A program made the translations under genes and the position numbers. DNA of 58,027 nucleotides from a virus. The notes beneath the pieces were generated by a model. The model was not told where the DNA came from. It ran no database searches and saw only the letters and a program-made list of their open reading frames with translations. Where the stretch lies: the IMG/VR virus record IMGVR_UViG_3300046694_000622, positions 1 to 58,027 of that record, one strand, 5' to 3'. Below are positions 1-58,027 of the stretch, piece by piece. The first letter of the stretch is position 1. The number at the start of each line of letters is the position of its first letter.

Positions 1-20
1 ATGCCCCATTCACTGGGTAA

Positions 21-143
21 TCTGGTCACTGGATGCCCTCCGCTGATGCAGAAGCCGGAGGGCAAGTCATTCCAGCGTTACGCCAACCTCCCCTATTTCA
101 GATCGAATCGGTCCAGGTTCATCATCTTGAAGGGCAACCCTAA
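21..143 (+). pseudogene. Decayed integrase 3' fragment of an older element
   Basis: The reading WMPSADAEAGG (from position 30) matches WMPSADVGAGG at the C-terminus of the intact integrase (54118-55302). Just upstream, the codons aligning with the catalytic VYGR of the intact gene read stop-S-G-H, so the catalytic tyrosine is lost. The frame runs on to a stop at 141-143 across the antisense of the katG 3' end, the same geometry as the intact integrase at the right end. I infer a remnant of an earlier or tandem prophage of the same integrase family at this site. Confidence 0.7.
97..125. other. attL: duplicated katG 3' end
   Basis: On the minus strand this stretch encodes [10 protein letters not shown] followed by TAG, the native-looking end of KatG. 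The right junction encodes VMNLDRFDL and then continues into phage-derived codons. The longest identical block is TCCAGGTTCATCA (111-123 here; 55310-55322 at the right), inside a longer imperfect match. Together the two copies mark the ends of the prophage; the exact crossover point is not fixed. Confidence 0.75.
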
Positions 144-172
144 GGGCCTTGCAAGCCAAGGCTTTCAGGCCC

Positions 173-196
173 TCAAAAAACCCTCTTTGGGGTTTG
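173..196 (-). terminator. Terminator-like hairpin at left prophage end
   Basis: AAACCC, TCTTT, GGGGTTT forms a stem with an A-run on the plus strand, so a U-run follows it on the minus strand. It could stop leftward transcription before it enters the flanking host DNA. Confidence 0.4.
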
Positions 197-388
197 TATG
201 GCTCAGTTTGGCTATGCAATGACAGCTTTATGTCAACGTGCCTCCACCTCTCCGGCGTCCTGTCGACCGCTTCCCCCAATCTCAAAGCCCCCGCCACAAA
301 AAATAGTGAGGCCTTCCCCCTTGAAAGATGGCAATTAGCCTTCACAATGATCGCTATCTATTTTGAGTCCTAAAGGCTGCTAGGTCAT

Positions 389-748
389 ATGAAAACAGAG
401 CAAGTAGGTGAAGTCGCCGCGGTTGGCGTAGGAGCAGCTGCTGGGGCCGGTCTCGGAGCTGCTTATGGGGTTGGCGTCATAGGCGTTGCAGCCGCAGAAG
501 TTGCGGCAACTGCGGCAATCGCGGCAGGAGCATCGGCCGCAACTACAACAGCGGCTATTGCAGCCGCGGGCGGCGGAGCTATTGCGGCTGGTGGAACAGG
601 AATGGCTGGCGGGGTTGCTGTGATAGCGGGCACCGCAGCCAGTACCGCCATACTACCTATCGTGGCGTGCGCCGTCGGAGGTGCAGCAGTAGTGGGTGGA
701 TTGGGATGGGGTGCTTACAAGATTGGTCAGAAACTGTTAAAAAAGTAA
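389..748 (+). CDS. Ala/Gly-rich hydrophobic small protein
   Basis: 119 residues, more than half Ala, Gly or Val. The N-terminus is short and charged (MKTEQVGE), two long hydrophobic glycine-zipper-like stretches follow (about 12-75 and 80-110), and the end is cationic (KIGQKLLKK). The composition suggests a membrane-inserting peptide, such as a bacteriocin-like or pore-forming protein, or a holin-like moron. I recognise no family. It is the first gene inside attL, a usual place for lysogenic-conversion genes. The Shine-Dalgarno is weak. Confidence 0.6.
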   Translation: MKTEQVGEVAAVGVGAAAGAGLGAAYGVGVIGVAAAEVAATAAIAAGASAATTTAAIAAAGGGAIAAGGTGMAGGVAVIAGTAASTAILPIVACAVGGAAVVGGLGWGAYKIGQKLLKK

Positions 749-792
749 GGGTTTCAGAATTGACTACATTCCAAGCAGGGAGAGCTGCAAAA

Positions 793-1170
793 ATGCTTAC
801 TGATCAGCAAATCGATGCCGCAATAAAAGCGGCCCCAGCTACCCCGGGCGTTAGCCGACAACCCGAACACCGCGATTGCATTCGTTTTGCCTATGAATGG
901 CTTGATGCACAAAAAAAAACGAAGGGCGTGCAAAAAACACCATTTGACTTAAAACATTTAATTCAGCGATGGGCCGGTAGATATGTATCAAGCTCGGACG
1001 TAGAGGTCGCTGCATACCTACACCCCGAAATTCATGGTAAATATCCTTTTTTTAATATCAGTTCAAGACTTACAAACCCATCGATAAGCCGAATATCGAA
1101 TCTCGGCGAAACGTACACCCAGACCAAAGGCGAACACCATGACCTGGGTAGGTACTCCCGTACTGAGTAG
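793..1170 (+). CDS. Hypothetical protein, 125 aa
   Basis: The ATG at 793 is preceded by GGGAGAG at good spacing and is preferred over upstream in-frame starts that overlap the previous gene. The protein starts MLTDQQIDAAIKAAP, has a central segment RDCIRFAYEWLDAQ and a basic C-terminus. No membrane segment or recognised domain. The AAAA tracts and lower GC suggest accessory DNA. It follows the Ala/Gly-rich gene by 44 nt and may be its partner. Function unknown. Confidence 0.6.
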   Translation: MLTDQQIDAAIKAAPATPGVSRQPEHRDCIRFAYEWLDAQKKTKGVQKTPFDLKHLIQRWAGRYVSSSDVEVAAYLHPEIHGKYPFFNISSRLTNPSISRISNLGETYTQTKGEHHDLGRYSRTE

Positions 1171-1255
1171 GTCAGCACGCACAGCCCTGACGTACGCCTG
1201 GCGTAACCGCAACGCGATCAATCCTCAGGTTCGTGCGGTAATGCAGAGTGGATAG
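1139..1255 (+). CDS. Small ORF, 38 aa, hypothetical
   Basis: Short ORF overlapping the end of the previous gene in another frame. It starts MTWVGTPVLSRSARTALTYA and is basic. AAAGGCG lies upstream of the ATG. No domain can be assigned at this length; it could be spurious. Confidence 0.35.
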   Translation: MTWVGTPVLSRSARTALTYAWRNRNAINPQVRAVMQSG

Positions 1256-1602
1256 ATCCGGCTACAGCCCCGCAAGACAAGGCTTGTGCTCAAACACCGT
1301 CTAAAGACGAGCTGCCATATTGGTCCGTTTAGGGCCAATAAAACCAAGTTGGGTTGAAGGAGTTTTAGACAGTGAATTCCCCCCGACCGCCTTCAACCTT
1401 GAGCAGCCCATGCAAAACCCTTTGTAATGGCCGTACTTATTGGCGCTCGCTGCAATCGGCTGCCTACTAGAGCTTACAAGTGCGTGAGAAAGTCACGCAG
1501 AAGTCACGCACGCCTTTTTGGCTCCTCCTCCGGCGTTCTGCCAACTTCCCCCCTCCTCACGATTGAAGACTGCTACGCTGAAATTTCCACGGAGGATTCG
1601 CG
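1256..1602. other. Intergenic region, about 350 nt
   Basis: No convincing gene. It holds an inverted repeat, ATTGGTCC-gttta-GGGCCAAT (about 1318-1338), and the terminator-like hairpin at 1480-1520. Its gene-poor, patchy look fits the remodelled prophage end. Confidence 0.5.
1480..1520 (+). terminator. Possible intrinsic terminator
   Basis: GTGCGTGA pairs with TCACGCAC across a 16-nt loop and is followed by GCCTTTTT. It would end transcripts from the 389-1255 genes before the next small gene. Confidence 0.45.
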
Positions 1603-1812
1603 ATGCCAAACTCAGACCTGCTCCCTTCCCTGCTGTACAAAATCAACGAAAACCAGCTCGCCTTGGAAGCCGCCATCATGGAGCTTTCGACCTGGGTCGA
1701 GCAGCGCGGGTCGGCCGACGTCGCCGACAACGTGCGCGGCGCCCTGGAAACTATCGACAAGAACGAAGAGTTCATCAAGATGACGCTCGCGGTGCTTTTG
1801 ACGCCGGAGTGA
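1603..1812 (+). CDS. Small acidic protein, copy 1 of a family of three
   Basis: 69 aa, preceded by CGGAGGATTCGCG. It reads MPNSDLLPSLLYKINENQL, then a WVEQRG motif and a C-terminal EEFIKMTLAVLL helix. It is clearly paralogous to 40325-40537 and 40590-40859, which share LLxxLNxNxLAxxxAVEEL-W-(V/I)(E/D)QxxG. A fourth, 3'-only fragment lies at 4027-4112. The protein looks all-helical and cytoplasmic. Function unknown; the family is familiar from Pseudomonas genomes as a small hypothetical. Confidence 0.75.
   Translation: MPNSDLLPSLLYKINENQLALEAAIMELSTWVEQRGSADVADNVRGALETIDKNEEFIKMTLAVLLTPE
1726..1811 (+). repeat. 86-bp direct repeat, copy 1
   Basis: The 3' half of the small gene at 1603-1812. 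It matches 4027-4112 over all 86 nt without gaps and with only about seven mismatches by eye. The two copies bracket the minus-strand cassette 1848-3781. Confidence 0.85.
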
Positions 1813-1847
1813 TTTTTCACTTGAAAGGGGTCAGAACCCGAAATCTC

Positions 1848-2360
1848 TTATTGCAGAGTAGCTGCGAAGTCCGGATCTACCTTTTTTCTAACATCAATGG
1901 CAAGTTTTTCTACATCAATACGCCCGGCCTTAACTGCCACCGACAACATTTCTTTCAACGTCCCAGCAGTAAACAAATGAATATTTGCCTTATTTTTAAT
2001 TTCCTCAACAATCAAATCTGAAATAGCCAGCAAGCTTTTTGTCGTCAATTTAGACAAATCCCTATGAGTATTGGAAAATTCCTCAGAAGCAGCTTTTCCC
2101 GGCGTTTCTTCAATTTCGATTTGACGCTTTATTAATTCCGCCTCTTCAAGAACTACAACATGAACTTTTTGAATATGATCCTGCCCAGACACCATGGCCA
2201 CAAGCCCATCAGCCAACAATTCTTTTGAGGCTATCCTCCACACAGACAATTCATTATTATCAGTGTTTAAACATTTTGAGAGAATATCGGAGTTGGCGTG
2301 GGTAGTATCATCCTCAACCAACCATTTATTCCTCTCAATTTTTCTGACAAGGTAAGACAT
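1848..2360 (-). CDS. Cassette gene C, hypothetical, 170 aa
   Basis: Third gene of an AT-rich minus-strand operon. AAGGAG lies about 7 nt before the ATG, and the start is 4 nt past the stop of the gene above. The protein starts MSYLVRKIERNKWL and has a predicted helical, charged middle (EEAELIKRQIEIEETPGK) and a C-terminal helical stretch. No membrane segment and no nuclease or NTPase motif seen. The tight coupling to the two upstream genes suggests a shared task. Function unknown; defence is a positional guess. Confidence 0.75.
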   Translation of the reverse strand: MSYLVRKIERNKWLVEDDTTHANSDILSKCLNTDNNELSVWRIASKELLADGLVAMVSGQDHIQKVHVVVLEEAELIKRQIEIEETPGKAASEEFSNTHRDLSKLTTKSLLAISDLIVEEIKNKANIHLFTAGTLKEMLSVAVKAGRIDVEKLAIDVRKKVDPDFAATLQ

Positions 2361-2364
2361 CCAC

Positions 2365-3012
2365 CTACTCCTTATCGTATTCTGCGACCAACTTCTTCCT
2401 ATACTCCTCCAGCCAAGCAGGAGTTAGCTCCCTGTTCTTCAACTGTTTTACGATAAGATCGGCATCTTCCCAATATTCGTAAACTCCAATCGCATATTCT
2501 TTCACGTCAACCCATGCCAGAGACAAGCAACTCAAAGCAAAGAGCTCATTTATGGGCCTAAACACCTCTCGATCAGCGTGAGTAATAACATTAAGCAAAC
2601 CCACTAATCTTTTAGGGTTATCCTGACTATCAGTAGCTATCCTAGCAAATTCCATTTGAACCATTGCAGGATCAATTTTTAGCCACGACGAGACAAAGTA
2701 ATCAGCTGAGGAATTAATTCCAGCCTCCACAATGTCGGTATCCAAGCAACGCTCCAGCCCTCGCCTAAACTCATTAGCTCGTGCATTTTGCTTATCATTA
2801 CTTCTGACTTCCGCGCCACCTAAATTCGTCTTAGACTTTGGCACACGCAATTTCAACGAAGACTTGGTAAGATCGACTACCTTTTGCTGAGTCTCTGTAT
2901 TTACAGTTGATGCAACTGTACTTTCCTCAAAGGAGTACGTTACCAAATTAGTATATGAAGTACTGTTACTAGCATCTTCCAATCCATAAGAAAAAGTGCT
3001 ATTGAATTTCAT
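2365..3012 (-). CDS. Cassette gene B, hypothetical, 215 aa
   Basis: The start overlaps the end of cassette gene A by 14 nt and has GGAG 8 nt upstream. The first 80 residues are Ser/Thr/Asn-rich and look flexible. The rest is helical (RRGLERCLDTDIVEAGINSS, LNVITHADREVF, LFALSCLSLAWVD) with an acidic, Trp/Tyr-rich end. No catalytic motif recognised. The helical C-terminal half could be a protein-interaction or sensor module; that is inference. Confidence 0.75.
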   Translation of the reverse strand: MKFNSTFSYGLEDASNSTSYTNLVTYSFEESTVASTVNTETQQKVVDLTKSSLKLRVPKSKTNLGGAEVRSNDKQNARANEFRRGLERCLDTDIVEAGINSSADYFVSSWLKIDPAMVQMEFARIATDSQDNPKRLVGLLNVITHADREVFRPINELFALSCLSLAWVDVKEYAIGVYEYWEDADLIVKQLKNRELTPAWLEEYRKKLVAEYDKE

Positions 3013-3781
3013 TTAGCAAAGCTCCGATTTTAATCTGAACTTCCTTTTCCCGACGTAGAGAGTACTCAACAAAATTCGCAAAAAAATCTAAGGTTCCCGG
3101 CACAACCTGGTCACCAGGTGTGTTGATATCAACCGTAAGATGTATAGTGTCAAACTCTTTAACACCATTCGCATCACCCATCTGTATATGCACCTGCGCT
3201 ACATTATATGTAGTATTAATAGCATGGTTATTTAGCCTACCAACTGTCTCTTTTAGTACCGAACGGGATTGCCACTCCGTCATTTCCATTTCAGGAAAAA
3301 TCACAGAGTCCCTCACAATAAACTTATCTCTAATAGATACTAAATGCTCTTTAGAGAACTCCCCAACAAAGGTCTCCGACACAATTCCAAGTCTGCCAAA
3401 ACTAATCCCCAACGTCTCAATGGAGCACTTCACCGCAGCAGTAGCAGACTCAATAAAAGCAGTAAAATCTAGTGCCGCCGCAGGGGAGCCAGGCAGTGGT
3501 ATTGCCATAACGTCTATTCGACCGTTGAGAAAATTCACCGCGATACCATTACGCATTGACTGCAATGTCAAGCGTGGTTCCATCCTACCGGTTTGCTGAT
3601 CTAACTCCTGAACCGAACTACCAGGAATAAAACCCAAGAAAAAGAACTTTTCAAGGCACTTTTTTAGAGTTTCTTCCGTCGGCTTTATCTCGGAATAATC
3701 ACCAAACAAAGAAACTTGGTACTTCAGCTTTGTATTTTTCAAATCTACGACTCCGTTGAACATCCTGTTCGGACAAACCAA
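2999..3781 (-). CDS. Cassette gene A, hypothetical, about 260 aa
   Basis: First gene of the three-gene operon. The longest frame opens with TTG at 3781; an in-frame ATG at 3763 (MFNGVVDLKN) is an alternative, and neither has an ideal Shine-Dalgarno. The protein is mixed alpha/beta, with QVSLFGDYSEIKPTEETLKK near the start and many alternating hydrophobic strands, reminiscent of TIGR04255-type beta-rich proteins. That resemblance is only an impression. No membrane segment. Base composition is clearly more AT-rich than the neighbouring tail genes. Confidence 0.75.
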   Translation of the reverse strand: MVCPNRMFNGVVDLKNTKLKYQVSLFGDYSEIKPTEETLKKCLEKFFFLGFIPGSSVQELDQQTGRMEPRLTLQSMRNGIAVNFLNGRIDVMAIPLPGSPAAALDFTAFIESATAAVKCSIETLGISFGRLGIVSETFVGEFSKEHLVSIRDKFIVRDSVIFPEMEMTEWQSRSVLKETVGRLNNHAINTTYNVAQVHIQMGDANGVKEFDTIHLTVDINTPGDQVVPGTLDFFANFVEYSLRREKEVQIKIGALLNEIQ

Positions 3782-4197
3782 CTCTCAATACCAGACAGGA
3801 TGAGTTTGGCAAAAACTTTATAACGATCACCTTATGGCGATCGATCATCAATCCGCAAGTATTACATTTTGCGTCCTCAAGCCGCTAGGCCCTCATACCT
3901 TAATGGCAAGCTTTTGAACAGCCTAGCATTACCTTTTTTACATCAGCGTTCGCCGGCACCTCTTCGGGATCAACGAACACCAGGTCGGACCATCATGCAT
4001 GTCGAGCCGCGTGACTCCGTGGAGGTGACAACCTGCGCGGCGCCCAGGAAGCTATCGACAAGAACGAAGAGTTCATCAAGATGACGTTCGCGGTGCTCAT
4101 GATGCCGGAGTGGCCATGGCACCGCAGAATTCAGGATAGAAATAGAGATATTCGTCTGGATACCCTCCGGGCGGAAAGGCACCAGGCTAGCTAGCAT
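3782..4197. other. Gene-poor stretch with repeat remnant
   Basis: Holds the upstream region and presumably the promoter of the cassette, then the 86-bp repeat copy. A short stretch (3867-3889, TTTTGCGTCCTCAAGCCG...) resembles 361-384 near the left end with a few mismatches and one gap, hinting at duplication or recombination. No intact gene seen. Confidence 0.5.
4027..4112 (+). pseudogene. 3' fragment of the small acidic gene; direct repeat copy 2
   Basis: Matches 1726-1811 nearly base for base and carries the codons of IDKNEEFIKMT, but the 5' half of the gene is absent and the stop is replaced (TGG). It is the far boundary of the 1848-3781 cassette. I infer insertion of the cassette by recombination at, or duplication of, the small gene. 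Confidence 0.8.
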
Positions 4198-4575
4198 TTA
4201 GGCCTCAATGTTCCTCAGGGCATTTTCCAAGTACTGAGCTAGGGCCGGGCTTTTGCCTGTGATTTTATCGGCAATATCATCGTCTTCATCGTTTTCAAAG
4301 ATAGCTCGCAACCTAGCAACACCGGCTTCTGGCGCCTCATCACTAGCATCCCCTCGCCCAAAGTACGCTAGAGCAATCAACTCAAGCTTTTTTTCCCGAC
4401 TTAGTGGTGCGATGGCTGCCGCGAGCTCGAGCTCCTCCGGGGTTCGATTAAGAATCCACTCGAGATCGATATCGGTCACGCGAACAACTTCAGGACCATC
4501 TTCAAGCATCGCTCGCGAGAGCTCCGCGATCCTGCGAATTTCACTCGGTGTGAGATATTTCAGTTTGTACGTCAT
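4198..4575 (-). CDS. DUF3775-like protein, 125 aa
   Basis: The ATG at 4575 is chosen because AAGGGA lies just upstream. The core KKLELIALAYFGRGD (about 76-90) resembles the LVALAWLGRGD signature of the DUF3775 family, which has no assigned role. The N-terminus is YKLKYLTPSEIRRIAELSR and the C-terminus is acidic (ENDEDDDIADKITG), ending in a helix. It is the last minus-strand gene before the lysis genes, so it may be a moron. Family call moderate. Confidence 0.65.
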   Translation of the reverse strand: MTYKLKYLTPSEIRRIAELSRAMLEDGPEVVRVTDIDLEWILNRTPEELELAAAIAPLSREKKLELIALAYFGRGDASDEAPEAGVARLRAIFENDEDDDIADKITGKSPALAQYLENALRNIEA

Positions 4576-4654
4576 ATTGCATCCCTTCGTTTGGTAGGCA
4601 CTCAATATGCCATTAGGAAAAACAAAGGGCGAGTCCGAAACCCTTCCAACCGAA

Positions 4655-4909
4655 TCACATGCACGCTGTGTTTGCAGCAGCCAGCTCCCGCTCATACCAG
4701 ATCCGCTGCCGGCGCCCAGCCAGTAGCGCCCGCACCTTCAGTTCCAGTCCATCGGACTTCTTCAGGTCAGCAGTTGCCCAAGGCGGCACTGCCACTTCTT
4801 GTGTCTTGCATGTCACAAGTACCGGTACCTCAAACCGTACAGTGCGCACTTCCGGCTCTTTGCTAGCGCATCCCGCCAGCATCACCACCCCCATCAGCAG
4901 CACCTTCAC
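4655..4909 (-). CDS. Rz1-like outer-membrane spanin lipoprotein
   Basis: 84 aa starting at GTG. The signal and lipobox MKVLLMGVVMLAGC predict acylation at Cys14. The rest is short, proline-containing and ends with a helical stretch, DGLELKVRALLAGRRQRIWY. The start overlaps the Rz end as GTGA, a classic Rz/Rz1 layout. With the inner-membrane spanin it fuses inner and outer membranes in the last step of lysis. The gene lies directly downstream of the endolysin. Confidence 0.8.
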   Translation of the reverse strand: MKVLLMGVVMLAGCASKEPEVRTVRFEVPVLVTCKTQEVAVPPWATADLKKSDGLELKVRALLAGRRQRIWYERELAAANTACM

Positions 4910-5211
4910 AGCCCCAACTCCTGATCAATAATCGTGTTACAGCTGCGCACTGATCACCGCCGGTTCGCTCCCGTAGCAGGCGATTCGCCGCTGCATATTC
5001 GCGAATGGCCCGGGTCCTGGCGTTGGTCTGAGCCTGGGCGGCGTTCCGCTCACGCTCCTGGCCAGCCTGCACCAGCTCGCCTTGCTCCCCCGCCAGCCCT
5101 TCCAAGTTGTCGCGACCGGCTTTGGTGGTAGCCAGCTCGGCATTGGCTGCATCAAGAGACCAGCCGGGAGGCCAGCGCCATCGGAACAAGCAACTTCTCA
5201 ACCAGAGTCAT
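4906..5211 (-). pseudogene. Rz-like inner-membrane spanin with disrupted frame
   Basis: The ATG at 5211 opens MTLVEKLLVPMALASRL and then meets a stop. The typical Rz coiled coil (ANAELATTKAGRDNLEGLAG ... ANRLLRERTGGDQCAAV) continues in another frame, and the expected end IIDQELGL with TGA at 4906 lies back in the first frame. Two compensating shifts, near 5150 and near 4934, explain this. The middle frame alone is open 5201-4863 but has no membrane anchor. Either the gene is damaged or the assembly has errors here. It sits between endolysin and Rz1. Confidence 0.65.
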
Positions 5212-5636
5212 TACGGCACATCCTTGAAGAAGACGTGGCCACCGAGCTTGAAGGTTTGCTTCGCTTTCGCGGCCCAGACCGGAGGCGTCTTCATGCTGGT
5301 CGCGTAGTAGTGCGTGGCACCGCCGGTAGGATCCGACACGTTTCCATCGATCACCTGGTCAGCGGCAATCCGCACCTGCGCGAGTTCACGAAATGGAATC
5401 TTCTTGGCGCCACTCAGGTAGGCGAAGTTCGGGTCGTTCCTGTTCCAGCAGCTGAACTGGTAAGGCTTCTGGCACACGCCGGCATAGCCCTCCCCCCACC
5501 ATGACTTGGTCTTGCCGTCGTTCACGCGATTGCAGATGGTCCAGGCCACGGCGATCTGGCCGGCCAGGGATTCGCCGCGGGCCTCGCCCCACAACGTGCG
5601 AGCGAGGATGTCGCGGTCATTCTCGGATACGGTCAT
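5211..5636 (-). CDS. Endolysin, SleB-type cell wall hydrolase
   Basis: About 141 aa from the ATG at 5636, with GGAGAAAAG upstream. The sequence TLWGEARGESLAGQIAVAWT (about 14-33) with NRV and the later DPTGGATHYYAT belongs to the Hydrolase_2/SleB family (PF07486), which cleaves peptidoglycan glycan strands; the Glu of GEARGE is the likely catalytic acid. No signal peptide, so export would depend on a holin. It is followed by Rz/Rz1, but the holins lie 24 kb away at 30.2-30.8 kb. Confidence 0.85.
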   Translation of the reverse strand: MTVSENDRDILARTLWGEARGESLAGQIAVAWTICNRVNDGKTKSWWGEGYAGVCQKPYQFSCWNRNDPNFAYLSGAKKIPFRELAQVRIAADQVIDGNVSDPTGGATHYYATSMKTPPVWAAKAKQTFKLGGHVFFKDVP

Positions 5637-5640
5637 CACT

Positions 5641-5675
5641 TTTCTCCGGGCAAAAAAAATCCCGCACTTGGCGGG
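5641..5675 (-). terminator. Hairpin terminator before the endolysin
   Basis: On the minus strand CCCGC-CAAGT-GCGGG is followed by a run of T and then by the endolysin ribosome site. It is one of four hairpin plus GGAGAAA boundaries in the late operon (also 7041-7062, 12060-12086, 12720-12745). Confidence 0.6.
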
Positions 5676-5695
5676 CCTTGGTGTGCGCTAGGCAC

Positions 5696-5956
5696 TCAGG
5701 CTTCGTTGAACTCGAACGCTTCGGCACTCACCGGCAACGGGTACCTGGCTTTGATGGCGGCCACAGAGGCAAGCCACGCGGTGTAGTCAGGGTCCAGGCC
5801 TTGGGAGAGAGCGTCATAGTCAGCCTCCAACCGCAATGGATCTGACTCGGCAAGGTAGGCGGTCCGGCGCGCATTGAGCGCAGCTTCAAGCTCCGCATTC
5901 TTGCGATCTTCCTGCTGCTGCTCGGCGGTGATCATTTGGCTAAAGTCGATGTTCAT
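5696..5956 (-). CDS. Tail fibre assembly or chaperone-like protein, 86 aa
   Basis: Helical, charged protein, MNIDFSQMITAEQQQEDRKN, with a middle LEADYDALSQGLDPDY and an acidic tail. Small proteins of this sort follow fibre genes in many tailed phages and act in fibre assembly or as tail accessory proteins. The start overlaps the preceding stop as ATGA, showing translational coupling. The role is inferred from position. Confidence 0.6.
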   Translation of the reverse strand: MNIDFSQMITAEQQQEDRKNAELEAALNARRTAYLAESDPLRLEADYDALSQGLDPDYTAWLASVAAIKARYPLPVSAEAFEFNEA

Positions 5957-6243
5957 TCTGGAAGCCTCACATCACCATCTGGCGGGTTAACAATGTCGCT
6001 GGGGAAGCGGACCGCGATGCTGGAATCCGCGTCGCAAGGAATCCCCAGGGCGATAATGAGGTCACCATTGCGACGGGTTACATCACCCACCAGGTGCTGA
6101 CACTGAACAGCCGACCAAGGCAGAACTGCACCTTCCGGCAGTTGCCGAAAGTCGAACGACTCCCCGTTGATGATCAGCACATCGCCGGATTTTTGAACTG
6201 AAAGCGGCGCCCGCCCGCCCTGCGGTGAAAGCTTGATGATCAT
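5953..6243 (-). CDS. Hypothetical tail-region protein, 96 aa
   Basis: The start at 6243 (MIIKLSPQGG) overlaps the fibre gene stop (ATGA) with GGTGG upstream. The protein is beta-rich (SVQKSGDVLIINGESFDFRQ) and soluble. Similar short proteins occur next to fibre genes of Pseudomonas phages without a defined role. Probably a virion or fibre accessory factor. Confidence 0.6.
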   Translation of the reverse strand: MIIKLSPQGGRAPLSVQKSGDVLIINGESFDFRQLPEGAVLPWSAVQCQHLVGDVTRRNGDLIIALGIPCDADSSIAVRFPSDIVNPPDGDVRLPE

Positions 6244-7022
6244 CAGTACCACCTTCCAATTGCTAAATACCGGCCACCGGAGATTGTTTGAGCGGTTGGA
6301 CCATTTCGGTAAACCGCCTTGCAAGACCAGTTGGCCCTTGAGTTATCTGTGGTGTAGCCATACACATCAAGACTTGATTGAGGTGTGCCAAAGGCCTGAT
6401 AGGTGTAGGTGGTGTCGGCAAACAGCACTGGGAACACGCCCAGCGGCGACACCGTCGCGATGGCACCGGCGGCCACTGCGAAGTCCGCAATCGGCCCCGT
6501 GCAAATCAGCCGGCCGTCTGCAAATTTCGTAGCCTCACCGTTCGCGTTCACCACCTTTTCAAAAATGGCGCCGGAAGGTACGCCGCCGCCTTGCGAGACG
6601 GTTCCGAGAATGGCCGCAACTGCTGCTGCGCCCAGGCCCAAGCCAGCACGTGCCGTACCCTGGGAATTGCCACCCGTCCCGCCTTTTGCAACGGGCACGA
6701 TGTTTTCGACAGAGACCGCGCCGAGTCCGGCCAACGTCGCCCCCCATTGGTCGACCAATTGCCGTAGGCGGTCGGCGGACTCTTTCACGTACCCCTGCAC
6801 CGGCACCACGGCATACGCCCCGCCAGCGGCGGTAGCACCTTGATATGCGGGGAGAATCGAAAGCACCGTAGTGCTGGCAATGTTCGAGACTTCGTACCAA
6901 CGCCCATCCGGGCCTTGAAAACCGTCGCCCACGCGCGCATTGGCGGCAAAGGCCGTACCAGTGCCGGTCACGGTGGTGCTGCCGCTGGTGACGGCGACTG
7001 TTCCTGATCTGTACCAGGGCAT
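6243..7022 (-). CDS. Tail fibre or collar-domain protein, 259 aa
   Basis: The N-terminus MPWYRSGTVAVTSGSTTVTG is a beta-structured module common at the start of Pseudomonas phage fibre proteins. The Gly/Ala-rich middle with VAKGGTGGNSQGTARAGLGL is a typical fibre collagen-like linker motif, and the C-terminus looks like a small receptor-binding or needle head (YQAFGTPQSSLDVYGYTT). GGAGA lies before the ATG. It probably helps host recognition at the tail tip. Confidence 0.75.
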   Translation of the reverse strand: MPWYRSGTVAVTSGSTTVTGTGTAFAANARVGDGFQGPDGRWYEVSNIASTTVLSILPAYQGATAAGGAYAVVPVQGYVKESADRLRQLVDQWGATLAGLGAVSVENIVPVAKGGTGGNSQGTARAGLGLGAAAVAAILGTVSQGGGVPSGAIFEKVVNANGEATKFADGRLICTGPIADFAVAAGAIATVSPLGVFPVLFADTTYTYQAFGTPQSSLDVYGYTTDNSRANWSCKAVYRNGPTAQTISGGRYLAIGRWY

Positions 7023-7040
7023 GAGTTTCTCCAGGCAATA

Positions 7041-7062
7041 AAAAACCCGCTCAGGACGGGCT
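7041..7062 (-). terminator. Hairpin terminator between fibre genes
   Basis: On the minus strand CCCG-TCCTGA-GCGGG followed by TTTTTT, then TTGCCTGGAGAAACTCATG, which is the start of the next gene. The same run precedes gene J at 12046. Confidence 0.6.
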
Positions 7063-7080
7063 TGGTTTTAGGTTGTTTGT

Positions 7081-7761
7081 TTATGCACTGAGTTTGGCAA
7101 ACACTGCGGGCAAGAAGAACGCGAAAGGGTTACCGGAACCAATAGTTAGTGCATACAAATTGCCACCCGAAAAATCCCACCAACAATACAGCGACCGACT
7201 CTGCTGCCCATCATTCAACATCGGCATACCGAAGGTATTGATAAGCATGTGTTCACCAGCGGGAAAGTTAAAGTTGACTCGATAGTAATTCCTAGGCACA
7301 GACTGCGCGGTGTAATCGGTTTTTACATAGCCCCAATTTTGGAATGAACGAGTGAATACAGCGTACGGCGTATCTGAATCAAACAGCAGCTTAGAGTTCC
7401 CATCCCACAAACGCATGCCAAACTTAGCTACCGCGCTAGCCGCGAAGCCACAGACAAAATAAGTCCCATTAGGCTGCAAGGTGTTTACGTCATAAGCTCG
7501 AACGTAGAACCCTGCCCACGCACCGGGTGATCCATTGACGCGCATAAAACACAAGCCGGCAACACCACTGTTACCCGCCGGCCGAATAAACACCAGCGGC
7601 GGCTCCTGGCTCGTAATTACAGCAGGGAAAAAAGTAGTCGATCCAAGACCTGATTCCTCTGTGGGTTGATAGGTTCCTTTTGCAAGTACTACCAACCTTG
7701 AAGACTCAGAATCGATTGTCACAACATTATCGCTATTTGTGTACTCTAATCCGTACGACAT
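7081..7761 (-). CDS. Tail tip or fibre protein, 226 aa
   Basis: Starts MSYGLEYTNSDNVVTIDSES. The repeated beta-strand pattern and aromatic-rich end (SLYCWWDFSGGNLYALTIG) fit a structural tail protein. Its ATG shares a base with the stop of the upstream 107-aa gene. The start motif (MSYGL/MSHGI) is shared with that upstream protein, so the two may be related in their N-terminal module. The role is inferred from its place between J and the collar-type fibre. Confidence 0.65.
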   Translation of the reverse strand: MSYGLEYTNSDNVVTIDSESSRLVVLAKGTYQPTEESGLGSTTFFPAVITSQEPPLVFIRPAGNSGVAGLCFMRVNGSPGAWAGFYVRAYDVNTLQPNGTYFVCGFAASAVAKFGMRLWDGNSKLLFDSDTPYAVFTRSFQNWGYVKTDYTAQSVPRNYYRVNFNFPAGEHMLINTFGMPMLNDGQQSRSLYCWWDFSGGNLYALTIGSGNPFAFFLPAVFAKLSA

Positions 7762-8084
7762 TAATAGAACCTTATTACTATGAGCCGCATGGTAACGCCG
7801 GTTTTATTACTGTATTGCTCTCGCCCACGTATATAGCTATACACACGAACAGCCCCGGCAATTACTTCAGTCTCAAGTTGTTTATCTAGGTTTACGTTGT
7901 AGCCGCCCACCGGCACGACGAAAGCGGCGCCGTTCTCCGGCGTTAGACCCGGCACCGAAATGGTTTGATAAGCAACCGAGTTACTGCCAGTCACGAGCCC
8001 GCTGTAAACGACCCGCATGGTGAAGGAGTTTTCATCTACTTGGAGCGCTCCATCGGCGCCCCATACCCGTATGCCATGGCTCAT
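7761..8084 (-). CDS. Tail tip accessory protein, 107 aa
   Basis: MSHGIRVWGADGALQVDENS and a beta-rich body; it overlaps the end of gene J by 4 nt (ATGA). Small J-proximal proteins with this opening are common in lambda-like Pseudomonas phages and are thought to be tail components. No enzymatic motif. Confidence 0.65.
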   Translation of the reverse strand: MSHGIRVWGADGALQVDENSFTMRVVYSGLVTGSNSVAYQTISVPGLTPENGAAFVVPVGGYNVNLDKQLETEVIAGAVRVYSYIRGREQYSNKTGVTMRLIVIRFY

Positions 8085-11000
8085 GCGTCGAGGTCCCCCA
8101 ACTGCACCCGCTTCACACCGTTCGCGTCATAGACCTTGATGGCTCTATTGGTCATCGTCAGGCGCCCACCACCAGCCCCCGGGCCGTTGAATTCCAAGTT
8201 GCCGGCCTTGTCCAGCTGCCAGCCTTGCACGCCGGCAATGTAGTTATCGGATTGCAGGTATTGGCCGATTTTCAGCATGGTGATGCTGCCGTTCTGGATA
8301 AAGGCCGAGTTCATGAACACTTGCCCGCCAGTGACCGCAAACGGCGAGGACAACGTACCGTTGACGCCGTTAACCACAGCAAAAAGATCCGCGCTCACCA
8401 GGAACTTGCTTTGCAACCCAGCCGGGCCGTTCTCAATGCCCAGCCCGATGCCCGCCGCCACGTACTGCCCTTGGCTGTTCAGCTGCATTTTTACCGACCA
8501 CATGGTGCGGGTCTTGCCATCAATCGATACCACCGCCTCACTGACTGTCTGTACGGCTGCGTTCGTGCTGCCGATAGAGACTTCCAGCTGTTCCGAGCGG
8601 CGCGCCTGGGCTGTATCACCATCCGCCCTGACGCGGGTTTCCTCGGCAAACTTCGCCGTAGATCCCCACGCCTGCAGCGCTCCAGCCAGAGTACCCTCCG
8701 CATCGTCATCCCGCCCGCCCATGTATACGGCCTCGACGGTAGTCCGGATCGAAGCCACCGCCGCATCGGTATCCACCTGAGCGTCCTGCACGTCCTGGAT
8801 CTTCGCCGAGCTGTCGTCGACCTCTAGTTCAATCGTGTTGATTCTCCGCGCCAGCGCATCATCTTCTCTGACGCGGGCCTCGGATTCAGCACCGATCGCC
8901 GCGGTATTGCCGCCGACCGAAGCGCTCAACAAATCCAGGCGGCTCGCTGTTGCAGTGCGGTCGATGACCAGCACCGTCTCCAGGGTACGGATTCCGGCTT
9001 GGTTGTTTGCAACCTGCGCATCGAGTGTGGTCAGGCGGATGGCCGTGGCCTCGCTTTCCGTAGCGCGGGTTCGCACCTCCACCGCAAACCTCGCGGCGCT
9101 ATCCCACTCACTCAGCGCCCCGGCCAAGTCCCCTTCCCCATCCTCATCCCGGTACGACGCCTGCAGTGATTGCAGGGAAGACGATGTAGCCGTGATCTTG
9201 CCGTCCACCGTGCTGATGTCGCTCGTGTTTTTATCGATCTGCACAGTCTGGGCGTTGACCGTCGTCACGATGCCGCCGATGTCGAGCCAGTAGGTCGAAT
9301 TAGGCGGCGCATTGGCCCCGCCGGCATTGGCGGGCACGGCCTTAATGGCGGTGTACAGGCGCTGGCCGCCGCGCACGTTGTCGTCTTTCAGGTAGCTTTT
9401 CGTCGGGACGTATTTCAGTGCATCAGTGATGCCATCGATCTGGCCCTGAAGCTCCTCCTTGGCCGCGTCAATTCGACCATTTACCGACTCCGGTCCGTCG
9501 CCGGAAATCTTGTCGATTTCATCCAGCAGGTGCTCGCCAAGCTCGGACTCGGTGATCTGGCCGGAGATCAAGTCCAGGATCGGGCCGGCTTCAGAGCTGG
9601 CCTGCCCCATCACGCCGCTTACCATTGGATAGAACGGACCGATGTTGCCGATCCTATCTACCAGGCGCGCCCAGAAGAAGAACGTGGTGCCCGCCAGCAA
9701 GCTCTGCATCGAGTAGTCGCTTTGCGGGTAGGCAAGGTCTGCCAGCTTCGTTGCCGCGCCCAGGTTGTTGGCCGGGCCATACCAGAGCTCCGTGCGCTGC
9801 GTGTCTTCGGCGCCAGCCGGGAAGCCCCACTTCAGGCGAATGCCAAACAGCAACGCTGTTGCGGTCAGGGATGTCACCGCCGGCGGCAAACCTGCTTTGC
9901 CCTTGAGGTTGGTCAGGATCGAGTTGCGCCAGATCGACGAGATGTCAAAGGCACTCACCGCGCGGACGCGGGCCACATAGGCACCAGCATAGATGCCGGT
10001 AACGTCGACACTGGTCAGCCCGGTGCGTTGCACTTTTATCCAGTTGCCGCTGTCCTTGCGCCACTCCACGTCGTAGCCGACCGCACCGGGCACCGCCGGC
10101 CAGGTAATCGTCATGGTGGCGACGGCGATGCCTTGGGAAACGACTGAACTTGCCGACAGGGTGACGCTGGCCGGCGCTGGAACGACGGTAATCGGGATGA
10201 CGCTGATCGGCCGCTCTTCCAATCGCGCGCCGGTATCGATGTGCGCAAACTTGCTTGGGTCGTACTGAACGGCCGAGATCTCGAACACACCTGGTTCGGG
10301 ACGGGATACGCTGGTCACTCGATACAGCGGCACAGCCAGATCGTCAGCGTCGAGCGCCCAGACAAGCTCGAGCTCCGGTACCGCCGAATAGGCAACAGTG
10401 ACTGTCACCACGCGGCCCGCCACGAATTGCACCGTACGCCCTTCGCATTTGCCATTAGGCAGGTTCAGGATCAGTCGATCGCCAGCCTTGGCCTGTGTGT
10501 CGCGGTCCAGCGTGATGGCGCGACGAGACACTGCGGTGATTCGCCCGCCGATTGCGCGGCCTGCCAGCAGTTCGTCAGCCACGGGAATGACGTAACCGGG
10601 TAGCGGGATCCGCCCGTCCAGACCCACTTTGAAACTGACGGCCCGGTCTTTGGCGTTGGTCAGCAGTGCCCATTTACCACGGCGCTGCGCCTCCGATTCC
10701 CGGGTGCAACCGACCGCGCTGATTTCCAGTGGGTTGTCACCGTAGCGCCGCTGCAACTTGGTATCGGTCACGGCGGTGACGTCAGTATCGTAGTTGTTTG
10801 CAGGATTGTCGTAGCTGATCAGAGCGCGGCTGTACCGAGTGCGCTCTGATGCGCTCGAATAGGTGAACTTGCCGTCGATGACATTTGCCCGGGTGTAAGC
10901 GAAGTCGAAGTCGGTTGCGCGCGGCATGTCCGACAGCGTGAAGACCTGGCCCTGCGCCCAGTAAGTCATGCCGCGGTAAATTGCCGAGATATCGCGCAGC

Positions 11001-12046
11001 AGCGACCAGGCATCGGCCTTGCCCTGCAGGTTGAGGTTGCAGATGAAGCGCGGCTCTTGCCCGCCCTTTCCGTCTGGCACCAACTGATCACAATACTGAG
11101 CGATCCGGTATAGCTCCCACTTATCGACCTGCCACGGTTTGATCCGACGACCAAGGCCGAAGCGGTCATTTACCGTGATGCCGTAGGTCACCCACGCTGG
11201 GTTATCGGTCCAAGCTTGCTTGAATGTTCCGTCCCAGATGCCGGTATAGGAGCGGGTCTCAGGATCGTAATTGCTTGGCACCTGCCATTTGCGGGCCCGG
11301 CAGTCGACAGTCACCGCCGGGATGTTGCGGAACTGCTCGGCCGAAAACTCGATGTAGAGAAGAGCGGTATTCGGATAGCGCAGCTTGGCGTCGATGACTT
11401 CAGTGAAGCCTGCGATCTGCATGGTGTCGGCGATTTTGTTGTTGTTCTGGTTGGGAGTGACACGGGTGATGCGCATCAGCCAGCCGCTGTTCGCCACTGG
11501 CAAGTCGATGCGTCGCGTGCGCTCGTAGGTGCTGGTGGTCTTGCCGTCGACAGCCTCGCTCAGCACTTGTTGATAGGCGCCGCCATCGGTGGCCAACTCA
11601 ACCTTGTACTCGATCCGGTAGCCGTTCACGTTGCCACTGGCATCGACCGATTGCAGGGCGGGCCAGGCGAAGCGCAGGCGCACGGCCGACAGTTCGGTAT
11701 TGCTGATTGCTCGCACATAGGGCGTACCGCTGCGCAGCTCGATACCGATTGAGGTCTCGTTCTCGATCGACGGAATACCCTGAATGTAACCCTGTTCGAT
11801 GGAGCCGCTGCGGTACTCCCACTTCACGTTCGGGAAGTTCATGTTGCCCTGGGGATCTTGCAGGGGCGTGTTGTCGAGATAAATGTCCTTGGCGGTCGGA
11901 ATGCCAGCGAACTCACCCTCACCCATGGCGATCAGGATCTTGGCCATAGCCACTGAGCGCAGGCTATCGGGCGCCTCAGTCGGGGTCTTGGGTTTGTCAG
12001 ATCCGCCCTTGGCGCCGTAAATTTCAACCTGCTGTGCTGCGTCCAT
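8081..12046 (-). CDS. J: Central tail fibre / host specificity protein J
   Basis: 1321 aa. The ATG at 12046 follows CTGGAGAAACTC and is preferred over a longer upstream frame. The N-terminal third is the phage tail J module (IYGAKGGSDKPKTPTEAPDS, later WQVDKWELYRIAQYCDQLVP). Fibronectin-III-like domains follow (about 650-830). The C-terminal part has repeated helical segments (TTVNAQTVQIDKNTSDISTV) and a DUF1983-type domain. In lambda, J forms the tail tip that binds the receptor. Size fits the family. Confidence 0.9.
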   Translation of the reverse strand: MDAAQQVEIYGAKGGSDKPKTPTEAPDSLRSVAMAKILIAMGEGEFAGIPTAKDIYLDNTPLQDPQGNMNFPNVKWEYRSGSIEQGYIQGIPSIENETSIGIELRSGTPYVRAISNTELSAVRLRFAWPALQSVDASGNVNGYRIEYKVELATDGGAYQQVLSEAVDGKTTSTYERTRRIDLPVANSGWLMRITRVTPNQNNNKIADTMQIAGFTEVIDAKLRYPNTALLYIEFSAEQFRNIPAVTVDCRARKWQVPSNYDPETRSYTGIWDGTFKQAWTDNPAWVTYGITVNDRFGLGRRIKPWQVDKWELYRIAQYCDQLVPDGKGGQEPRFICNLNLQGKADAWSLLRDISAIYRGMTYWAQGQVFTLSDMPRATDFDFAYTRANVIDGKFTYSSASERTRYSRALISYDNPANNYDTDVTAVTDTKLQRRYGDNPLEISAVGCTRESEAQRRGKWALLTNAKDRAVSFKVGLDGRIPLPGYVIPVADELLAGRAIGGRITAVSRRAITLDRDTQAKAGDRLILNLPNGKCEGRTVQFVAGRVVTVTVAYSAVPELELVWALDADDLAVPLYRVTSVSRPEPGVFEISAVQYDPSKFAHIDTGARLEERPISVIPITVVPAPASVTLSASSVVSQGIAVATMTITWPAVPGAVGYDVEWRKDSGNWIKVQRTGLTSVDVTGIYAGAYVARVRAVSAFDISSIWRNSILTNLKGKAGLPPAVTSLTATALLFGIRLKWGFPAGAEDTQRTELWYGPANNLGAATKLADLAYPQSDYSMQSLLAGTTFFFWARLVDRIGNIGPFYPMVSGVMGQASSEAGPILDLISGQITESELGEHLLDEIDKISGDGPESVNGRIDAAKEELQGQIDGITDALKYVPTKSYLKDDNVRGGQRLYTAIKAVPANAGGANAPPNSTYWLDIGGIVTTVNAQTVQIDKNTSDISTVDGKITATSSSLQSLQASYRDEDGEGDLAGALSEWDSAARFAVEVRTRATESEATAIRLTTLDAQVANNQAGIRTLETVLVIDRTATASRLDLLSASVGGNTAAIGAESEARVREDDALARRINTIELEVDDSSAKIQDVQDAQVDTDAAVASIRTTVEAVYMGGRDDDAEGTLAGALQAWGSTAKFAEETRVRADGDTAQARRSEQLEVSIGSTNAAVQTVSEAVVSIDGKTRTMWSVKMQLNSQGQYVAAGIGLGIENGPAGLQSKFLVSADLFAVVNGVNGTLSSPFAVTGGQVFMNSAFIQNGSITMLKIGQYLQSDNYIAGVQGWQLDKAGNLEFNGPGAGGGRLTMTNRAIKVYDANGVKRVQLGDLDA

Positions 12047-12059
12047 GAGTTTCTCCAGG

Positions 12060-12086
12060 CAATAAAAAACCGCCTCATGGGCGGCT
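12060..12086 (-). terminator. Hairpin terminator before gene J
   Basis: On the minus strand GCCGCC-CATGA-GGCGG is followed by TTTTTT and then the J ribosome site. It would limit read-through between the I and J genes. Confidence 0.6.
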
Positions 12087-12105
12087 GCGGCATTCGACTG
12101 CTCGA

Positions 12106-12705
12106 CTACATCTGGTCTTCGGCGTAGATCGCTGCACTGATGATCGCGCCACCCCAGCGGCGCTTGCCGATGCACAGTGGGACCGGGTTGCCGGATGCGG
12201 TGGTGTTCTTGGCGCTGCCGAAGGCATAGCCGGGGGTATTCTCGGGGGCAGCGCTGGTCTTCAGGCCCTTTGGTTGCGGGCTGAGCATTTGAACCACGCC
12301 ACCTGCCACCATTGCGATACCTACCGGCACAAGATTCAAGCTTGCCCCGCCCGTAGGGCCTGCAAGCAAGTATCCTGCGGCGATGAGCACAGCCCCTATT
12401 ACTGTTTGAATCACGCCGCCTCGCTTGCTACCGGTAATGATGGGAGCAATCCGAATTTCGCCAGAGCCACCATAGCTAAGCTCTTTTTCCGAAAGGTTTG
12501 AAGATCCACGGAAAACTGCAAACTCCAATCCCCTGGACTTTGCATTGGAGACGAAGCGCTCGAAGCCGGCTATCTGAACGCATAACGCTTTGATCGCCTC
12601 TGCCGGCGAGCGAACAGATAACCTGAACTCACGGCCGAACTGCCTCAAAGCTCCGTAGAGCTTGATGGTTGTCAGGGGCTGGTAATTGATGGCGAGCGTC
12701 GACAT
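12106..12705 (-). CDS. I: Tail assembly protein I
   Basis: 199 aa, lambda tail I family. An N-terminal ubiquitin-like fold (IKLYGALRQFGREFRLSVRS) is followed by a hydrophobic glycine-rich segment (about 103-140, VIGAVLIAAGYLLAGPTGGA) and a proline-rich end. Lambda I is needed for tail tip assembly but is not found in the mature virion. It sits between K and J as in lambda, with a lipoprotein gene inserted between K and I. Confidence 0.85.
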   Translation of the reverse strand: MSTLAINYQPLTTIKLYGALRQFGREFRLSVRSPAEAIKALCVQIAGFERFVSNAKSRGLEFAVFRGSSNLSEKELSYGGSGEIRIAPIITGSKRGGVIQTVIGAVLIAAGYLLAGPTGGASLNLVPVGIAMVAGGVVQMLSPQPKGLKTSAAPENTPGYAFGSAKNTTASGNPVPLCIGKRRWGGAIISAAIYAEDQM

Positions 12706-12719
12706 AACTTTTCTCCGAG

Positions 12720-12745
12720 CAATAAAAAACCGCCCGAAGGCGGTT
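12720..12745 (-). terminator. Hairpin terminator before gene I
   Basis: On the minus strand ACCGCC-TTCG-GGCGGT, a UUCG-type tetraloop hairpin, followed by TTTTTT. It ends the lipoprotein gene and precedes a GGAGAAAAG ribosome site. Confidence 0.7.
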
Positions 12746-12759
12746 TTAATTCATGCGCA

Positions 12760-13098
12760 CTACAGGCAGGATCGAGCAGTTTCTCCCCACTTTCCACCGC
12801 CCATGATTGCACTCGATTTGTAAATCCTCACCTGCGAGCCGCTGCCGGATCGATCGATATTAGCCAGCGCTGACGCTCCAACATAATCAAGATTCAGTAG
12901 AAGCCTGTAGCCTGTCTCAGTTTCGGTTGAGGTGGTCGCTGCATTGATTTCTTGCCACTTTGGCATGAGGCACTTTGCATATTTTGCAGGTTCTTTCGTC
13001 GTCGAAGCGGAAAGCTCTGGATTTCCTTCCTCGAGGGATGAAACCGAAGAACACCCCGCCAGCAGCATCACCGCCACCGCCCCTATCAAAATCCGCAT
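12760..13098 (-). CDS. Small lipoprotein moron within the tail operon
   Basis: 112 aa from the ATG at 13098 (GAGGA 7 nt upstream). The signal sequence and lipobox MRILIGAVAVMLLAGCSS predict a lipid-anchored protein. The mature part is short with two more Cys residues. It lies between K and I and is closed by its own terminator. Lipoproteins in such positions can block superinfection at the cell surface; that role is inference. Confidence 0.7.
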   Translation of the reverse strand: MRILIGAVAVMLLAGCSSVSSLEEGNPELSASTTKEPAKYAKCLMPKWQEINAATTSTETETGYRLLLNLDYVGASALANIDRSGSGSQVRIYKSSAIMGGGKWGETARSCL

Positions 13099-13130
13099 GA
13101 CCATTCCTCATCCTGAAAATGCCGACTGTA

Positions 13131-13886
13131 TCATTGCGCAGAGCGATGACGAAGAATCAGCCGTGCACGGTCCAGCCAAGGCCCGCCGAAGACAATAATC
13201 TCGCTTGGGCGGCCGTACAGGTGGTGCAGCAGGAAAGGTCCGGGGCCGAAGGTGTTCGCTTCTTCACCTGACAGAGCCGGATCGGAGCCGAGGTAGATCC
13301 CCGCATGGTTCGGGTGAGCCGTTCGGCCGACTGCCATGACAATCATGTCGCCGCGTTGTGGATGGTCGACACGGACAAAGCCCGCCGTCTCGTAGTTCGC
13401 TTCATACAGGCTGACCGCGTCCGCACTTTCCCACCAGCCGTCCTCACGCTTGAAGGCCTCGAACTCCAGCCCCAATTCGCGCTTGTACCAGTCCGCGCAA
13501 ACCTGCCAGCAGTCCCAGGCGCCGTGCACGAATGGCCGATTGAGTAGCGGCGTGCTGCCGGTCGGAGTGATGCTGCGCAAATCACCTTCCGGCCAGCTCA
13601 GGATGTGCCAAGGTAAAGCAGTCGCCTCACACATGGCCAAGTCATGCGCGGAAGGCCGGCTAGTGGCATCAGGATGCGAGTGAACGATGCCGATAACCTC
13701 GCCCAGATCTTCCGCTGACGCGTAGTCCTCCGGGTCGATCCGGAACTCTTCGTTTGGATCGGCCGCGATGTTCCGGCACGGGTGATACCGTTGTTTTCGC
13801 CCTACGGCCAGCAGCAAGCCACAGCACTCTTTCGGGTACTCGGCGGCGGCGTGTGCCTGGATCGCGCTCAGGATGTGCTTGCGCAT
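13131..13886 (-). CDS. K: Tail assembly protein K, JAMM and NlpC/P60 domains
   Basis: 251 aa with two domains. The N-terminal JAB/MPN metalloprotease has H69-S-H71, S79 and D82 of the JAMM motif. The C-terminal NlpC/P60 peptidase domain has the likely catalytic Cys126 (AWDCWQ) and His194 (PNHAGIY). Lambda K has this same two-domain build and acts in tail tip assembly, possibly in local peptidoglycan cleavage during injection. Confidence 0.88.
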   Translation of the reverse strand: MRKHILSAIQAHAAAEYPKECCGLLLAVGRKQRYHPCRNIAADPNEEFRIDPEDYASAEDLGEVIGIVHSHPDATSRPSAHDLAMCEATALPWHILSWPEGDLRSITPTGSTPLLNRPFVHGAWDCWQVCADWYKRELGLEFEAFKREDGWWESADAVSLYEANYETAGFVRVDHPQRGDMIVMAVGRTAHPNHAGIYLGSDPALSGEEANTFGPGPFLLHHLYGRPSEIIVFGGPWLDRARLILRHRSAQ

Positions 13887-13888
13887 GA

Positions 13889-14641
13889 TCAGCTCCGGGC
13901 AATCAGTGAAACGGCTGGAAACCCACCGTGGGGGAGTTGGTTATTCTGTCCGAAGCGCAATTGGCAGGACTTGAGCCCGCCCTTGCACTGATCCTTGCTC
14001 GGATCATCCGTGGGCTTGTCGTCGTCATCGAACCGTGCGCCGCCGGTATAGCCGCAGTTCGGCCCGCGGTAACCACCAGTCATGGCCCAATGGCAGAACG
14101 TGGTCATCTGGCGCCCCGGCAGCCCGTGGTTGTCGATCTCTCCTGGCGATGAAAGCTCCCACTGCACAGCCTCGCCGTCCTCGCCGGTTTTCTGATCAAT
14201 GAACCAGATCTCCAGCGCCTCCTGAGTGGGATCAGCAGTCGGGTTGCCGGCCGGGAAGTTCTTCGCATCGAGGTATTGAGCCATGGTCTCGCGTACGGTC
14301 AGCTGAAACTTCAGCAAATCGTCGAAGGCCAAGCACAGCGCCGTGATACGCCCGTTGACGTTGCCAGCAGTGAACACTGGCCGCGTTGCGGTGCCATTAC
14401 TGTCTGCGCCGATGCCTTCTATCTGAACCGGCCAGGCCGCGTATTCGTTGCCCTGCCACCAGATCGACTTGGCTGGCAGTTCGTCTACTGAACCCTCGTA
14501 TGCCAGCAGCTCGGCGGGTGTGTGCGGGATCGCGTGACCGTGGAAACGCAGCACGTCGGCGCCATACTCCGTGCCGTCAATTTCAAATAGCCGCACTTCC
14601 CCGCCGGGCTCCAGTTTCTGGATGTCCGTTATCAATGCCAT
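13889..14641 (-). CDS. L: Minor tail protein L
   Basis: 250 aa, Phage_tail_L family. The C-terminal half has conserved cysteines (FCHW, NCGY, QCKGGLKSC) that bind an iron-sulfur cluster in lambda L. It is a distal tail ring component. AAGGA lies upstream of the ATG. K follows after 2 nt and M precedes by 12 nt, as in lambda. Confidence 0.87.
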   Translation of the reverse strand: MALITDIQKLEPGGEVRLFEIDGTEYGADVLRFHGHAIPHTPAELLAYEGSVDELPAKSIWWQGNEYAAWPVQIEGIGADSNGTATRPVFTAGNVNGRITALCLAFDDLLKFQLTVRETMAQYLDAKNFPAGNPTADPTQEALEIWFIDQKTGEDGEAVQWELSSPGEIDNHGLPGRQMTTFCHWAMTGGYRGPNCGYTGGARFDDDDKPTDDPSKDQCKGGLKSCQLRFGQNNQLPHGGFPAVSLIARS

Positions 14642-14653
14642 GCTGCAGTTTCC

Positions 14654-14992
14654 TTATGGGTGAAAGGTTTGCTCGAAAGTGCCGGTCAGCGTGTAAACGT
14701 CACCGCCCCTGTGCGCAGGCTTGTAGCCGTTGCACTTGTAGAGCCCGAGCTCTCCGAGTGGCGGCGTCCACAGGAAGGCTTTCGCCCCAGCGTGGCGGTC
14801 GAGGAAGGCAATGATCTGTTTGATCGCGGCGGCCTTGCCGGTGTAGCTGAACGGCCAGGACTGCGATTTGTTGTTGATGCCGTCCGACACTGATTGGCTG
14901 TAGCCGTCGGCGAATTGTTTGGAGCGCACCCGCTGACTGATGTCGCCCTCGGCCCCTTTTTCGATCTGCCAGGTGAATCGCTCAATTGCCAT
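14654..14992 (-). CDS. M: Minor tail protein M
   Basis: 112 aa, phage minor tail family (PF05939). It shows the expected FLWTPPLGELGLYKCNGYKP and FTGTFEQ-like end (TLTGTFEQTFHP). It forms the distal tail/baseplate hub with L. It starts 3 nt after the tape measure stop. Confidence 0.85.
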   Translation of the reverse strand: MAIERFTWQIEKGAEGDISQRVRSKQFADGYSQSVSDGINNKSQSWPFSYTGKAAAIKQIIAFLDRHAGAKAFLWTPPLGELGLYKCNGYKPAHRGGDVYTLTGTFEQTFHP

Positions 14993-14995
14993 AAG

Positions 14996-17900
14996 TCACC
15001 CTTTGATTGCTCTGGTAATGCTGCCGCCCTGGCCCAAGTCCTTGCGCAACAGCTGTCGATATTTCTGCTCGACGAAGTCGCCAAGCTCTTTACCGAACTG
15101 CTGAAACGACGGATCGGAGGACGTCGCGCTGGTGCTGCCATCACTGGCGACGTTCACTTGCACGCTGATTTGCGTAGCTCCGCCACCGCCGCCCATGGAT
15201 TGAATGCCAGCCCCTCCGCCGGAGGTCAGTGGCGTGACACTGCCGCCATTCGCCCCCGTCATGAGGAAGGACCGGCCGCCCTCGTTGTACAGCTCAGGCC
15301 CCAGTTCGTTTACCTCGTACAGCGAGTTAGCAGCAACCGAACCGCCAGTTGCTCTTTGCCCAGAAACCCAACTCGAAAAATCGCTCCCGGTGTACCCGGC
15401 CTGGGTCGAACCCGCCGAAGTTGGAGCACCCGAACCACCGAAGTACGAGCCGATCGCACTACTGGCAATGCCGGAAAGCAGCCCGGACGCCGCCTGCCGT
15501 GTAGCGATGCGCGCCATGTCCGCCAGAATCGACTTGGTGAAATCAGCAAACGACAACTTGCCGTTCATGGCGAAGTTGACGATGGCGTCTTCCATCGAGC
15601 TGAAGGCATTGGTGAACAGGCTTTTGGTCTGCCCGGCCACGTCACGCGCCGACTCCAGATAGTTCTGCCATGCCGACGATGCGCCAGCGCTCCAGTCGCC
15701 CTGGGCGGCGGTCATGTCGTCGTAATTGGCCTGCACTGTGTCGTGCAGATCCTGCTGAGTCGCTTTCAACGCCTTTAGTTTGGCGTTGTACTCGTCCACG
15801 CTCATGCCGCGCGAGCCGTCACCGTATTGGTTGGCCAACCCCAGGCGCTGCTGGTTGAAGCGATCGTCAATTCCGTTTTGCTGATCCGTCAATGAGCGCT
15901 GCCGGTCACCCTGACCAAGACCAGATGCCGCCCGCAATCCCTGCTGCCGAAGCGTGTCGACCTGTTGCTGCAGGGCGCTGGTGTACGTGTTGACTGCGAG
16001 GGTCTGCTTGCGCAGGCGTCCTTCCTCGTTGGTAGAGATGATGGCCAGTTCGCTGTCGCTGTCCTGCTGGGCCTTGACCATGGCCGATCGGGCATCCGAG
16101 ATCTTTTGATTAATCTGGATGACCTGCGCAGCGGTTGTGCCCTTCTTGGCCTTGGCTGCTTCGAGCGCATCGATTTCCGCCTGATAGCCCTGGGCAACTT
16201 CGTCGGCCTGCTGCTTCAACAGGCTGATCCGCTGCTCGGTGTAACTGGCTTGGCTGATAACGCCAGCGCGCTGTGACGCTTCCAGTTCCTTGTCGACGTT
16301 CTTGTAGTAGGCCAGCGTTTCGGCCAGAGCGTTCTTCGCGTTATTGAATCCGGTTGTGTCGACGCTACCTGCGGCGACCTTTGGATCCTTGAACTTGTCG
16401 TTGATGTTCGCGATGTTCTTGTCGATGGCCACTTGGCTCAGGCGCGGGTCGTTCGGCGTCACCTTGCGGATATCGTCGAGCTGCTGCTTGTATTCCTTCA
16501 GAGCCTCGGTGCGCTTTTGTTCATTCGTCCACGAAGACTTGGTGAGAGCGTCGACTTTACCCATCGCAATAACCGCAGCGCCTTGGGCTTTCGCCTGCTC
16601 ACCCTCCCACTTGGAGATGTCTCCTTGAACTGCCTTCTCGTCCTCCAGCATGTTCAGCCGATTGCGTCTGAACTCGATCAGGGCATCCTTGGATTTTTGG
16701 CTTTGAAACAAGCCGTCCATGGTCTCGGCTTCACGGAGATCGTTCTGCGCAGTCTCGATCTCCGCATTTATGTCGCGGCGCCCGATGTTCTTCAGATTGT
16801 CCGCGGCGCGCGCGACAGCGTTGTAGCCCCTCTCCCAGAAGCTCAGGTTTTCGAGGATCTTCGGCGTGCGCTCGTTGATGGCGTCCGCGTACTGCTCAGT
16901 CGCCAGCTTCACGGCGCCCGCGTGGTCGCCTTGCTCTTCCAGTGCGGCGATCTGCGAGTAAACCGATGCAGTCAGGTAGTGGTACTGCTCGTTCAGTGCA
17001 GCGGAAGCCTTGACCGGGTCATCTGCCAGCTTCGAGAACTCAGCGACGGTTTCGCTGACAGCCTTTCCGGTCGCCTCCTGCATAGACACGGCAGCCTGGG
17101 TGATACCTGTGAAACTCTCGCCCGCAATCTTGCCGTTGCCGGCCAGAAGGGCCAGAACCTCAGCAGCCTGCCCGGTCGTGCCGACAGTGGCGCTCACTTG
17201 CCGCGCCATTTCCCCCAGTTGCGTAGTACTGACACCGGCGTAGTTGCCGGTGAGAATCAGGGACTTGTTGTAGCTGTCCTGTTCTTCGCTGCCCTTATAG
17301 AAAGCATATGCAAGACCGCCCACTGCCGCAGTGGCCAACGCTAGCGGCGCAAGGATCGCGAGCAGCCCCGCGGCGCCCTCGCCCGCCCCGGCGCCCAACT
17401 GAGCGACCGCACGAACACCGCTACCCCAGTCCCCCGAGGACAGCGCATTCCCCAACTGCACGACGTTCTCTTGCGCCTGGCGAGTGCCGAGGCGAAGTTT
17501 GTCGAAACCGGTGGCGGTCTTTTCGAGCTTGGCGTAATCCTTATCGATCTTGCTCAGAGCCGAGTTGTACTGGTCCTGACTGATGCGACCGGCGTCGAGG
17601 TGTTTCCCAAGTTGCTCAACCTGGGTGTCCAGCTTGGCCATGGCCGCCCGGGCGGGGTCGATCGCACCCAGCAGGCTGTTGAGGGCCTTCTGTTCATCCA
17701 GCGTCGACTTCGCCAATGCCACCTGCTGCTTATCCAACTGGGCGCTGATCTTGGTGAATTCAGCTTCACCATAGGCACCGGTTTGGGTCAGCTTCGCCAG
17801 GCTGTCACGTTGTTTGGCCAGTTCCTGCGTGGAGGTCGCGCCTTTCGAAAGCGACTTCTCCAGCGCCTCCATCTCTTTCATCAGGCCGACGGCGGACTGC

Positions 17901-17998
17901 TCAGCGCGATCACCGGCCTTCGTCAGCTTGTCGAGATCGGTCGCAGCGTTGGCGGCATCAGCCGAATCGACCTTGATGCCGAGTTCTGCAATGTTCAT
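14996..17998 (-). CDS. H: Tail tape measure protein
   Basis: 1000 aa, lambda H type. A long N-terminal coiled-coil part is followed by a TMP_2-like domain around 205-400 with hydrophobic Ala-rich segments (LLAILAPLALATAAVGGLAY). A second coiled-coil zone follows, then a C-terminal lambda-tail-H-like domain (SSMEDAIVNFAMNGKLSFAD). Its length sets the tail length and it is ejected with DNA. AAGGTGAG precedes the ATG. It follows the G/GT chaperone genes as usual. Confidence 0.92.
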   Translation of the reverse strand: MNIAELGIKVDSADAANAATDLDKLTKAGDRAEQSAVGLMKEMEALEKSLSKGATSTQELAKQRDSLAKLTQTGAYGEAEFTKISAQLDKQQVALAKSTLDEQKALNSLLGAIDPARAAMAKLDTQVEQLGKHLDAGRISQDQYNSALSKIDKDYAKLEKTATGFDKLRLGTRQAQENVVQLGNALSSGDWGSGVRAVAQLGAGAGEGAAGLLAILAPLALATAAVGGLAYAFYKGSEEQDSYNKSLILTGNYAGVSTTQLGEMARQVSATVGTTGQAAEVLALLAGNGKIAGESFTGITQAAVSMQEATGKAVSETVAEFSKLADDPVKASAALNEQYHYLTASVYSQIAALEEQGDHAGAVKLATEQYADAINERTPKILENLSFWERGYNAVARAADNLKNIGRRDINAEIETAQNDLREAETMDGLFQSQKSKDALIEFRRNRLNMLEDEKAVQGDISKWEGEQAKAQGAAVIAMGKVDALTKSSWTNEQKRTEALKEYKQQLDDIRKVTPNDPRLSQVAIDKNIANINDKFKDPKVAAGSVDTTGFNNAKNALAETLAYYKNVDKELEASQRAGVISQASYTEQRISLLKQQADEVAQGYQAEIDALEAAKAKKGTTAAQVIQINQKISDARSAMVKAQQDSDSELAIISTNEEGRLRKQTLAVNTYTSALQQQVDTLRQQGLRAASGLGQGDRQRSLTDQQNGIDDRFNQQRLGLANQYGDGSRGMSVDEYNAKLKALKATQQDLHDTVQANYDDMTAAQGDWSAGASSAWQNYLESARDVAGQTKSLFTNAFSSMEDAIVNFAMNGKLSFADFTKSILADMARIATRQAASGLLSGIASSAIGSYFGGSGAPTSAGSTQAGYTGSDFSSWVSGQRATGGSVAANSLYEVNELGPELYNEGGRSFLMTGANGGSVTPLTSGGGAGIQSMGGGGGATQISVQVNVASDGSTSATSSDPSFQQFGKELGDFVEQKYRQLLRKDLGQGGSITRAIKG

Positions 17999-18025
17999 CG
18001 ACTCACCTTGAATAATTGCCCGCTT

Positions 18026-18349
18026 TCACGGGCTGTTGTCGCGTGCGTCAGCCATAACCGCGATGGCTTCCGACTCCATAACGCGGATGTCCTGAAACAC
18101 ACCGGGGCGATCCTTCGCCGGGATGCCGACGAGCTTCATCACATTGGGCAGAACGCCGTAATCGAGACCGGTTGCGCCGCACGCGCCGGTACGCCACTGA
18201 GTCCCCATCGCATCCATGACGAGGAAAGACGGCCAGTTGTCCGGCCAGACTTCAATGGAGTCATCGATATCTAAAGGAGAAAGCCCAAATACCGAAAGGA
18301 CATCGGAATCAGTGGTCTGCTCGTACAGTGCGCGTGCGACGTCGGTCAG
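18026..18349 (-). CDS. GT frameshift extension (tail chaperone T part)
   Basis: 107 codons reached only by a -1 shift from the G gene: LTDVARALYEQTTDSDVLSV and so on, ending ARDNSP. There is no good independent start, only an internal ATG at 18217. A DUF1799-like domain is expected for the T part of lambda-like chaperones. It makes the G-T fusion that binds the tape measure while G binds tail tube protein. Confidence 0.8.
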   Translation of the reverse strand: MTDVARALYEQTTDSDVLSVFGLSPLDIDDSIEVWPDNWPSFLVMDAMGTQWRTGACGATGLDYGVLPNVMKLVGIPAKDRPGVFQDIRVMESEAIAVMADARDNSP

Positions 18350-18729
18350 TTTCCCAGGCGGGCCTTACCGAACGCTTCGCTATAGGCCTTCACCACGGCA
18401 TCCGAGACGCCGATGCAGCTCTTCACCAATGCGGTGATGGATTCGTCGCTGAGCTTGTCGGTGAAGCCCCAAGACACGACTAGGTCCTTGATTTGGTCGA
18501 TGCCTTGCTCGACTTCTGCGGCGGTGACCTCAGACAACGTCGGCTCAGTGCCCTTGAAGCGCTCGCCGATGGCTTCTGCCCTTTCCTTCCAAGCGTCGAA
18601 CAGTTCAGCCAGCGCAGTGCGGTCACGGTATTTGAACGTGAACGGCACCACGGCCGCCTTGCCGCCGACCTGCGGGATAGCTACGTCGACAGTGAACGTC
18701 GGCTTCGGTGCGATGGAAAATTTTGCCAT
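18346..18729 (-). CDS. G: Tail assembly chaperone G
   Basis: 127 aa, MAKFSIAPKPTFTVDVAIPQ; N-terminal beta sheet, then a helical chaperone body. It sits between tail tube and tape measure, the canonical place for G. The last codons are CTG GGA AAC TGA, where G-GGA-AAC forms a -1 slippery heptamer. AAGGA precedes the ATG. Confidence 0.87.
   Translation of the reverse strand: MAKFSIAPKPTFTVDVAIPQVGGKAAVVPFTFKYRDRTALAELFDAWKERAEAIGERFKGTEPTLSEVTAAEVEQGIDQIKDLVVSWGFTDKLSDESITALVKSCIGVSDAVVKAYSEAFGKARLGN
18349..18355 (-). promoter_or_regulatory. -1 programmed frameshift site GGGAAAC
   Basis: On the minus strand the heptamer G GGA AAC directly precedes the G stop codon. Slippage by -1 opens the 107-codon T extension. 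Lambda uses the close variant GGGAAAG at the same place. Confidence 0.85.
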
Positions 18730-18738
18730 GAGAATTCC

Positions 18739-19386
18739 TTACGACAGGTAGCGGGTAGGTTCAGCCTGCAGCGCCAAGTTGATGGTGCGGGTGAGCAGGT
18801 TGTTACGCGACACCGCCGGCTGCTTCGAGAACGAGGTGTACGCGCCGTAGAGAACGGTATCGGTACCAGGAAGGTTCATCCGTGCAGCCTGGATCTTCTT
18901 ACCCGCATCTGCTGCGAGCAGTACAGCGTTGAAAGCCTGTGCCGGATCATCGGCAATGGTCAGCGCCATGCTCGCAGCAGATTTGTCAGTCGGGATTTGC
19001 TTGCCTTGGTCGTCTTCGAGGAAAACCACGTCCAGGTAGTTTTGCTCTCCACCAGAGAACGCGACGTCAGTCACTTGCGGGATTTGCACCCAGGTGAGGA
19101 CCTTTTTCAGGGTGCCAACACCACCGCCAGCCGGATAGACCTGGATGTCGGTCGTATCGATACCTTCGAGAGTGGTCGACGTTGCAGTGGCCGTTTTTAC
19201 TCGCACTACACGGTTGTTCAGGCGGCTCCAGCCAGCAGTGACCAAGACGATGTCACCTGCTGCCAATGTGCTGCCTACCACCGTGGCAACTGCTTCTGTG
19301 GCATTGGACATCGCAGTGAATGGCAGCTCGGCGGCGTAGGTGGCACCGTGCTGGATGGTTGCGCCGTTGGGGAGTTTGTAGCCCAT
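18739..19386 (-). CDS. V: Major tail tube protein
   Basis: 215 aa from the ATG at 19386, chosen for AGAGGA upstream. Beta-rich (ATVVGSTLAAGDIVLVTAGW, TDVAFSGGEQNYLDVVFLED) with the layout of lambda V-type tube proteins. It lies between the tail terminator gene and the chaperone G. It forms the hexameric rings of the flexible tail. Confidence 0.82.
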   Translation of the reverse strand: MGYKLPNGATIQHGATYAAELPFTAMSNATEAVATVVGSTLAAGDIVLVTAGWSRLNNRVVRVKTATATSTTLEGIDTTDIQVYPAGGGVGTLKKVLTWVQIPQVTDVAFSGGEQNYLDVVFLEDDQGKQIPTDKSAASMALTIADDPAQAFNAVLLAADAGKKIQAARMNLPGTDTVLYGAYTSFSKQPAVSRNNLLTRTINLALQAEPTRYLS

Positions 19387-19401
19387 TGGTTTTTCCTCTT
19401 T

Positions 19402-19440
19402 GCAGATATGACAAAACCCGCTCAATGGCGGGTTCCGGGG
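19402..19440 (-). terminator. Hairpin after the tail terminator gene
   Basis: On the minus strand AACCCGCC-ATTGA-GCGGGTTTTG. A weak intrinsic terminator or processing hairpin between 19458 and the tube gene start; it may tune tube protein expression. Confidence 0.45.
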
Positions 19441-19457
19441 TTGCCCAACGGGCGAAT

Positions 19458-19874
19458 TTAGTTAGTGTCGGCTCGGTAAAGGAATGAGACCGGCACCGTG
19501 TAGGTGGTGTCGTCTGGAATGCCGGGGCCGGGTTCTACCGGACTCATGGTCACCACCGTAAGCGCGCCTTTCGTGTTCCGCTCGTACAGCGGGAACAAGG
19601 CAGCAATCTGATCAGCGAGCGCGCCGGCCGCGCCGCGATACTCGCCCGCAGGCGTCACGATGCTGACTTGAAATACGCCGGTGTAGAGCCTGTGGTCGCC
19701 GCCGAGCGTGTTGCTTGCGGTGTCGCCCGGGAGCGTGAAGGCCTTCAAGTACGTGGCGCCGTCAACTGGCGTGTAGGCCTCGTTCTCGACAACGACCTTC
19801 AGCGGCACCGGTAACGCCTTTGCCCAGGCGATCAACTTGGCTTCGTAAATCGAGGCGATGATGTTGTGACTCAT
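19458..19874 (-). CDS. Tail terminator (lambda U-like / DUF4128 type)
   Basis: 138 aa, MSHNIIASIYEAKLIAWAKA, with HRLYTGVFQVSIVTPAGEYR in the middle and a beta-strand end. The pattern and position (after gp10-like protein, before the tube) fit tail terminator proteins that cap the tail and join it to the head. The start overlaps the previous stop by 4 nt. Confidence 0.75.
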   Translation of the reverse strand: MSHNIIASIYEAKLIAWAKALPVPLKVVVENEAYTPVDGATYLKAFTLPGDTASNTLGGDHRLYTGVFQVSIVTPAGEYRGAAGALADQIAALFPLYERNTKGALTVVTMSPVEPGPGIPDDTTYTVPVSFLYRADTN

Positions 19875-20467
19875 ACCTGGTTGTTCCTGATGGCCTCCAG
19901 CACGATCTGCTGGAAGCGGGCCACGGTGATGCGGACCATGCCGCCCGGTGCTTGGGTCGAGTGTCCGAACTCCAGCGGAATCGCGTACGGCAGGTTGTTG
20001 ATGAGGTAAGCGGTCTGTCCTGCCGTGAAGTCGCTGACCGCCGAGACCAGAGCCGCGATCGTCTCTTGGCCTCCCGGATCAACCTCGTCGAAAGTAACGT
20101 TCTCCACGACATCAATCGAAAGGTGCCAGTTGGCCCGGAACCGCCCCCCGACGTACCCTTCTGGTGCAACGATATCCATCCCGTCGTTCAGCTTGCGGCC
20201 CGGCTTAAGTCGGCCCGCTTTTGTCAGGTTGGTGGGATCGCTGCGAAGGTCGCTGTTGTAATCGTCGACAGCCTTGTTGTACTGGCGGGCCACGGTGTTC
20301 TGCGCCCAAATCTCCGGGTTACCCACCGGTGACATCCGGATGACGCTACTGCCGACCTCGATGATGATCTCGCGGAGGCTGGCGTCGATGGCCTCCGTGG
20401 CCTGGGCTGCGAATTCGGCAAGGCTCAACGCGAAACTGCCGGATTGTCCGGCGCCGGCCCGGCTCAC
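19871..20467 (-). CDS. Tail completion protein, HK97 gp10-like
   Basis: 198 aa with an N-terminal helix (EAIDASLREIIIEVGSSVIR) and the typical RMSPVGNPEIW..GGRFRANWH arrangement. The C-terminal NNLPYAIPLEFGHSTQAPGG matches the YAxxLEFG-ST-AP-G signature of gp10/minor tail Z proteins. It acts at the head-tail joint. 4-nt overlaps on both sides. Confidence 0.82.
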   Translation of the reverse strand: MSRAGAGQSGSFALSLAEFAAQATEAIDASLREIIIEVGSSVIRMSPVGNPEIWAQNTVARQYNKAVDDYNSDLRSDPTNLTKAGRLKPGRKLNDGMDIVAPEGYVGGRFRANWHLSIDVVENVTFDEVDPGGQETIAALVSAVSDFTAGQTAYLINNLPYAIPLEFGHSTQAPGGMVRITVARFQQIVLEAIRNNQV

Positions 20468-20832
20468 GATCGCACCTGCAGCTCATACAGAATCGGCGTG
20501 CCCGCCGGGTTGATCTCTTTCAGCGGCGGGACGATTGACCAGGTGCGGCCTTGAACGATGATTTTGTTCAGCAGATCAGGCGCCCATTCAAGCCCCTGTG
20601 CGGCGATCTTGAGCTTCTTGTCGCCCTGCTTGATCAGGCTGTTGTTCTGGAATTCCTGACCGGTGAAGTCCAGCAGGATGCCTTGGGCGGTCTGATCGGT
20701 GATGGTGTCGGGCGGCGCGGTACCGGTTTCCGGATCGTACTCACCGACTGTGATTGCCCGGATTGTCACGGGCCGGCCGAACTCTGTGATCATCTCCAGA
20801 GCCATCACGGCCATCTCGTCGTAGAAGGCCAT
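20464..20832 (-). CDS. Head-tail connector / stopper protein, 122 aa
   Basis: Beta-barrel-like pattern with EFGRPVTIRAITVGEYDPET and ILLDFTGQEFQNNSLIKQGD and a C-terminal strand series, resembling head-tail joining proteins of the gp16/FII type. Located between the adaptor and gp10-like genes. Soluble, no catalytic motif. Confidence 0.72.
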   Translation of the reverse strand: MAFYDEMAVMALEMITEFGRPVTIRAITVGEYDPETGTAPPDTITDQTAQGILLDFTGQEFQNNSLIKQGDKKLKIAAQGLEWAPDLLNKIIVQGRTWSIVPPLKEINPAGTPILYELQVRS

Positions 20833-20851
20833 GGTGGCTCCAGATGTGTAA

Positions 20852-21070
20852 TTAACTAAACATTCCGAGGTGGTACTCAGGAAGAGGCTTTCGCTTCCTG
20901 CGCTCCTCGATCATATTGTCAGCGATGCCAGCCGCCTGTTTCAGCACTTCAGCCCAAGAGCCGTCAACCTGGCTACCTGTTGCCGCTCCCTCTGCTTTTG
21001 CGAGAGGAAGCGCCGCCGAAAAGTAAAGGTCCCACGCCTGCTGTTCTTCGTCAGTGTATTTGTCAGCCAT
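20852..21070 (-). CDS. Hypothetical head-tail region protein, 72 aa
   Basis: The ATG at 21070 (MADKYTDEEQQAWDLYFSAA) follows a strong AAAGGAGCT. Small helical acidic/basic protein. Conserved position between connector genes but no recognised domain. Confidence 0.65.
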   Translation of the reverse strand: MADKYTDEEQQAWDLYFSAALPLAKAEGAATGSQVDGSWAEVLKQAAGIADNMIEERRKRKPLPEYHLGMFS

Positions 21071-21105
21071 GTTAGAGCTCCTTTGATTGAACCCCAAAGC
21101 TAACA

Positions 21106-21609
21106 CTATGCACGGACAGCAAACAGGCCTCGTTTCTGTAGGTAATCGGCGAACTGCGTGATGCTTGGCCGATCCGGCGCAGCGGGCAAAAGTCGGCCGC
21201 TGGTATTCGGAATCGTGGCGTACTCACGAGTCACCGCACCTTCGACGCGCTCCAGCGTCACCGCGCCTTTGCGCTTCTCCACCGGGTCTATGTCGTCCTG
21301 ATGAATCTCAGCGGCCAAGGCCATCTGCCCGTACTGGATCCGCGCCGGCAGGTAGTTATCGGGCTTGATCTGGTAGTCCAGTTCAACACCCCGGCGCGGC
21401 CAAGCCAGAGCCTGATCGCTGTCCGTCTTGCGCCCCTTCCAGGTCTTTCCATCCATCGCCAAGGCAGCCCGACGAAGTAGCGCCTCTTGCGCTGGCTCGT
21501 CCGCAGGGATGGTCACACCGAACTTCACGGCGTACATGACCAGGTCCGCGGCGCTCGCGTAGCTTTCGGCGTCTGACTTGCCGGTGCCGTCCTCGATGAT
21601 GAGTGTCAT
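21106..21609 (-). CDS. Head completion adaptor, DnaT-like annotation family
   Basis: 167 aa, MTLIIEDGTGKSDAESYASA with AWPRRGVELD and a helical core, the pattern of proteins annotated as DnaT-like ssDNA-binding that in phages serve as head completion adaptors next to the portal. Gene position between capsid and stopper supports the adaptor role. The DNA-binding name is probably misleading. Confidence 0.7.
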   Translation of the reverse strand: MTLIIEDGTGKSDAESYASAADLVMYAVKFGVTIPADEPAQEALLRRAALAMDGKTWKGRKTDSDQALAWPRRGVELDYQIKPDNYLPARIQYGQMALAAEIHQDDIDPVEKRKGAVTLERVEGAVTREYATIPNTSGRLLPAAPDRPSITQFADYLQKRGLFAVRA

Positions 21610-21671
21610 GAATCAACTCGCTGGATTGAGTTTTTAATGATTGGCCGCCGGGTTACCGACAGCCAGCAGTA

Positions 21672-22280
21672 TCACGCCTTTGGCAGCTCAGCGACGAGCT
21701 TTTCCAAGGACTCTTTCGAGGCATTGGCCCGGTAGGGCACGCTGAAAGTGTCGAGCTTAGCTTTCAGCTCGGTGATTTCCTTCGCCTCTTTGGTTTCGTC
21801 CGTTTCCAGCCGTGCTTGGGCGGCTTGAGCCAAAAGGTCGTCCACCTGATTTTTCAGACTGCTTGCACGCTCAGCTTCAGCATCGCGCGCACCGGCCAGC
21901 TCCACCATCTGCCCCCGAAGGCCGTCGAGCGAGTGAAACAGGCGGATTGCGAGTTCGCCGACTTCCGGTTTTTCAATCTCGCCAGCGTCAAGCCCATCAA
22001 TCACAGCGCGGACCATATCGCTTTCGATGCGCAACTTTCCGACCAGCGCTTCCAGTTCGGCCGTGTTATCGCCAGCTTCAACAACCAGCACCTGGCGCGA
22101 CTCAGCCTTTATCGCCGTCACTTCGACGCCGACACGCTCGTACGCTTCAACCACCTTCGGCCATTCGCCGACAACGACAACACCAGTCACGCCAGCTTCT
22201 GGGCGGTCGAAGTGCTCCGGGTTGCGATAACGCTTATCTGGGTCAAAGCCGGAGCTTTGAGTGGAATAGATGAGTTCCAT
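21672..22280 (-). CDS. Hypothetical coiled-coil head-region protein
   Basis: 202 aa from the ATG at 22280 (CGGAGA upstream). Long helical middle (ERASSLKNQVDDLLAQAAQA) and a C-terminal VPYRANASKESLEKLVAELP that looks like a HeH/LEM-type helix-extended-helix motif. It follows the capsid gene directly, so it may be a capsid accessory or head-closure protein. Function unknown. Confidence 0.65.
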   Translation of the reverse strand: MELIYSTQSSGFDPDKRYRNPEHFDRPEAGVTGVVVVGEWPKVVEAYERVGVEVTAIKAESRQVLVVEAGDNTAELEALVGKLRIESDMVRAVIDGLDAGEIEKPEVGELAIRLFHSLDGLRGQMVELAGARDAEAERASSLKNQVDDLLAQAAQARLETDETKEAKEITELKAKLDTFSVPYRANASKESLEKLVAELPKA

Positions 22281-22326
22281 GGAAATCTCCGTGGCGGCCA
22301 TTTCTGGCCGCCGTCAGGGGTGAGCC

Positions 22327-23277
22327 TTAAGGCGTGGTCGTCAGGGTGATCATCACGCCGGCGGTGACCTTGTTGCTTTCGGAGTGCTTGACCCAGTTGG
22401 CAGCCGAACCAACGGCGGCCAGCGTCGGGTTTGCGCCGCCGACGGCGTCCTTCCAGCTGTAACCCAGCACGTCGATGTTGACGGTGCCCTCGGCGCGGTA
22501 GCCGATACCGAGGTTTTCTTCGTCGTCCACGTTGTACGAGCGGAAGCCTGGGGCCTGGGACTCGGTGATTACCACAGCGTTCGGCAGCAGGCCGAAGATC
22601 ACGTCCGCCGGAGCGGTGTCGGTCACCAGCACTGGTTTGCCCAGGGTGCCCGGCAGACCGCCGTAGATCACGACGCCGGCTTCTTCGTAGACCTTACTGG
22701 CAATGGCCTCATCGACGATGTCGAAGTAAGCGCTGGAGTGCATGACCCACAAGGCAATGCGGCCGAACTTGTCGCCGAACTTGCGCATGCCACGGGTCAG
22801 GGTCTTCTTGCCGTCGGTTTCGATGTTGGCGGTGACCACCATGCCGGCGTTGGAACTGATGGCGGCACGCAATGCAGCGGTGGCGTACTGGATAAAGCCT
22901 TCCAAGGTAGCGTCTGCCACATCGGCGCCGATGATCTGGGAGAACTCTTCGACCGGACGACCGCGACGCTTGAACGCCTCTTCAGTGGTTTGGTACGGGC
23001 CGTACTTCCACGGGGCCTTGACGCCCACCGCCTCGCCCGCGCCGATCTTCTTGGCGGTCACCTTGCCGACGGAATTGACGTCGCGGTGCTCCAGCGAGCC
23101 GCCGATCTTGTAGAACGAACGCTTGCGGAAGTCGCCTTCGATCAGTTCGTTGTCGAGAACGATCGCGCCGTTGGACGAAGCGTTGAACACATCGAGGTTG
23201 TCCTGGACACGCTCCAGGTATGCGGTTTGCGCCTCATCGTTGTAGATGATCAGGTCGCTGTTTACGGTTGTAGCCAT
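22327..23277 (-). CDS. Major capsid protein
   Basis: 316 aa, MATTVNSDLIIYNDEAQTAY, with RSFYKIGGSLEHRDVNSVGK and YNVDDEENLGIGYRAEGTVN. The pattern fits a major capsid protein annotated in Pseudomonas and Burkholderia siphoviruses, likely HK97-fold. It comes immediately after the scaffold gene. Low Cys, even charge, no signal. Confidence 0.87.
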   Translation of the reverse strand: MATTVNSDLIIYNDEAQTAYLERVQDNLDVFNASSNGAIVLDNELIEGDFRKRSFYKIGGSLEHRDVNSVGKVTAKKIGAGEAVGVKAPWKYGPYQTTEEAFKRRGRPVEEFSQIIGADVADATLEGFIQYATAALRAAISSNAGMVVTANIETDGKKTLTRGMRKFGDKFGRIALWVMHSSAYFDIVDEAIASKVYEEAGVVIYGGLPGTLGKPVLVTDTAPADVIFGLLPNAVVITESQAPGFRSYNVDDEENLGIGYRAEGTVNIDVLGYSWKDAVGGANPTLAAVGSAANWVKHSESNKVTAGVMITLTTTP

Positions 23278-23289
23278 GGGTGAGTCCCC

Positions 23290-24018
23290 TTACTTGGGCA
23301 ATGCGAGGTATGCGGTTTGGCCGTGCTTGCGCTGGAAATCGCGCTTTTGCTCGGAGGTCATTTCGGAGCGTTTGAATGCAGCCTGGCCGCCACCCCCGCC
23401 CGGGGCTTGTGTCCCTGAAGCCCTTGGCCACAGGTGAGGCGCGCTTTCGCGCAGTGATTCCGCCCATTCGAGCGGAGTCAGTGGGGTTTTGCCGTCTTTG
23501 CCGAGGATGGTCTGGCCAGACTCATCGACGGCGACCGCTTCGCCCTCGTCATTCAGTGAAAACACGCCCTTGGCGCGCAGGATGATGTCGTCGGTTGCTT
23601 CCGGCAGTGCGCCGGCTTTCAGTGCTGCGCCGCGCACCGAGTCGCCCAGGACTTTGCCCTGGAACTTGGCGGCGAAGGCTTCAGCCTTCTCGGCTCGCGC
23701 GGTGATGGTCTTCAGTTGCTTGTCGGTTTCCGCGCGCAGACGTTCGGTGCGGCGGTTGAAGACTTCATCCACCCTGCCCTCTGTCAGCAGCTTGGTTTCT
23801 TCGTCCTGGCCCGCGCGACTCAGCAGCCCTTTGACGGCGTCGATGTCGATGCCTTCAAACTGGGTTTCGAACTGGGTCAGCTTGCCGGTGGTGTCTTTCA
23901 GCTTGCCCAGCAGCTCCGTGTTCTTGGTTTTCAAACCCGAGACGGATGCTTCAACGGCAGTCGCGATAGCGGCCTTTATTGCCGGGTTTTCCAGGTCGAT
24001 TTCGTTCTCTTCTGCCAC
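23290..24018 (-). CDS. Capsid scaffolding protein
   Basis: 242 aa starting at GTG, with AAGGGG 8 nt upstream. Acidic, helical and coiled-coil (LKTKNTELLGKLKDTTGKLT) with a Gly-rich linker (GTQAPGGGGGQA) and a basic C-terminal helix (RDFQRKHGQTAYLALPK), which in scaffolds binds the capsid. The typical position is just before the capsid gene. Confidence 0.85.
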   Translation of the reverse strand: MAEENEIDLENPAIKAAIATAVEASVSGLKTKNTELLGKLKDTTGKLTQFETQFEGIDIDAVKGLLSRAGQDEETKLLTEGRVDEVFNRRTERLRAETDKQLKTITARAEKAEAFAAKFQGKVLGDSVRGAALKAGALPEATDDIILRAKGVFSLNDEGEAVAVDESGQTILGKDGKTPLTPLEWAESLRESAPHLWPRASGTQAPGGGGGQAAFKRSEMTSEQKRDFQRKHGQTAYLALPK

Positions 24019-24052
24019 GGTGATGCACCCCTTGGGTTTGTTAGGCCCGCTT

Positions 24053-24090
24053 TACGGGCATAAAAAAGCCCCAGCTGATGCCAGGGCTAG
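24053..24090 (-). terminator. Hairpin terminator before scaffold gene
   Basis: On the minus strand AGCCCTGG-CATCAG-CTGGGGCTTTTTT. It separates the portal/MuF part from the scaffold/capsid part and could lower portal-side read-through. Confidence 0.6.
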
Positions 24091-24106
24091 TAAGTCCACG
24101 GTAAAA

Positions 24107-24343
24107 CTAGGGAATGATGCCAGAGCATCGAATCCTTCCTTCCGCCGTGAGTGTTAGCTCCACCCAAGGGTGGCTTTTTTGTAGTCGCTGGCTCACCAGT
24201 TGATAAATCTCCTCATCACGACCAACTGGCCCTTCAATGGGGAACTCATCAAAGCCGCCTGTGCCGCTTGGATAACACGCCATCATGCTGAAAAAGGACT
24301 CGATCAGATCTCCCGTCACGCTTACGCCCTGCTCAAATTCCAT
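24107..24343 (-). CDS. Hypothetical protein, 78 aa
   Basis: The ATG at 24343 (MEFEQGVSVTGDLIESFFSM) gives 78 aa; an in-frame upstream extension has no better ribosome site. Small acidic protein between head morphogenesis and scaffold genes. No domain recognised; possible moron because the terminator lies just after it. Confidence 0.55.
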   Translation of the reverse strand: MEFEQGVSVTGDLIESFFSMMACYPSGTGGFDEFPIEGPVGRDEEIYQLVSQRLQKSHPWVELTLTAEGRIRCSGIIP

Positions 24344-24423
24344 GTCACGCTCTCTGCATCGTTGGTTGAGGCGACATGGTATAGCTCTTTTCAAAGCGCA
24401 AAATTAGGTGGTTTGCATGCTTT

Positions 24424-25509
24424 TCACATGCCCGCGCGCTCGAATGCCAGCGGCTCAAGCCCTTTCATTTCCGCCAGCGTAAGCGGCGCGAAGTTGCGAT
24501 CAAGCTGCAGCTCGGCAAAGCGCTCGACGCTTAGCCCGCCCTCACGAAACAGCTTTGCCCTCACCGGGCCGATAGCCACGTCTTGGAACGAAGCCGGCTG
24601 CTGCTGAAGCCAGTGGTAATAGTCGAGACTCGCGCTGACCTGGCCCGCACCCTCGGCCCCGACTGAAGCCCGCGTAGCACCCTTGGCGAACATCTCACTG
24701 AGCTTGGTCAGCAGAATGAACGTGGTGCGACAGTTCGGATGAAACGGCGGTCGAGGGCCGGAATCAACCGGAAATCGCCGCTTATCCATCGATCGACATT
24801 GCTGGCTGGTCTTGCTGTCCAGCGTGGCGACCATTTCGACTTCGGAAACGATAACCGTGTTGGCCTTGGCCACCTCCATGCGCGCCTGGGAGGCGACATG
24901 CTGAATCGCGGTGTGCACCACGGTACTGGCGTTGCGGTTGGTCGTTGCCAGGACGCCGTCTTTGAACCCCGCCGCCTTGGTGCCACGGATGTTGCGGATA
25001 ACCTGAAAGTTCGTCTGCCCTTCGAAGAAACCCTGCCGGATCGTGCCGATGACGCGCTCACGCTCGGCGGTGGTCCAACCCTTGATGAACGACTTCAGCA
25101 GCTTGCCGCCGCCGGTGCCGCGCACGCTGAGTGGATTCGTTAGCACCGCCGCCCTGATCGCAGTCACCGTCGGCGCTACCACATCAAACGACACACCGAC
25201 GGGCGCAGACCTGGCCAGGCTCGTCACCTCAAACTCGGCTTCGTAGTTGGCAATGTCGATCAGGTCGAGGTTCAGTTGCGCGCTGTAGCGGTCGAAGATG
25301 CCCAGCAGTAGGCTGTCGACCTCCTTCAGCAGCGCTTCAAGACGTTTGACGTTGTACTCAGTCAGGTCCGACTGAGTGAGCCGGTCGCGGATAGAGCGGT
25401 CGATCTCCGTCAGGAAGGGGGCGAACTTGCCCACCTCCCCCGCCTTCAGCTTTTCGAGAAAGACCGCATGCCGAATCGTGGCGTCAAGGATTGCTTGGTT
25501 TGCCGCCAT
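24424..25509 (-). CDS. Head morphogenesis protein, MuF / SPP1 gp7-like
   Basis: 361 aa. N-terminal helical part; central domain with STVVHTAIQHVASQARMEVA, VEMVATLDSKTSQQCRSMDK and PPFHPNCRTT, the Cys/His pattern of the phage Mu gpF-like head domain. It is a minor capsid component bound to the portal. The start overlaps the portal end by 26 nt. Confidence 0.87.
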   Translation of the reverse strand: MAANQAILDATIRHAVFLEKLKAGEVGKFAPFLTEIDRSIRDRLTQSDLTEYNVKRLEALLKEVDSLLLGIFDRYSAQLNLDLIDIANYEAEFEVTSLARSAPVGVSFDVVAPTVTAIRAAVLTNPLSVRGTGGGKLLKSFIKGWTTAERERVIGTIRQGFFEGQTNFQVIRNIRGTKAAGFKDGVLATTNRNASTVVHTAIQHVASQARMEVAKANTVIVSEVEMVATLDSKTSQQCRSMDKRRFPVDSGPRPPFHPNCRTTFILLTKLSEMFAKGATRASVGAEGAGQVSASLDYYHWLQQQPASFQDVAIGPVRAKLFREGGLSVERFAELQLDRNFAPLTLAEMKGLEPLAFERAGM

Positions 25510-26902
25510 CTACTTTGTCCTCGTCGTCCAGGCCCAATCCGTCGCTCTGCTCTGCCAGCTCACCATCGATCTGCTTGTCTGTGCGCTCCGGCGCGATCAG
25601 CCCCAACTTGCGCAGGTAAGCCCTAAGATCAGCTTTGGCGAAGCCGCCGTTCTGCCACAGAGATACCAGTGCGGCGATCATCTGTGGATCAGCCGTAAGC
25701 TCAACAAACTCCTGATTGATCAGGTAGGCGACTTTCTTTTCAGCGATGCCCATGTAGGTGCAGCACCACATGATTGCCCTGGTGTAAGCCTCGCTGACGT
25801 TGGCCACGCATCCAGCCAGCACCGAGGTCGATGCCGACTGATCGCCGCGCGACTCAGTAGCGGTTTTGGTAGCCAGAGATGCAACCACCATCCGCGCGCC
25901 CAACTCGATCATCATCTGGTTCTTGTCGGCCATTGCCTCCTTGACCAGCGTATTGGGCAGCGGTTGCGCGTAGCCGAACTCACCGCCGGCCGGCAGCATC
26001 ATTGGTGCCCTGGAGCCGACATAGATGCCGTTTTTCTCCATCCAATCGCGCCACTGCTCATCCAGGCCGGAGATCCATGGCTGAGCCTGGCCGCACCAGA
26101 AGACGCTGTCTTCGTAATCAGCGCTGTTGCGGTAATGACCTAGATTGATCATTGCGATGTCGTACAGCGGTGACTCGTCGATTGTTGGATCGTTGTTTTG
26201 TGCGCCGATGAACGTGAACGGGATTTCTTTGAGGCGCCCAGTAATACCTTCAGGAGTGAATGTTTCCGTGATCTCAAGTGGTCCACCACCTCTTGGCCCA
26301 GACCGGCGCCAAACTCGGCAGACAAAGCCTTCAGGCTCAAGAGCAAGCTCACGGAATTGCTCGACGACTTTGAAACCGAATCCATCCTCAATCTCAGGCA
26401 TTTCACGCAGCACAACCAACGTCAGCACGTTGTGACCGTTCACCATGCCGGTGCGCCAGTTGATGATGTCCTCAGCGCAGTACGATAGGATCACCGAGTG
26501 ACCGCCGATACCGTCGTCTTGGTGGTAGTCGACGTAAAGCCCATGCCGTCCCGCCTCAAGCACCTTCTCAAGCGTGCCTTGGGAGTGCTGGTAAATGCTT
26601 ACGCCGGAACCGTTGGCGTTGTCCTGCAAGTACTCCAGTTTCTTTGGCACCGTCAGCGTTGGGTCTTTGTGAAAGGCCAGGCCGAGCAGACCGTTGCGAG
26701 TGTGTCCCGTGGCATTCTTGAACACCGCGCGCTCGCGGTACGCCCTGTTGCGATCGACGTTTTCCGGGGACTTATCGTGCGCATTGATGTACGGAAGCCG
26801 AGACACAACCCGGTGCTGGCCGGCGCAGACATCACGGACAGTAGCCCAGCGGTCTAGCACTTCGATGTAGTCCGCCCGCTTGTAGGAGACGTCGTTGCTC
26901 AT
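25484..26902 (-). CDS. Portal protein (DUF4055-type)
   Basis: 472 aa, MSNDVSYKRADYIEVLDRWA, with INAHDKSPENVDRNRAYRER and a stem/crown region (IELGARMVVASLATKTATES). Family pattern of portal-like DUF4055 proteins. It forms the dodecameric DNA gate at the head vertex. The ATG overlaps the terminase stop (ATGA). Confidence 0.87.
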   Translation of the reverse strand: MSNDVSYKRADYIEVLDRWATVRDVCAGQHRVVSRLPYINAHDKSPENVDRNRAYRERAVFKNATGHTRNGLLGLAFHKDPTLTVPKKLEYLQDNANGSGVSIYQHSQGTLEKVLEAGRHGLYVDYHQDDGIGGHSVILSYCAEDIINWRTGMVNGHNVLTLVVLREMPEIEDGFGFKVVEQFRELALEPEGFVCRVWRRSGPRGGGPLEITETFTPEGITGRLKEIPFTFIGAQNNDPTIDESPLYDIAMINLGHYRNSADYEDSVFWCGQAQPWISGLDEQWRDWMEKNGIYVGSRAPMMLPAGGEFGYAQPLPNTLVKEAMADKNQMMIELGARMVVASLATKTATESRGDQSASTSVLAGCVANVSEAYTRAIMWCCTYMGIAEKKVAYLINQEFVELTADPQMIAALVSLWQNGGFAKADLRAYLRKLGLIAPERTDKQIDGELAEQSDGLGLDDEDKVDGGKPSNP

Positions 26903-28200
26903 CGGGCGTATCCCATTTTGATAGCGGTGACCGGTTTGATGACCGGATACTCGCGGTGGATGAAGTAACCGCCGCCGTCGTTGGCGTGGTCGTTGCCCTG
27001 GCTTTTGTCCGGCTCGCCATTGGGCGCCCAGATCTGTTGCTCAAGGCCGTCTGCATAAGTCGGGCAGGTGAACGGGTTGACCAAGTAACGCCGCTCGCCC
27101 TGCGCATTGCAGAACATGGCGTTCATGGCGTTGATTCGATCCTTCACCGGCGGGTTGGCCGCCGGCGCTATGACCGCGAAGCCCGCCTGCTTAAGCATGG
27201 CCAGGTCCGTGACGCTGGCATTGACCGACTTGCGCGAATCACCGGATGCGTCCGGGTAGATCCGGATTTCACAGGTCTTCTCGAAGTCGTTGCCGTTGTG
27301 GCGCCAGTAGCGCTCCTTGATGCGGCGGATCATGTCCGGCGTGTCGTAGCCATCCATCAACTCATCCACGGCACGCGGCAGACCCCGGTCTCGTTTGACG
27401 TGGGTGATCGCCGCCATCTTGCCGACGTTGAAATCCATGCCGATGAACAGAGGCTCGCCCGGCTGCACAGTGTCGAAGCACTGGTTCAGCTTGCGATCGT
27501 AGGCGTGGTAGATCGATCCAGACGTCAGGTTGACGAACTGCCCATTGAGGTAAGCGCGGATCAGTTGCTCGGGGTATGACTCCATCAGCGATGGGATATA
27601 GTCGTCCGGCAGGTTCAGTTCGTTGTCGAACGTGCTCGCTTGCACCAGACCATACAGCGCTGCCGTTGCTGGCCGGTCCCGCACCTGCTTGACGAACTGC
27701 TGATAAACGAACTTGAAGCCTTCCGGCGTCGTTGTGACGTCTACCCCGTTGCGCAACCCATCGGCCTTGTAACGCATCCGGGCAATGATCTTGCGCCAAG
27801 CCTGCTGCGCCTTGACCGCGCTCAACACGTCGAGCTCATCGACCAGGGCGTGACCGATTTTGAAACCAACGATGGTCTGCGGCTTCTCCATCGACCGGCA
27901 TATCACCGTGCCTCGATACTGCCTGCCGCTGTAAACGTGAACTTCATGGTTCGACTGATTGATCTCAGTTCGAAGCCCCCAGTCTTGCGCCACCTCCTCC
28001 ATGGTTGGATAGAAGATATCGCGGATCTGGGCGTAAGTCGGTGCGAAGTAGCCGGCGTTGATGCGCGGCCACTCCCAAAAGTGCTTGCTGATGGCCGAGC
28101 AGCCTACCCACGTCTTACCCGAACCGAAGCCAGCGACGAAGCCGCGAAACTTGTGCGGCAATGCCAGGAACTGTGACTGAGGGACGTTAAGACTCGGCAT
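26899..28200 (-). CDS. Terminase large subunit
   Basis: 433 aa packaging motor. Walker A GFGSGKTW at residues 24-31, Walker B HALVDELD near 115, and a C-terminal RNase H-like nuclease with FIGMDFNVGKMA and YPDASGDSRK acid clusters. It overlaps the small subunit gene by 14 nt. It cuts and pumps DNA into the head with the portal. Confidence 0.93.
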   Translation of the reverse strand: MPSLNVPQSQFLALPHKFRGFVAGFGSGKTWVGCSAISKHFWEWPRINAGYFAPTYAQIRDIFYPTMEEVAQDWGLRTEINQSNHEVHVYSGRQYRGTVICRSMEKPQTIVGFKIGHALVDELDVLSAVKAQQAWRKIIARMRYKADGLRNGVDVTTTPEGFKFVYQQFVKQVRDRPATAALYGLVQASTFDNELNLPDDYIPSLMESYPEQLIRAYLNGQFVNLTSGSIYHAYDRKLNQCFDTVQPGEPLFIGMDFNVGKMAAITHVKRDRGLPRAVDELMDGYDTPDMIRRIKERYWRHNGNDFEKTCEIRIYPDASGDSRKSVNASVTDLAMLKQAGFAVIAPAANPPVKDRINAMNAMFCNAQGERRYLVNPFTCPTYADGLEQQIWAPNGEPDKSQGNDHANDGGGYFIHREYPVIKPVTAIKMGYAR

Positions 28201-28834
28201 TCGGTCGCCTCGCGTCGGTCACAACCACTTCGATGCGTTGTGGTGCAGGGCCTTCCTCTTCGCCATTCAGTTCGCGGCGCAGCTTCTCGTTCAGCAGGCG
28301 CTTGTTCTCGACCTCGATGCGCTTCAGTTCGGCATCAAGGTCGACGTGACCGGGTGGTGCAAACATGCCGAGGTGACGGCCGATGTCGACAAGCGCGCCT
28401 TTCTTGTCGTGCAACTTGACCTTGAGGCCATCGCGCCCCTGAGAAACCTCGGCGATGGCGCCGGCGGTGTCATCGTCAACTTCGCTTGAGTCGATAAGTG
28501 CAAGGCCGTGGTACGGGACCAAGTCGTCATCCTCACCTTCTTCAGCGTCAACCATCCGGACTTGAGTCTCACCCCAGCGCACTACCTTGCGGATGTCGCT
28601 GAAGCCGATCTTGGCGAGCTCACGCAGCACCATGTCTTGGGTTATGGCTGTTCTTTCCGACCTTCCCTGCATCGCCTCCTTCAATGCTTTCGCAATCTCA
28701 GGTTTTGTCAGGTTCTCCTGTCCGATGGATGCGGCTGTCTTCTTGCTGTAACCCGCACGGATAGAGGCTTGCGTGGCATTCAGGTCTTTCAGGTACTCAT
28801 CGACGAAGCGCTGCTGTTTTGCTGTCAGCGCCAT
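28187..28834 (-). CDS. Terminase small subunit
   Basis: 215 aa, Terminase_2 type. The N-terminal helix-turn-helix KQQRFVDEYLKDLNATQASI and RAGYSKKTAASIGQ is followed by an oligomerisation part and a C-terminal charged helix (DAELKRIEVENKRLLNEKLR). It recognises the packaging start site and feeds DNA to the large subunit. First gene of the structural operon; AAGGAA upstream. Confidence 0.9.
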   Translation of the reverse strand: MALTAKQQRFVDEYLKDLNATQASIRAGYSKKTAASIGQENLTKPEIAKALKEAMQGRSERTAITQDMVLRELAKIGFSDIRKVVRWGETQVRMVDAEEGEDDDLVPYHGLALIDSSEVDDDTAGAIAEVSQGRDGLKVKLHDKKGALVDIGRHLGMFAPPGHVDLDAELKRIEVENKRLLNEKLRRELNGEEEGPAPQRIEVVVTDARRPNAES

Positions 28835-28929
28835 AGGGGTTCCTTGAGACTTTGGTGCCTCTCATGGGCAGTGCTTGAAATAGGGGTGTTTTGCAGGTAT
28901 TGGTGCGGGCTCATTAACAGGAAGCAAGA

Positions 28930-29550
28930 ATGTCAAAAAACCACCTAACAAAAGAGGCTGAACTTTTGAAACGTTTCGTCGTGCACGGCGAATTCTATGA
29001 AAGGGACGCTACAGGAAAGCAAAAATATCGACGGTTGCTGGAGGTGCGCGCCAGAGCACACAACTTCGACGAAGTCAGCCTTCCAGATGCCATATTTGTC
29101 ATGATAAACCCTGGTAAATCTGTACCTATAGATCCAACTATCGAAGGCCTTACCCCCACAGTCCCAGACAAGACTCAATACCAAATCATGCGAGTGATGG
29201 AATGCAAGAACTGGAAATTTGTACGGGTACTAAACCTATCTGACCATCGCGAGGTTAACCAAAATGCCTTCCTTAACCTCATTCCGGGCCTTCCCTCCAA
29301 GCACTCTATTTTTGACGCGTCCAGAGCGGCTGAGCTCGGCCCTCTGATAAACACTGAGGGTCCTGTTATCGCCGCTTGGGGAGTAAAACCCGATTTGGAT
29401 AGCCTGATTGCTAAAGCTGTGGGATCGCTGACTGGCTTAGGAAAATCTGTCGTGGGTAGAAACGCAGATCGCGGTCAAAGAGGCGACCTTTATTACCATC
29501 CACTTTATCAGCAAGCCAACTGGCTTGGGTGCATCCTAAAACAGTTGTAA
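28930..29550 (+). CDS. DUF1643-like protein, plus-strand moron
   Basis: 206 aa. The motif DAIFVMINPGKSVPIDPTIE (about 54-73) and later VIAAWGVKPDLD resemble DUF1643, whose members have a conserved LNPSxAD-type segment and no known biochemical role. It is transcribed against the flanking late genes and has lower GC than the terminase, marking it as an acquired moron. It converges with the PLD-like gene 29630-30103. Confidence 0.7.
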   Translation: MSKNHLTKEAELLKRFVVHGEFYERDATGKQKYRRLLEVRARAHNFDEVSLPDAIFVMINPGKSVPIDPTIEGLTPTVPDKTQYQIMRVMECKNWKFVRVLNLSDHREVNQNAFLNLIPGLPSKHSIFDASRAAELGPLINTEGPVIAAWGVKPDLDSLIAKAVGSLTGLGKSVVGRNADRGQRGDLYYHPLYQQANWLGCILKQL

Positions 29551-29629
29551 GCAAGTTCGAGACCGAAATAATCCGACCCGGCAGGCTCGTTGAATCGCCT
29601 CCCAGTCGGGTTGCTGGGTCGTCTTTGGC

Positions 29630-30103
29630 TCATCCTATTGAGCTTGTTGACTCCAACTCGGAGAGACGCCCGAGATAGAGCGCCAATTGCCCGTGAGCAT
29701 CGTCACCGATTTTCCCGCTCACCAGATAAGACAGCTCTTCGTTGGTACACAGCCCTCCCTTCGTGATATTTGCGGAGCCAATAATCGCGGAATACGAATC
29801 GTCTTTTTGACCGTAATAAATTTTCGAATGGAGATAGATCGGTTTGGGCACGTTGAAGTGCTTCAGTCCAGGCATTTTTAGCAGGCTCTTGATGCAACCT
29901 GGTTCGGTATGTTCCTGATTCGTGTACACCGTTATCTCTGAGCCCCGACGTATCGCCTTCCTGATGTCTTTCAACAAGAGCGACAAACCATTGCCTTTCA
30001 TCCACCCCGAGCAAATCACAATCTGCTCGGACGTCGACAGTAGCTGCTTCAGCTCATACAGATGCGACTGAGTGTCTTTTTTTACATTGGCAATTAGGCG
30101 CAA
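29630..30103 (-). CDS. Phospholipase-D-like nuclease-type protein
   Basis: 157 aa with one HKD-type motif: H92-S-K94, then GSANIT (S110, N112) and E122. This is the spacing seen in Nuc/BfiI-like PLD proteins, which act as dimers to form one active site. No signal peptide, so cytoplasmic nuclease activity is more likely than lipase activity. Located between holin genes and a DUF1643-like gene; a defence or DNA-processing role is inferred, not shown. Confidence 0.72.
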   Translation of the reverse strand: MRLIANVKKDTQSHLYELKQLLSTSEQIVICSGWMKGNGLSLLLKDIRKAIRRGSEITVYTNQEHTEPGCIKSLLKMPGLKHFNVPKPIYLHSKIYYGQKDDSYSAIIGSANITKGGLCTNEELSYLVSGKIGDDAHGQLALYLGRLSELESTSSIG

Positions 30104-30193
30104 AAGATAGTCTCCACGCTGGCTCGGCCGACGATATTACGCTTGGGAGTTCTGCCGCGACATGATTTCCTGACTCTCCACACCTGTCCCGAT

Positions 30194-30388
30194 CTATTTG
30201 CTCAGCTTCGGCTGCAGGATCACCCGGGCAACCATCACCAAGAGGCCCAGCACTCCATAGGCCACCGGTGGCAGCACGGCTTGCAGTTGCGGCATCAGCT
30301 GCTCAGCGATACCCAGGGCAGCAATGGCGCCACCCGCCTGAACGCTGGTCATGCTCAGCGCTTGTTTCCAGTTGTCGATCAGTTGCAT
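30194..30388 (-). CDS. Phage holin, 64 aa
   Basis: The ATG at 30388 (MQLIDNWKQALSMTSVQAGG) has AAGGGGAC upstream. N-terminal amphipathic stretch, a central hydrophobic segment and a second one (PPVAYGVLGLLVMVARVILQ) before the basic end QPKLSK, the usual layout of small Pseudomonas phage holins. It forms the lesion that releases the endolysin encoded at 5211-5636. Confidence 0.8.
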   Translation of the reverse strand: MQLIDNWKQALSMTSVQAGGAIAALGIAEQLMPQLQAVLPPVAYGVLGLLVMVARVILQPKLSK

Positions 30389-30398
30389 GAGTGTCCCC

Positions 30399-30821
30399 TT
30401 ACGAATTCTGTTGCGGATGTACTGCATCGGTGACCGTCTTTCGCAGCTCGGCCAGGTCTGTAGCCAACTCGGCCAGATCCTTGTCGCGGCGCTTCTCGGC
30501 CCACTTGAACCAGGCACGCACCAATACCCATGCAGGCAGGCCGCAAACAAAGATGATGCCGCCCAGGGCGATCACCCCGACGTCGTCGTTCGCCCATGAG
30601 CCAAGGTCCAGCCACCGGACGACGAAGGCGCCTCCGCAGATGCTGGATACCGACGTGCTGATCATTGCTACAACGAACTCGCGCACGGTCTTGGGCAGGG
30701 TCATAGCCATGACGACGACGGCAGCCAATACAGCGACAAAGCCGAACGCCCCCAACTTGTACAGCGCGATACCGCCAGCGGCAGTGAGTGGGCCGGGCTC
30801 AGACATAGATTGATATCTCAT
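30399..30821 (-). CDS. Holin-like membrane protein
   Basis: About 140 aa from the ATG at 30821 (MRYQSMSEPG); 30806 is an alternative start. Three hydrophobic segments (LGAFGFVAVLAAVVVMAMTL, VVAMISTSVSSICGGAFVV, VIALGGIIFVCGLPAWVLV) and a charged cytoplasmic tail (KWAEKRRDKDLAELATDLAE). It lies 10 nt upstream of the small holin gene. Probably a second holin or an antiholin. Confidence 0.7.
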   Translation of the reverse strand: MRYQSMSEPGPLTAAGGIALYKLGAFGFVAVLAAVVVMAMTLPKTVREFVVAMISTSVSSICGGAFVVRWLDLGSWANDDVGVIALGGIIFVCGLPAWVLVRAWFKWAEKRRDKDLAELATDLAELRKTVTDAVHPQQNS

Positions 30822-30913
30822 GGCGCCTCGGTATCTCGGCGTTGTGATTGGTCCGGCGCTCCATGCCTTCCTCATCCGCTCGGAGCAAAGACGGGGGCAT
30901 GGGTGCCAGATAC

Positions 30914-30939
30914 GAAAAAGCCTCTGCGAATGCAGAGGC
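30914..30939 (-). terminator. Intrinsic terminator, minus strand
   Basis: GCCTCTGC-GAAT-GCAGAGGC with an A5 run on the plus strand, giving a strong 8-bp hairpin and U-run for leftward transcripts just before the holin genes. Late transcripts would need antitermination to pass it. Confidence 0.7.
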
Positions 30940-31074
30940 CCTGAATGGGTGCTGTTGGCCGGTGCTGATCCCGGTTTACGAGAGGTTCATTCCATCAGCC
31001 TGCGCTTTCATCCGCATAACTATTCCCAATCCCGCCGTCAGAAGAGACAATCACAGTTTTCTAAGGATGGGCAG

Positions 31075-31458
31075 ATGAACAAATTAAATGGATGGTGGCG
31101 GGTGTGGGTAGTGGGCGTTGTTTTGTTAGGTCTAGGTTTTGGATGGGTGGGAAAGGAAAAATTTCCGACCTACCCATACGATGCGCTCGACTACCACAAT
31201 TCAAGAACTGGCCCACTTCTTATAGAGAAAATGGCTGTGGCAGAAGGGCGGACCCCCACTCGTCCTGCAGCCGAAATTCAACAAGACATCGACGCTATTC
31301 ATGCATCCATGAGTTCCATTGTAAAAAATTACAATCAGCGAAAATTGGAACACCGTCTGGAGTATTTTGGGGGCTGGATAGCCTCTTGCATTGCGATGCT
31401 ATTAGGGCTCTGGGCGTTTCGCTGGGTTATTGCCGGATTCGGAGTAAAGAAACTCTAA
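31075..31458 (+). CDS. Two-TM membrane protein, moron
   Basis: 127 aa from the ATG at 31075 (AAGGATG upstream). TM1 WWRVWVVGVVLLGLGFGWVG near the N-terminus, a soluble helical loop of about 70 residues (AAEIQQDIDAIHASMSSIVK), then TM2 IASCIAMLLGLWAFRWVIAG. Plus strand against late genes, with its own terminator at 31569. Function unknown; a superinfection role is possible. Confidence 0.65.
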   Translation: MNKLNGWWRVWVVGVVLLGLGFGWVGKEKFPTYPYDALDYHNSRTGPLLIEKMAVAEGRTPTRPAAEIQQDIDAIHASMSSIVKNYNQRKLEHRLEYFGGWIASCIAMLLGLWAFRWVIAGFGVKKL

Positions 31459-31568
31459 AAAGAGCGGCAAGCAACACCGAATCGTTGGGAGCCGGATATA
31501 GCTGTCAACCAAAAATACATCCGGGAATGGATCCACTCGATAGCGGCCTTCCTCGGTGATACACAAAA

Positions 31569-31593
31569 GCCCGTAGCATTTACGGGCCTTTTT
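31569..31593 (+). terminator. Intrinsic terminator
   Basis: GCCCGTA-GCATT-TACGGGC followed by CTTTTT. An AAAA run on the other side makes it bidirectional. It ends the 31075-31458 moron. Confidence 0.75.
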
Positions 31594-31611
31594 GGTTTCT
31601 GCCAGGCGTAT

Positions 31612-31903
31612 TCAGCAGGGAGTCAGGCCGACACCATCAGGCGGGGACTTGAACGTGGTCATCACGAAGTAATTGCTGGATCCGTGCAGGTTGTTTTTCA
31701 GGTCTTGGACATCGGACTGGCTGCCCGTTCGCCACACGACAAGGGTCAGTTCCAGTCGCCGCATCGCGACACCTTGTGGCTCGGTCAGAGCCATCAGGTG
31801 ATAGCTGACAGTGCGCAGCGCGCTCCGCGAGTGCAGTCACCGAGAAACAAGACAGGCAGGCGGCGAACGCCCAACCCAGATACATCGGGAGTCGCTTCAC
31901 CAT
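31612..31903 (-). pseudogene. Secreted small protein gene, apparently frameshifted
   Basis: A strong GGAGGA precedes the ATG at 31903 and a signal-like N-terminus (MVKRLPMYLGWAFAACLSCF). That frame ends at 31637 with an odd Arg/Pro-rich tail. A second frame ending at 31612 reads LMALTEPQGVAMRRLELTLV and NNLHGSSNYFVMTTFKSPPD, which looks like real protein. I infer one gene broken by a shift between about 31790 and 31840. No function known. Confidence 0.5.
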
Positions 31904-31939
31904 CGGTTATTCCTCCTGGGCTAGGTTTTCTCAGGACGC

Positions 31940-31963
31940 AAAAAACCCGGCGCGATGGCCGGG
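31940..31963 (-). terminator. Intrinsic terminator, minus strand
   Basis: CCCGGC-GCGATG-GCCGGG with TTTTTT following on the minus strand. It ends the small gene at 32001-32129. Confidence 0.7.
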
Positions 31964-32000
31964 TTTCTTTAATTTGGTGTGTCGGACAAGCGACACGGTG

Positions 32001-32129
32001 TTACTGGTTGAGCATCCACAACATAGATCGTGGCGCTCGAATGGTCAAAGCAGGCAGGCTGTTGATGTATAGGGCTGTTGACGCGTTGGCCGCAAAATTC
32101 ACCACGGTTTTACTTATCACTTTAACCAT
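32001..32129 (-). CDS. Small protein, 42 aa
   Basis: The ATG at 32129 has a very strong AAGGAGGT six nt upstream. Sequence MVKVISKTVVNFAANASTAL ending LWMLNQ; weakly hydrophobic. The frame extends upstream to 32345 with a membrane segment (GGLLMFGGLVWVVLMWFLQA), so a longer product is possible, but the ribosome site favours the short one. Function unknown. Confidence 0.5.
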   Translation of the reverse strand: MVKVISKTVVNFAANASTALYINSLPALTIRAPRSMLWMLNQ

Positions 32130-32341
32130 ACGACTACCTCCTTCTTGTCCAGACTGTTGTGCTGCATTTGGTGTATCGATCACTGCTTGTAGGAACCACA
32201 TTAAAACTACCCATACAAGCCCACCAAACATCAACAGCCCGCCGCTCGGGCCGCTAACTACTATGGGCGCTCGAGTCATCATCTCTACGAAACGCAGAAA
32301 TGACAGGATGGGTAGATAATGGCACATTGGCTCAGCGCAAG

Positions 32342-32887
32342 TCAAGCCACATCTAAAACCACAAGGCCTTCATGCTCAAGAATGTGCTGAACCTCGACTA
32401 GTGCCTGATCGACACCACCCTCCAGCGCCTTGCGAATGTCGCGCCGCCACCGCTCCTGCGTCTTGATCGGATGCGGCTCATTTGACCAGTTATCCATCTC
32501 GTACCAACCGGCCGGCAGCACATTGGTCGAGCGCTTGCCATCCACGCCCGGCAACTTCGGCAACGCCCAAGTGACCACGGCGCAATGTAGAAATCGCTCA
32601 GGCGCCGGCGAGCGTATGACCCTTGTCAGTTCTGCAATAGCCGCGTGTTTGCGGTCAGTGTGGGTCGAGAACTTCGCCACCAGCAAGCGCCAGTGCGCCG
32701 CCGACAACGCCTTATGCAGCCGACCGAACACCCAGCAGTCGGTGAGGAATGCGGCCTCCTTGCCCACGATCTCCCCTTTCTGCTTGGCGCACTGCACCTT
32801 GGGCTCAAAGTCGCACCCTCCGGCAGAGTTGATGGTTTCGGCGGCCAGCGCCCGAACTACTGCGGATACCACGTTGCGATAGGTCAT
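32342..32887 (-). CDS. Q-position protein, putative late antiterminator
   Basis: 181 aa from the ATG at 32887 (GGGGAGAG upstream). MTYRNVVSAVVRALAAETIN, FLTDCWVFGRLHKALSAAHW and WALPKLPG; no classical zinc motif apart from scattered Cys. It is the last gene of the leftward early operon, directly after ninG, where lambda encodes Q. I therefore propose late antitermination; the sequence alone does not prove it. Confidence 0.6.
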   Translation of the reverse strand: MTYRNVVSAVVRALAAETINSAGGCDFEPKVQCAKQKGEIVGKEAAFLTDCWVFGRLHKALSAAHWRLLVAKFSTHTDRKHAAIAELTRVIRSPAPERFLHCAVVTWALPKLPGVDGKRSTNVLPAGWYEMDNWSNEPHPIKTQERWRRDIRKALEGGVDQALVEVQHILEHEGLVVLDVA

Positions 32888-33486
32888 GCTGCTCTCCCCT
32901 TCAGCTCTCTTGTCTTTGCCCGGAATTCGGCCTTGATGGCCTTGATTTCTTCGACGGTGTACTTGCGGGCCGGATGAGGCCCTTCGATCCAGGCAACCTT
33001 GTCGGCGCCGATGCGATGCACCAGGCGGATGCGGTACTCCACCGCGTTGCCTGACAGGTTCCGGTTGCACTTCACGCACTGGCGGTGGATGTTCAACTGC
33101 TCAAAGCGTAGCTCCGGACAGGCCCCCACGGAACGGTAGTGCCCTGCATCCCAGCGACTGCCGGTGATCAGATCGTGATCGTTGGGCATCGAATCGCAGC
33201 TGATGCATGGCAGGTGTGCGTCACGAAGGCGCACGAACTCGTTGACTGCGGTCTGGGCTTCACGGAGGTGATCCGCCCTGCTCTTCAGCTTCTCCTTGCG
33301 GACCTTGATCTCGCGGCGCTCGCGCTGATCGATGGCCTTCCGGGCTAATTGCTGGTTGGCCGGCTGCTTGGCCAAGTCCAGCGCACAACTAACGCTGCAG
33401 GCCCTTTGCGTCGAGAGCGAGGGCCGGAACTTGTTGCCACAGGCCTTGCAGCTCTTCTGCTTCACTTCCTTGATGGCAGTCCTCAT
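32884..33486 (-). CDS. ninG: NinG recombination protein
   Basis: 200 aa. Zinc-type cysteines CKACGNKF and CSVSC at the N-terminus, a coiled basic helix, then CISC with HYRSVGACPELRF and CVKCN, the NinG/Rap Holliday-junction nuclease signature. It acts in Red- or RecBCD-type recombination. 4-nt overlaps with its neighbours. Confidence 0.9.
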   Translation of the reverse strand: MRTAIKEVKQKSCKACGNKFRPSLSTQRACSVSCALDLAKQPANQQLARKAIDQRERREIKVRKEKLKSRADHLREAQTAVNEFVRLRDAHLPCISCDSMPNDHDLITGSRWDAGHYRSVGACPELRFEQLNIHRQCVKCNRNLSGNAVEYRIRLVHRIGADKVAWIEGPHPARKYTVEEIKAIKAEFRAKTRELKGRAA

Positions 33487-33953
33487 GCCGCCTCCTTGCT
33501 CAGCAGGTCGGTGAACACGACGCCCTGTCCAGTGAAGTACGCGGCCATGCGATCTGTGTACTGGATGCCTTGGGCGCGATTTAACAGGCTAGTCACCGGG
33601 AATCCGTCAGGCCCGAACAGCTTGCAGCCGCCCATCATGGCCAGCTTCGTTTCGTAAGGCAGATGACGCATCACCCGATACCACTCCACCTGAAACCCGG
33701 CATCCTCATTCAGAAGGATCTGCACGCCGAAGTGCAGCTTGCAGTACCGACGGGCATCGGCCTCATCGCCGATCTGGGTCATCTCGGAAATGCGCTTGTA
33801 CATCGCGAACCACAGGGCGTTTTGGTCCAGCGTACGGTCCTTGCCGGGACGCAGTGACACAACCACGAACTTCTTGTCGCGGTACATGGCGCTCAGCTTG
33901 GTGATAGCCTCGGAGAGCTTGGCCTGGCAGTTGACGCTGATTTTGTCGGTCAT
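33483..33953 (-). CDS. ninB: NinB recombination protein
   Basis: 156 aa from the ATG at 33953. RTLDQNALWFAMYKRISEMT and YCKLHFGVQILL match lambda NinB (Orf), a ssDNA-binding recombination mediator. The start shares bases with the stop of the upstream gene, and the next gene is ninG as in lambda nin regions. Confidence 0.88.
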   Translation of the reverse strand: MTDKISVNCQAKLSEAITKLSAMYRDKKFVVVSLRPGKDRTLDQNALWFAMYKRISEMTQIGDEADARRYCKLHFGVQILLNEDAGFQVEWYRVMRHLPYETKLAMMGGCKLFGPDGFPVTSLLNRAQGIQYTDRMAAYFTGQGVVFTDLLSKEAA

Positions 33954-34747
33954 CACAGGCGCTCCTTGCGAGTCATTTGCTCTACCGCTTTCAGTTGGTC
34001 AGCCTTGCGCAAGGCGAGTCGGCGGCGCTCTGACCGGGCATCCCATCGAGATTGAATGTCTTTGCGACGGCGGTGTGTCTGCAGCTCATCCCTGACTTGC
34101 TGCCAACGAGCATGCAGCTTTGCGGATGGCTGAACAGCTGACCCGGTCAGCAAGCCAGCAATGGCTTGGCCATCTGCGGTGATGGGCGCGATACGCAAAT
34201 CAGCCAAATACTGAGTTCCGGCTTGCTGAGTGATCAGTTGCATGCGTACTGCCGATTCGATGGCTGTCACCCGCCGAGCAGCGTCGAAACCGAGGGACAC
34301 GCTCCATGTCACCGGAGCTGCTTCGGCGCGAGCCGTTGTCACCAGCCGCTCGTAGGCGCTCATGAAGGCCATCCGAGCACCAACTTTGTCGCCAAGTTTC
34401 AGAATTGGTGCGGCGGCACTCATGGCCTGCCGGACTTCTTCGGTCATCACCACCGTTTCGATTTCGTCACCGGCCATCAACGCAATTGACCATGCCTCGT
34501 CCTTGGCCGGACGGCCGTCGGCAGCCTGAACACGTTGCAGGATGTCCGCCATGGTCAGCTTGCCTTTTACTTCGAAGCGGCAGGCCTTCAGCGCAGCGCG
34601 GATGTCCGATACGGGATAAGCACAGAGGTCCTCAGCCATAATTGCCGCGGTACCGGGGCTCATTTCCTGGCCCATAGCTTCCGCCGTGGCGATGATGGCT
34701 GCCGCCAACCCAGCAACCTGCTGATCGTTCATTTCAAAGGTATTCAT
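33953..34747 (-). CDS. Replication accessory protein, possible helicase loader
   Basis: 264 aa from the ATG at 34747 (GGAGAG upstream). The N-terminal third (MNTFEMNDQQVAGLAAAIIA, PVSDIRAALKACRFEVKGKL) resembles small phage helicase-loader/inhibitor folds; the C-terminus is strongly basic (RRRKDIQSRWDARSERRRLA). It lies in the place of lambda P, right after the O-like gene with a 14-nt overlap. The loader role is inference. Confidence 0.6.
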   Translation of the reverse strand: MNTFEMNDQQVAGLAAAIIATAEAMGQEMSPGTAAIMAEDLCAYPVSDIRAALKACRFEVKGKLTMADILQRVQAADGRPAKDEAWSIALMAGDEIETVVMTEEVRQAMSAAAPILKLGDKVGARMAFMSAYERLVTTARAEAAPVTWSVSLGFDAARRVTAIESAVRMQLITQQAGTQYLADLRIAPITADGQAIAGLLTGSAVQPSAKLHARWQQVRDELQTHRRRKDIQSRWDARSERRRLALRKADQLKAVEQMTRKERL

Positions 34748-35705
34748 TGCGCTCTCCTGCCTGGCGCTTGGCCAAGACCATTTGCGCGGCCTGTTCCGCA
34801 GCGGAGACGTTCGCCTCAGTGCGCTCCATCTGGCGGGCCGTGGCACCGTTGATGCGCTGACCAGTCATCCACTGAGTGTGGTAACTCTCAGCATTCGCCA
34901 GCAGTTCGTTGAGGCTGTGGCACTTGCGCAGTACGGCGGCATCGCTGGTTTTCAGGAAGTGGGCTGCAACGTGGTGGGCGACATCGGTACCGAGGCGGTC
35001 GACAAGCTGACCGAGCTGACCACCAACCTTGGCGTTCCACACCGGCCAGGTGTTGTAGCGTTTGCGGTAGGCCATGGCGTAGTTCGCCCAAACCTTGAAG
35101 GTTTTGCAGGACTGGTCTTTGGGGCCAGGCATGTCGGCGGGAATCTCGACCCGTGGCGTATCGGTGCGGTCAACCACCAGCACCAAGTTGCGGACCGGCT
35201 TGTCCGGACCGTCCTGCAAGTCCTGACTGGTATCCTGATTGGTACCCTGATGATTGGTATCCTGATTTGTCGGAGATTTTTCCGACCCTGTCTCGGATTT
35301 TTCTCCGACCCTGCTCGGATTTTTTTCCGAGGTAGATCGGATTTTTTTCCGACCCTCGTTCTTTGGTGGGGTCGGATATTTTTCCGACCCATCAAGCTTC
35401 TGGTTCCACTCGATCGCCTTCTCCGTCAGACGAAATAGGGTGATGTTCGAGGTGCTGGAAAGCTCAATCAGACCGGCCTCTTCCAGGGCCTTCAGCATGC
35501 GGTAAGCGGTATCTGGCTTATCGGTGAGTAGCGGCAGCTCCTCAATGATCTTGGCCTTACTTAGCGCGAAGAAGATCCCGTCATCAGTCTTGATTGGCTT
35601 AGTCCAACTCGGGCAGCCATAGACGAAGGCGAATAGCAGCGCTTGCTGAGAATTCAGCCCCCACTCCAGCGCCTTCACCTGGTTGATCGTGACGGTGTAT
35701 TGCAT
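34734..35705 (-). CDS. O-like replication initiation protein with internal origin
   Basis: 323 aa. The N-terminal winged-helix domain (about 1-100) includes QVKALEWGLNSQQALLFAFV and AYRMLKALEEAGLIELSSTS. A low-complexity linker (about 105-165; GEKSETGSEKSPT) is encoded by the iteron array, and the C-terminal domain presumably contacts helicase or loader. Lambda O has this layout, with ori inside its gene. A hairpin overlaps its ribosome site. Confidence 0.82.
   Translation of the reverse strand: MQYTVTINQVKALEWGLNSQQALLFAFVYGCPSWTKPIKTDDGIFFALSKAKIIEELPLLTDKPDTAYRMLKALEEAGLIELSSTSNITLFRLTEKAIEWNQKLDGSEKYPTPPKNEGRKKIRSTSEKNPSRVGEKSETGSEKSPTNQDTNHQGTNQDTSQDLQDGPDKPVRNLVLVVDRTDTPRVEIPADMPGPKDQSCKTFKVWANYAMAYRKRYNTWPVWNAKVGGQLGQLVDRLGTDVAHHVAAHFLKTSDAAVLRKCHSLNELLANAESYHTQWMTGQRINGATARQMERTEANVSAAEQAAQMVLAKRQAGERNEYL
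35270..35387. repeat. Iteron array, probable phage replication origin
   Basis: Five 16-bp units of the form TCGGA-N6-TCCGA with T-rich centres at 35270, 35293, 35315, 35337 and 35372. The first four are spaced 22-23 bp apart, about two helical turns. They lie inside the O-like gene, as lambda iterons do. Just before them are three GGTATCCTGATT-like repeats (35229-35268). Confidence 0.8.
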
Positions 35706-35721
35706 GTCAGGTATTCCTGAC
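35706..35721 (-). promoter_or_regulatory. Hairpin covering the replication gene ribosome site
   Basis: GTCAGG-TATT-CCTGAC is a perfect inverted repeat ending next to the ATG of the O-like gene. The AGGA Shine-Dalgarno lies in the stem, so folding could limit translation. Confidence 0.55.
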
Positions 35722-35743
35722 CAAGGGAGAAAGCGCAGAAGTA

Positions 35744-35779
35744 CGCGACACGTTTTTGGAATTCAGAAAACGTGTCGCG
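35744..35779. repeat. Perfect 13-bp inverted repeat upstream of replication gene
   Basis: Arms CGCGACACGTTTT (35744-35756) and AAAACGTGTCGCG (35767-35779) separated by 10 nt. It could be an operator or an RNA hairpin. The right arm overlaps a TGTCGCGACA palindrome that recurs at 38135. Confidence 0.7.
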
Positions 35780-35847
35780 ACATTGTTCGAGGTATTGCTT
35801 GAATTGGGTTGGCTCCGCATAATCGGCCTCATCAAGTGGTATTGAAT

Positions 35848-35875
35848 TAGCCGGGGCGCAATCCCGGCTTTTTTG
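35848..35875 (+). terminator. Stem-loop after the CII-type gene
   Basis: GCCGGG-GCGCAAT-CCCGGC followed by TTTTTT on the plus strand only. Nearby genes run leftward, so it would act on antisense transcripts or be a weak leftward tR-like site. Confidence 0.4.
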
Positions 35876-35885
35876 TGCCTGAAAT

Positions 35886-36308
35886 TCAGGCGGCCTTCAC
35901 CGATGCATCCATCACGTCCAAGCTCTGCCGAACATGGTTGATTTCTTGGCGAATCAAGGATTTTTCGAAGGTGCTGACGTGGTCGTCTCCGAGTGCTTCG
36001 TGCACTGCGATTGTCAGATCAGCCACTTCCTTGCCCACATTGATCAGAGATTTGGTTAGTGCTTGAGGTTGGGGAGCAGACTTGGCGACCAGGTCGAAAC
36101 CGAATTCATTCGCGAGCACCGCCAAGGGGCGCATGTCGCCGGTGTGGAGCAAGATCCCAAACAGATGCTCCACTGTCAGGTGATGAGCGTCGTTGTCCGG
36201 GTTGGCTCGCTGGAGCAGACCAACGTGCGGAACGCCCATCTTTGCCGCCAGTGCTTTTGCCTCGTTATCCAGAACAGCGCTTTGGCATGCCCGCAAAAAA
36301 TCTTCCAT
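35886..36308 (-). CDS. CII-family transcriptional regulator
   Basis: 140 aa, phage regulatory protein CII family (PF06892-like). N-terminal DNA-binding part with CQSAVLDNEAKALAAKMGVP, HHLTVEHLFGILLHTGDMRP and LAVLANEFGFDLV; C-terminal helical oligomerisation part. It lies between cro and the replication genes like lambda cII and probably sets the lysis/lysogeny choice. GAGG 8 nt upstream of the ATG. Confidence 0.8.
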   Translation of the reverse strand: MEDFLRACQSAVLDNEAKALAAKMGVPHVGLLQRANPDNDAHHLTVEHLFGILLHTGDMRPLAVLANEFGFDLVAKSAPQPQALTKSLINVGKEVADLTIAVHEALGDDHVSTFEKSLIRQEINHVRQSLDVMDASVKAA

Positions 36309-36335
36309 TCGTAAAACCTCAAATTTGTTTCCGTG

Positions 36336-36380
36336 GTGGCGTTACGCCAACAAAGCGATGATCTGGTCATGACCAGATCA
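36336..36380. promoter_or_regulatory. Two palindromes in the cro-cII gap
   Basis: TGGCGT-T-ACGCCA at 36336-36348, and a perfect 22-bp palindrome at 36359-36380 with half-site TGATCTGGTCA. Both lie upstream of the CII-type gene and of the plus-strand ORF at 36392. They are candidate binding sites for CII or another regulator. Confidence 0.6.
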
Positions 36381-36391
36381 AGGACGCATCC

Positions 36392-36604
36392 ATGACCACT
36401 GATTCCGAATTGCATGGCGAGATAACCGCCCTTTGCTGCTTAGTAGTTGCCTTGGCTTCCACCCTTCCCTTGTCGTCTCAACTCCGGCTATGGCCTGCGT
36501 TTGAGCGGGCTGCCGGTCCGTTAAGAGCGCGGCTTGGTCTTGAAGAGCTGCGAGGGTTTGAGCGGGTGACTGCTACGCTAAGTTCGCAGCGTGCTGTGGT
36601 TTAG
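36392..36604 (+). CDS. Small protein antisense to the cro-cII transcript
   Basis: 70 aa with AAGGA at proper spacing. MTTDSELHGEITALCCLVVA and SQLRLWPAFERAAGPLRARL with ELRGFERVTATL at the end; mostly helical, one hydrophobic stretch. It is transcribed against cro and its end overlaps the end of cro by 4 nt. Function unknown; it could affect the switch simply by antisense transcription. Confidence 0.55.
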   Translation: MTTDSELHGEITALCCLVVALASTLPLSSQLRLWPAFERAAGPLRARLGLEELRGFERVTATLSSQRAVV

Positions 36605-36840
36605 GCGGCGGACTTCTTTGGGTGGGCTTCCAAGAGCAGCCAAGACGGCTCGAACGGTTTTCCATTCGCGGCAGCCAGAGCAGCAATTCGCTCGGCATAT
36701 CGCGTCTCGCCGGTGTATTCGGTGCGCGGCAAACAGTCAGCGGTAAGCCATTTGTAAACAGCTCGAGGAGACTTTCCACAGGCCAACGCAACGACTGGAA
36801 CTCCGCCAGCGTCATCGATCGATTTCTTGAGCGGCCGCAT
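36601..36840 (-). CDS. cro: Cro-like repressor
   Basis: 79 aa with CGGAGG upstream. Helix-turn-helix VPVVALACGKSPRAVYKWLT (about 14-33), like YdaS/Cro-type phage repressors. It is divergent from cI across a short operator region and heads the leftward early operon. It should turn down CI synthesis after induction. Confidence 0.85.
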   Translation of the reverse strand: MRPLKKSIDDAGGVPVVALACGKSPRAVYKWLTADCLPRTEYTGETRYAERIAALAAANGKPFEPSWLLLEAHPKKSAA

Positions 36841-36857
36841 AAGGCCTCCGAGTCAAT

Positions 36858-36876
36858 TATGAACTTACAGTACATA
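36858..36876. promoter_or_regulatory. Operator between cro and cI
   Basis: TATGAAC-TTACA-GTACATA, an imperfect palindrome matching the arms of the perfect palindrome at 41896-41920 (TATGAAC/GTTCATA). Probable CI/Cro operator. Confidence 0.6.
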
Positions 36877-36878
36877 TT

Positions 36879-37787
36879 ATGTCGGAACTGAAAGTACATG
36901 CAAGCGCATGCGATATTGAACCTATGGTTCAGATAGAAGAAATCCGCACAGCCTTCGTGGCTCGGTTAAAGAAATCCTTGGCTGCTCACGGCATTGACCA
37001 GTGGGGCGCAGGCGCTCGCCTAGCTGAAATCGCCAAGGTCACCCCGAAGGCTTCCAGCAAATGGCTGAATGGCGAGTCGATGCCGGGCCCTGCGAAGATG
37101 CAAGCAATTGCGGATGCGCTCGGCGTGAAGATTGAGTGGCTTCAGCACGGGTCAGGAGTAGATCCGACGCTCTCGCGTATGCCGGTAGTCAACGATCCAA
37201 CTGGTTCCGAGGTGAAGTCTGCCGCCGATATCGTGCTTGAGATGCTCACTAAGCAGGGAAAAGGACTTTCAGGGGATGCCCGCAGACGGCTACTTGCGGT
37301 TGCAGAGGCTGAAGATGCCGGCGGCGCCATTGAGGTCGATTACTACCGCCCCGGCGTAGTCGGTGACGAGGTGTGGATCGCGCATTACGACGTCCGCGCT
37401 GCCATGGGTGGCGGACAGATACCGCACGACTACCCGGAGTTGCTCCAGGACGTGAGGGTAAGCCCTCAACATCTGCGCGAGATGGGCGTCGAGTTCAAAG
37501 AGCACTTCCATCTCAAGATGGTCACCGGCTGGGGTCAGTCGATGGCGCCCACGATCAAGCACCGCGACCCGCTGCTCGTCGACATCAGTATTCGGGAATT
37601 CGTGGGGGATGGGATTTACATGTTTTCTTGGGAAGGCCACCTGTACATCAAGCGCCTCCAGTGGATTGGTGACGGTCAAATCAAGATGATTTCTGACAAT
37701 ACGATGCACCCACCGCAAACGATCAGGGCTGATGAGACCTACATCCAAGCCCGCGTACTGTTGGTGTGGAACGCTCACCTGGTGTAA
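36879..37787 (+). CDS. cI: CI-type repressor with S24/LexA-like C-terminus
   Basis: 302 aa in the longest form; the ATG at 36924 is a possible true start, and neither has a good Shine-Dalgarno (leaderless translation as in lambda PRM is possible). HTH domain about 20-80 (RLAEIAKVTPKASSKWLNGE). The peptidase-fold C-terminus has Ser221 (GQSMAP) and Lys258 (YIKRLQ). It maintains lysogeny and is inactivated on DNA damage. Confidence 0.88.
   Translation: MSELKVHASACDIEPMVQIEEIRTAFVARLKKSLAAHGIDQWGAGARLAEIAKVTPKASSKWLNGESMPGPAKMQAIADALGVKIEWLQHGSGVDPTLSRMPVVNDPTGSEVKSAADIVLEMLTKQGKGLSGDARRRLLAVAEAEDAGGAIEVDYYRPGVVGDEVWIAHYDVRAAMGGGQIPHDYPELLQDVRVSPQHLREMGVEFKEHFHLKMVTGWGQSMAPTIKHRDPLLVDISIREFVGDGIYMFSWEGHLYIKRLQWIGDGQIKMISDNTMHPPQTIRADETYIQARVLLVWNAHLV
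36917..36931. promoter_or_regulatory. Palindrome over the cI start region
   Basis: TGAACC-TAT-GGTTCA, perfect 6-bp arms. A like-built site, GCGAACC-ATT-GGTTCGC, lies at 41799-41815. It contains the alternative cI ATG at 36924 and may serve autoregulation. Confidence 0.55.
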
Positions 37788-37843
37788 CTGAATTGTGGGC
37801 TGAGCATCTGACCCGAAGTGCGGGCGCTGCAGAGGTTCTGACA

Positions 37844-38047
37844 ATGCCGAAGAAAAAGCCGGAAAGTCAGGCTGCGGTGACTGCTGCTGAAATCGAACGT
37901 TCTATTCAGGCCTTGAACAAAATGGCTGAACGTTTATGGGGAGATGACCGGGAAGCTGAGGCGAAAGCCCTCCTCGACGCCTTGGATGCATTGAACCGGG
38001 CGCTAGACCGGATCAGGATTGGCGAAAGCCGCAAGACTCTTCATTGA
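37844..38047 (+). CDS. Small hypothetical protein, 67 aa
   Basis: The ATG at 37844 follows AGAGG. MPKKKPESQAAVTAAEIERS, then a helical acidic body (EAKALLDALDALNRALDRIR). It lies just downstream of cI on the same strand, so it is probably expressed in the lysogen. No domain recognised. Confidence 0.6.
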   Translation: MPKKKPESQAAVTAAEIERSIQALNKMAERLWGDDREAEAKALLDALDALNRALDRIRIGESRKTLH

Positions 38048-38116
38048 GAAAAATCATGGACTCATCGAAACAGCATCCAGCGCGACGGGGATTTTATAGG
38101 TGCATAGGGTTGAGGG

Positions 38117-38146
38117 GTTAACCCGGTTAACAGTTGTCGCGACAAC
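38117..38146. promoter_or_regulatory. Paired palindromes downstream of cI
   Basis: GTTAACC-C-GGTTAAC at 38117-38131, followed directly by GTTGTCGCGACAAC at 38133-38146. The core TGTCGCGACA recurs at 35773-35782 before the replication gene, suggesting one regulator for both flanks of the switch. Confidence 0.5.
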
Positions 38147-38213
38147 CATTTGAGCTGCGGCGGATCAGCCAACGCATGGGAATCCTTGCCGACCTGGAAC
38201 GAGGGCTGACGGC

Positions 38214-38402
38214 ATGGCGCACTCACTTCGATACGAGATAGGCGAATCCGTCCGTACCATAGAGGCGGAAGTGGGGAAGCTGCTCGATTTGGCTGCAACG
38301 CTCAGAGATGCAGGGGATGAAGACCTGGCTGTAGCCGTCTCCGCCCAAGCGAACAAGCTGCTGGAGACTGCGGTAGCGCTGAGAATCGCTCTGGCGGGCT
38401 GA
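38214..38402 (+). CDS. Small helical protein, 62 aa
   Basis: MAHSLRYEIGESVRTIEAEV and LLDLAATLRDAGDEDLAVAV; all-helical, no membrane span. Weak ribosome site (GAGGG). It lies directly after the paired palindromes. Function unknown. Confidence 0.5.
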   Translation: MAHSLRYEIGESVRTIEAEVGKLLDLAATLRDAGDEDLAVAVSAQANKLLETAVALRIALAG

Positions 38403-38557
38403 CTGCTTACGCCGATGAGGTGAAAGGGGGAAGAATCGTGTGTCGAGCTGCTGAGTGAGCGTGGTGAGCCAGTTGTATCATGGACTTGATCGTGTGTTTT
38501 TGACTGGAATTCTTACGCGTTGAACCACCAAGCATTACTTTTTATTTTGGAGATATT

Positions 38558-38806
38558 ATGAGCGACGACAGAAGGGATCAAGAATCTCAGGATATTGTAA
38601 AACTGAAGGTTATGGTTTCTCGACTCCACTCTCTCGCCATCACAAATCTTCAGACAGTAATAAACCTTAACTCCGCATTCCTTATGCTTCCAAATCTTCC
38701 GGACGGTGCTGAGTTTGAAGCAAGGGAAGCACTAAGCTGCATTCAGAAGCAGATTGATCTTCTCACGGAGCTCGCAGAAATCTCGGAGCCAAACAATGGT
38801 CGCTGA
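38558..38806 (+). CDS. Rex-position gene 1, small helical protein
   Basis: 82 aa with TTTTGGAGATATT before the ATG. MSDDRRDQESQDIVKLKVMV, then helices (AREALSCIQKQIDLLTELAE). It overlaps the next gene by 11 nt, so the two are translationally coupled. Cytoplasmic, soluble. Downstream of cI on the same strand, the place of lambda rexA. I see no sequence likeness to RexA. Confidence 0.65.
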   Translation: MSDDRRDQESQDIVKLKVMVSRLHSLAITNLQTVINLNSAFLMLPNLPDGAEFEAREALSCIQKQIDLLTELAEISEPNNGR

Positions 38807-39452
38807 GATATCACTGCAAATACTTCAGCGCGAGCATGACAAACTGAAAGCCGCACTTGACTCTCGGAAAACGACAGAGGGTGACAGCGTTGAAGAACTG
38901 AGCAAGAATCCCCTCATGACAGACATTTCCCGTGAAGAGCTCCAGTACACGCTATCCGGCATTGAAGATCGGATGGATCGACGTATCGAACAGCTTTCGA
39001 GAGAGAGCGAGCGACGCGCAGACGAGTACAACCGAGAACTGATGCTTCGGGACGAATTCTTTCGCCGCGAAAATGAGATCCGCCAGGAAACCTTGCGATT
39101 TGAGCAAGAGCTGCGTGACAAATCCCTAGACGAGCGGTTTGCGTCTTTCCTTACTGGCCAGATGGATCGAGACAAACTTCAACTTGAGCGGGACAAACGT
39201 TATGAGATGCTGGCTGAGCGCGTAACGAAGGCGGCTGAAGGCGCCGAAGAAGCGGCCAAGCAGGCTGCGACCGTAAAATCTAATTACTGGGCTGCAGTTA
39301 TTGTTCAACTTCTCGCTGTTGTTGCCATCCTCGTGGGCGCTTATTACGCAAATCAAGCGAATGTGCTGGGCGCAATGCAAACCACCATGTCTGCTTTTCA
39401 AGCAGGAAAAGCCGAAAATGCTACACCTATATCACCCAACCAATCCAAATAA
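38796..39452 (+). CDS. Rex-position gene 2, coiled-coil protein with C-terminal TM
   Basis: 218 aa from the ATG at 38796 (CGGAG 8 nt upstream). About 165 residues of highly charged coiled coil (RRIEQLSRESERRADEYNRE, LDERFASFLTGQMDRDKLQL) are followed by one TM helix (WAAVIVQLLAVVAILVGAYY) and a short tail. It looks like a tail-anchored membrane protein with a long cytoplasmic stalk. The pair ends at a strong terminator. An exclusion or abortive-infection role is inferred from position only. Confidence 0.68.
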   Translation: MVAEISLQILQREHDKLKAALDSRKTTEGDSVEELSKNPLMTDISREELQYTLSGIEDRMDRRIEQLSRESERRADEYNRELMLRDEFFRRENEIRQETLRFEQELRDKSLDERFASFLTGQMDRDKLQLERDKRYEMLAERVTKAAEGAEEAAKQAATVKSNYWAAVIVQLLAVVAILVGAYYANQANVLGAMQTTMSAFQAGKAENATPISPNQSK

Positions 39453-39454
39453 AA

Positions 39455-39478
39455 GCCCGGCCTAGCGCCGGGCCTTTT
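39455..39478 (+). terminator. Strong intrinsic terminator
   Basis: GCCCGGC-CTAGC-GCCGGGC followed by CTTTT. It ends the cI-side transcript including the coiled-coil pair. Confidence 0.8.
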
Positions 39479-39592
39479 GACTCCACACCTTCAAACATTT
39501 TTCACGTTCCCGAGCATTGGGTGAAGATGGCTCCTTGTGATCCTTTCAGCCCGCGCTCCCCCCCCTCGGGCTTTTCTTTACCAGCGATTCGA

Positions 39593-39805
39593 CTACTCAA
39601 CGCTTTCCACGGCGCGCGTATAGGCGAGCGTTGCGATCTCTATCAAGGTCTTGCGTTCTTCCGAATCAATAATTCCTTTCTCCCGAAAATTGTCAGCGAG
39701 CCGAAGCAGTTCGTCGTACTGCTCTTGCGCATCTATCTGATCTTCGGGGCTCATCAGCAACTCATGCCAAGCGGAAAACGCCCGTACCTTCACGTCATAG
39801 TACAT
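39593..39805 (-). CDS. Small hypothetical protein, 70 aa
   Basis: The ATG at 39805 (GAGAAGGG upstream). MYYDVKVRAFSAWHELLMSP, a helical acidic middle and end ATLAYTRAVESVE. On the minus strand between two plus-strand groups. No domain recognised. Confidence 0.55.
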   Translation of the reverse strand: MYYDVKVRAFSAWHELLMSPEDQIDAQEQYDELLRLADNFREKGIIDSEERKTLIEIATLAYTRAVESVE

Positions 39806-39991
39806 GACCCTTCTCCCAAGGGTTTTTCGGTAGAAGTCGGAACACTTCAAGAAATTCACCGCATTGGATGTATGGCATGGAGAGCAACCGTGCCGGGCTT
39901 TTCGTATCTGTCCTTCGCTGATAACCTGAACGGCTCTGTACAATTCAGGGCGAGCACACGAATGGTGCGCTCCATCTGCCCTGGTACCGCT

Positions 39992-40228
39992 ATGAGCAGA
40001 AGCCGCCGCAAGACCCCGATATTTCCCATCACCTCAGCCACCTCTGAAGCCTTCGACAAGGCAACCTGGCATCGGGCCTTTCGCCGAGCTGAGAATCAGC
40101 GCCTGCAATCCGACTCCGGTAGCGAGTCGCGTCACTTTCACGAATTCTCCAGCCCCTGGCTGATGCAGAAGGACGGCAAGCACTGGTGGAGTGATGCGTC
40201 CAGCCGACCTGGTGCAATGCGCAAGTAA
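39992..40228 (+). CDS. Small basic protein of the MSRSRRKTPI type
   Basis: 78 aa starting MSRSRRKTPIFPITSATSEA, with a C-terminal HEFSSPWLMQKDGKHWWSDA segment. Small basic proteins that open MSRSRRKTPI are common in Pseudomonas genomes; their role is unknown. Very basic N-terminus could bind nucleic acid. No clear Shine-Dalgarno. A terminator follows at 40259. Confidence 0.5.
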   Translation: MSRSRRKTPIFPITSATSEAFDKATWHRAFRRAENQRLQSDSGSESRHFHEFSSPWLMQKDGKHWWSDASSRPGAMRK

Positions 40229-40258
40229 GAGCGGCACCGCCCTACCCGGTTTACGCTG

Positions 40259-40284
40259 AGCCCGTCACTAAATGGGCTTTTTGC
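40259..40284 (+). terminator. Intrinsic terminator
   Basis: AGCCC-GTCACTAAAT-GGGCT followed by TTTT. Short stem; ends 39992-40228. Confidence 0.55.
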
Positions 40285-40324
40285 TGCCTGCTACGCTTTT
40301 CCTCACACAAAGGAGGATCAAGCC

Positions 40325-40537
40325 ATGCCGACCAACGACCTCATCCCTTCTCTGATCTACAAACTCAACGAGAACCAACTCGCCATAGCGGCAGCTGTGG
40401 AAGATCTGTCCATTTGGATAGAACAACTGCATGGTCCCGCTGAAGACGGGACCAGAATCCGTAATTCACTGACCAAACTGGATGAAAACTTAGAGTTCAT
40501 CACGCGCGGGGTCGCCTCGTTGTTGAATGATCGATAG
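40325..40537 (+). CDS. Small acidic protein, copy 2 of the family
   Basis: 70 aa with a strong AAAGGAGGATC. MPTNDLIPSLIYKLNENQLA, WIEQ and LDENLEFITRGVASLL align along the whole length with 1603-1812. The third copy follows 52 nt later. Clearly a duplicated gene pair. Function unknown. Confidence 0.75.
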   Translation: MPTNDLIPSLIYKLNENQLAIAAAVEDLSIWIEQLHGPAEDGTRIRNSLTKLDENLEFITRGVASLLNDR

Positions 40538-40589
40538 CCATGTTAGGTCCTTCCTTGCTCGCTATGTCCCTTTTAACTGGAGGACCGTT

Positions 40590-40859
40590 ATGTCAAACGA
40601 CGTTACTACCGCCCTGCTCCACCGTCTCAATCAGAACATCTTGGCTCTGGGTTGTGCCGTTGAGGAAATCGGTATTTGGATTGACCAGCGTGGCTCTACG
40701 AAAGTGTCCGATCGTATTGAAGATCACCTGGCCGTGATCACGGGAAACGCGGACTTCATAGCTGAAGCTATCGTCGAGCTGATTGCCAGGTGTGAGCCTG
40801 AAGAGGGGGGAAGATCCCGAAGACTGAGCCGCCCAATGGTGGCCGTGAGCCATGAATGA
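40590..40859 (+). CDS. Small acidic protein, copy 3 of the family
   Basis: 89 aa from the ATG at 40590 (CTGGAGGACC upstream). MSNDVTTALLHRLNQNILAL, WIDQRGSTKV and a longer C-terminal tail (CEPEEGGRSRRLSRPMVAVS) than the other copies. Cotranscribed with copy 2. Function unknown. Confidence 0.75.
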   Translation: MSNDVTTALLHRLNQNILALGCAVEEIGIWIDQRGSTKVSDRIEDHLAVITGNADFIAEAIVELIARCEPEEGGRSRRLSRPMVAVSHE

Positions 40860-40891
40860 TAGAGTTCGGGCTCAATTACGGGAGGGATACC

Positions 40892-41395
40892 ATGCGTTTG
40901 AGAACCACCACTCTGCTCACGGTTGCAGCAATTACTTTGGCTGGCTGTGTGGCTCCGCAACAAAAACCGACGAATGCGGCGGCATCTACACGGGCACCTC
41001 ATACCTTCAAGCCCATTGATTTCAAGTACGACCCCAATTCGGCTGCTGCTCTTAATTTCTCACGCCAACTAGATCTGCCGGCTTGGCAGTGTGATCTGGA
41101 AGCAACTACGGGCGGAACGGCCGTGCGGTACGGGAATCAAGCGATGATTGCTGAGTACAGCAATTCACTTTTAGAGTGCTTCAAGCATTCCAGGTCTCAA
41201 GGTGATGAGGCTATTGCACGCCTTAAGGCAGCCAAGGTCCCAGCAAAACAGGCAGAGCTAAGTAAGGACCTCTATGCGAAATGGTCCACCTATCTCACAA
41301 CTATGAGTCCGTATCATTCCGCGGATCGGCGGGCCAAGGCGGCGTATGAAGCCGCCAAGGACGCTCTCGCCACCGAGGTGAAATTCTCCAACTAA
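40892..41395 (+). CDS. Lipoprotein, hypothetical
   Basis: 167 aa from the ATG at 40892, with GGGAGGG upstream. Signal and lipobox MRLRTTTLLTVAAITLAGCV predict a lipid-anchored periplasmic protein. The mature part is helical with two further Cys (WQCDLEAT, LLECFKHS) that could form a disulfide. Last gene before a terminator. It might act in surface exclusion; no family recognised. Confidence 0.68.
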   Translation: MRLRTTTLLTVAAITLAGCVAPQQKPTNAAASTRAPHTFKPIDFKYDPNSAAALNFSRQLDLPAWQCDLEATTGGTAVRYGNQAMIAEYSNSLLECFKHSRSQGDEAIARLKAAKVPAKQAELSKDLYAKWSTYLTTMSPYHSADRRAKAAYEAAKDALATEVKFSN

Positions 41396-41409
41396 CCTAT
41401 CCCGACTTA

Positions 41410-41432
41410 GCCCGCCAAGCGCGGGCTTCTTC
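41410..41432 (+). terminator. Intrinsic terminator
   Basis: GCCCGC-CAAGC-GCGGGC followed by TTCTTC. It ends the 40325-41395 group. Confidence 0.6.
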
Positions 41433-41437
41433 GCCGT

Positions 41438-41752
41438 TCAGAAAGGCGCGACCTCCTCCACCTCCTCCATGCTGTCGACCTCCATTACGCGGTCTTGATC
41501 CGCACTCGCCTCCCACCTCAGAGTCACCGACTCATCGTCGTTGAACGTCATGTCTATGCCGTCTGTCTCGGACAACAACCCCATCACCTCCTCCCACTCC
41601 CGATCTCCATCCGTGTCCAGACGATGAATCGTCACCCAGCGCTGAATCTGCGCAACTGGGTGGTTGATCATCGAGGAAACGCGCAGGCCGAGCCGCTCTA
41701 TTCCGCTTATTTCTTTTTTTGCTTCCGGTTTCGACTGCTTGGGCTTCCCCAT
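41438..41752 (-). CDS. Small acidic hypothetical protein, 104 aa
   Basis: The ATG at 41752 is chosen because GGGGAAGGT precedes it. Lys-rich start (MGKPKQSKPEAKKEISG), acidic C-terminal half (DGIDMTFNDDESVTLRWEAS, EVDSMEEVEEV). A TATACAGTATAA stretch just upstream is a good -10. It diverges from the rightward early promoter, so the shared operators could control it. Role unknown. Confidence 0.6.
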   Translation of the reverse strand: MGKPKQSKPEAKKEISGIERLGLRVSSMINHPVAQIQRWVTIHRLDTDGDREWEEVMGLLSETDGIDMTFNDDESVTLRWEASADQDRVMEVDSMEEVEEVAPF

Positions 41753-41798
41753 ACCTTCCCCTTTATACTGTATATACATCCAGTTATAGCGGAGGATA

Positions 41799-41815
41799 GC
41801 GAACCATTGGTTCGC
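41799..41815. promoter_or_regulatory. Operator-like palindrome
   Basis: GCGAACC-ATT-GGTTCGC, perfect 7-bp arms. It shares GAACC-N3-GGTTC with the site in the cI start region (36917-36931). Confidence 0.55.
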
Positions 41816-41889
41816 GGTAAATCCCCCTTACAGGCAATCGCGCGAAATCCTACAGATCTGTACTTTTTGAAAATATGTACTTTTGGTAC

Positions 41890-41920
41890 TTGACCAAATA
41901 TGAACCTGTAGTTCATATTT
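41890..41920 (+). promoter_or_regulatory. Rightward early promoter with overlapping operator
   Basis: TTGACC (41890-41895), 17-nt spacer and TCATAT (41913-41918) form a good sigma-70 promoter. A perfect 25-bp palindrome (41896-41920; arms AAATATGAAC and GTTCATATTT around CTGTA) covers spacer and -10. Its arms match the cro-cI operator, so CI should shut this promoter, the counterpart of lambda PL. Confidence 0.7.
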
Positions 41921-41965
41921 CACCCATCGCAGCGACACACCGCCACTGCGAAGGGCCTCAAAGGG

Positions 41966-41989
41966 CCTGACCGCTCTTTAACAGTCAGG
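41966..41989 (+). promoter_or_regulatory. boxA-like antitermination site in a stem-loop
   Basis: CGCTCTTTAACA (41972-41983) matches the boxA of Pseudomonas and E. coli rRNA leaders. It is the loop of a hairpin closed by CCTGAC and GTCAGG. It lies about 50 nt after the rightward promoter, where a nut site is expected. Confidence 0.65.
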
Positions 41990-42267
41990 AATCTTCGCGG
42001 ATCGATCCCCGGCAACGGGTACAGCGCGAAACACAAATTTCGATCTCCATGCCAGCTCTGGAACTGGCCGGGCTCCCTACAAGGGGAGAACGCCAAACCA
42101 TGCAAGCCAGCCAGCGAAGAACACCGAACACGAAATGTGTGACGCCGGCCAGGTGGGGAAACCGAGGCGCCGAGCATGGGGCGGACAACAGATTTCACTG
42201 GCTGGCCTTGGCGACAGGGCCAGACGGGAAATCAACCAGGCGACATAAATGGGATGAGGTAAAGACC

Positions 42268-42942
42268 ATGACTGTAGACATCAGCAACTTCACCATCGCG
42301 ACTCCCCTTCCAATTTCCGAGACCAACCCGATTGCGCTTGAGTTGATCGGCTGGCGGGCACTGCTTGAATGCCCTGACATCGTCTCAATGCTTCCCGACG
42401 GCTCGCTGCAGATGACAGCGCCCACACTCGGTGCTTCCAGCAAGAGCACAAAGCGCACGCGCTGCGAGTGGAAGGAACCCGGTTACTGGCCGTTCTCCAG
42501 CGCCGCGGATCACTGGAACCGGCAAGAAATGCGACTGATGAAAGTCAACTCGCTGCAGAAAGTGGTGATCAGCCAGATTCATGTGCAGGGTTCCGAGCGC
42601 CCCCCGGTGAAGGTGTTTTGGAACAAAGGCAAAATCACCATGGGATTCCGGTCGAGCTACCTGCAAGACGACCCAGTCAACTCGACGGTGCTGGAAAACG
42701 TGCCGCTGGGTGCACTTTTCAAAATCAACATCCACGCGAATTCAAGCGGTGCTGTTTCCGTATCGGCGAGCTGCAACGGCGTCAAATCCACATCCGCAAT
42801 TATGCGTCTCGACAGTACCTGGGACACGAAGACCCTCGCCTTCCATGGCGGCGTGTACAACCAGATTGATTATTCCGACACCACCGACCCGGACGACGGA
42901 TCGTTCTGCGTCATCAGCGACCTATCTATAACCCACGGCTGA
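42268..42942 (+). CDS. PL7 alginate-lyase-like protein
   Basis: 224 aa from the ATG at 42268 (GATGAGGTAAAG upstream). It has the three PL7 signature regions: RTRCEWKE (63-70; canonical R-S/T-E), QIH (103-105) and GGVYNQ (194-199; canonical AGxYNQ with the catalytic Tyr). The fold is a beta-jelly roll. PL7 enzymes cleave alginate by beta-elimination. There is no signal peptide, so release at lysis is likely. First gene after the rightward promoter. The altered first motif leaves activity uncertain. Confidence 0.75.
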   Translation: MTVDISNFTIATPLPISETNPIALELIGWRALLECPDIVSMLPDGSLQMTAPTLGASSKSTKRTRCEWKEPGYWPFSSAADHWNRQEMRLMKVNSLQKVVISQIHVQGSERPPVKVFWNKGKITMGFRSSYLQDDPVNSTVLENVPLGALFKINIHANSSGAVSVSASCNGVKSTSAIMRLDSTWDTKTLAFHGGVYNQIDYSDTTDPDDGSFCVISDLSITHG

Positions 42943-43089
42943 GAAGGCTCATTCACGTCAGCCTGACGATAACTGCCCGATCACCTGGTACTCCCCAGCA
43001 CCAGGCCGCATCGGAGTGTGATCTGAATGCGCAGGCGATGCGCGAAGCGTGATGGGTAACCGGGTTCCTAGGCCGGTTGACCAGAGCGT

Positions 43090-43159
43090 GACCATGTAGC
43101 TCAGTTGGTAGAGCGGCCTCGCAAAAGGCGCGCCGGTGGTTCGAACCCACCCATGGATG
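43090..43159 (+). tRNA. Degenerate tRNA-like sequence
   Basis: D-arm GCTC-AGTTGGTA-GAGC and T-arm GGTGG-TTCGAAC-CCACC are perfect, and the bases TA join acceptor and D-stem correctly. The acceptor pairs only in part (GACCATG with CATGGAT), the anticodon arm is irregular (GCCT-CGCAAA-AGGC) and CCA is missing. About 70 nt. It may be a decayed tRNA or a tRNA-like regulator; anticodon not assigned. Confidence 0.5.
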
Positions 43160-43450
43160 CCGGTATCGCACCCGGCCAGATCCCACCCCGATGCGGATGA
43201 TTCTGCACCGCGCAACGCGGCCCCCTGCATTGCCAATTCAATAGGTGGCCACTGCCTGCCCAGTGAGCGAGCAATAGGAGCCTGCGCCATGAAGTAGATG
43301 AACGACCCACCCGCGTGGCGCGGTAAGCCTGAAGGCTGCGCCCAACACCATGGCAGGCAGCGGAAAGCAGGGCCGAGGATGTGACCGCGCATCAACCGGG
43401 GACCGGTAGGCCCAACCGAAGACACATCGCACATTGCTGATGCTGCACAC

Positions 43451-43483
43451 CCAGGCCGTCGCCAGTTGCGGGCCTGGGGTTTT
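43451..43483 (+). terminator. Intrinsic terminator of the tRNA-like transcript
   Basis: CCAGGCC-GTCGCCAGTTGC-GGGCCTGG followed by GGTTTT. It would end a transcript carrying the tRNA-like element. Confidence 0.65.
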
Positions 43484-43525
43484 CACAAATTAGACTTGGT
43501 GGAGAGGTAGTGGGATCAGAGCGAA

Positions 43526-43762
43526 TTAGTCGTCTCTATCGTCATGATCACGATCGCGATTGCGTTCATACCCATGATCATCGTAGCGACGATCATGTCT
43601 GCGGTAGTGCTCTCGATCATCGTCATACCCTCGGTCGTAGCCACGACCATGATCATAACCCCGATCACGACCGTACCTATCTCCGTCGTGCCAGTGAGGC
43701 CCGCAACCTCCCAGCAGGAGAGAGCCTAAAATAGCCATGAACATTATTACTGCACGCCTCAT
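43526..43762 (-). CDS. His/Asp/Arg/Tyr-rich lipoprotein
   Basis: 78 aa. Signal and lipobox MFMAILGSLLLGGC; the mature part is nearly all Arg, Asp, His, Tyr and Gly (DRGYDHGRGYDRGYDDDREH). Low-complexity DNA (GATCATGA/CGATCATG-like repeats). Such His/Asp-rich periplasmic lipoproteins can bind metal; here that is inference. Minus strand between the terminator and the rightward operon. Confidence 0.65.
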   Translation of the reverse strand: MRRAVIMFMAILGSLLLGGCGPHWHDGDRYGRDRGYDHGRGYDRGYDDDREHYRRHDRRYDDHGYERNRDRDHDDRDD

Positions 43763-43987
43763 TTGAACGTCCTAAAAGCTAAAGTCGGCGATAAGACCGT
43801 GAGCCGGTTCAATGATTCACTGGTGAGTTACATCAACCCCATAAGCCAAAACCATCGCTGAATTAGCAGTCCCCCCTACTCCGACACCACCCGCATGCAC
43901 TCCCCTCCGCGCCCAACGGCAACCAGCGGGATGGATGAGTGCAGCCGAGTTTTGTTGGATCAACACCCGCCACTCTTGGAGGCGACC

Positions 43988-44383
43988 ATGAACGCACTCG
44001 CAGCAGCACAGTCCCGCTGGGACCACACGACCCCTTGCGACACCTCGGCGCGTGATGAGGCCGCAGACAATTGGTCCTACAACGCCGCCGAGCAACTGGT
44101 GCTGGGCTGTGACGTTGTGATTCGCACTCGCCGCCAGACGAAGGTAATCGGGTACGCGGAGTTTCTCGGCAAGATTCAGGCGCAGCTGAATCAGCGCCAG
44201 ATCGACGGCGAGGACGACGAAGACCTCTTTGCCCAGTTGGTCATCGCTGCGATCAAGGGCGGCAACGTCAGGGGCTTCGCGGAAAAGCTGATCGGTCCGC
44301 ACGACCTTCAGGACATCGCTTTGGAAATGGTCGAGCCTTGGTTTGACCTTGCCCTGGAGCAAGCTCGGGAGGATGTCGACTGA
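43988..44383 (+). CDS. Hypothetical early protein, 131 aa
   Basis: The ATG at 43988 follows CTTGGAGGCGACC. Central CDVVIRTRRQTKVIGYAEFL; acidic helical end. First of four small coupled genes. Position in the recombination operon suggests a role early in infection; no domain recognised. Confidence 0.68.
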   Translation: MNALAAAQSRWDHTTPCDTSARDEAADNWSYNAAEQLVLGCDVVIRTRRQTKVIGYAEFLGKIQAQLNQRQIDGEDDEDLFAQLVIAAIKGGNVRGFAEKLIGPHDLQDIALEMVEPWFDLALEQAREDVD

Positions 44384-44574
44384 TGAGTCCGCACATCCTG
44401 ATCGACAAAGCGCTGGATAGCCTCGCGCATCCAGACACCCCGCCCGACAACAGCATTCTGGTTCAGCAGATCATCACCAACCTGATGACCGACCAGTCGA
44501 TCACCCTCGAAGAATTCAGCCACTACTGCCAACGCCTGTTGAAACATTGCAGGCAGCGCAAGGAGCCCGCATGA
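44383..44574 (+). CDS. Small helical early protein, 63 aa
   Basis: Start overlaps the previous stop (TGATG). MSPHILIDKALDSLAHPDTP with a basic helix HYCQRLLKHCRQRKEPA at the end. No family known. Confidence 0.6.
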   Translation: MSPHILIDKALDSLAHPDTPPDNSILVQQIITNLMTDQSITLEEFSHYCQRLLKHCRQRKEPA

Positions 44575-44765
44575 GTACTGCACCGGTTAAAAGTTTGACC
44601 GACGAGTTGCTGGAAGACATTGAACGCAAAATCGCCGTGCTTGGCTTTGGCCTGCCCTTCAACGAGGTGATCGGCCGCCAGCGCGAAGAGTTGGTCGCCA
44701 ACCTGCCGCAGCGCCTGGCCGCGACCATGAAGGGCGGACGGATCGCAGTGAGGGTACGGCCATGA
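44571..44765 (+). CDS. Small early protein, 64 aa
   Basis: The ATG at 44571 overlaps the previous stop and has AAGGAGCCC. MSTAPVKSLTDELLEDIERK, amphipathic helices, basic end (GGRIAVRVRP). Function unknown. Confidence 0.6.
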   Translation: MSTAPVKSLTDELLEDIERKIAVLGFGLPFNEVIGRQREELVANLPQRLAATMKGGRIAVRVRP

Positions 44766-44878
44766 GTTCCTACCAGCGCGCCAAGCGCCTCCACACCTGG
44801 CGCGGATCCGCCATCGCCCTGCTGCTTTTCACTGCCTGGATGTTGGCAAGCGCCTACTCCGGCCAGCTCACCCAATAA
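44762..44878 (+). CDS. Single-TM mini-protein, 38 aa
   Basis: MSSYQRAKRLHTWRGSAIAL, then a hydrophobic segment LLLFTAWMLASAYSG. ATGA overlap with the gene before. A small inner-membrane protein; role unknown. Confidence 0.5.
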   Translation: MSSYQRAKRLHTWRGSAIALLLFTAWMLASAYSGQLTQ

Positions 44879-44921
44879 CCCACACCTTCAAACGCTGCGT
44901 GCATCGCGGCAAGGATTCCCC

Positions 44922-45659
44922 ATGTCTGACAACACCAGAATCTGGGACCAGGTCGACACCACTGACCCCAGTGCAACGAAAAACTTTACCGGCATGGGCG
45001 GCTTCAAGGGTACAGCCATCAAGCCCACCTACCTCATGCGCAAGGCGACCGAAGTGTTCGGGCCATGCGGTGAAGGCTGGGGCTGGACTGTTCTTGAAGA
45101 TCGGTTCGACGAGGGCGGGCCTCTCCAGGCACCAACGAAAGAATGGCCGGAAGCACCACGTATCAACGCCAAGCTGCACACGCTGAAGATCGAACTTTGG
45201 TACCTGGGCAAGGGCGGCCAGAAGTGCACGGTGCAGCACTACGGGCACACGCCGTTCGTGCTGTTGCAGCAGGGAAAAATAATCACCGACTGGGAGGCGG
45301 CGAAAAAGTCGCTCACGGATGCCATAGGCAAATGCCTGCAGCCCCTCGGTTTTGCCGCAGACATCCACATGGGCCTGTTCGACGACGCCGCTTATGTCGA
45401 GACGGTTCGGGATGAGGTGGCACTAAACAAGGCCGAAGACCGAGTCGCCGAGGAGGATCGCCAGAAACAAGAGCGACTGGACTACATCAAGTCCGTGATC
45501 GACACCATGGCCGGCGCCCAGTCCGCTCAGGAGCTGAAGAAGATCCACGACGTCGCGGTACGCAAGCTGACCATCCGAAAAGACACCAAGGGTGCCGAGC
45601 GCATTTCACTGGAGTGGAAGCGCATCACTGAAGCCTCTGAAAGGGAGAACGCAGCATGA
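44922..45659 (+). CDS. Rad52-like single-strand annealing protein
   Basis: 245 aa. GGFKGTAIKPTYLMRKATEV and FGPCGEGWGWTVLEDR near the N-terminus and TDAIGKCLQPLGFAADIHMG in the middle match the pattern of phage Rad52/Sak-type annealing proteins. C-terminal half helical and charged. It would anneal ssDNA in phage recombination. Followed by a Gp157 gene with a 4-nt overlap. Confidence 0.72.
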   Translation: MSDNTRIWDQVDTTDPSATKNFTGMGGFKGTAIKPTYLMRKATEVFGPCGEGWGWTVLEDRFDEGGPLQAPTKEWPEAPRINAKLHTLKIELWYLGKGGQKCTVQHYGHTPFVLLQQGKIITDWEAAKKSLTDAIGKCLQPLGFAADIHMGLFDDAAYVETVRDEVALNKAEDRVAEEDRQKQERLDYIKSVIDTMAGAQSAQELKKIHDVAVRKLTIRKDTKGAERISLEWKRITEASERENAA

Positions 45660-46219
45660 CCCAACTCTACAAACTCACCGGCCAGATGGCCGAACTTCAG
45701 GCGATGGCCGACACCGACGATGAGGGCCTGAAAGAGGCCCTGCAGGACACCATGGATGCGATCCAGGGTGAGTTCGAGGTCAAGGCCGACAACATCGTCA
45801 TGCTGCGCCGCAACATCGAAAGCGACATCGATGCCATCGACAAAGAAGTCGACCGACTCAACGAACTGAAGCGTGTGAAGAAAAACAGCGTCAGCCAGAT
45901 CAGCGACTACCTGCGTCGCAACATGGAGGCCGCCGACATCAAGTCGATCAAGCGCCCACTCTTCACCATCACCCTGGCCTTGGCGCCGGAAAAGGTGATC
46001 GTCGACAAGGAGGACGAGATCCCTGACGACTTCATTGAAACGAAGACCGTGTTCGCTCCAGACAAGAAGTCGATTGCGGCAAGGCTCAAGGGAATCCGGG
46101 ACCACAACGACGCCGTGCGTAAGCGCATGGATGCAGGTGAAGACGCCGAACACGAATTGCTCCCCGAACCGGTCTGGGCTCATCTGGAGCGCGGCGAGAG
46201 TTCCATTCGGATTAAGTGA
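45656..46219 (+). CDS. Siphovirus Gp157 family protein
   Basis: 187 aa, PF05565 type. N-terminal coiled coil (MAELQAMADTDDEGLKEALQ; DSDIDAIDKEVDRLNELKRV-like), then SVSQISDYLRRNMEAADIKS and FTITLALAPEKVIVDKEDEI with a beta C-terminal part. Gp157 was first linked to phage resistance in Streptococcus thermophilus; its usual neighbour is an annealing protein, as here. Confidence 0.85.
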   Translation: MTQLYKLTGQMAELQAMADTDDEGLKEALQDTMDAIQGEFEVKADNIVMLRRNIESDIDAIDKEVDRLNELKRVKKNSVSQISDYLRRNMEAADIKSIKRPLFTITLALAPEKVIVDKEDEIPDDFIETKTVFAPDKKSIAARLKGIRDHNDAVRKRMDAGEDAEHELLPEPVWAHLERGESSIRIK

Positions 46220-46226
46220 GGACTTC

Positions 46227-46469
46227 ATGATCAGCAATCACCTCAACCTCATAGAGCAGCAGCGACAAACCGCGGAATCCATCAATGACCGGGTCGCCCT
46301 GTACCTGGCAGCCGGCGGGCAGATAGTCCAACTGAAAAACCCACCGCGCAACCCGCTGCCGCCTCCCCGCTCACAGACGATAGACCCTGAAACGGTCCTC
46401 AAGCGAAAACCGAAAAGCTTGAACTGGGCTGAGCGCCAGGCTCTGCGCAAAATGGCGGACTCACTATGA
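46227..46469 (+). CDS. Small basic early protein, 80 aa
   Basis: The ATG at 46227 follows GTGAGG. MISNHLNLIEQQRQTAESIN, a Pro-rich middle (NPPRNPLPPPRSQTIDPETV) and a basic end. No family recognised. Confidence 0.62.
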   Translation: MISNHLNLIEQQRQTAESINDRVALYLAAGGQIVQLKNPPRNPLPPPRSQTIDPETVLKRKPKSLNWAERQALRKMADSL

Positions 46470-46927
46470 GCAAGCGCAAGCCCAACAACATGCGCGCCCG
46501 TATCGAGCGATCGTGCCGGGCGCTGCTCAGCACCAACCACGTCGCGGTGGTGAACATCAATCCCAGCGGCCGCCAGGGCATGATCAACTGGAAGAGCTGC
46601 AAGAGCATCCCGCCAGGCCAGCGCCTCGCGGACGCGGTCTGCGACTTTGCTCACCGCTGGACGATTTATCTCAGCGTCCAGTGCCGCGATCAGCGCGGGC
46701 ACCGCTACACCAAGTCGGTAGAGGTTGCGCCCCAAGGCAATTACCTCGCGGCGCACCTCGAAGACGTGATCGAAGAAACCTACAAAGACCTGGTCGCCGA
46801 GAGCAATCCGAATCATCGGGTCGCCTCAGGCTGGATCGCCATCCCCGACGAGATATCGCTGACTGAAGAGCAAGCCGCCCGGGTGTTCGACGCTGTGGGT
46901 GTCTGGAGCCAGCAGAGAGCCGCATGA
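46466..46927 (+). CDS. Hypothetical early protein, 153 aa
   Basis: 4-nt overlap at both ends. Basic N-terminus MSKRKPNNMRARIERSCRAL; mixed alpha/beta with CDFAHRWTIYLSVQCRDQ. Function unknown; a nucleic-acid role is plausible from charge. Confidence 0.65.
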   Translation: MSKRKPNNMRARIERSCRALLSTNHVAVVNINPSGRQGMINWKSCKSIPPGQRLADAVCDFAHRWTIYLSVQCRDQRGHRYTKSVEVAPQGNYLAAHLEDVIEETYKDLVAESNPNHRVASGWIAIPDEISLTEEQAARVFDAVGVWSQQRAA

Positions 46928-47118
46928 GGCGTATTAACAACCAGGTGCGCCAGCGCCGACGACAGACATGGCTGGATCTACCGGCCCACGGAATTGAAGA
47001 GGAAGGCCATGGCCGAGGACCAGCAGGAGTTAACGGCGGAAGCCATCAAACAGCGCAAGAAGCGCGAGAAGGAAGCGGCCAAGAACGCTGCGCTGGGCAT
47101 CGAAAAGTTCACGGTTGA
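46924..47118 (+). CDS. Doubtful small ORF, 64 aa
   Basis: Opens MRRINNQVRQRRRQTWLDLP with an ATGA coupling to the gene before, but its second half overlaps the next, better gene in another frame and is low in plausibility. Perhaps only the start is ancestral. Confidence 0.3.
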   Translation: MRRINNQVRQRRRQTWLDLPAHGIEEEGHGRGPAGVNGGSHQTAQEAREGSGQERCAGHRKVHG

Positions 47119-47392
47119 GGTTGCCGGGGTGTTCAAGCCTGACCTGAAGAAGGTCATGGCCGCCCACGGGATCAACAACCAGCAGGATATTCACCAACGG
47201 CTGCTGAAAAACCTGATTGCAGCCGACTTCGAGACACAGGCCTGGATGCTTCGCTGCGTCACGACACCTTACGAGCCAAGCGAAAAGGTGTCGCGAGCAT
47301 TTCACGAACAAAGCATGTCAGAGCTACAGCGCGATCCTGGGGATGAGATTGTTACCCCCCCATTTAGTAAACTGCCGTGCAAAGCCCAGTAG
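47009..47392 (+). CDS. Hypothetical early protein, 127 aa
   Basis: The ATG at 47009 follows AGAGGAAGG. Highly charged start (MAEDQQELTAEAIKQRKKRE), then LGIEKFTVEVAGVFKPDLKK and NQQDIHQRLLKNLIAADFET with HTH-like character. Its 3' end overlaps the end of the minus-strand gene 47364-47999. Confidence 0.62.
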   Translation: MAEDQQELTAEAIKQRKKREKEAAKNAALGIEKFTVEVAGVFKPDLKKVMAAHGINNQQDIHQRLLKNLIAADFETQAWMLRCVTTPYEPSEKVSRAFHEQSMSELQRDPGDEIVTPPFSKLPCKAQ

Positions 47393-47999
47393 GTAACGGC
47401 ACGGAGATGGACATAGGCTCGTAGACGTGTCCTGGCTCACATATCAAAACCAAACGATATTCGTCTTGCACCTTGAAAGGTTTAGTTGGCTTAACAAAAT
47501 GTAAGTCGCCTGGGGGGGGCTCGTAATCCTTATAACTGCGATCTGCGTATATTACTGGCCCCACCCCATGACGAATTACAGGAACAACTTTCCGCATTTC
47601 AATTGCTAAGCGGAATGCAAAATCATCAATGTCCGCGACCCGCACAGCGTACCTTCCAAACTTTTGCTTGAGATCATCTCCGAATACTCGATGTGAAAAG
47701 CAAACAACATAAGCATCATGGGCTCTGTAAAAACCGTTCCCGTTTTTGATACTTATCCTTCCGGCTCGGTTTACGATTCCAAGGTTATCCGCTACGGACT
47801 GAAAACCCGCATCATCGCTGGATATGTCGCCGATCCTGTGAAGCATCGTGCCTTCACCAGCATCCCCCTTTTCCGCGTCTTCATAATTTCGACAAGCCTG
47901 AAAAGTGGAAACCCAGATGCTTTCGCCCGTAACGAACTTATCAGCGAAATTTTTATCTGGGATATGCCGGTAAACCGGCCCCCTAAAAATCGAACTCAT
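47364..47999 (-). CDS. Inverted-pair gene 2, hypothetical, 211 aa
   Basis: Strong AGGGGAGGGAG upstream. IWVSTFQACRNYEDAEKGDA GEG segment near residue 30, many aromatic residues, and repeated short beta strands; resembles a group of uncharacterised proteins with a VSTFxxCR-EDAxxGD-GEG motif. No membrane span. It lies 12 nt after the 85-aa gene 48012-48269. Minus strand in a plus operon and AT-richer, so acquired. Toxin or sensor role possible. Confidence 0.68.
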   Translation of the reverse strand: MSSIFRGPVYRHIPDKNFADKFVTGESIWVSTFQACRNYEDAEKGDAGEGTMLHRIGDISSDDAGFQSVADNLGIVNRAGRISIKNGNGFYRAHDAYVVCFSHRVFGDDLKQKFGRYAVRVADIDDFAFRLAIEMRKVVPVIRHGVGPVIYADRSYKDYEPPPGDLHFVKPTKPFKVQDEYRLVLICEPGHVYEPMSISVPLPTGLCTAVY

Positions 48000-48011
48000 A
48001 ATCTCCCTCCC

Positions 48012-48269
48012 CTATCGACCACTGGGCGCCCAGAAATTGGACTCTAGAGCGACGTTGCATTTTTTCCAATAATCAAGAAGTGCCGCTCGAGCATCTTCAA
48101 CTGTCTTGAAAGGTCCATTCGGCTTAGACACCCCTTTCACCCAGTCGTCGACTTGGCAGGTCAGTTCTTCTCCTGGAATCGTTCGAACTACACGACCTCG
48201 CGTGACCTTGCCGTTGTTGATGAAGCCGGAAGCCTCAAGTTCAAGGACAATTTCGACAACATTGAGCAT
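48012..48269 (-). CDS. Inverted-pair gene 1, hypothetical, 85 aa
   Basis: The ATG at 48269 has GAAGGGAGAG upstream. MLNVVEIVLELEASGFINNG and a C-terminal TVEDARAALLDYWKKCN helix. Small, near-neutral, soluble. First gene of the two-gene inverted unit; size and order resemble an antitoxin/regulator plus effector layout, which is inference. Confidence 0.62.
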   Translation of the reverse strand: MLNVVEIVLELEASGFINNGKVTRGRVVRTIPGEELTCQVDDWVKGVSKPNGPFKTVEDARAALLDYWKKCNVALESNFWAPSGR

Positions 48270-48352
48270 ATCGACTCTCCCTTCCGGCTCCATGCCGGGC
48301 CGAACACCAATACCCCACTTCAACGAATCACGCCAGCCGGCGAGGATCTTCT

Positions 48353-49222
48353 ATGTCTCCCTACAAATTGTCCGGGCCGACGGTCGTCAGCTTTTCCGGC
48401 GGCCGCACCAGCGCTTACATGCTGCGTCAGGTCGTGGATAACAACGATGATCTGAGCGATCTGGTCGTCACCTTCGCCAACACCGGCAAGGAACACCCAG
48501 CCACGCTGGAGTTCGTTCGGGAGTGCGCCGAGCGCTGGTCGGTGGCGATCGTTTGGCTTGAGTACCGCAATACCGAGATTGGGTTCGAGGTTGTGGACTT
48601 CGCCAGCGCCAGCCGCCAGGGCGAACCGTTCGAAGCGCTGATTCGCAAACGCAAGTACCTGCCAAACCCGGTAACGCGGTTCTGCACCATCGACCTGAAA
48701 ATCCGGATCATCCACAAATACCTGCGCAGCCTGGGCCTGTCGACCGAAGAGACGCCGGTGGACATGATGACCGGCATCCGCGCCGACGAGCCACGCCGGG
48801 TGGTGAAGATCCGGAACAGGAAGAGTACCAGCGAAAGCAAATGGGCCACGATGGCTATGCCGCTGGCTGATGCGGGAGTCGGCGTGCAGGACGTGACGGA
48901 CTTCTGGGACGCCCAGCATTTCGATCTGCTGCTGCCGACCATCAACGGTCGGACACTCGAAGGCAACTGTGACCTGTGCTTTCTCAAGGGCGCGAATCAG
49001 GTTTATTCAATTATCGCCAGTGACCGCGGCGAACCAGTCCGCAAAGCTCACTGGTGGGCTCGCATGGAACGTAGCGCCGTTTCGAGCAGCGGCATAACCG
49101 GCAACGGTGCTCTTTTCAGATTCGACCGCCCCAGCTACCAGCAGATGCTCGACTACTCGGACTCCCAATTCGACATGTTCGCCGACCATGACGAGGCAAT
49201 CGCCTGCTTCTGTGGCGATTGA
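48353..49222 (+). CDS. PP-loop ATPase, PAPS-reductase-like
   Basis: 289 aa. PP-loop SFSGGRTSAYM at 13-23, then FANTGKEHPATLEFVRECAE, TRFCTIDLKIR and a Cys-rich C-terminus (GNCDLCFLKG and ACFCGD). The family includes phosphoadenylyl-sulfate reductases and DndC-like proteins. In phages these enzymes have been linked to DNA or tRNA thiol modification, but this one lacks proof. It precedes a cytosine methyltransferase gene. Confidence 0.82.
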   Translation: MSPYKLSGPTVVSFSGGRTSAYMLRQVVDNNDDLSDLVVTFANTGKEHPATLEFVRECAERWSVAIVWLEYRNTEIGFEVVDFASASRQGEPFEALIRKRKYLPNPVTRFCTIDLKIRIIHKYLRSLGLSTEETPVDMMTGIRADEPRRVVKIRNRKSTSESKWATMAMPLADAGVGVQDVTDFWDAQHFDLLLPTINGRTLEGNCDLCFLKGANQVYSIIASDRGEPVRKAHWWARMERSAVSSSGITGNGALFRFDRPSYQQMLDYSDSQFDMFADHDEAIACFCGD

Positions 49223-49498
49223 TTAGAGCGGAAATGTAACGATCATTTGGCACATCGCCGCAGCTGCCCCGAATCCAGCAGCATATCGGTTCCAACTCGC
49301 TTGTTTTCGCATTGTTTCCTGCGCATTGAACCTCCCCCTTTCATCGAGCCCCATGCTCGGGGCCTGAACCGGTTCGCCCTTATGGTCCCGCAGGCTGTAG
49401 GGCACGCGGACGGTTGCCGAGCGGGTCCAAGCGAGAGCTGAAAGAAACGCGAATAAACAGCTCAAAGCCGAAGCATTCATCAGGCTTACCAAACTCAT
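49223..49498 (-). CDS. Small membrane protein, 91 aa
   Basis: The ATG at 49498 follows GGAG at 6 nt. Hydrophobic N-terminal segment (MNASALSCLFAFLSALAW), a polar loop and a second hydrophobic stretch (YAAGFGAAAAMCQMIVTF). Minus strand, overlapping the leader of the methyltransferase. Role unknown. Confidence 0.55.
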   Translation of the reverse strand: MSLVSLMNASALSCLFAFLSALAWTRSATVRVPYSLRDHKGEPVQAPSMGLDERGRFNAQETMRKQASWNRYAAGFGAAAAMCQMIVTFPL

Positions 49499-49526
49499 GT
49501 TCATCTCCATATTAAAGGGGGTCCGA

Positions 49527-51182
49527 GTGATCTCATACGGAAGCGTTTGCAGCGGCATCGAGGCGGCGACTATGGCCTGGCGCCCGCTAGGAATGCAAGC
49601 CGCCTGGTTCGCCGAAATCGAAGCGTTCCCCAGCGCGGTGCTCGCCCACCACTATCCGAACACACCGAACCTCGGCGACATGACCAAGCTCGGGGCCCTG
49701 GTATTGGCCGGGAAAATTTCGGCGCCAGACGTACTGGTCGGCGGAACGCCGTGCCAGGCATTCAGCGTCGCCGGCATGCGCGAAGGACTGGCCGACCCGC
49801 GCGGCGCACTCACCATCAAATACGTGGAGCTCGCAGATGCAACTGACTATGTTCGCGCCAGCCACCGAAAGCCGCCCTGTGTCATCGTCTGGGAAAACGT
49901 CCCCGGTGTCCTCAGCGACAAAGGGAACGCCTTCGGATGCTTTCTTGGCGCGCTTGCTGGGGAGGACTGCGAACTGCAGCCTTCAGGGAAGAAATGGCCG
50001 GACGCTGGTTGTGTGTATGGACCCAAAAGAACAATCGCGTGGCGGGTCCTGGACGCCCAATATTTCGGCCTGGCCCAACGACGCCGCCGTGTGTTCGTTG
50101 TCGCAAGTGCTCGAGACGGATTCGATCCCACCGAGGTACTTTTTGAGCGAGAAGGCGTGCGCCGGGATACTGCGCCGCGCCGAGGCGAGGGGCAAGACGT
50201 TACCGGAACAGCTCCTTTCGGCCCTGCGCTCCAGTGCGGATGCGGATGCGTCTTCGGCGAAGAGCTTGGACCGTACGGCTGCGTGAACTGCGAGGGCGAT
50301 GAAGGGCCGGCGGTGAGCATGTTCGGCGGGATACCGGCGTTCGGTGGTCACAGTCTGGAAGGATCGGTCGAGCGTTCGGCCACGCTCACGGCGAAAGACG
50401 TTCGGATGGACATGGAAAGCGAGACGTTCTTTGTCCAGCCGAAAGCGGATGTCGCTGGAACAATGCGCAGCACCGACGGCGGCGCCGACGTTGATCACGG
50501 CATGGCCGGTCACCTGGTCGCCGGAACGCTTCAATCATCGGGAAAGGCCGCCGGCAGTGCCACCCAGCAAGACGCCGAGGCCGGACTCTTGGTCGTGCAT
50601 GGCACGCAGGATCCTGACGTTCTGTGTGATCAAGCGCACCCACTTGGTCGAAACCATGGGCAGGAAAATGCCGTACTCGCCTTCTCCTGCAAGGATCACG
50701 GTGCGGACGCTGGGTCATTGGCGTCGACACTGCGCGCCATGAACCACTCTGGGAGCCACGCGAACGCTGGGGGCCAAGTCGCGGTGTGTATCACAGGCGA
50801 AATCACCCACACGCTGAAGGCCCACGGCTTCGACGGCAGCGAAGACGGCACTGGCCGCGGGCAACCTATAGTGACCGCGTATTCCACCAAGCTGCATCAC
50901 ACCTCCGCGTGCGGGGCTGGAAAGCTATACGAGGAATACACGGCATCACTCGATGCATGCAGCCCACCGCCGGCACTACTTATCCCCTCGCAGGTGCGGC
51001 GCCTGCTGCCCCGCGAGTGCGAACGCCTCCAGGGCATGCCAGACGACTACACGTTGATCCCTTGGCGCGGCAAGCCGGCCGAAGAATGCCCGGACGGGCC
51101 GCGCTACAAGGCGATCGGAAACAGTAAGGCAGTCACCGTCGTGCGCTGGATCGGGATGCGGATTCTGCGGCAGCTTGAATGA
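49527..51182 (+). CDS. C5 cytosine-specific DNA methyltransferase
   Basis: About 551 aa from the GTG at 49527 (AAAGGGGG upstream). Motif I GSVCSGIEAATMAWRPLG, motif IV GGTPCQAF with the nucleophile Cys76, motif VI ENVPG, motif VIII QRRRRVFVV, then a long variable target-recognition region with repeated TLxxSG/GTMRST segments (about 240-480), and motif X YKAIGNSKAVTVVRWIG. It methylates C5 of cytosine at an unknown site. No cognate endonuclease gene is seen, so it probably protects phage DNA from host restriction. Confidence 0.93.
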   Translation: MISYGSVCSGIEAATMAWRPLGMQAAWFAEIEAFPSAVLAHHYPNTPNLGDMTKLGALVLAGKISAPDVLVGGTPCQAFSVAGMREGLADPRGALTIKYVELADATDYVRASHRKPPCVIVWENVPGVLSDKGNAFGCFLGALAGEDCELQPSGKKWPDAGCVYGPKRTIAWRVLDAQYFGLAQRRRRVFVVASARDGFDPTEVLFEREGVRRDTAPRRGEGQDVTGTAPFGPALQCGCGCVFGEELGPYGCVNCEGDEGPAVSMFGGIPAFGGHSLEGSVERSATLTAKDVRMDMESETFFVQPKADVAGTMRSTDGGADVDHGMAGHLVAGTLQSSGKAAGSATQQDAEAGLLVVHGTQDPDVLCDQAHPLGRNHGQENAVLAFSCKDHGADAGSLASTLRAMNHSGSHANAGGQVAVCITGEITHTLKAHGFDGSEDGTGRGQPIVTAYSTKLHHTSACGAGKLYEEYTASLDACSPPPALLIPSQVRRLLPRECERLQGMPDDYTLIPWRGKPAEECPDGPRYKAIGNSKAVTVVRWIGMRILRQLE

Positions 51183-51187
51183 CGCTC

Positions 51188-51478
51188 TTAAAATCTAGGC
51201 AAGTCAGCAATGTTTCGCTTTTCGCCGCCACGCTCTTCACGAACGGATCCATTCCCATCAGCAAGGATAAGCCCGCCGGAAACTTTGCCACCGCTCTCAC
51301 CAATGAACGCCAAATCAAACAAGTCACCATTAGCCATCAGGCCAAGCACCTCAGGGATGGTAAAAATCCTTTCGGTGCCGATAGCAGCTCTGGTTTGACC
51401 ATTTGTTTCGATACCTCTGAAAGCTCGGACTTCACCGTCAACACCGATCTGAACCGCGTCCACGCTGTAAAGGGTCAT
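51188..51478 (-). CDS. Hypothetical protein, 96 aa
   Basis: The ATG at 51478 follows ATGGAGGTG. MTLYSVDAVQIGVDGEVRAF, a beta-rich half, then IPEVLGLMANGDLFDLAFIG and a charged end. Converges with the methyltransferase. No domain recognised. Confidence 0.62.
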   Translation of the reverse strand: MTLYSVDAVQIGVDGEVRAFRGIETNGQTRAAIGTERIFTIPEVLGLMANGDLFDLAFIGESGGKVSGGLILADGNGSVREERGGEKRNIADLPRF

Positions 51479-51567
51479 ATCGCACCTCCATTGGCTGATC
51501 GCTGAACTGTAGCTGATCCCTCACCAACATCCCCCTTGGCATGATCTGCAGATGGCTAATGCCGAAA

Positions 51568-52263
51568 CTAAAATGGTAGTTTTTTTATTCGAATATTCGG
51601 TCCTTCATGATCCTCAGTTACGAGAATGTCGAATATCTGAAAATTTGCTAAGCCGCTAAGTTTCCGATAATGAACCGTCAGCTGGAATTTTTGAAAAACC
51701 CCACTCATATCACTTAAGAAGAAGCCTCGAACGACGTCTTTATGTAGCGGCTCTAGAGACATAGGATATCTGTCAACTTCATCACTATTAAGGCGGACGA
51801 CTACGTCATCACAATAAGTGCCAAAATTTCTAATTTCAAAGTTCTCTAGCCACTCCCCGTCTATCTCCTGAGCACCTAAGTGCTTAAGCTCCAGAAGAGG
51901 CTCGAGTGATCGTTCATAATGGCGTAAATTCTCTTGCTGCGCTTCAACAAGCGCCTTCTGCTGTTCGACCGAATCTTTTAATTCCGCCGCTTGCATCTGC
52001 AACGCATCAGAGCTTATTTTCAGCTCGCGACCCTGCTGTATGTAACCTAAAACCAACCATAAAAAAGCGACTGGCCCGAAAATTCCTGCTGACAAATCTC
52101 CGATTGCATTCAACTGTAGCGAAATTAACTCATCGAATCTCGCCCCCATTATCAAAATAGCGCCACCGATATATAGGGCTGTGAAATGAGCTGCCCACCA
52201 CTCCAAATTTCTGCTGCACCACCACTTCGCTTGGTGCGCCCAATAGTCCCGAAAATGCTTCAT
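51568..52263 (-). CDS. Two-TM membrane protein with coiled coil and beta domain
   Basis: 231 aa, AAGGA upstream. TM1 AHFTALYIGGAILIMGARF, TM2 SAGIFGPVAFLWLVLGYI, coiled coil about 83-120 (MQAAELKDSVEQQKALVEAQ), and a beta-rich C-terminal domain (IRNFGTYCDDVVVRLNSD, HYRKLSGLANFQIFDILV). AT-rich, minus strand in a plus operon. The layout fits a membrane-anchored sensor or effector moron; no family recognised. Confidence 0.7.
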   Translation of the reverse strand: MKHFRDYWAHQAKWWCSRNLEWWAAHFTALYIGGAILIMGARFDELISLQLNAIGDLSAGIFGPVAFLWLVLGYIQQGRELKISSDALQMQAAELKDSVEQQKALVEAQQENLRHYERSLEPLLELKHLGAQEIDGEWLENFEIRNFGTYCDDVVVRLNSDEVDRYPMSLEPLHKDVVRGFFLSDMSGVFQKFQLTVHYRKLSGLANFQIFDILVTEDHEGPNIRIKKLPF

Positions 52264-52372
52264 AGTTTTCGTCCTTGGCTGATAAAGCCGGGTACTGTAA
52301 CAAAAAATCTTTCACTAAGTTAAAACTCCCTCGCCCTTCAAAGTCTGCCGCTATAGCGGCAAGGATTAAGTC

Positions 52373-52738
52373 ATGCCTGAAGAAAAAGTTCTAATTCAGC
52401 CGCTGCCGGTCGAACGCGACATCGATGGCTGGTGGTCCCATCCTGACTATCTGTCGGAGTTCGACGACGAGATCACCGAGGCGCAATTCCAAGAGTGGTG
52501 CCTGCGCCACCAGGTGGAGACCAAAATTACGTGCATGGAAAGCGACGTTTCCGTCGAAGTGTTCGATGCCTATATGGATGACGGCCAGTGCGATTGCTCC
52601 GCATGGGCAATCCAGCACCCAGCAGAACCGGGCTGGTTCATCCTGTCGATTCATGACGCCGAAGATGGGCCGGTCTGCATCTGGGGGCGTCGAGCTATGC
52701 CGGTGCCGAAGTTGCCAGGCCAGAAGGTGACGCCATGA
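52373..52738 (+). CDS. Hypothetical early protein, 121 aa
   Basis: AAGGATTAAGTC before the ATG. MPEEKVLIQPLPVERDIDGW, acidic middle, MDDGQCDCSAW, and a C-terminal WFILSIHDAEDGPVCIWGRR, typical of small phage proteins near integrases. No catalytic motif. Confidence 0.65.
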   Translation: MPEEKVLIQPLPVERDIDGWWSHPDYLSEFDDEITEAQFQEWCLRHQVETKITCMESDVSVEVFDAYMDDGQCDCSAWAIQHPAEPGWFILSIHDAEDGPVCIWGRRAMPVPKLPGQKVTP

Positions 52739-52791
52739 TCTTCGCCCCGCTCTACATGCTCTGGCTCATCTACAAGGGGCCGCGTCGGTAA
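52735..52791 (+). CDS. Possible 18-aa mini-protein
   Basis: MIFAPLYMLWLIYKGPRR, coupled to the previous stop by ATGA. One short hydrophobic stretch. Could be chance. Confidence 0.3.
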   Translation: MIFAPLYMLWLIYKGPRR

Positions 52792-52950
52792 GGGTTCACC
52801 CCGCCAGTCACCTCAGGGGAGAAAGCGTGTACGCAACTGGCGAGGCGAACCAATAAACCGTAGCGCACCCGCTCAGCTCATCTGACACCCCTCATCTGAT
52901 TTCACAATCCACCTACCAGCCTGCCGATGAACGGCGGGTGAGGACTGCGA

Positions 52951-53196
52951 GTGAATATTTATCGACACACCTTCGCAGCCGTCTGCCCTTCCGACGGCGA
53001 ATTGATCATCTACCAACTGGAAGTCCGGTCACCTCTTATGATCCGCGTCGAGCGCATCAAGGAGGAAACCGCGGTCATCAAGAAAGGTTGGCATGAGCAG
53101 ATCGCCGACCGACTGGCCGAAGCGCTGGGTGGCGATCAAAAAATCATCGCCAAGCACCAGGGCGTTGAGATCGAAACAGTGAGGCTCAGCGGATGA
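52951..53196 (+). CDS. Small hypothetical protein, 81 aa
   Basis: GTG start at 52951 with GAGGACTGCGA. MNIYRHTFAAVCPSDGELII; beta N-terminal half, helical end GWHEQIADRLAEALGGDQKI. 4-nt overlap with the next gene. Function unknown. Confidence 0.62.
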   Translation: MNIYRHTFAAVCPSDGELIIYQLEVRSPLMIRVERIKEETAVIKKGWHEQIADRLAEALGGDQKIIAKHQGVEIETVRLSG

Positions 53197-53918
53197 TCCA
53201 TTACCACGGCACTCCGATTGGAGGCACCCGGCAGGATGGCGCGCGCTTCCTCGCTGGACGGCATGCGTTAGTGCCGTTCCCGCGCCAGGACGACATGGGC
53301 ATAGTCGCCGATGTCTGCCAGTCGTTCGTGTTCGACAACGGCGCGTTTTCGGTTTGGAAGAAAGGAGGCACCCTAGATGTTGACGGGTACATCCTCTGGG
53401 TTGAGCAATGGCACCGACATCCTGGCTTCGACTGGGCGCTGATTCCTGACGTGATCGATGGTGACGAGGCGGCAAACGACGCGCTGCTGGCGGTATGGCC
53501 GGCGGAGTTGCGCGGCGTTCCGGTTTGGCACCTTCACGAATCACTTGATCGCCTTGCCCGCCTGGCTTCTGACTGGTCGACGGTGGCTATAGGCAGTTCC
53601 GGTCAGTGGGCAAGTCCGGGAACACCTGCATGGTGGAAGCGGATCAGTTCTACGATGGGCGCCATCTGCGACGACCAAGGCCGCCCAGCTTGCAGACTTC
53701 ACGGCCTGCGGATGCTCGACCCAGCGATCTTCCAGCACCTGCCCTTCGCCTCCGCCGACTCCACGAACGCTGCGGTGAACGGTGGAAGCATCAGCCGCTT
53801 CGGGATGTATGCCCCGCCCACCGCCGGCCAGCGCGCCAACGTCATCGCCGACCGCATCGAATCACACAACAGTTCGCCGATCTGGCAGAGAGAATCCCAG
53901 GCCGAGATGGCCGTCTAA
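53193..53918 (+). CDS. TGT/DpdA-like phage protein
   Basis: 241 aa. FVFDNGAFSVWKKG (46-59), PDVIDGDEAANDALL, VPVWHLHESLDRLARLASD, IGSSGQWASPG and a C-terminal HGLRMLDPAIFQHLPFASAD-STN form a TIM-barrel-like pattern reminiscent of tRNA-guanine transglycosylase/DpdA proteins that insert 7-deazaguanines. The fold call is by pattern only. It would fit the nearby PP-loop and methyltransferase genes as DNA modification. Confidence 0.6.
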   Translation: MIHYHGTPIGGTRQDGARFLAGRHALVPFPRQDDMGIVADVCQSFVFDNGAFSVWKKGGTLDVDGYILWVEQWHRHPGFDWALIPDVIDGDEAANDALLAVWPAELRGVPVWHLHESLDRLARLASDWSTVAIGSSGQWASPGTPAWWKRISSTMGAICDDQGRPACRLHGLRMLDPAIFQHLPFASADSTNAAVNGGSISRFGMYAPPTAGQRANVIADRIESHNSSPIWQRESQAEMAV

Positions 53919-54117
53919 TCCACCACCTTCTGCCGCCGCGGGCGGCATGGAGCACACACATGGTCAGATACAAGACCGTAGAGCAGTTCTCTCGGGAGTC
54001 GGGCTATACACCCGATGCCGTCAGAACCAAAATCCGCGACGGCAAATGGCCGAAGCATCTTGTTTGGCGGAAAGCGCCAGACGGCAGAATTTTAATAGAC
54101 GTAGAAGGATATTACTC

Positions 54118-57868
<3,751 letters not shown>

Positions 57869-58027
57869 ATGTACGTCAAAGCCATTGTCATCTGGGTAGT
57901 GCTGGCGATCATCGTCGTCGCCGTGCTCTGTCGCCTGGTGCATAACGCCAAGGTCGCCGACCGCGCACTCAAGATCACCAAGCCGGACAGTCAGCCCCCC
58001 GGACGCAAGGGTGACAAGGCTCCATGA
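57869..58027 (+). CDS. Small single-TM protein
   Basis: 52 aa from the ATG at 57869. TM helix IVIWVVLAIIVVAVLCRLV near the N-terminus, then a basic, Pro-rich cytoplasmic tail ending GRKGDKAP. Complete to the TGA at the window end. Host gene divergent from katG; function unknown. Confidence 0.6.
   Translation: MYVKAIVIWVVLAIIVVAVLCRLVHNAKVADRALKITKPDSQPPGRKGDKAP

Follow-up and report, generated by a model that had tools for sequence, protein, structure and literature searches.

A mobile three-gene cassette at the edge of a Pseudomonas prophage, probably involved in phage defence

Introduction

Three neighbouring genes of low GC content lie at the edge of a Pseudomonas prophage, next to a small gene that is partly repeated on their other side. 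The question raised by this locus is whether the three genes are a chance feature of one prophage or a portable unit, and in the latter case what purpose the unit serves. The window, meaning the whole stretch of DNA analyzed, is the IMG/VR virus record IMGVR_UViG_3300046694_000622 with a length of 58,027 nucleotides. The original prediction, made from the sequence alone, described a tight operon of three genes with no recognised domains between two 86-bp direct repeats near a prophage end, explained it as a cargo insertion by repeat-mediated recombination, and proposed an undescribed three-component defence unit. What was observed at the locus is confirmed by the present analysis, with one correction regarding the second repeat copy. 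The interpretation is supported only in part, because the defence hypothesis agrees with the genomic evidence and the repeat explanation is not supported as stated.

Structure of the locus

The first 5.5 kb of the window contain an intact small gene, the three genes C, B, and A, a second and partial copy of the small gene, a DUF3775 gene, and the lysis genes. The features are as follows.

1603..1812 (+), intact small gene, phrog_12397 (E 2e-38), marking one edge of a prophage-end cargo hotspot
1726..1811 (+), direct repeat, copy 1, the 3' part of the intact small gene
1834..3903, extent of the transferable unit as shared with the near relative L002 (83% DNA identity)
1848..2360 (-), gene C, 170 aa, the most conserved protein, proposed effector
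2365..3012 (-), gene B, 215 aa, variable N-terminus and conserved helical C-terminus, proposed linker
2999..3781 (-), gene A, 260 aa with uncertain start, first gene of the operon, proposed sensor
4027..4112 (+), direct repeat, copy 2, the best preserved part of a decayed second copy of the small gene
4198..4695, gene of a DUF3775 protein (E 1e-8) of unknown role, next to the decayed repeat copy
5211..5639 (-), endolysin (cell wall hydrolase, PF07486, E 7e-19), the other edge of the cargo hotspot

The gene coordinates, the 14-nt overlap of A and B (2999–3012), and the 4-nt gap between B and C (2361–2364) were exactly as predicted. The start of A is uncertain and may be a TTG at 3781 or an in-frame ATG at about 3763. 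The repeat is 86 nt long and 92% identical between its two copies. The second copy, however, is not just a clean 3' half of the small gene. A gapped alignment extended the similarity back to about position 3960 with several deletions (score of 187 against at most 74 in 200 shuffles), indicating the decayed remnant of a longer copy. The GC content of the cassette is 41.4%, as compared to 58.5% for positions 4198–14000 and 56.9% for the window. The position at a prophage edge is plausible, since a 41-bp direct repeat with 90% identity links 23–63 to 55194–55234, which is compatible with prophage ends, and in many related records the small gene is at the first base of the provirus. An Ala/Gly-rich ORF of 119 aa (389–748) also lies near the prophage edge.

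Properties of the predicted proteins

Searches of Pfam, NCBIfam, and PADLOC returned nothing credible for any of the three proteins, and in these libraries the absence of recognised domains holds. PHROGs gave matches for all three, C to phrog_10743 (E 3e-20), B to phrog_14576 (E 1e-5), and A to phrog_19817 (E 9e-4). All three families are labelled as unknown function, only the match of C is strong, and the entries shown do not link them as an operon. The Acinetobacter phage Ab105-1phi, found with C, has genes of 226, 215, and 197 aa in the same order after its endolysin gene, of which C matched at E 5e-15 and B at E 1e-8 (30% identity to the middle gene). The relationship of A was too weak for BLAST in this phage but is clear with a profile (E 1e-44), although that profile contains a near-identical sequence and the result shows alignment to the family built here and not independent proof.

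AlphaFold gave confident models for A (pLDDT 87.8, pTM 0.84) and C (pLDDT 90.6), neither of which has a PDB match at E below 0.001. The best PDB hits of the model of A were AdoMetDC and ACT-like folds at E of 1.6e-3 or worse and with TM below 0.3 in the top ranks, and hits in a viral structure library were weak and scattered. The fold search with the model of C returned nothing, as did the searches of PDB sequence profiles. Judged by its order of secondary structure elements, and not by any database match, the predicted structure of A looks like two repeats of a strand-helix-strands-helix unit, as in TBP-like or helix-grip folds. Protein A has conserved R130, E169-W170, R173, and T221. In C the residues R6, K12, W13, D25, C30, T33, L38, S39, W41, and H99 are invariant, and N36 and D101 are nearly so. 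Protein B has a variable first half and a conserved end.

Distribution of the three genes

The near relative L002 has all three genes at 84–88% identity, with dN/dS of 0.07–0.11 against the window. A scan with C found 41 loci in viral contigs, and a second scan found 12 loci in bacterial genomes, namely Kushneria, Pantoea, Microbulbifer, Thalassomonas, another Pseudomonadales genome, Spirochaetaceae, Prevotella, Bacteroidales, Victivallales, Planctomycetota, Phycisphaerales, and Lachnospiraceae. Whether the genes travel together outside this prophage had been set as a test beforehand, and across all loci collected, 60 of 65 encoding C also encode A and B in the same order and on the same strand. 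Many of these 60 are near-identical Acinetobacter prophages (loci L019–L041) and a few are the same place counted again, so the count is not of independent events. Among the exceptions, L061 ends at a contig edge, L045 is an IS-adjacent remnant, and L060 retains a weak A match, and only L062 and L066 look like real B-C pairs without A. Over 20 distinct loci the pairwise identities of A, B, and C are correlated (rank correlation 0.57–0.69, permutation p 5e-4). The cassette is rare and scattered, being present in 3 of 392 and 1 of 395 species genomes in two orders with the query genomes included, yet it is present in several phyla.

Genomic neighbourhood

In P2-like prophages the cassette lies between the replication gene and the portal gene (the gpA–gpQ locus) in E. 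coli (L050 and L051), in Pantoea (L053), and in several IMG/VR prophages (L015, L046, and L047). This locus, where Old/Tin and several validated systems lie, is an experimentally established reservoir of anti-phage systems (PMC9122126). Of 5,426 complete E. coli genomes, 6 had a DNA match, two of them covering most of the query, and one of the partial matches, L051, proved on reading to hold all three genes. In the P2-like prophage L010 (767–6109) the cassette follows PtuA and PtuB of Septu (E 5e-188 and 1e-100) and precedes the portal gene. A DinI-like gene lies close to the cassette in E. coli P2-like prophages (annotated in L050 and L051) and, by eye, in several IMG/VR prophages (L015, L042–L044), but it is a resident of the P2 locus that is also found in L155 and L156 without the cassette, and it may be only a neighbour.

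The cassette also occurs in lambdoid prophages near what were read as NinB-like or Q-like genes, in Acinetobacter prophages after the endolysin gene, and beside integrase genes (L012 and L014). Plasmids with the cassette include those of Klebsiella (4,375 bp and 8,065 bp), Enterobacter (5,042 bp, with the operon across the record start), and Acinetobacter (7.5 kb and 134 kb). It is nearly the only cargo of the 4.4-kb Klebsiella and 5.0-kb Enterobacter plasmids. Several chromosomal copies, on the other hand, lie beside housekeeping genes with no evident defence island.

The repeat and the cargo hotspot

The small gene has 475 relatives in IMG/VR. In 36 related prophages in which both the small gene and the endolysin were found, 0.9–8.7 kb of differing sequence lies between them, in 95 ORF clusters that are mostly singletons, although the ORFs were called mechanically and some are not genes. 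The region between the two (1603–5639 in the window, also examined in loci L068–L147) is a variable cargo hotspot at the end of many Pseudomonas prophages. Fifteen of 87 loci examined, the window included, have more than one copy of the small gene, with up to three full copies in locus L097. A 48-bp fragment with 83% similarity to the small gene also lies at 40337–40384, far from the prophage end. Of ten cargo proteins, three matched PADLOC models: PD-T7-3 in L118 (E 5e-168, between two copies of the small gene), an AbiLi-like ATPase in L129 (E 3e-62, with an Mrr-type nuclease nearby by Pfam), and an HNH protein in L115 with matches to CBASS-effector models. Others had DUF4062 or PIN_8 domains. 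These ten were picked because they looked defence-like, so the fraction is not a rate. The same hotspot also carries non-defence cargo such as an acyltransferase-like gene and a transposase, as judged by eye.

The flanking repeat did not follow the presence of the cassette. L002 has the three genes beside a single intact small gene, and its homology to the window over the cassette runs from 1834 to 3903 without the decayed copy. Nearly all the other loci with two or more copies of the small gene carry different cargo, and only L011/L096, which are one contig, have the three genes. The repeat is therefore a property of the hotspot and not a footprint of this cassette, although it may help cargo exchange by recombination. 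A repeat-driven insertion specific to this cassette was rejected on these grounds.

Interpretation and alternative explanations

The explanation favoured here, with fairly good confidence, is that the three genes are a portable anti-phage (superinfection-blocking) cassette of undescribed families carried as cargo by prophages, small plasmids, and chromosomes. The analysis itself establishes that the genes form one co-inherited unit under purifying selection, which has spread across distant bacteria and has been placed repeatedly in known phage-defence hotspots and beside known defence genes. That the cassette reduces phage plating, that the three proteins act together, and how they would do so is inferred. 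In this view A, with its confident model, two-repeat strand/helix architecture, and polar conserved residues, would sense an infection cue, B would link A to C, and C, whose model is also confident and whose invariant R, K, D, C, T, and H and near-invariant N and D residues are as in a catalytic or ligand pocket, would be the effector that stops phage growth, most likely by abortive infection. The assignment of these roles is a guess from conservation and predicted fold. Since no component matches a PADLOC, Pfam, or NCBIfam family, the proposed function rests on neighbourhood, and many genes in prophage hotspots are not defence genes but serve partition, metabolism, or as toxins. The fold searches give no biochemical clue.

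Other explanations are considered less likely. A three-gene toxin-antitoxin or addiction module that stabilises plasmids and prophages, with any phage resistance being secondary, would agree with the presence on 4–8 kb plasmids with little else, the position at prophage ends, and the compact overlapping genes. The family scans, however, showed no similarity to any toxin or antitoxin family, and three co-conserved mid-sized proteins placed in the P2 and Pseudomonas defence hotspots fit defence better, although the classes overlap. Cargo for another purpose, such as counter-defence, lysogenic conversion, or regulation of the prophage, is made possible by the non-defence cargo of the Pseudomonas hotspot, but the presence on plasmids and in chromosomes of distant phyla and the repeated co-location with defence genes make it improbable. 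Virion, tail, or lysis genes of this phage were suggested by the location beside lysis genes here and after the endolysin gene in Ab105-1phi. This reading is refuted by distribution, as the cassette is absent from nearly all relatives of the prophage and is found on plasmids without phage genes. Its low GC also speaks against it.

It is also unlikely, though not excluded, that the cassette is the validated Rst_3HP system or a divergent form of it. Rst_3HP, a set of three adjacent genes without predicted domains from the gpA–gpQ locus of P2-like prophages that blocks P1, is the one published system found that fits the description in words (PMC9122126). The three genes share with it the hotspot, the gene number, and the lack of domains, and they occur at low frequency in E. 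coli P2-like prophages. They also span plasmids, lambdoid and Pseudomonas prophages, and other phyla. Versions from E. coli hotspots, Klebsiella, Acinetobacter, and Pseudomonas gave no PADLOC-DB v2.0.0 hit to a defence model of this kind, and a survey that used PADLOC with v2.0.0 has reported 3HP calls (PMC10855318). This argues against identity but is indirect, because the presence of 3HP models in the library is inferred from that survey. Two E. coli P2 hotspots that were looked at carried other genes and not an obvious 3HP trio. A literature search for the protein accessions of the Klebsiella and E. coli copies found nothing.

Old/Tin, Septu, PD-T7-3, and other hotspot defence systems occupy the same genomic niches as the cassette, and the PADLOC scans found no homology of these to A, B, or C. 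It is possible, but tentative, that the cassette is an undescribed and widely spread anti-phage system built from three protein families not represented in the defence library searched, with a sensor and an effector whose predicted folds have no convincing PDB counterpart, and therefore possibly with a new biochemical mechanism. If confirmed, it would add a defence system that Pfam, NCBIfam, and PADLOC do not detect although it spans several phyla, and the 4.4-kb plasmid and the E. coli P2 hotspots provide short, clonable test cases. The finding also points to a cargo hotspot at Pseudomonas prophage ends, marked by a duplicated 69-residue gene and not found described in the papers searched, where more unknown defence genes may lie.

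Comparison with TIGR04255 and other features

Proteins of TIGR04255 ("sporadically distributed") are similar in length to A, are encoded by the first gene of compact multi-gene operons of unknown function, and by eye have an R-L-G-like and a D-x-N/D element in similar places. Membership of A in this family was not supported, as the family scan gave no TIGR04255 hit at E <= 1 and a profile comparison (hhalign) with a seven-sequence TIGR04255 alignment gave a probability of 2.7%. C showed no similarity to the neighbouring genes tested in those operons, and a likeness seen by eye between C and the third gene of TIGR04255 operons did not survive profile alignment. None of the papers searched contains the term TIGR04255. 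In loci L148–L154, TIGR04255 genes head compact operons with differing partners, which by eye include HNH, HTH, and unknown proteins. Elsewhere in the window, a single low-quality tRNA-like call with an odd anticodon was obtained at 43090–43161.
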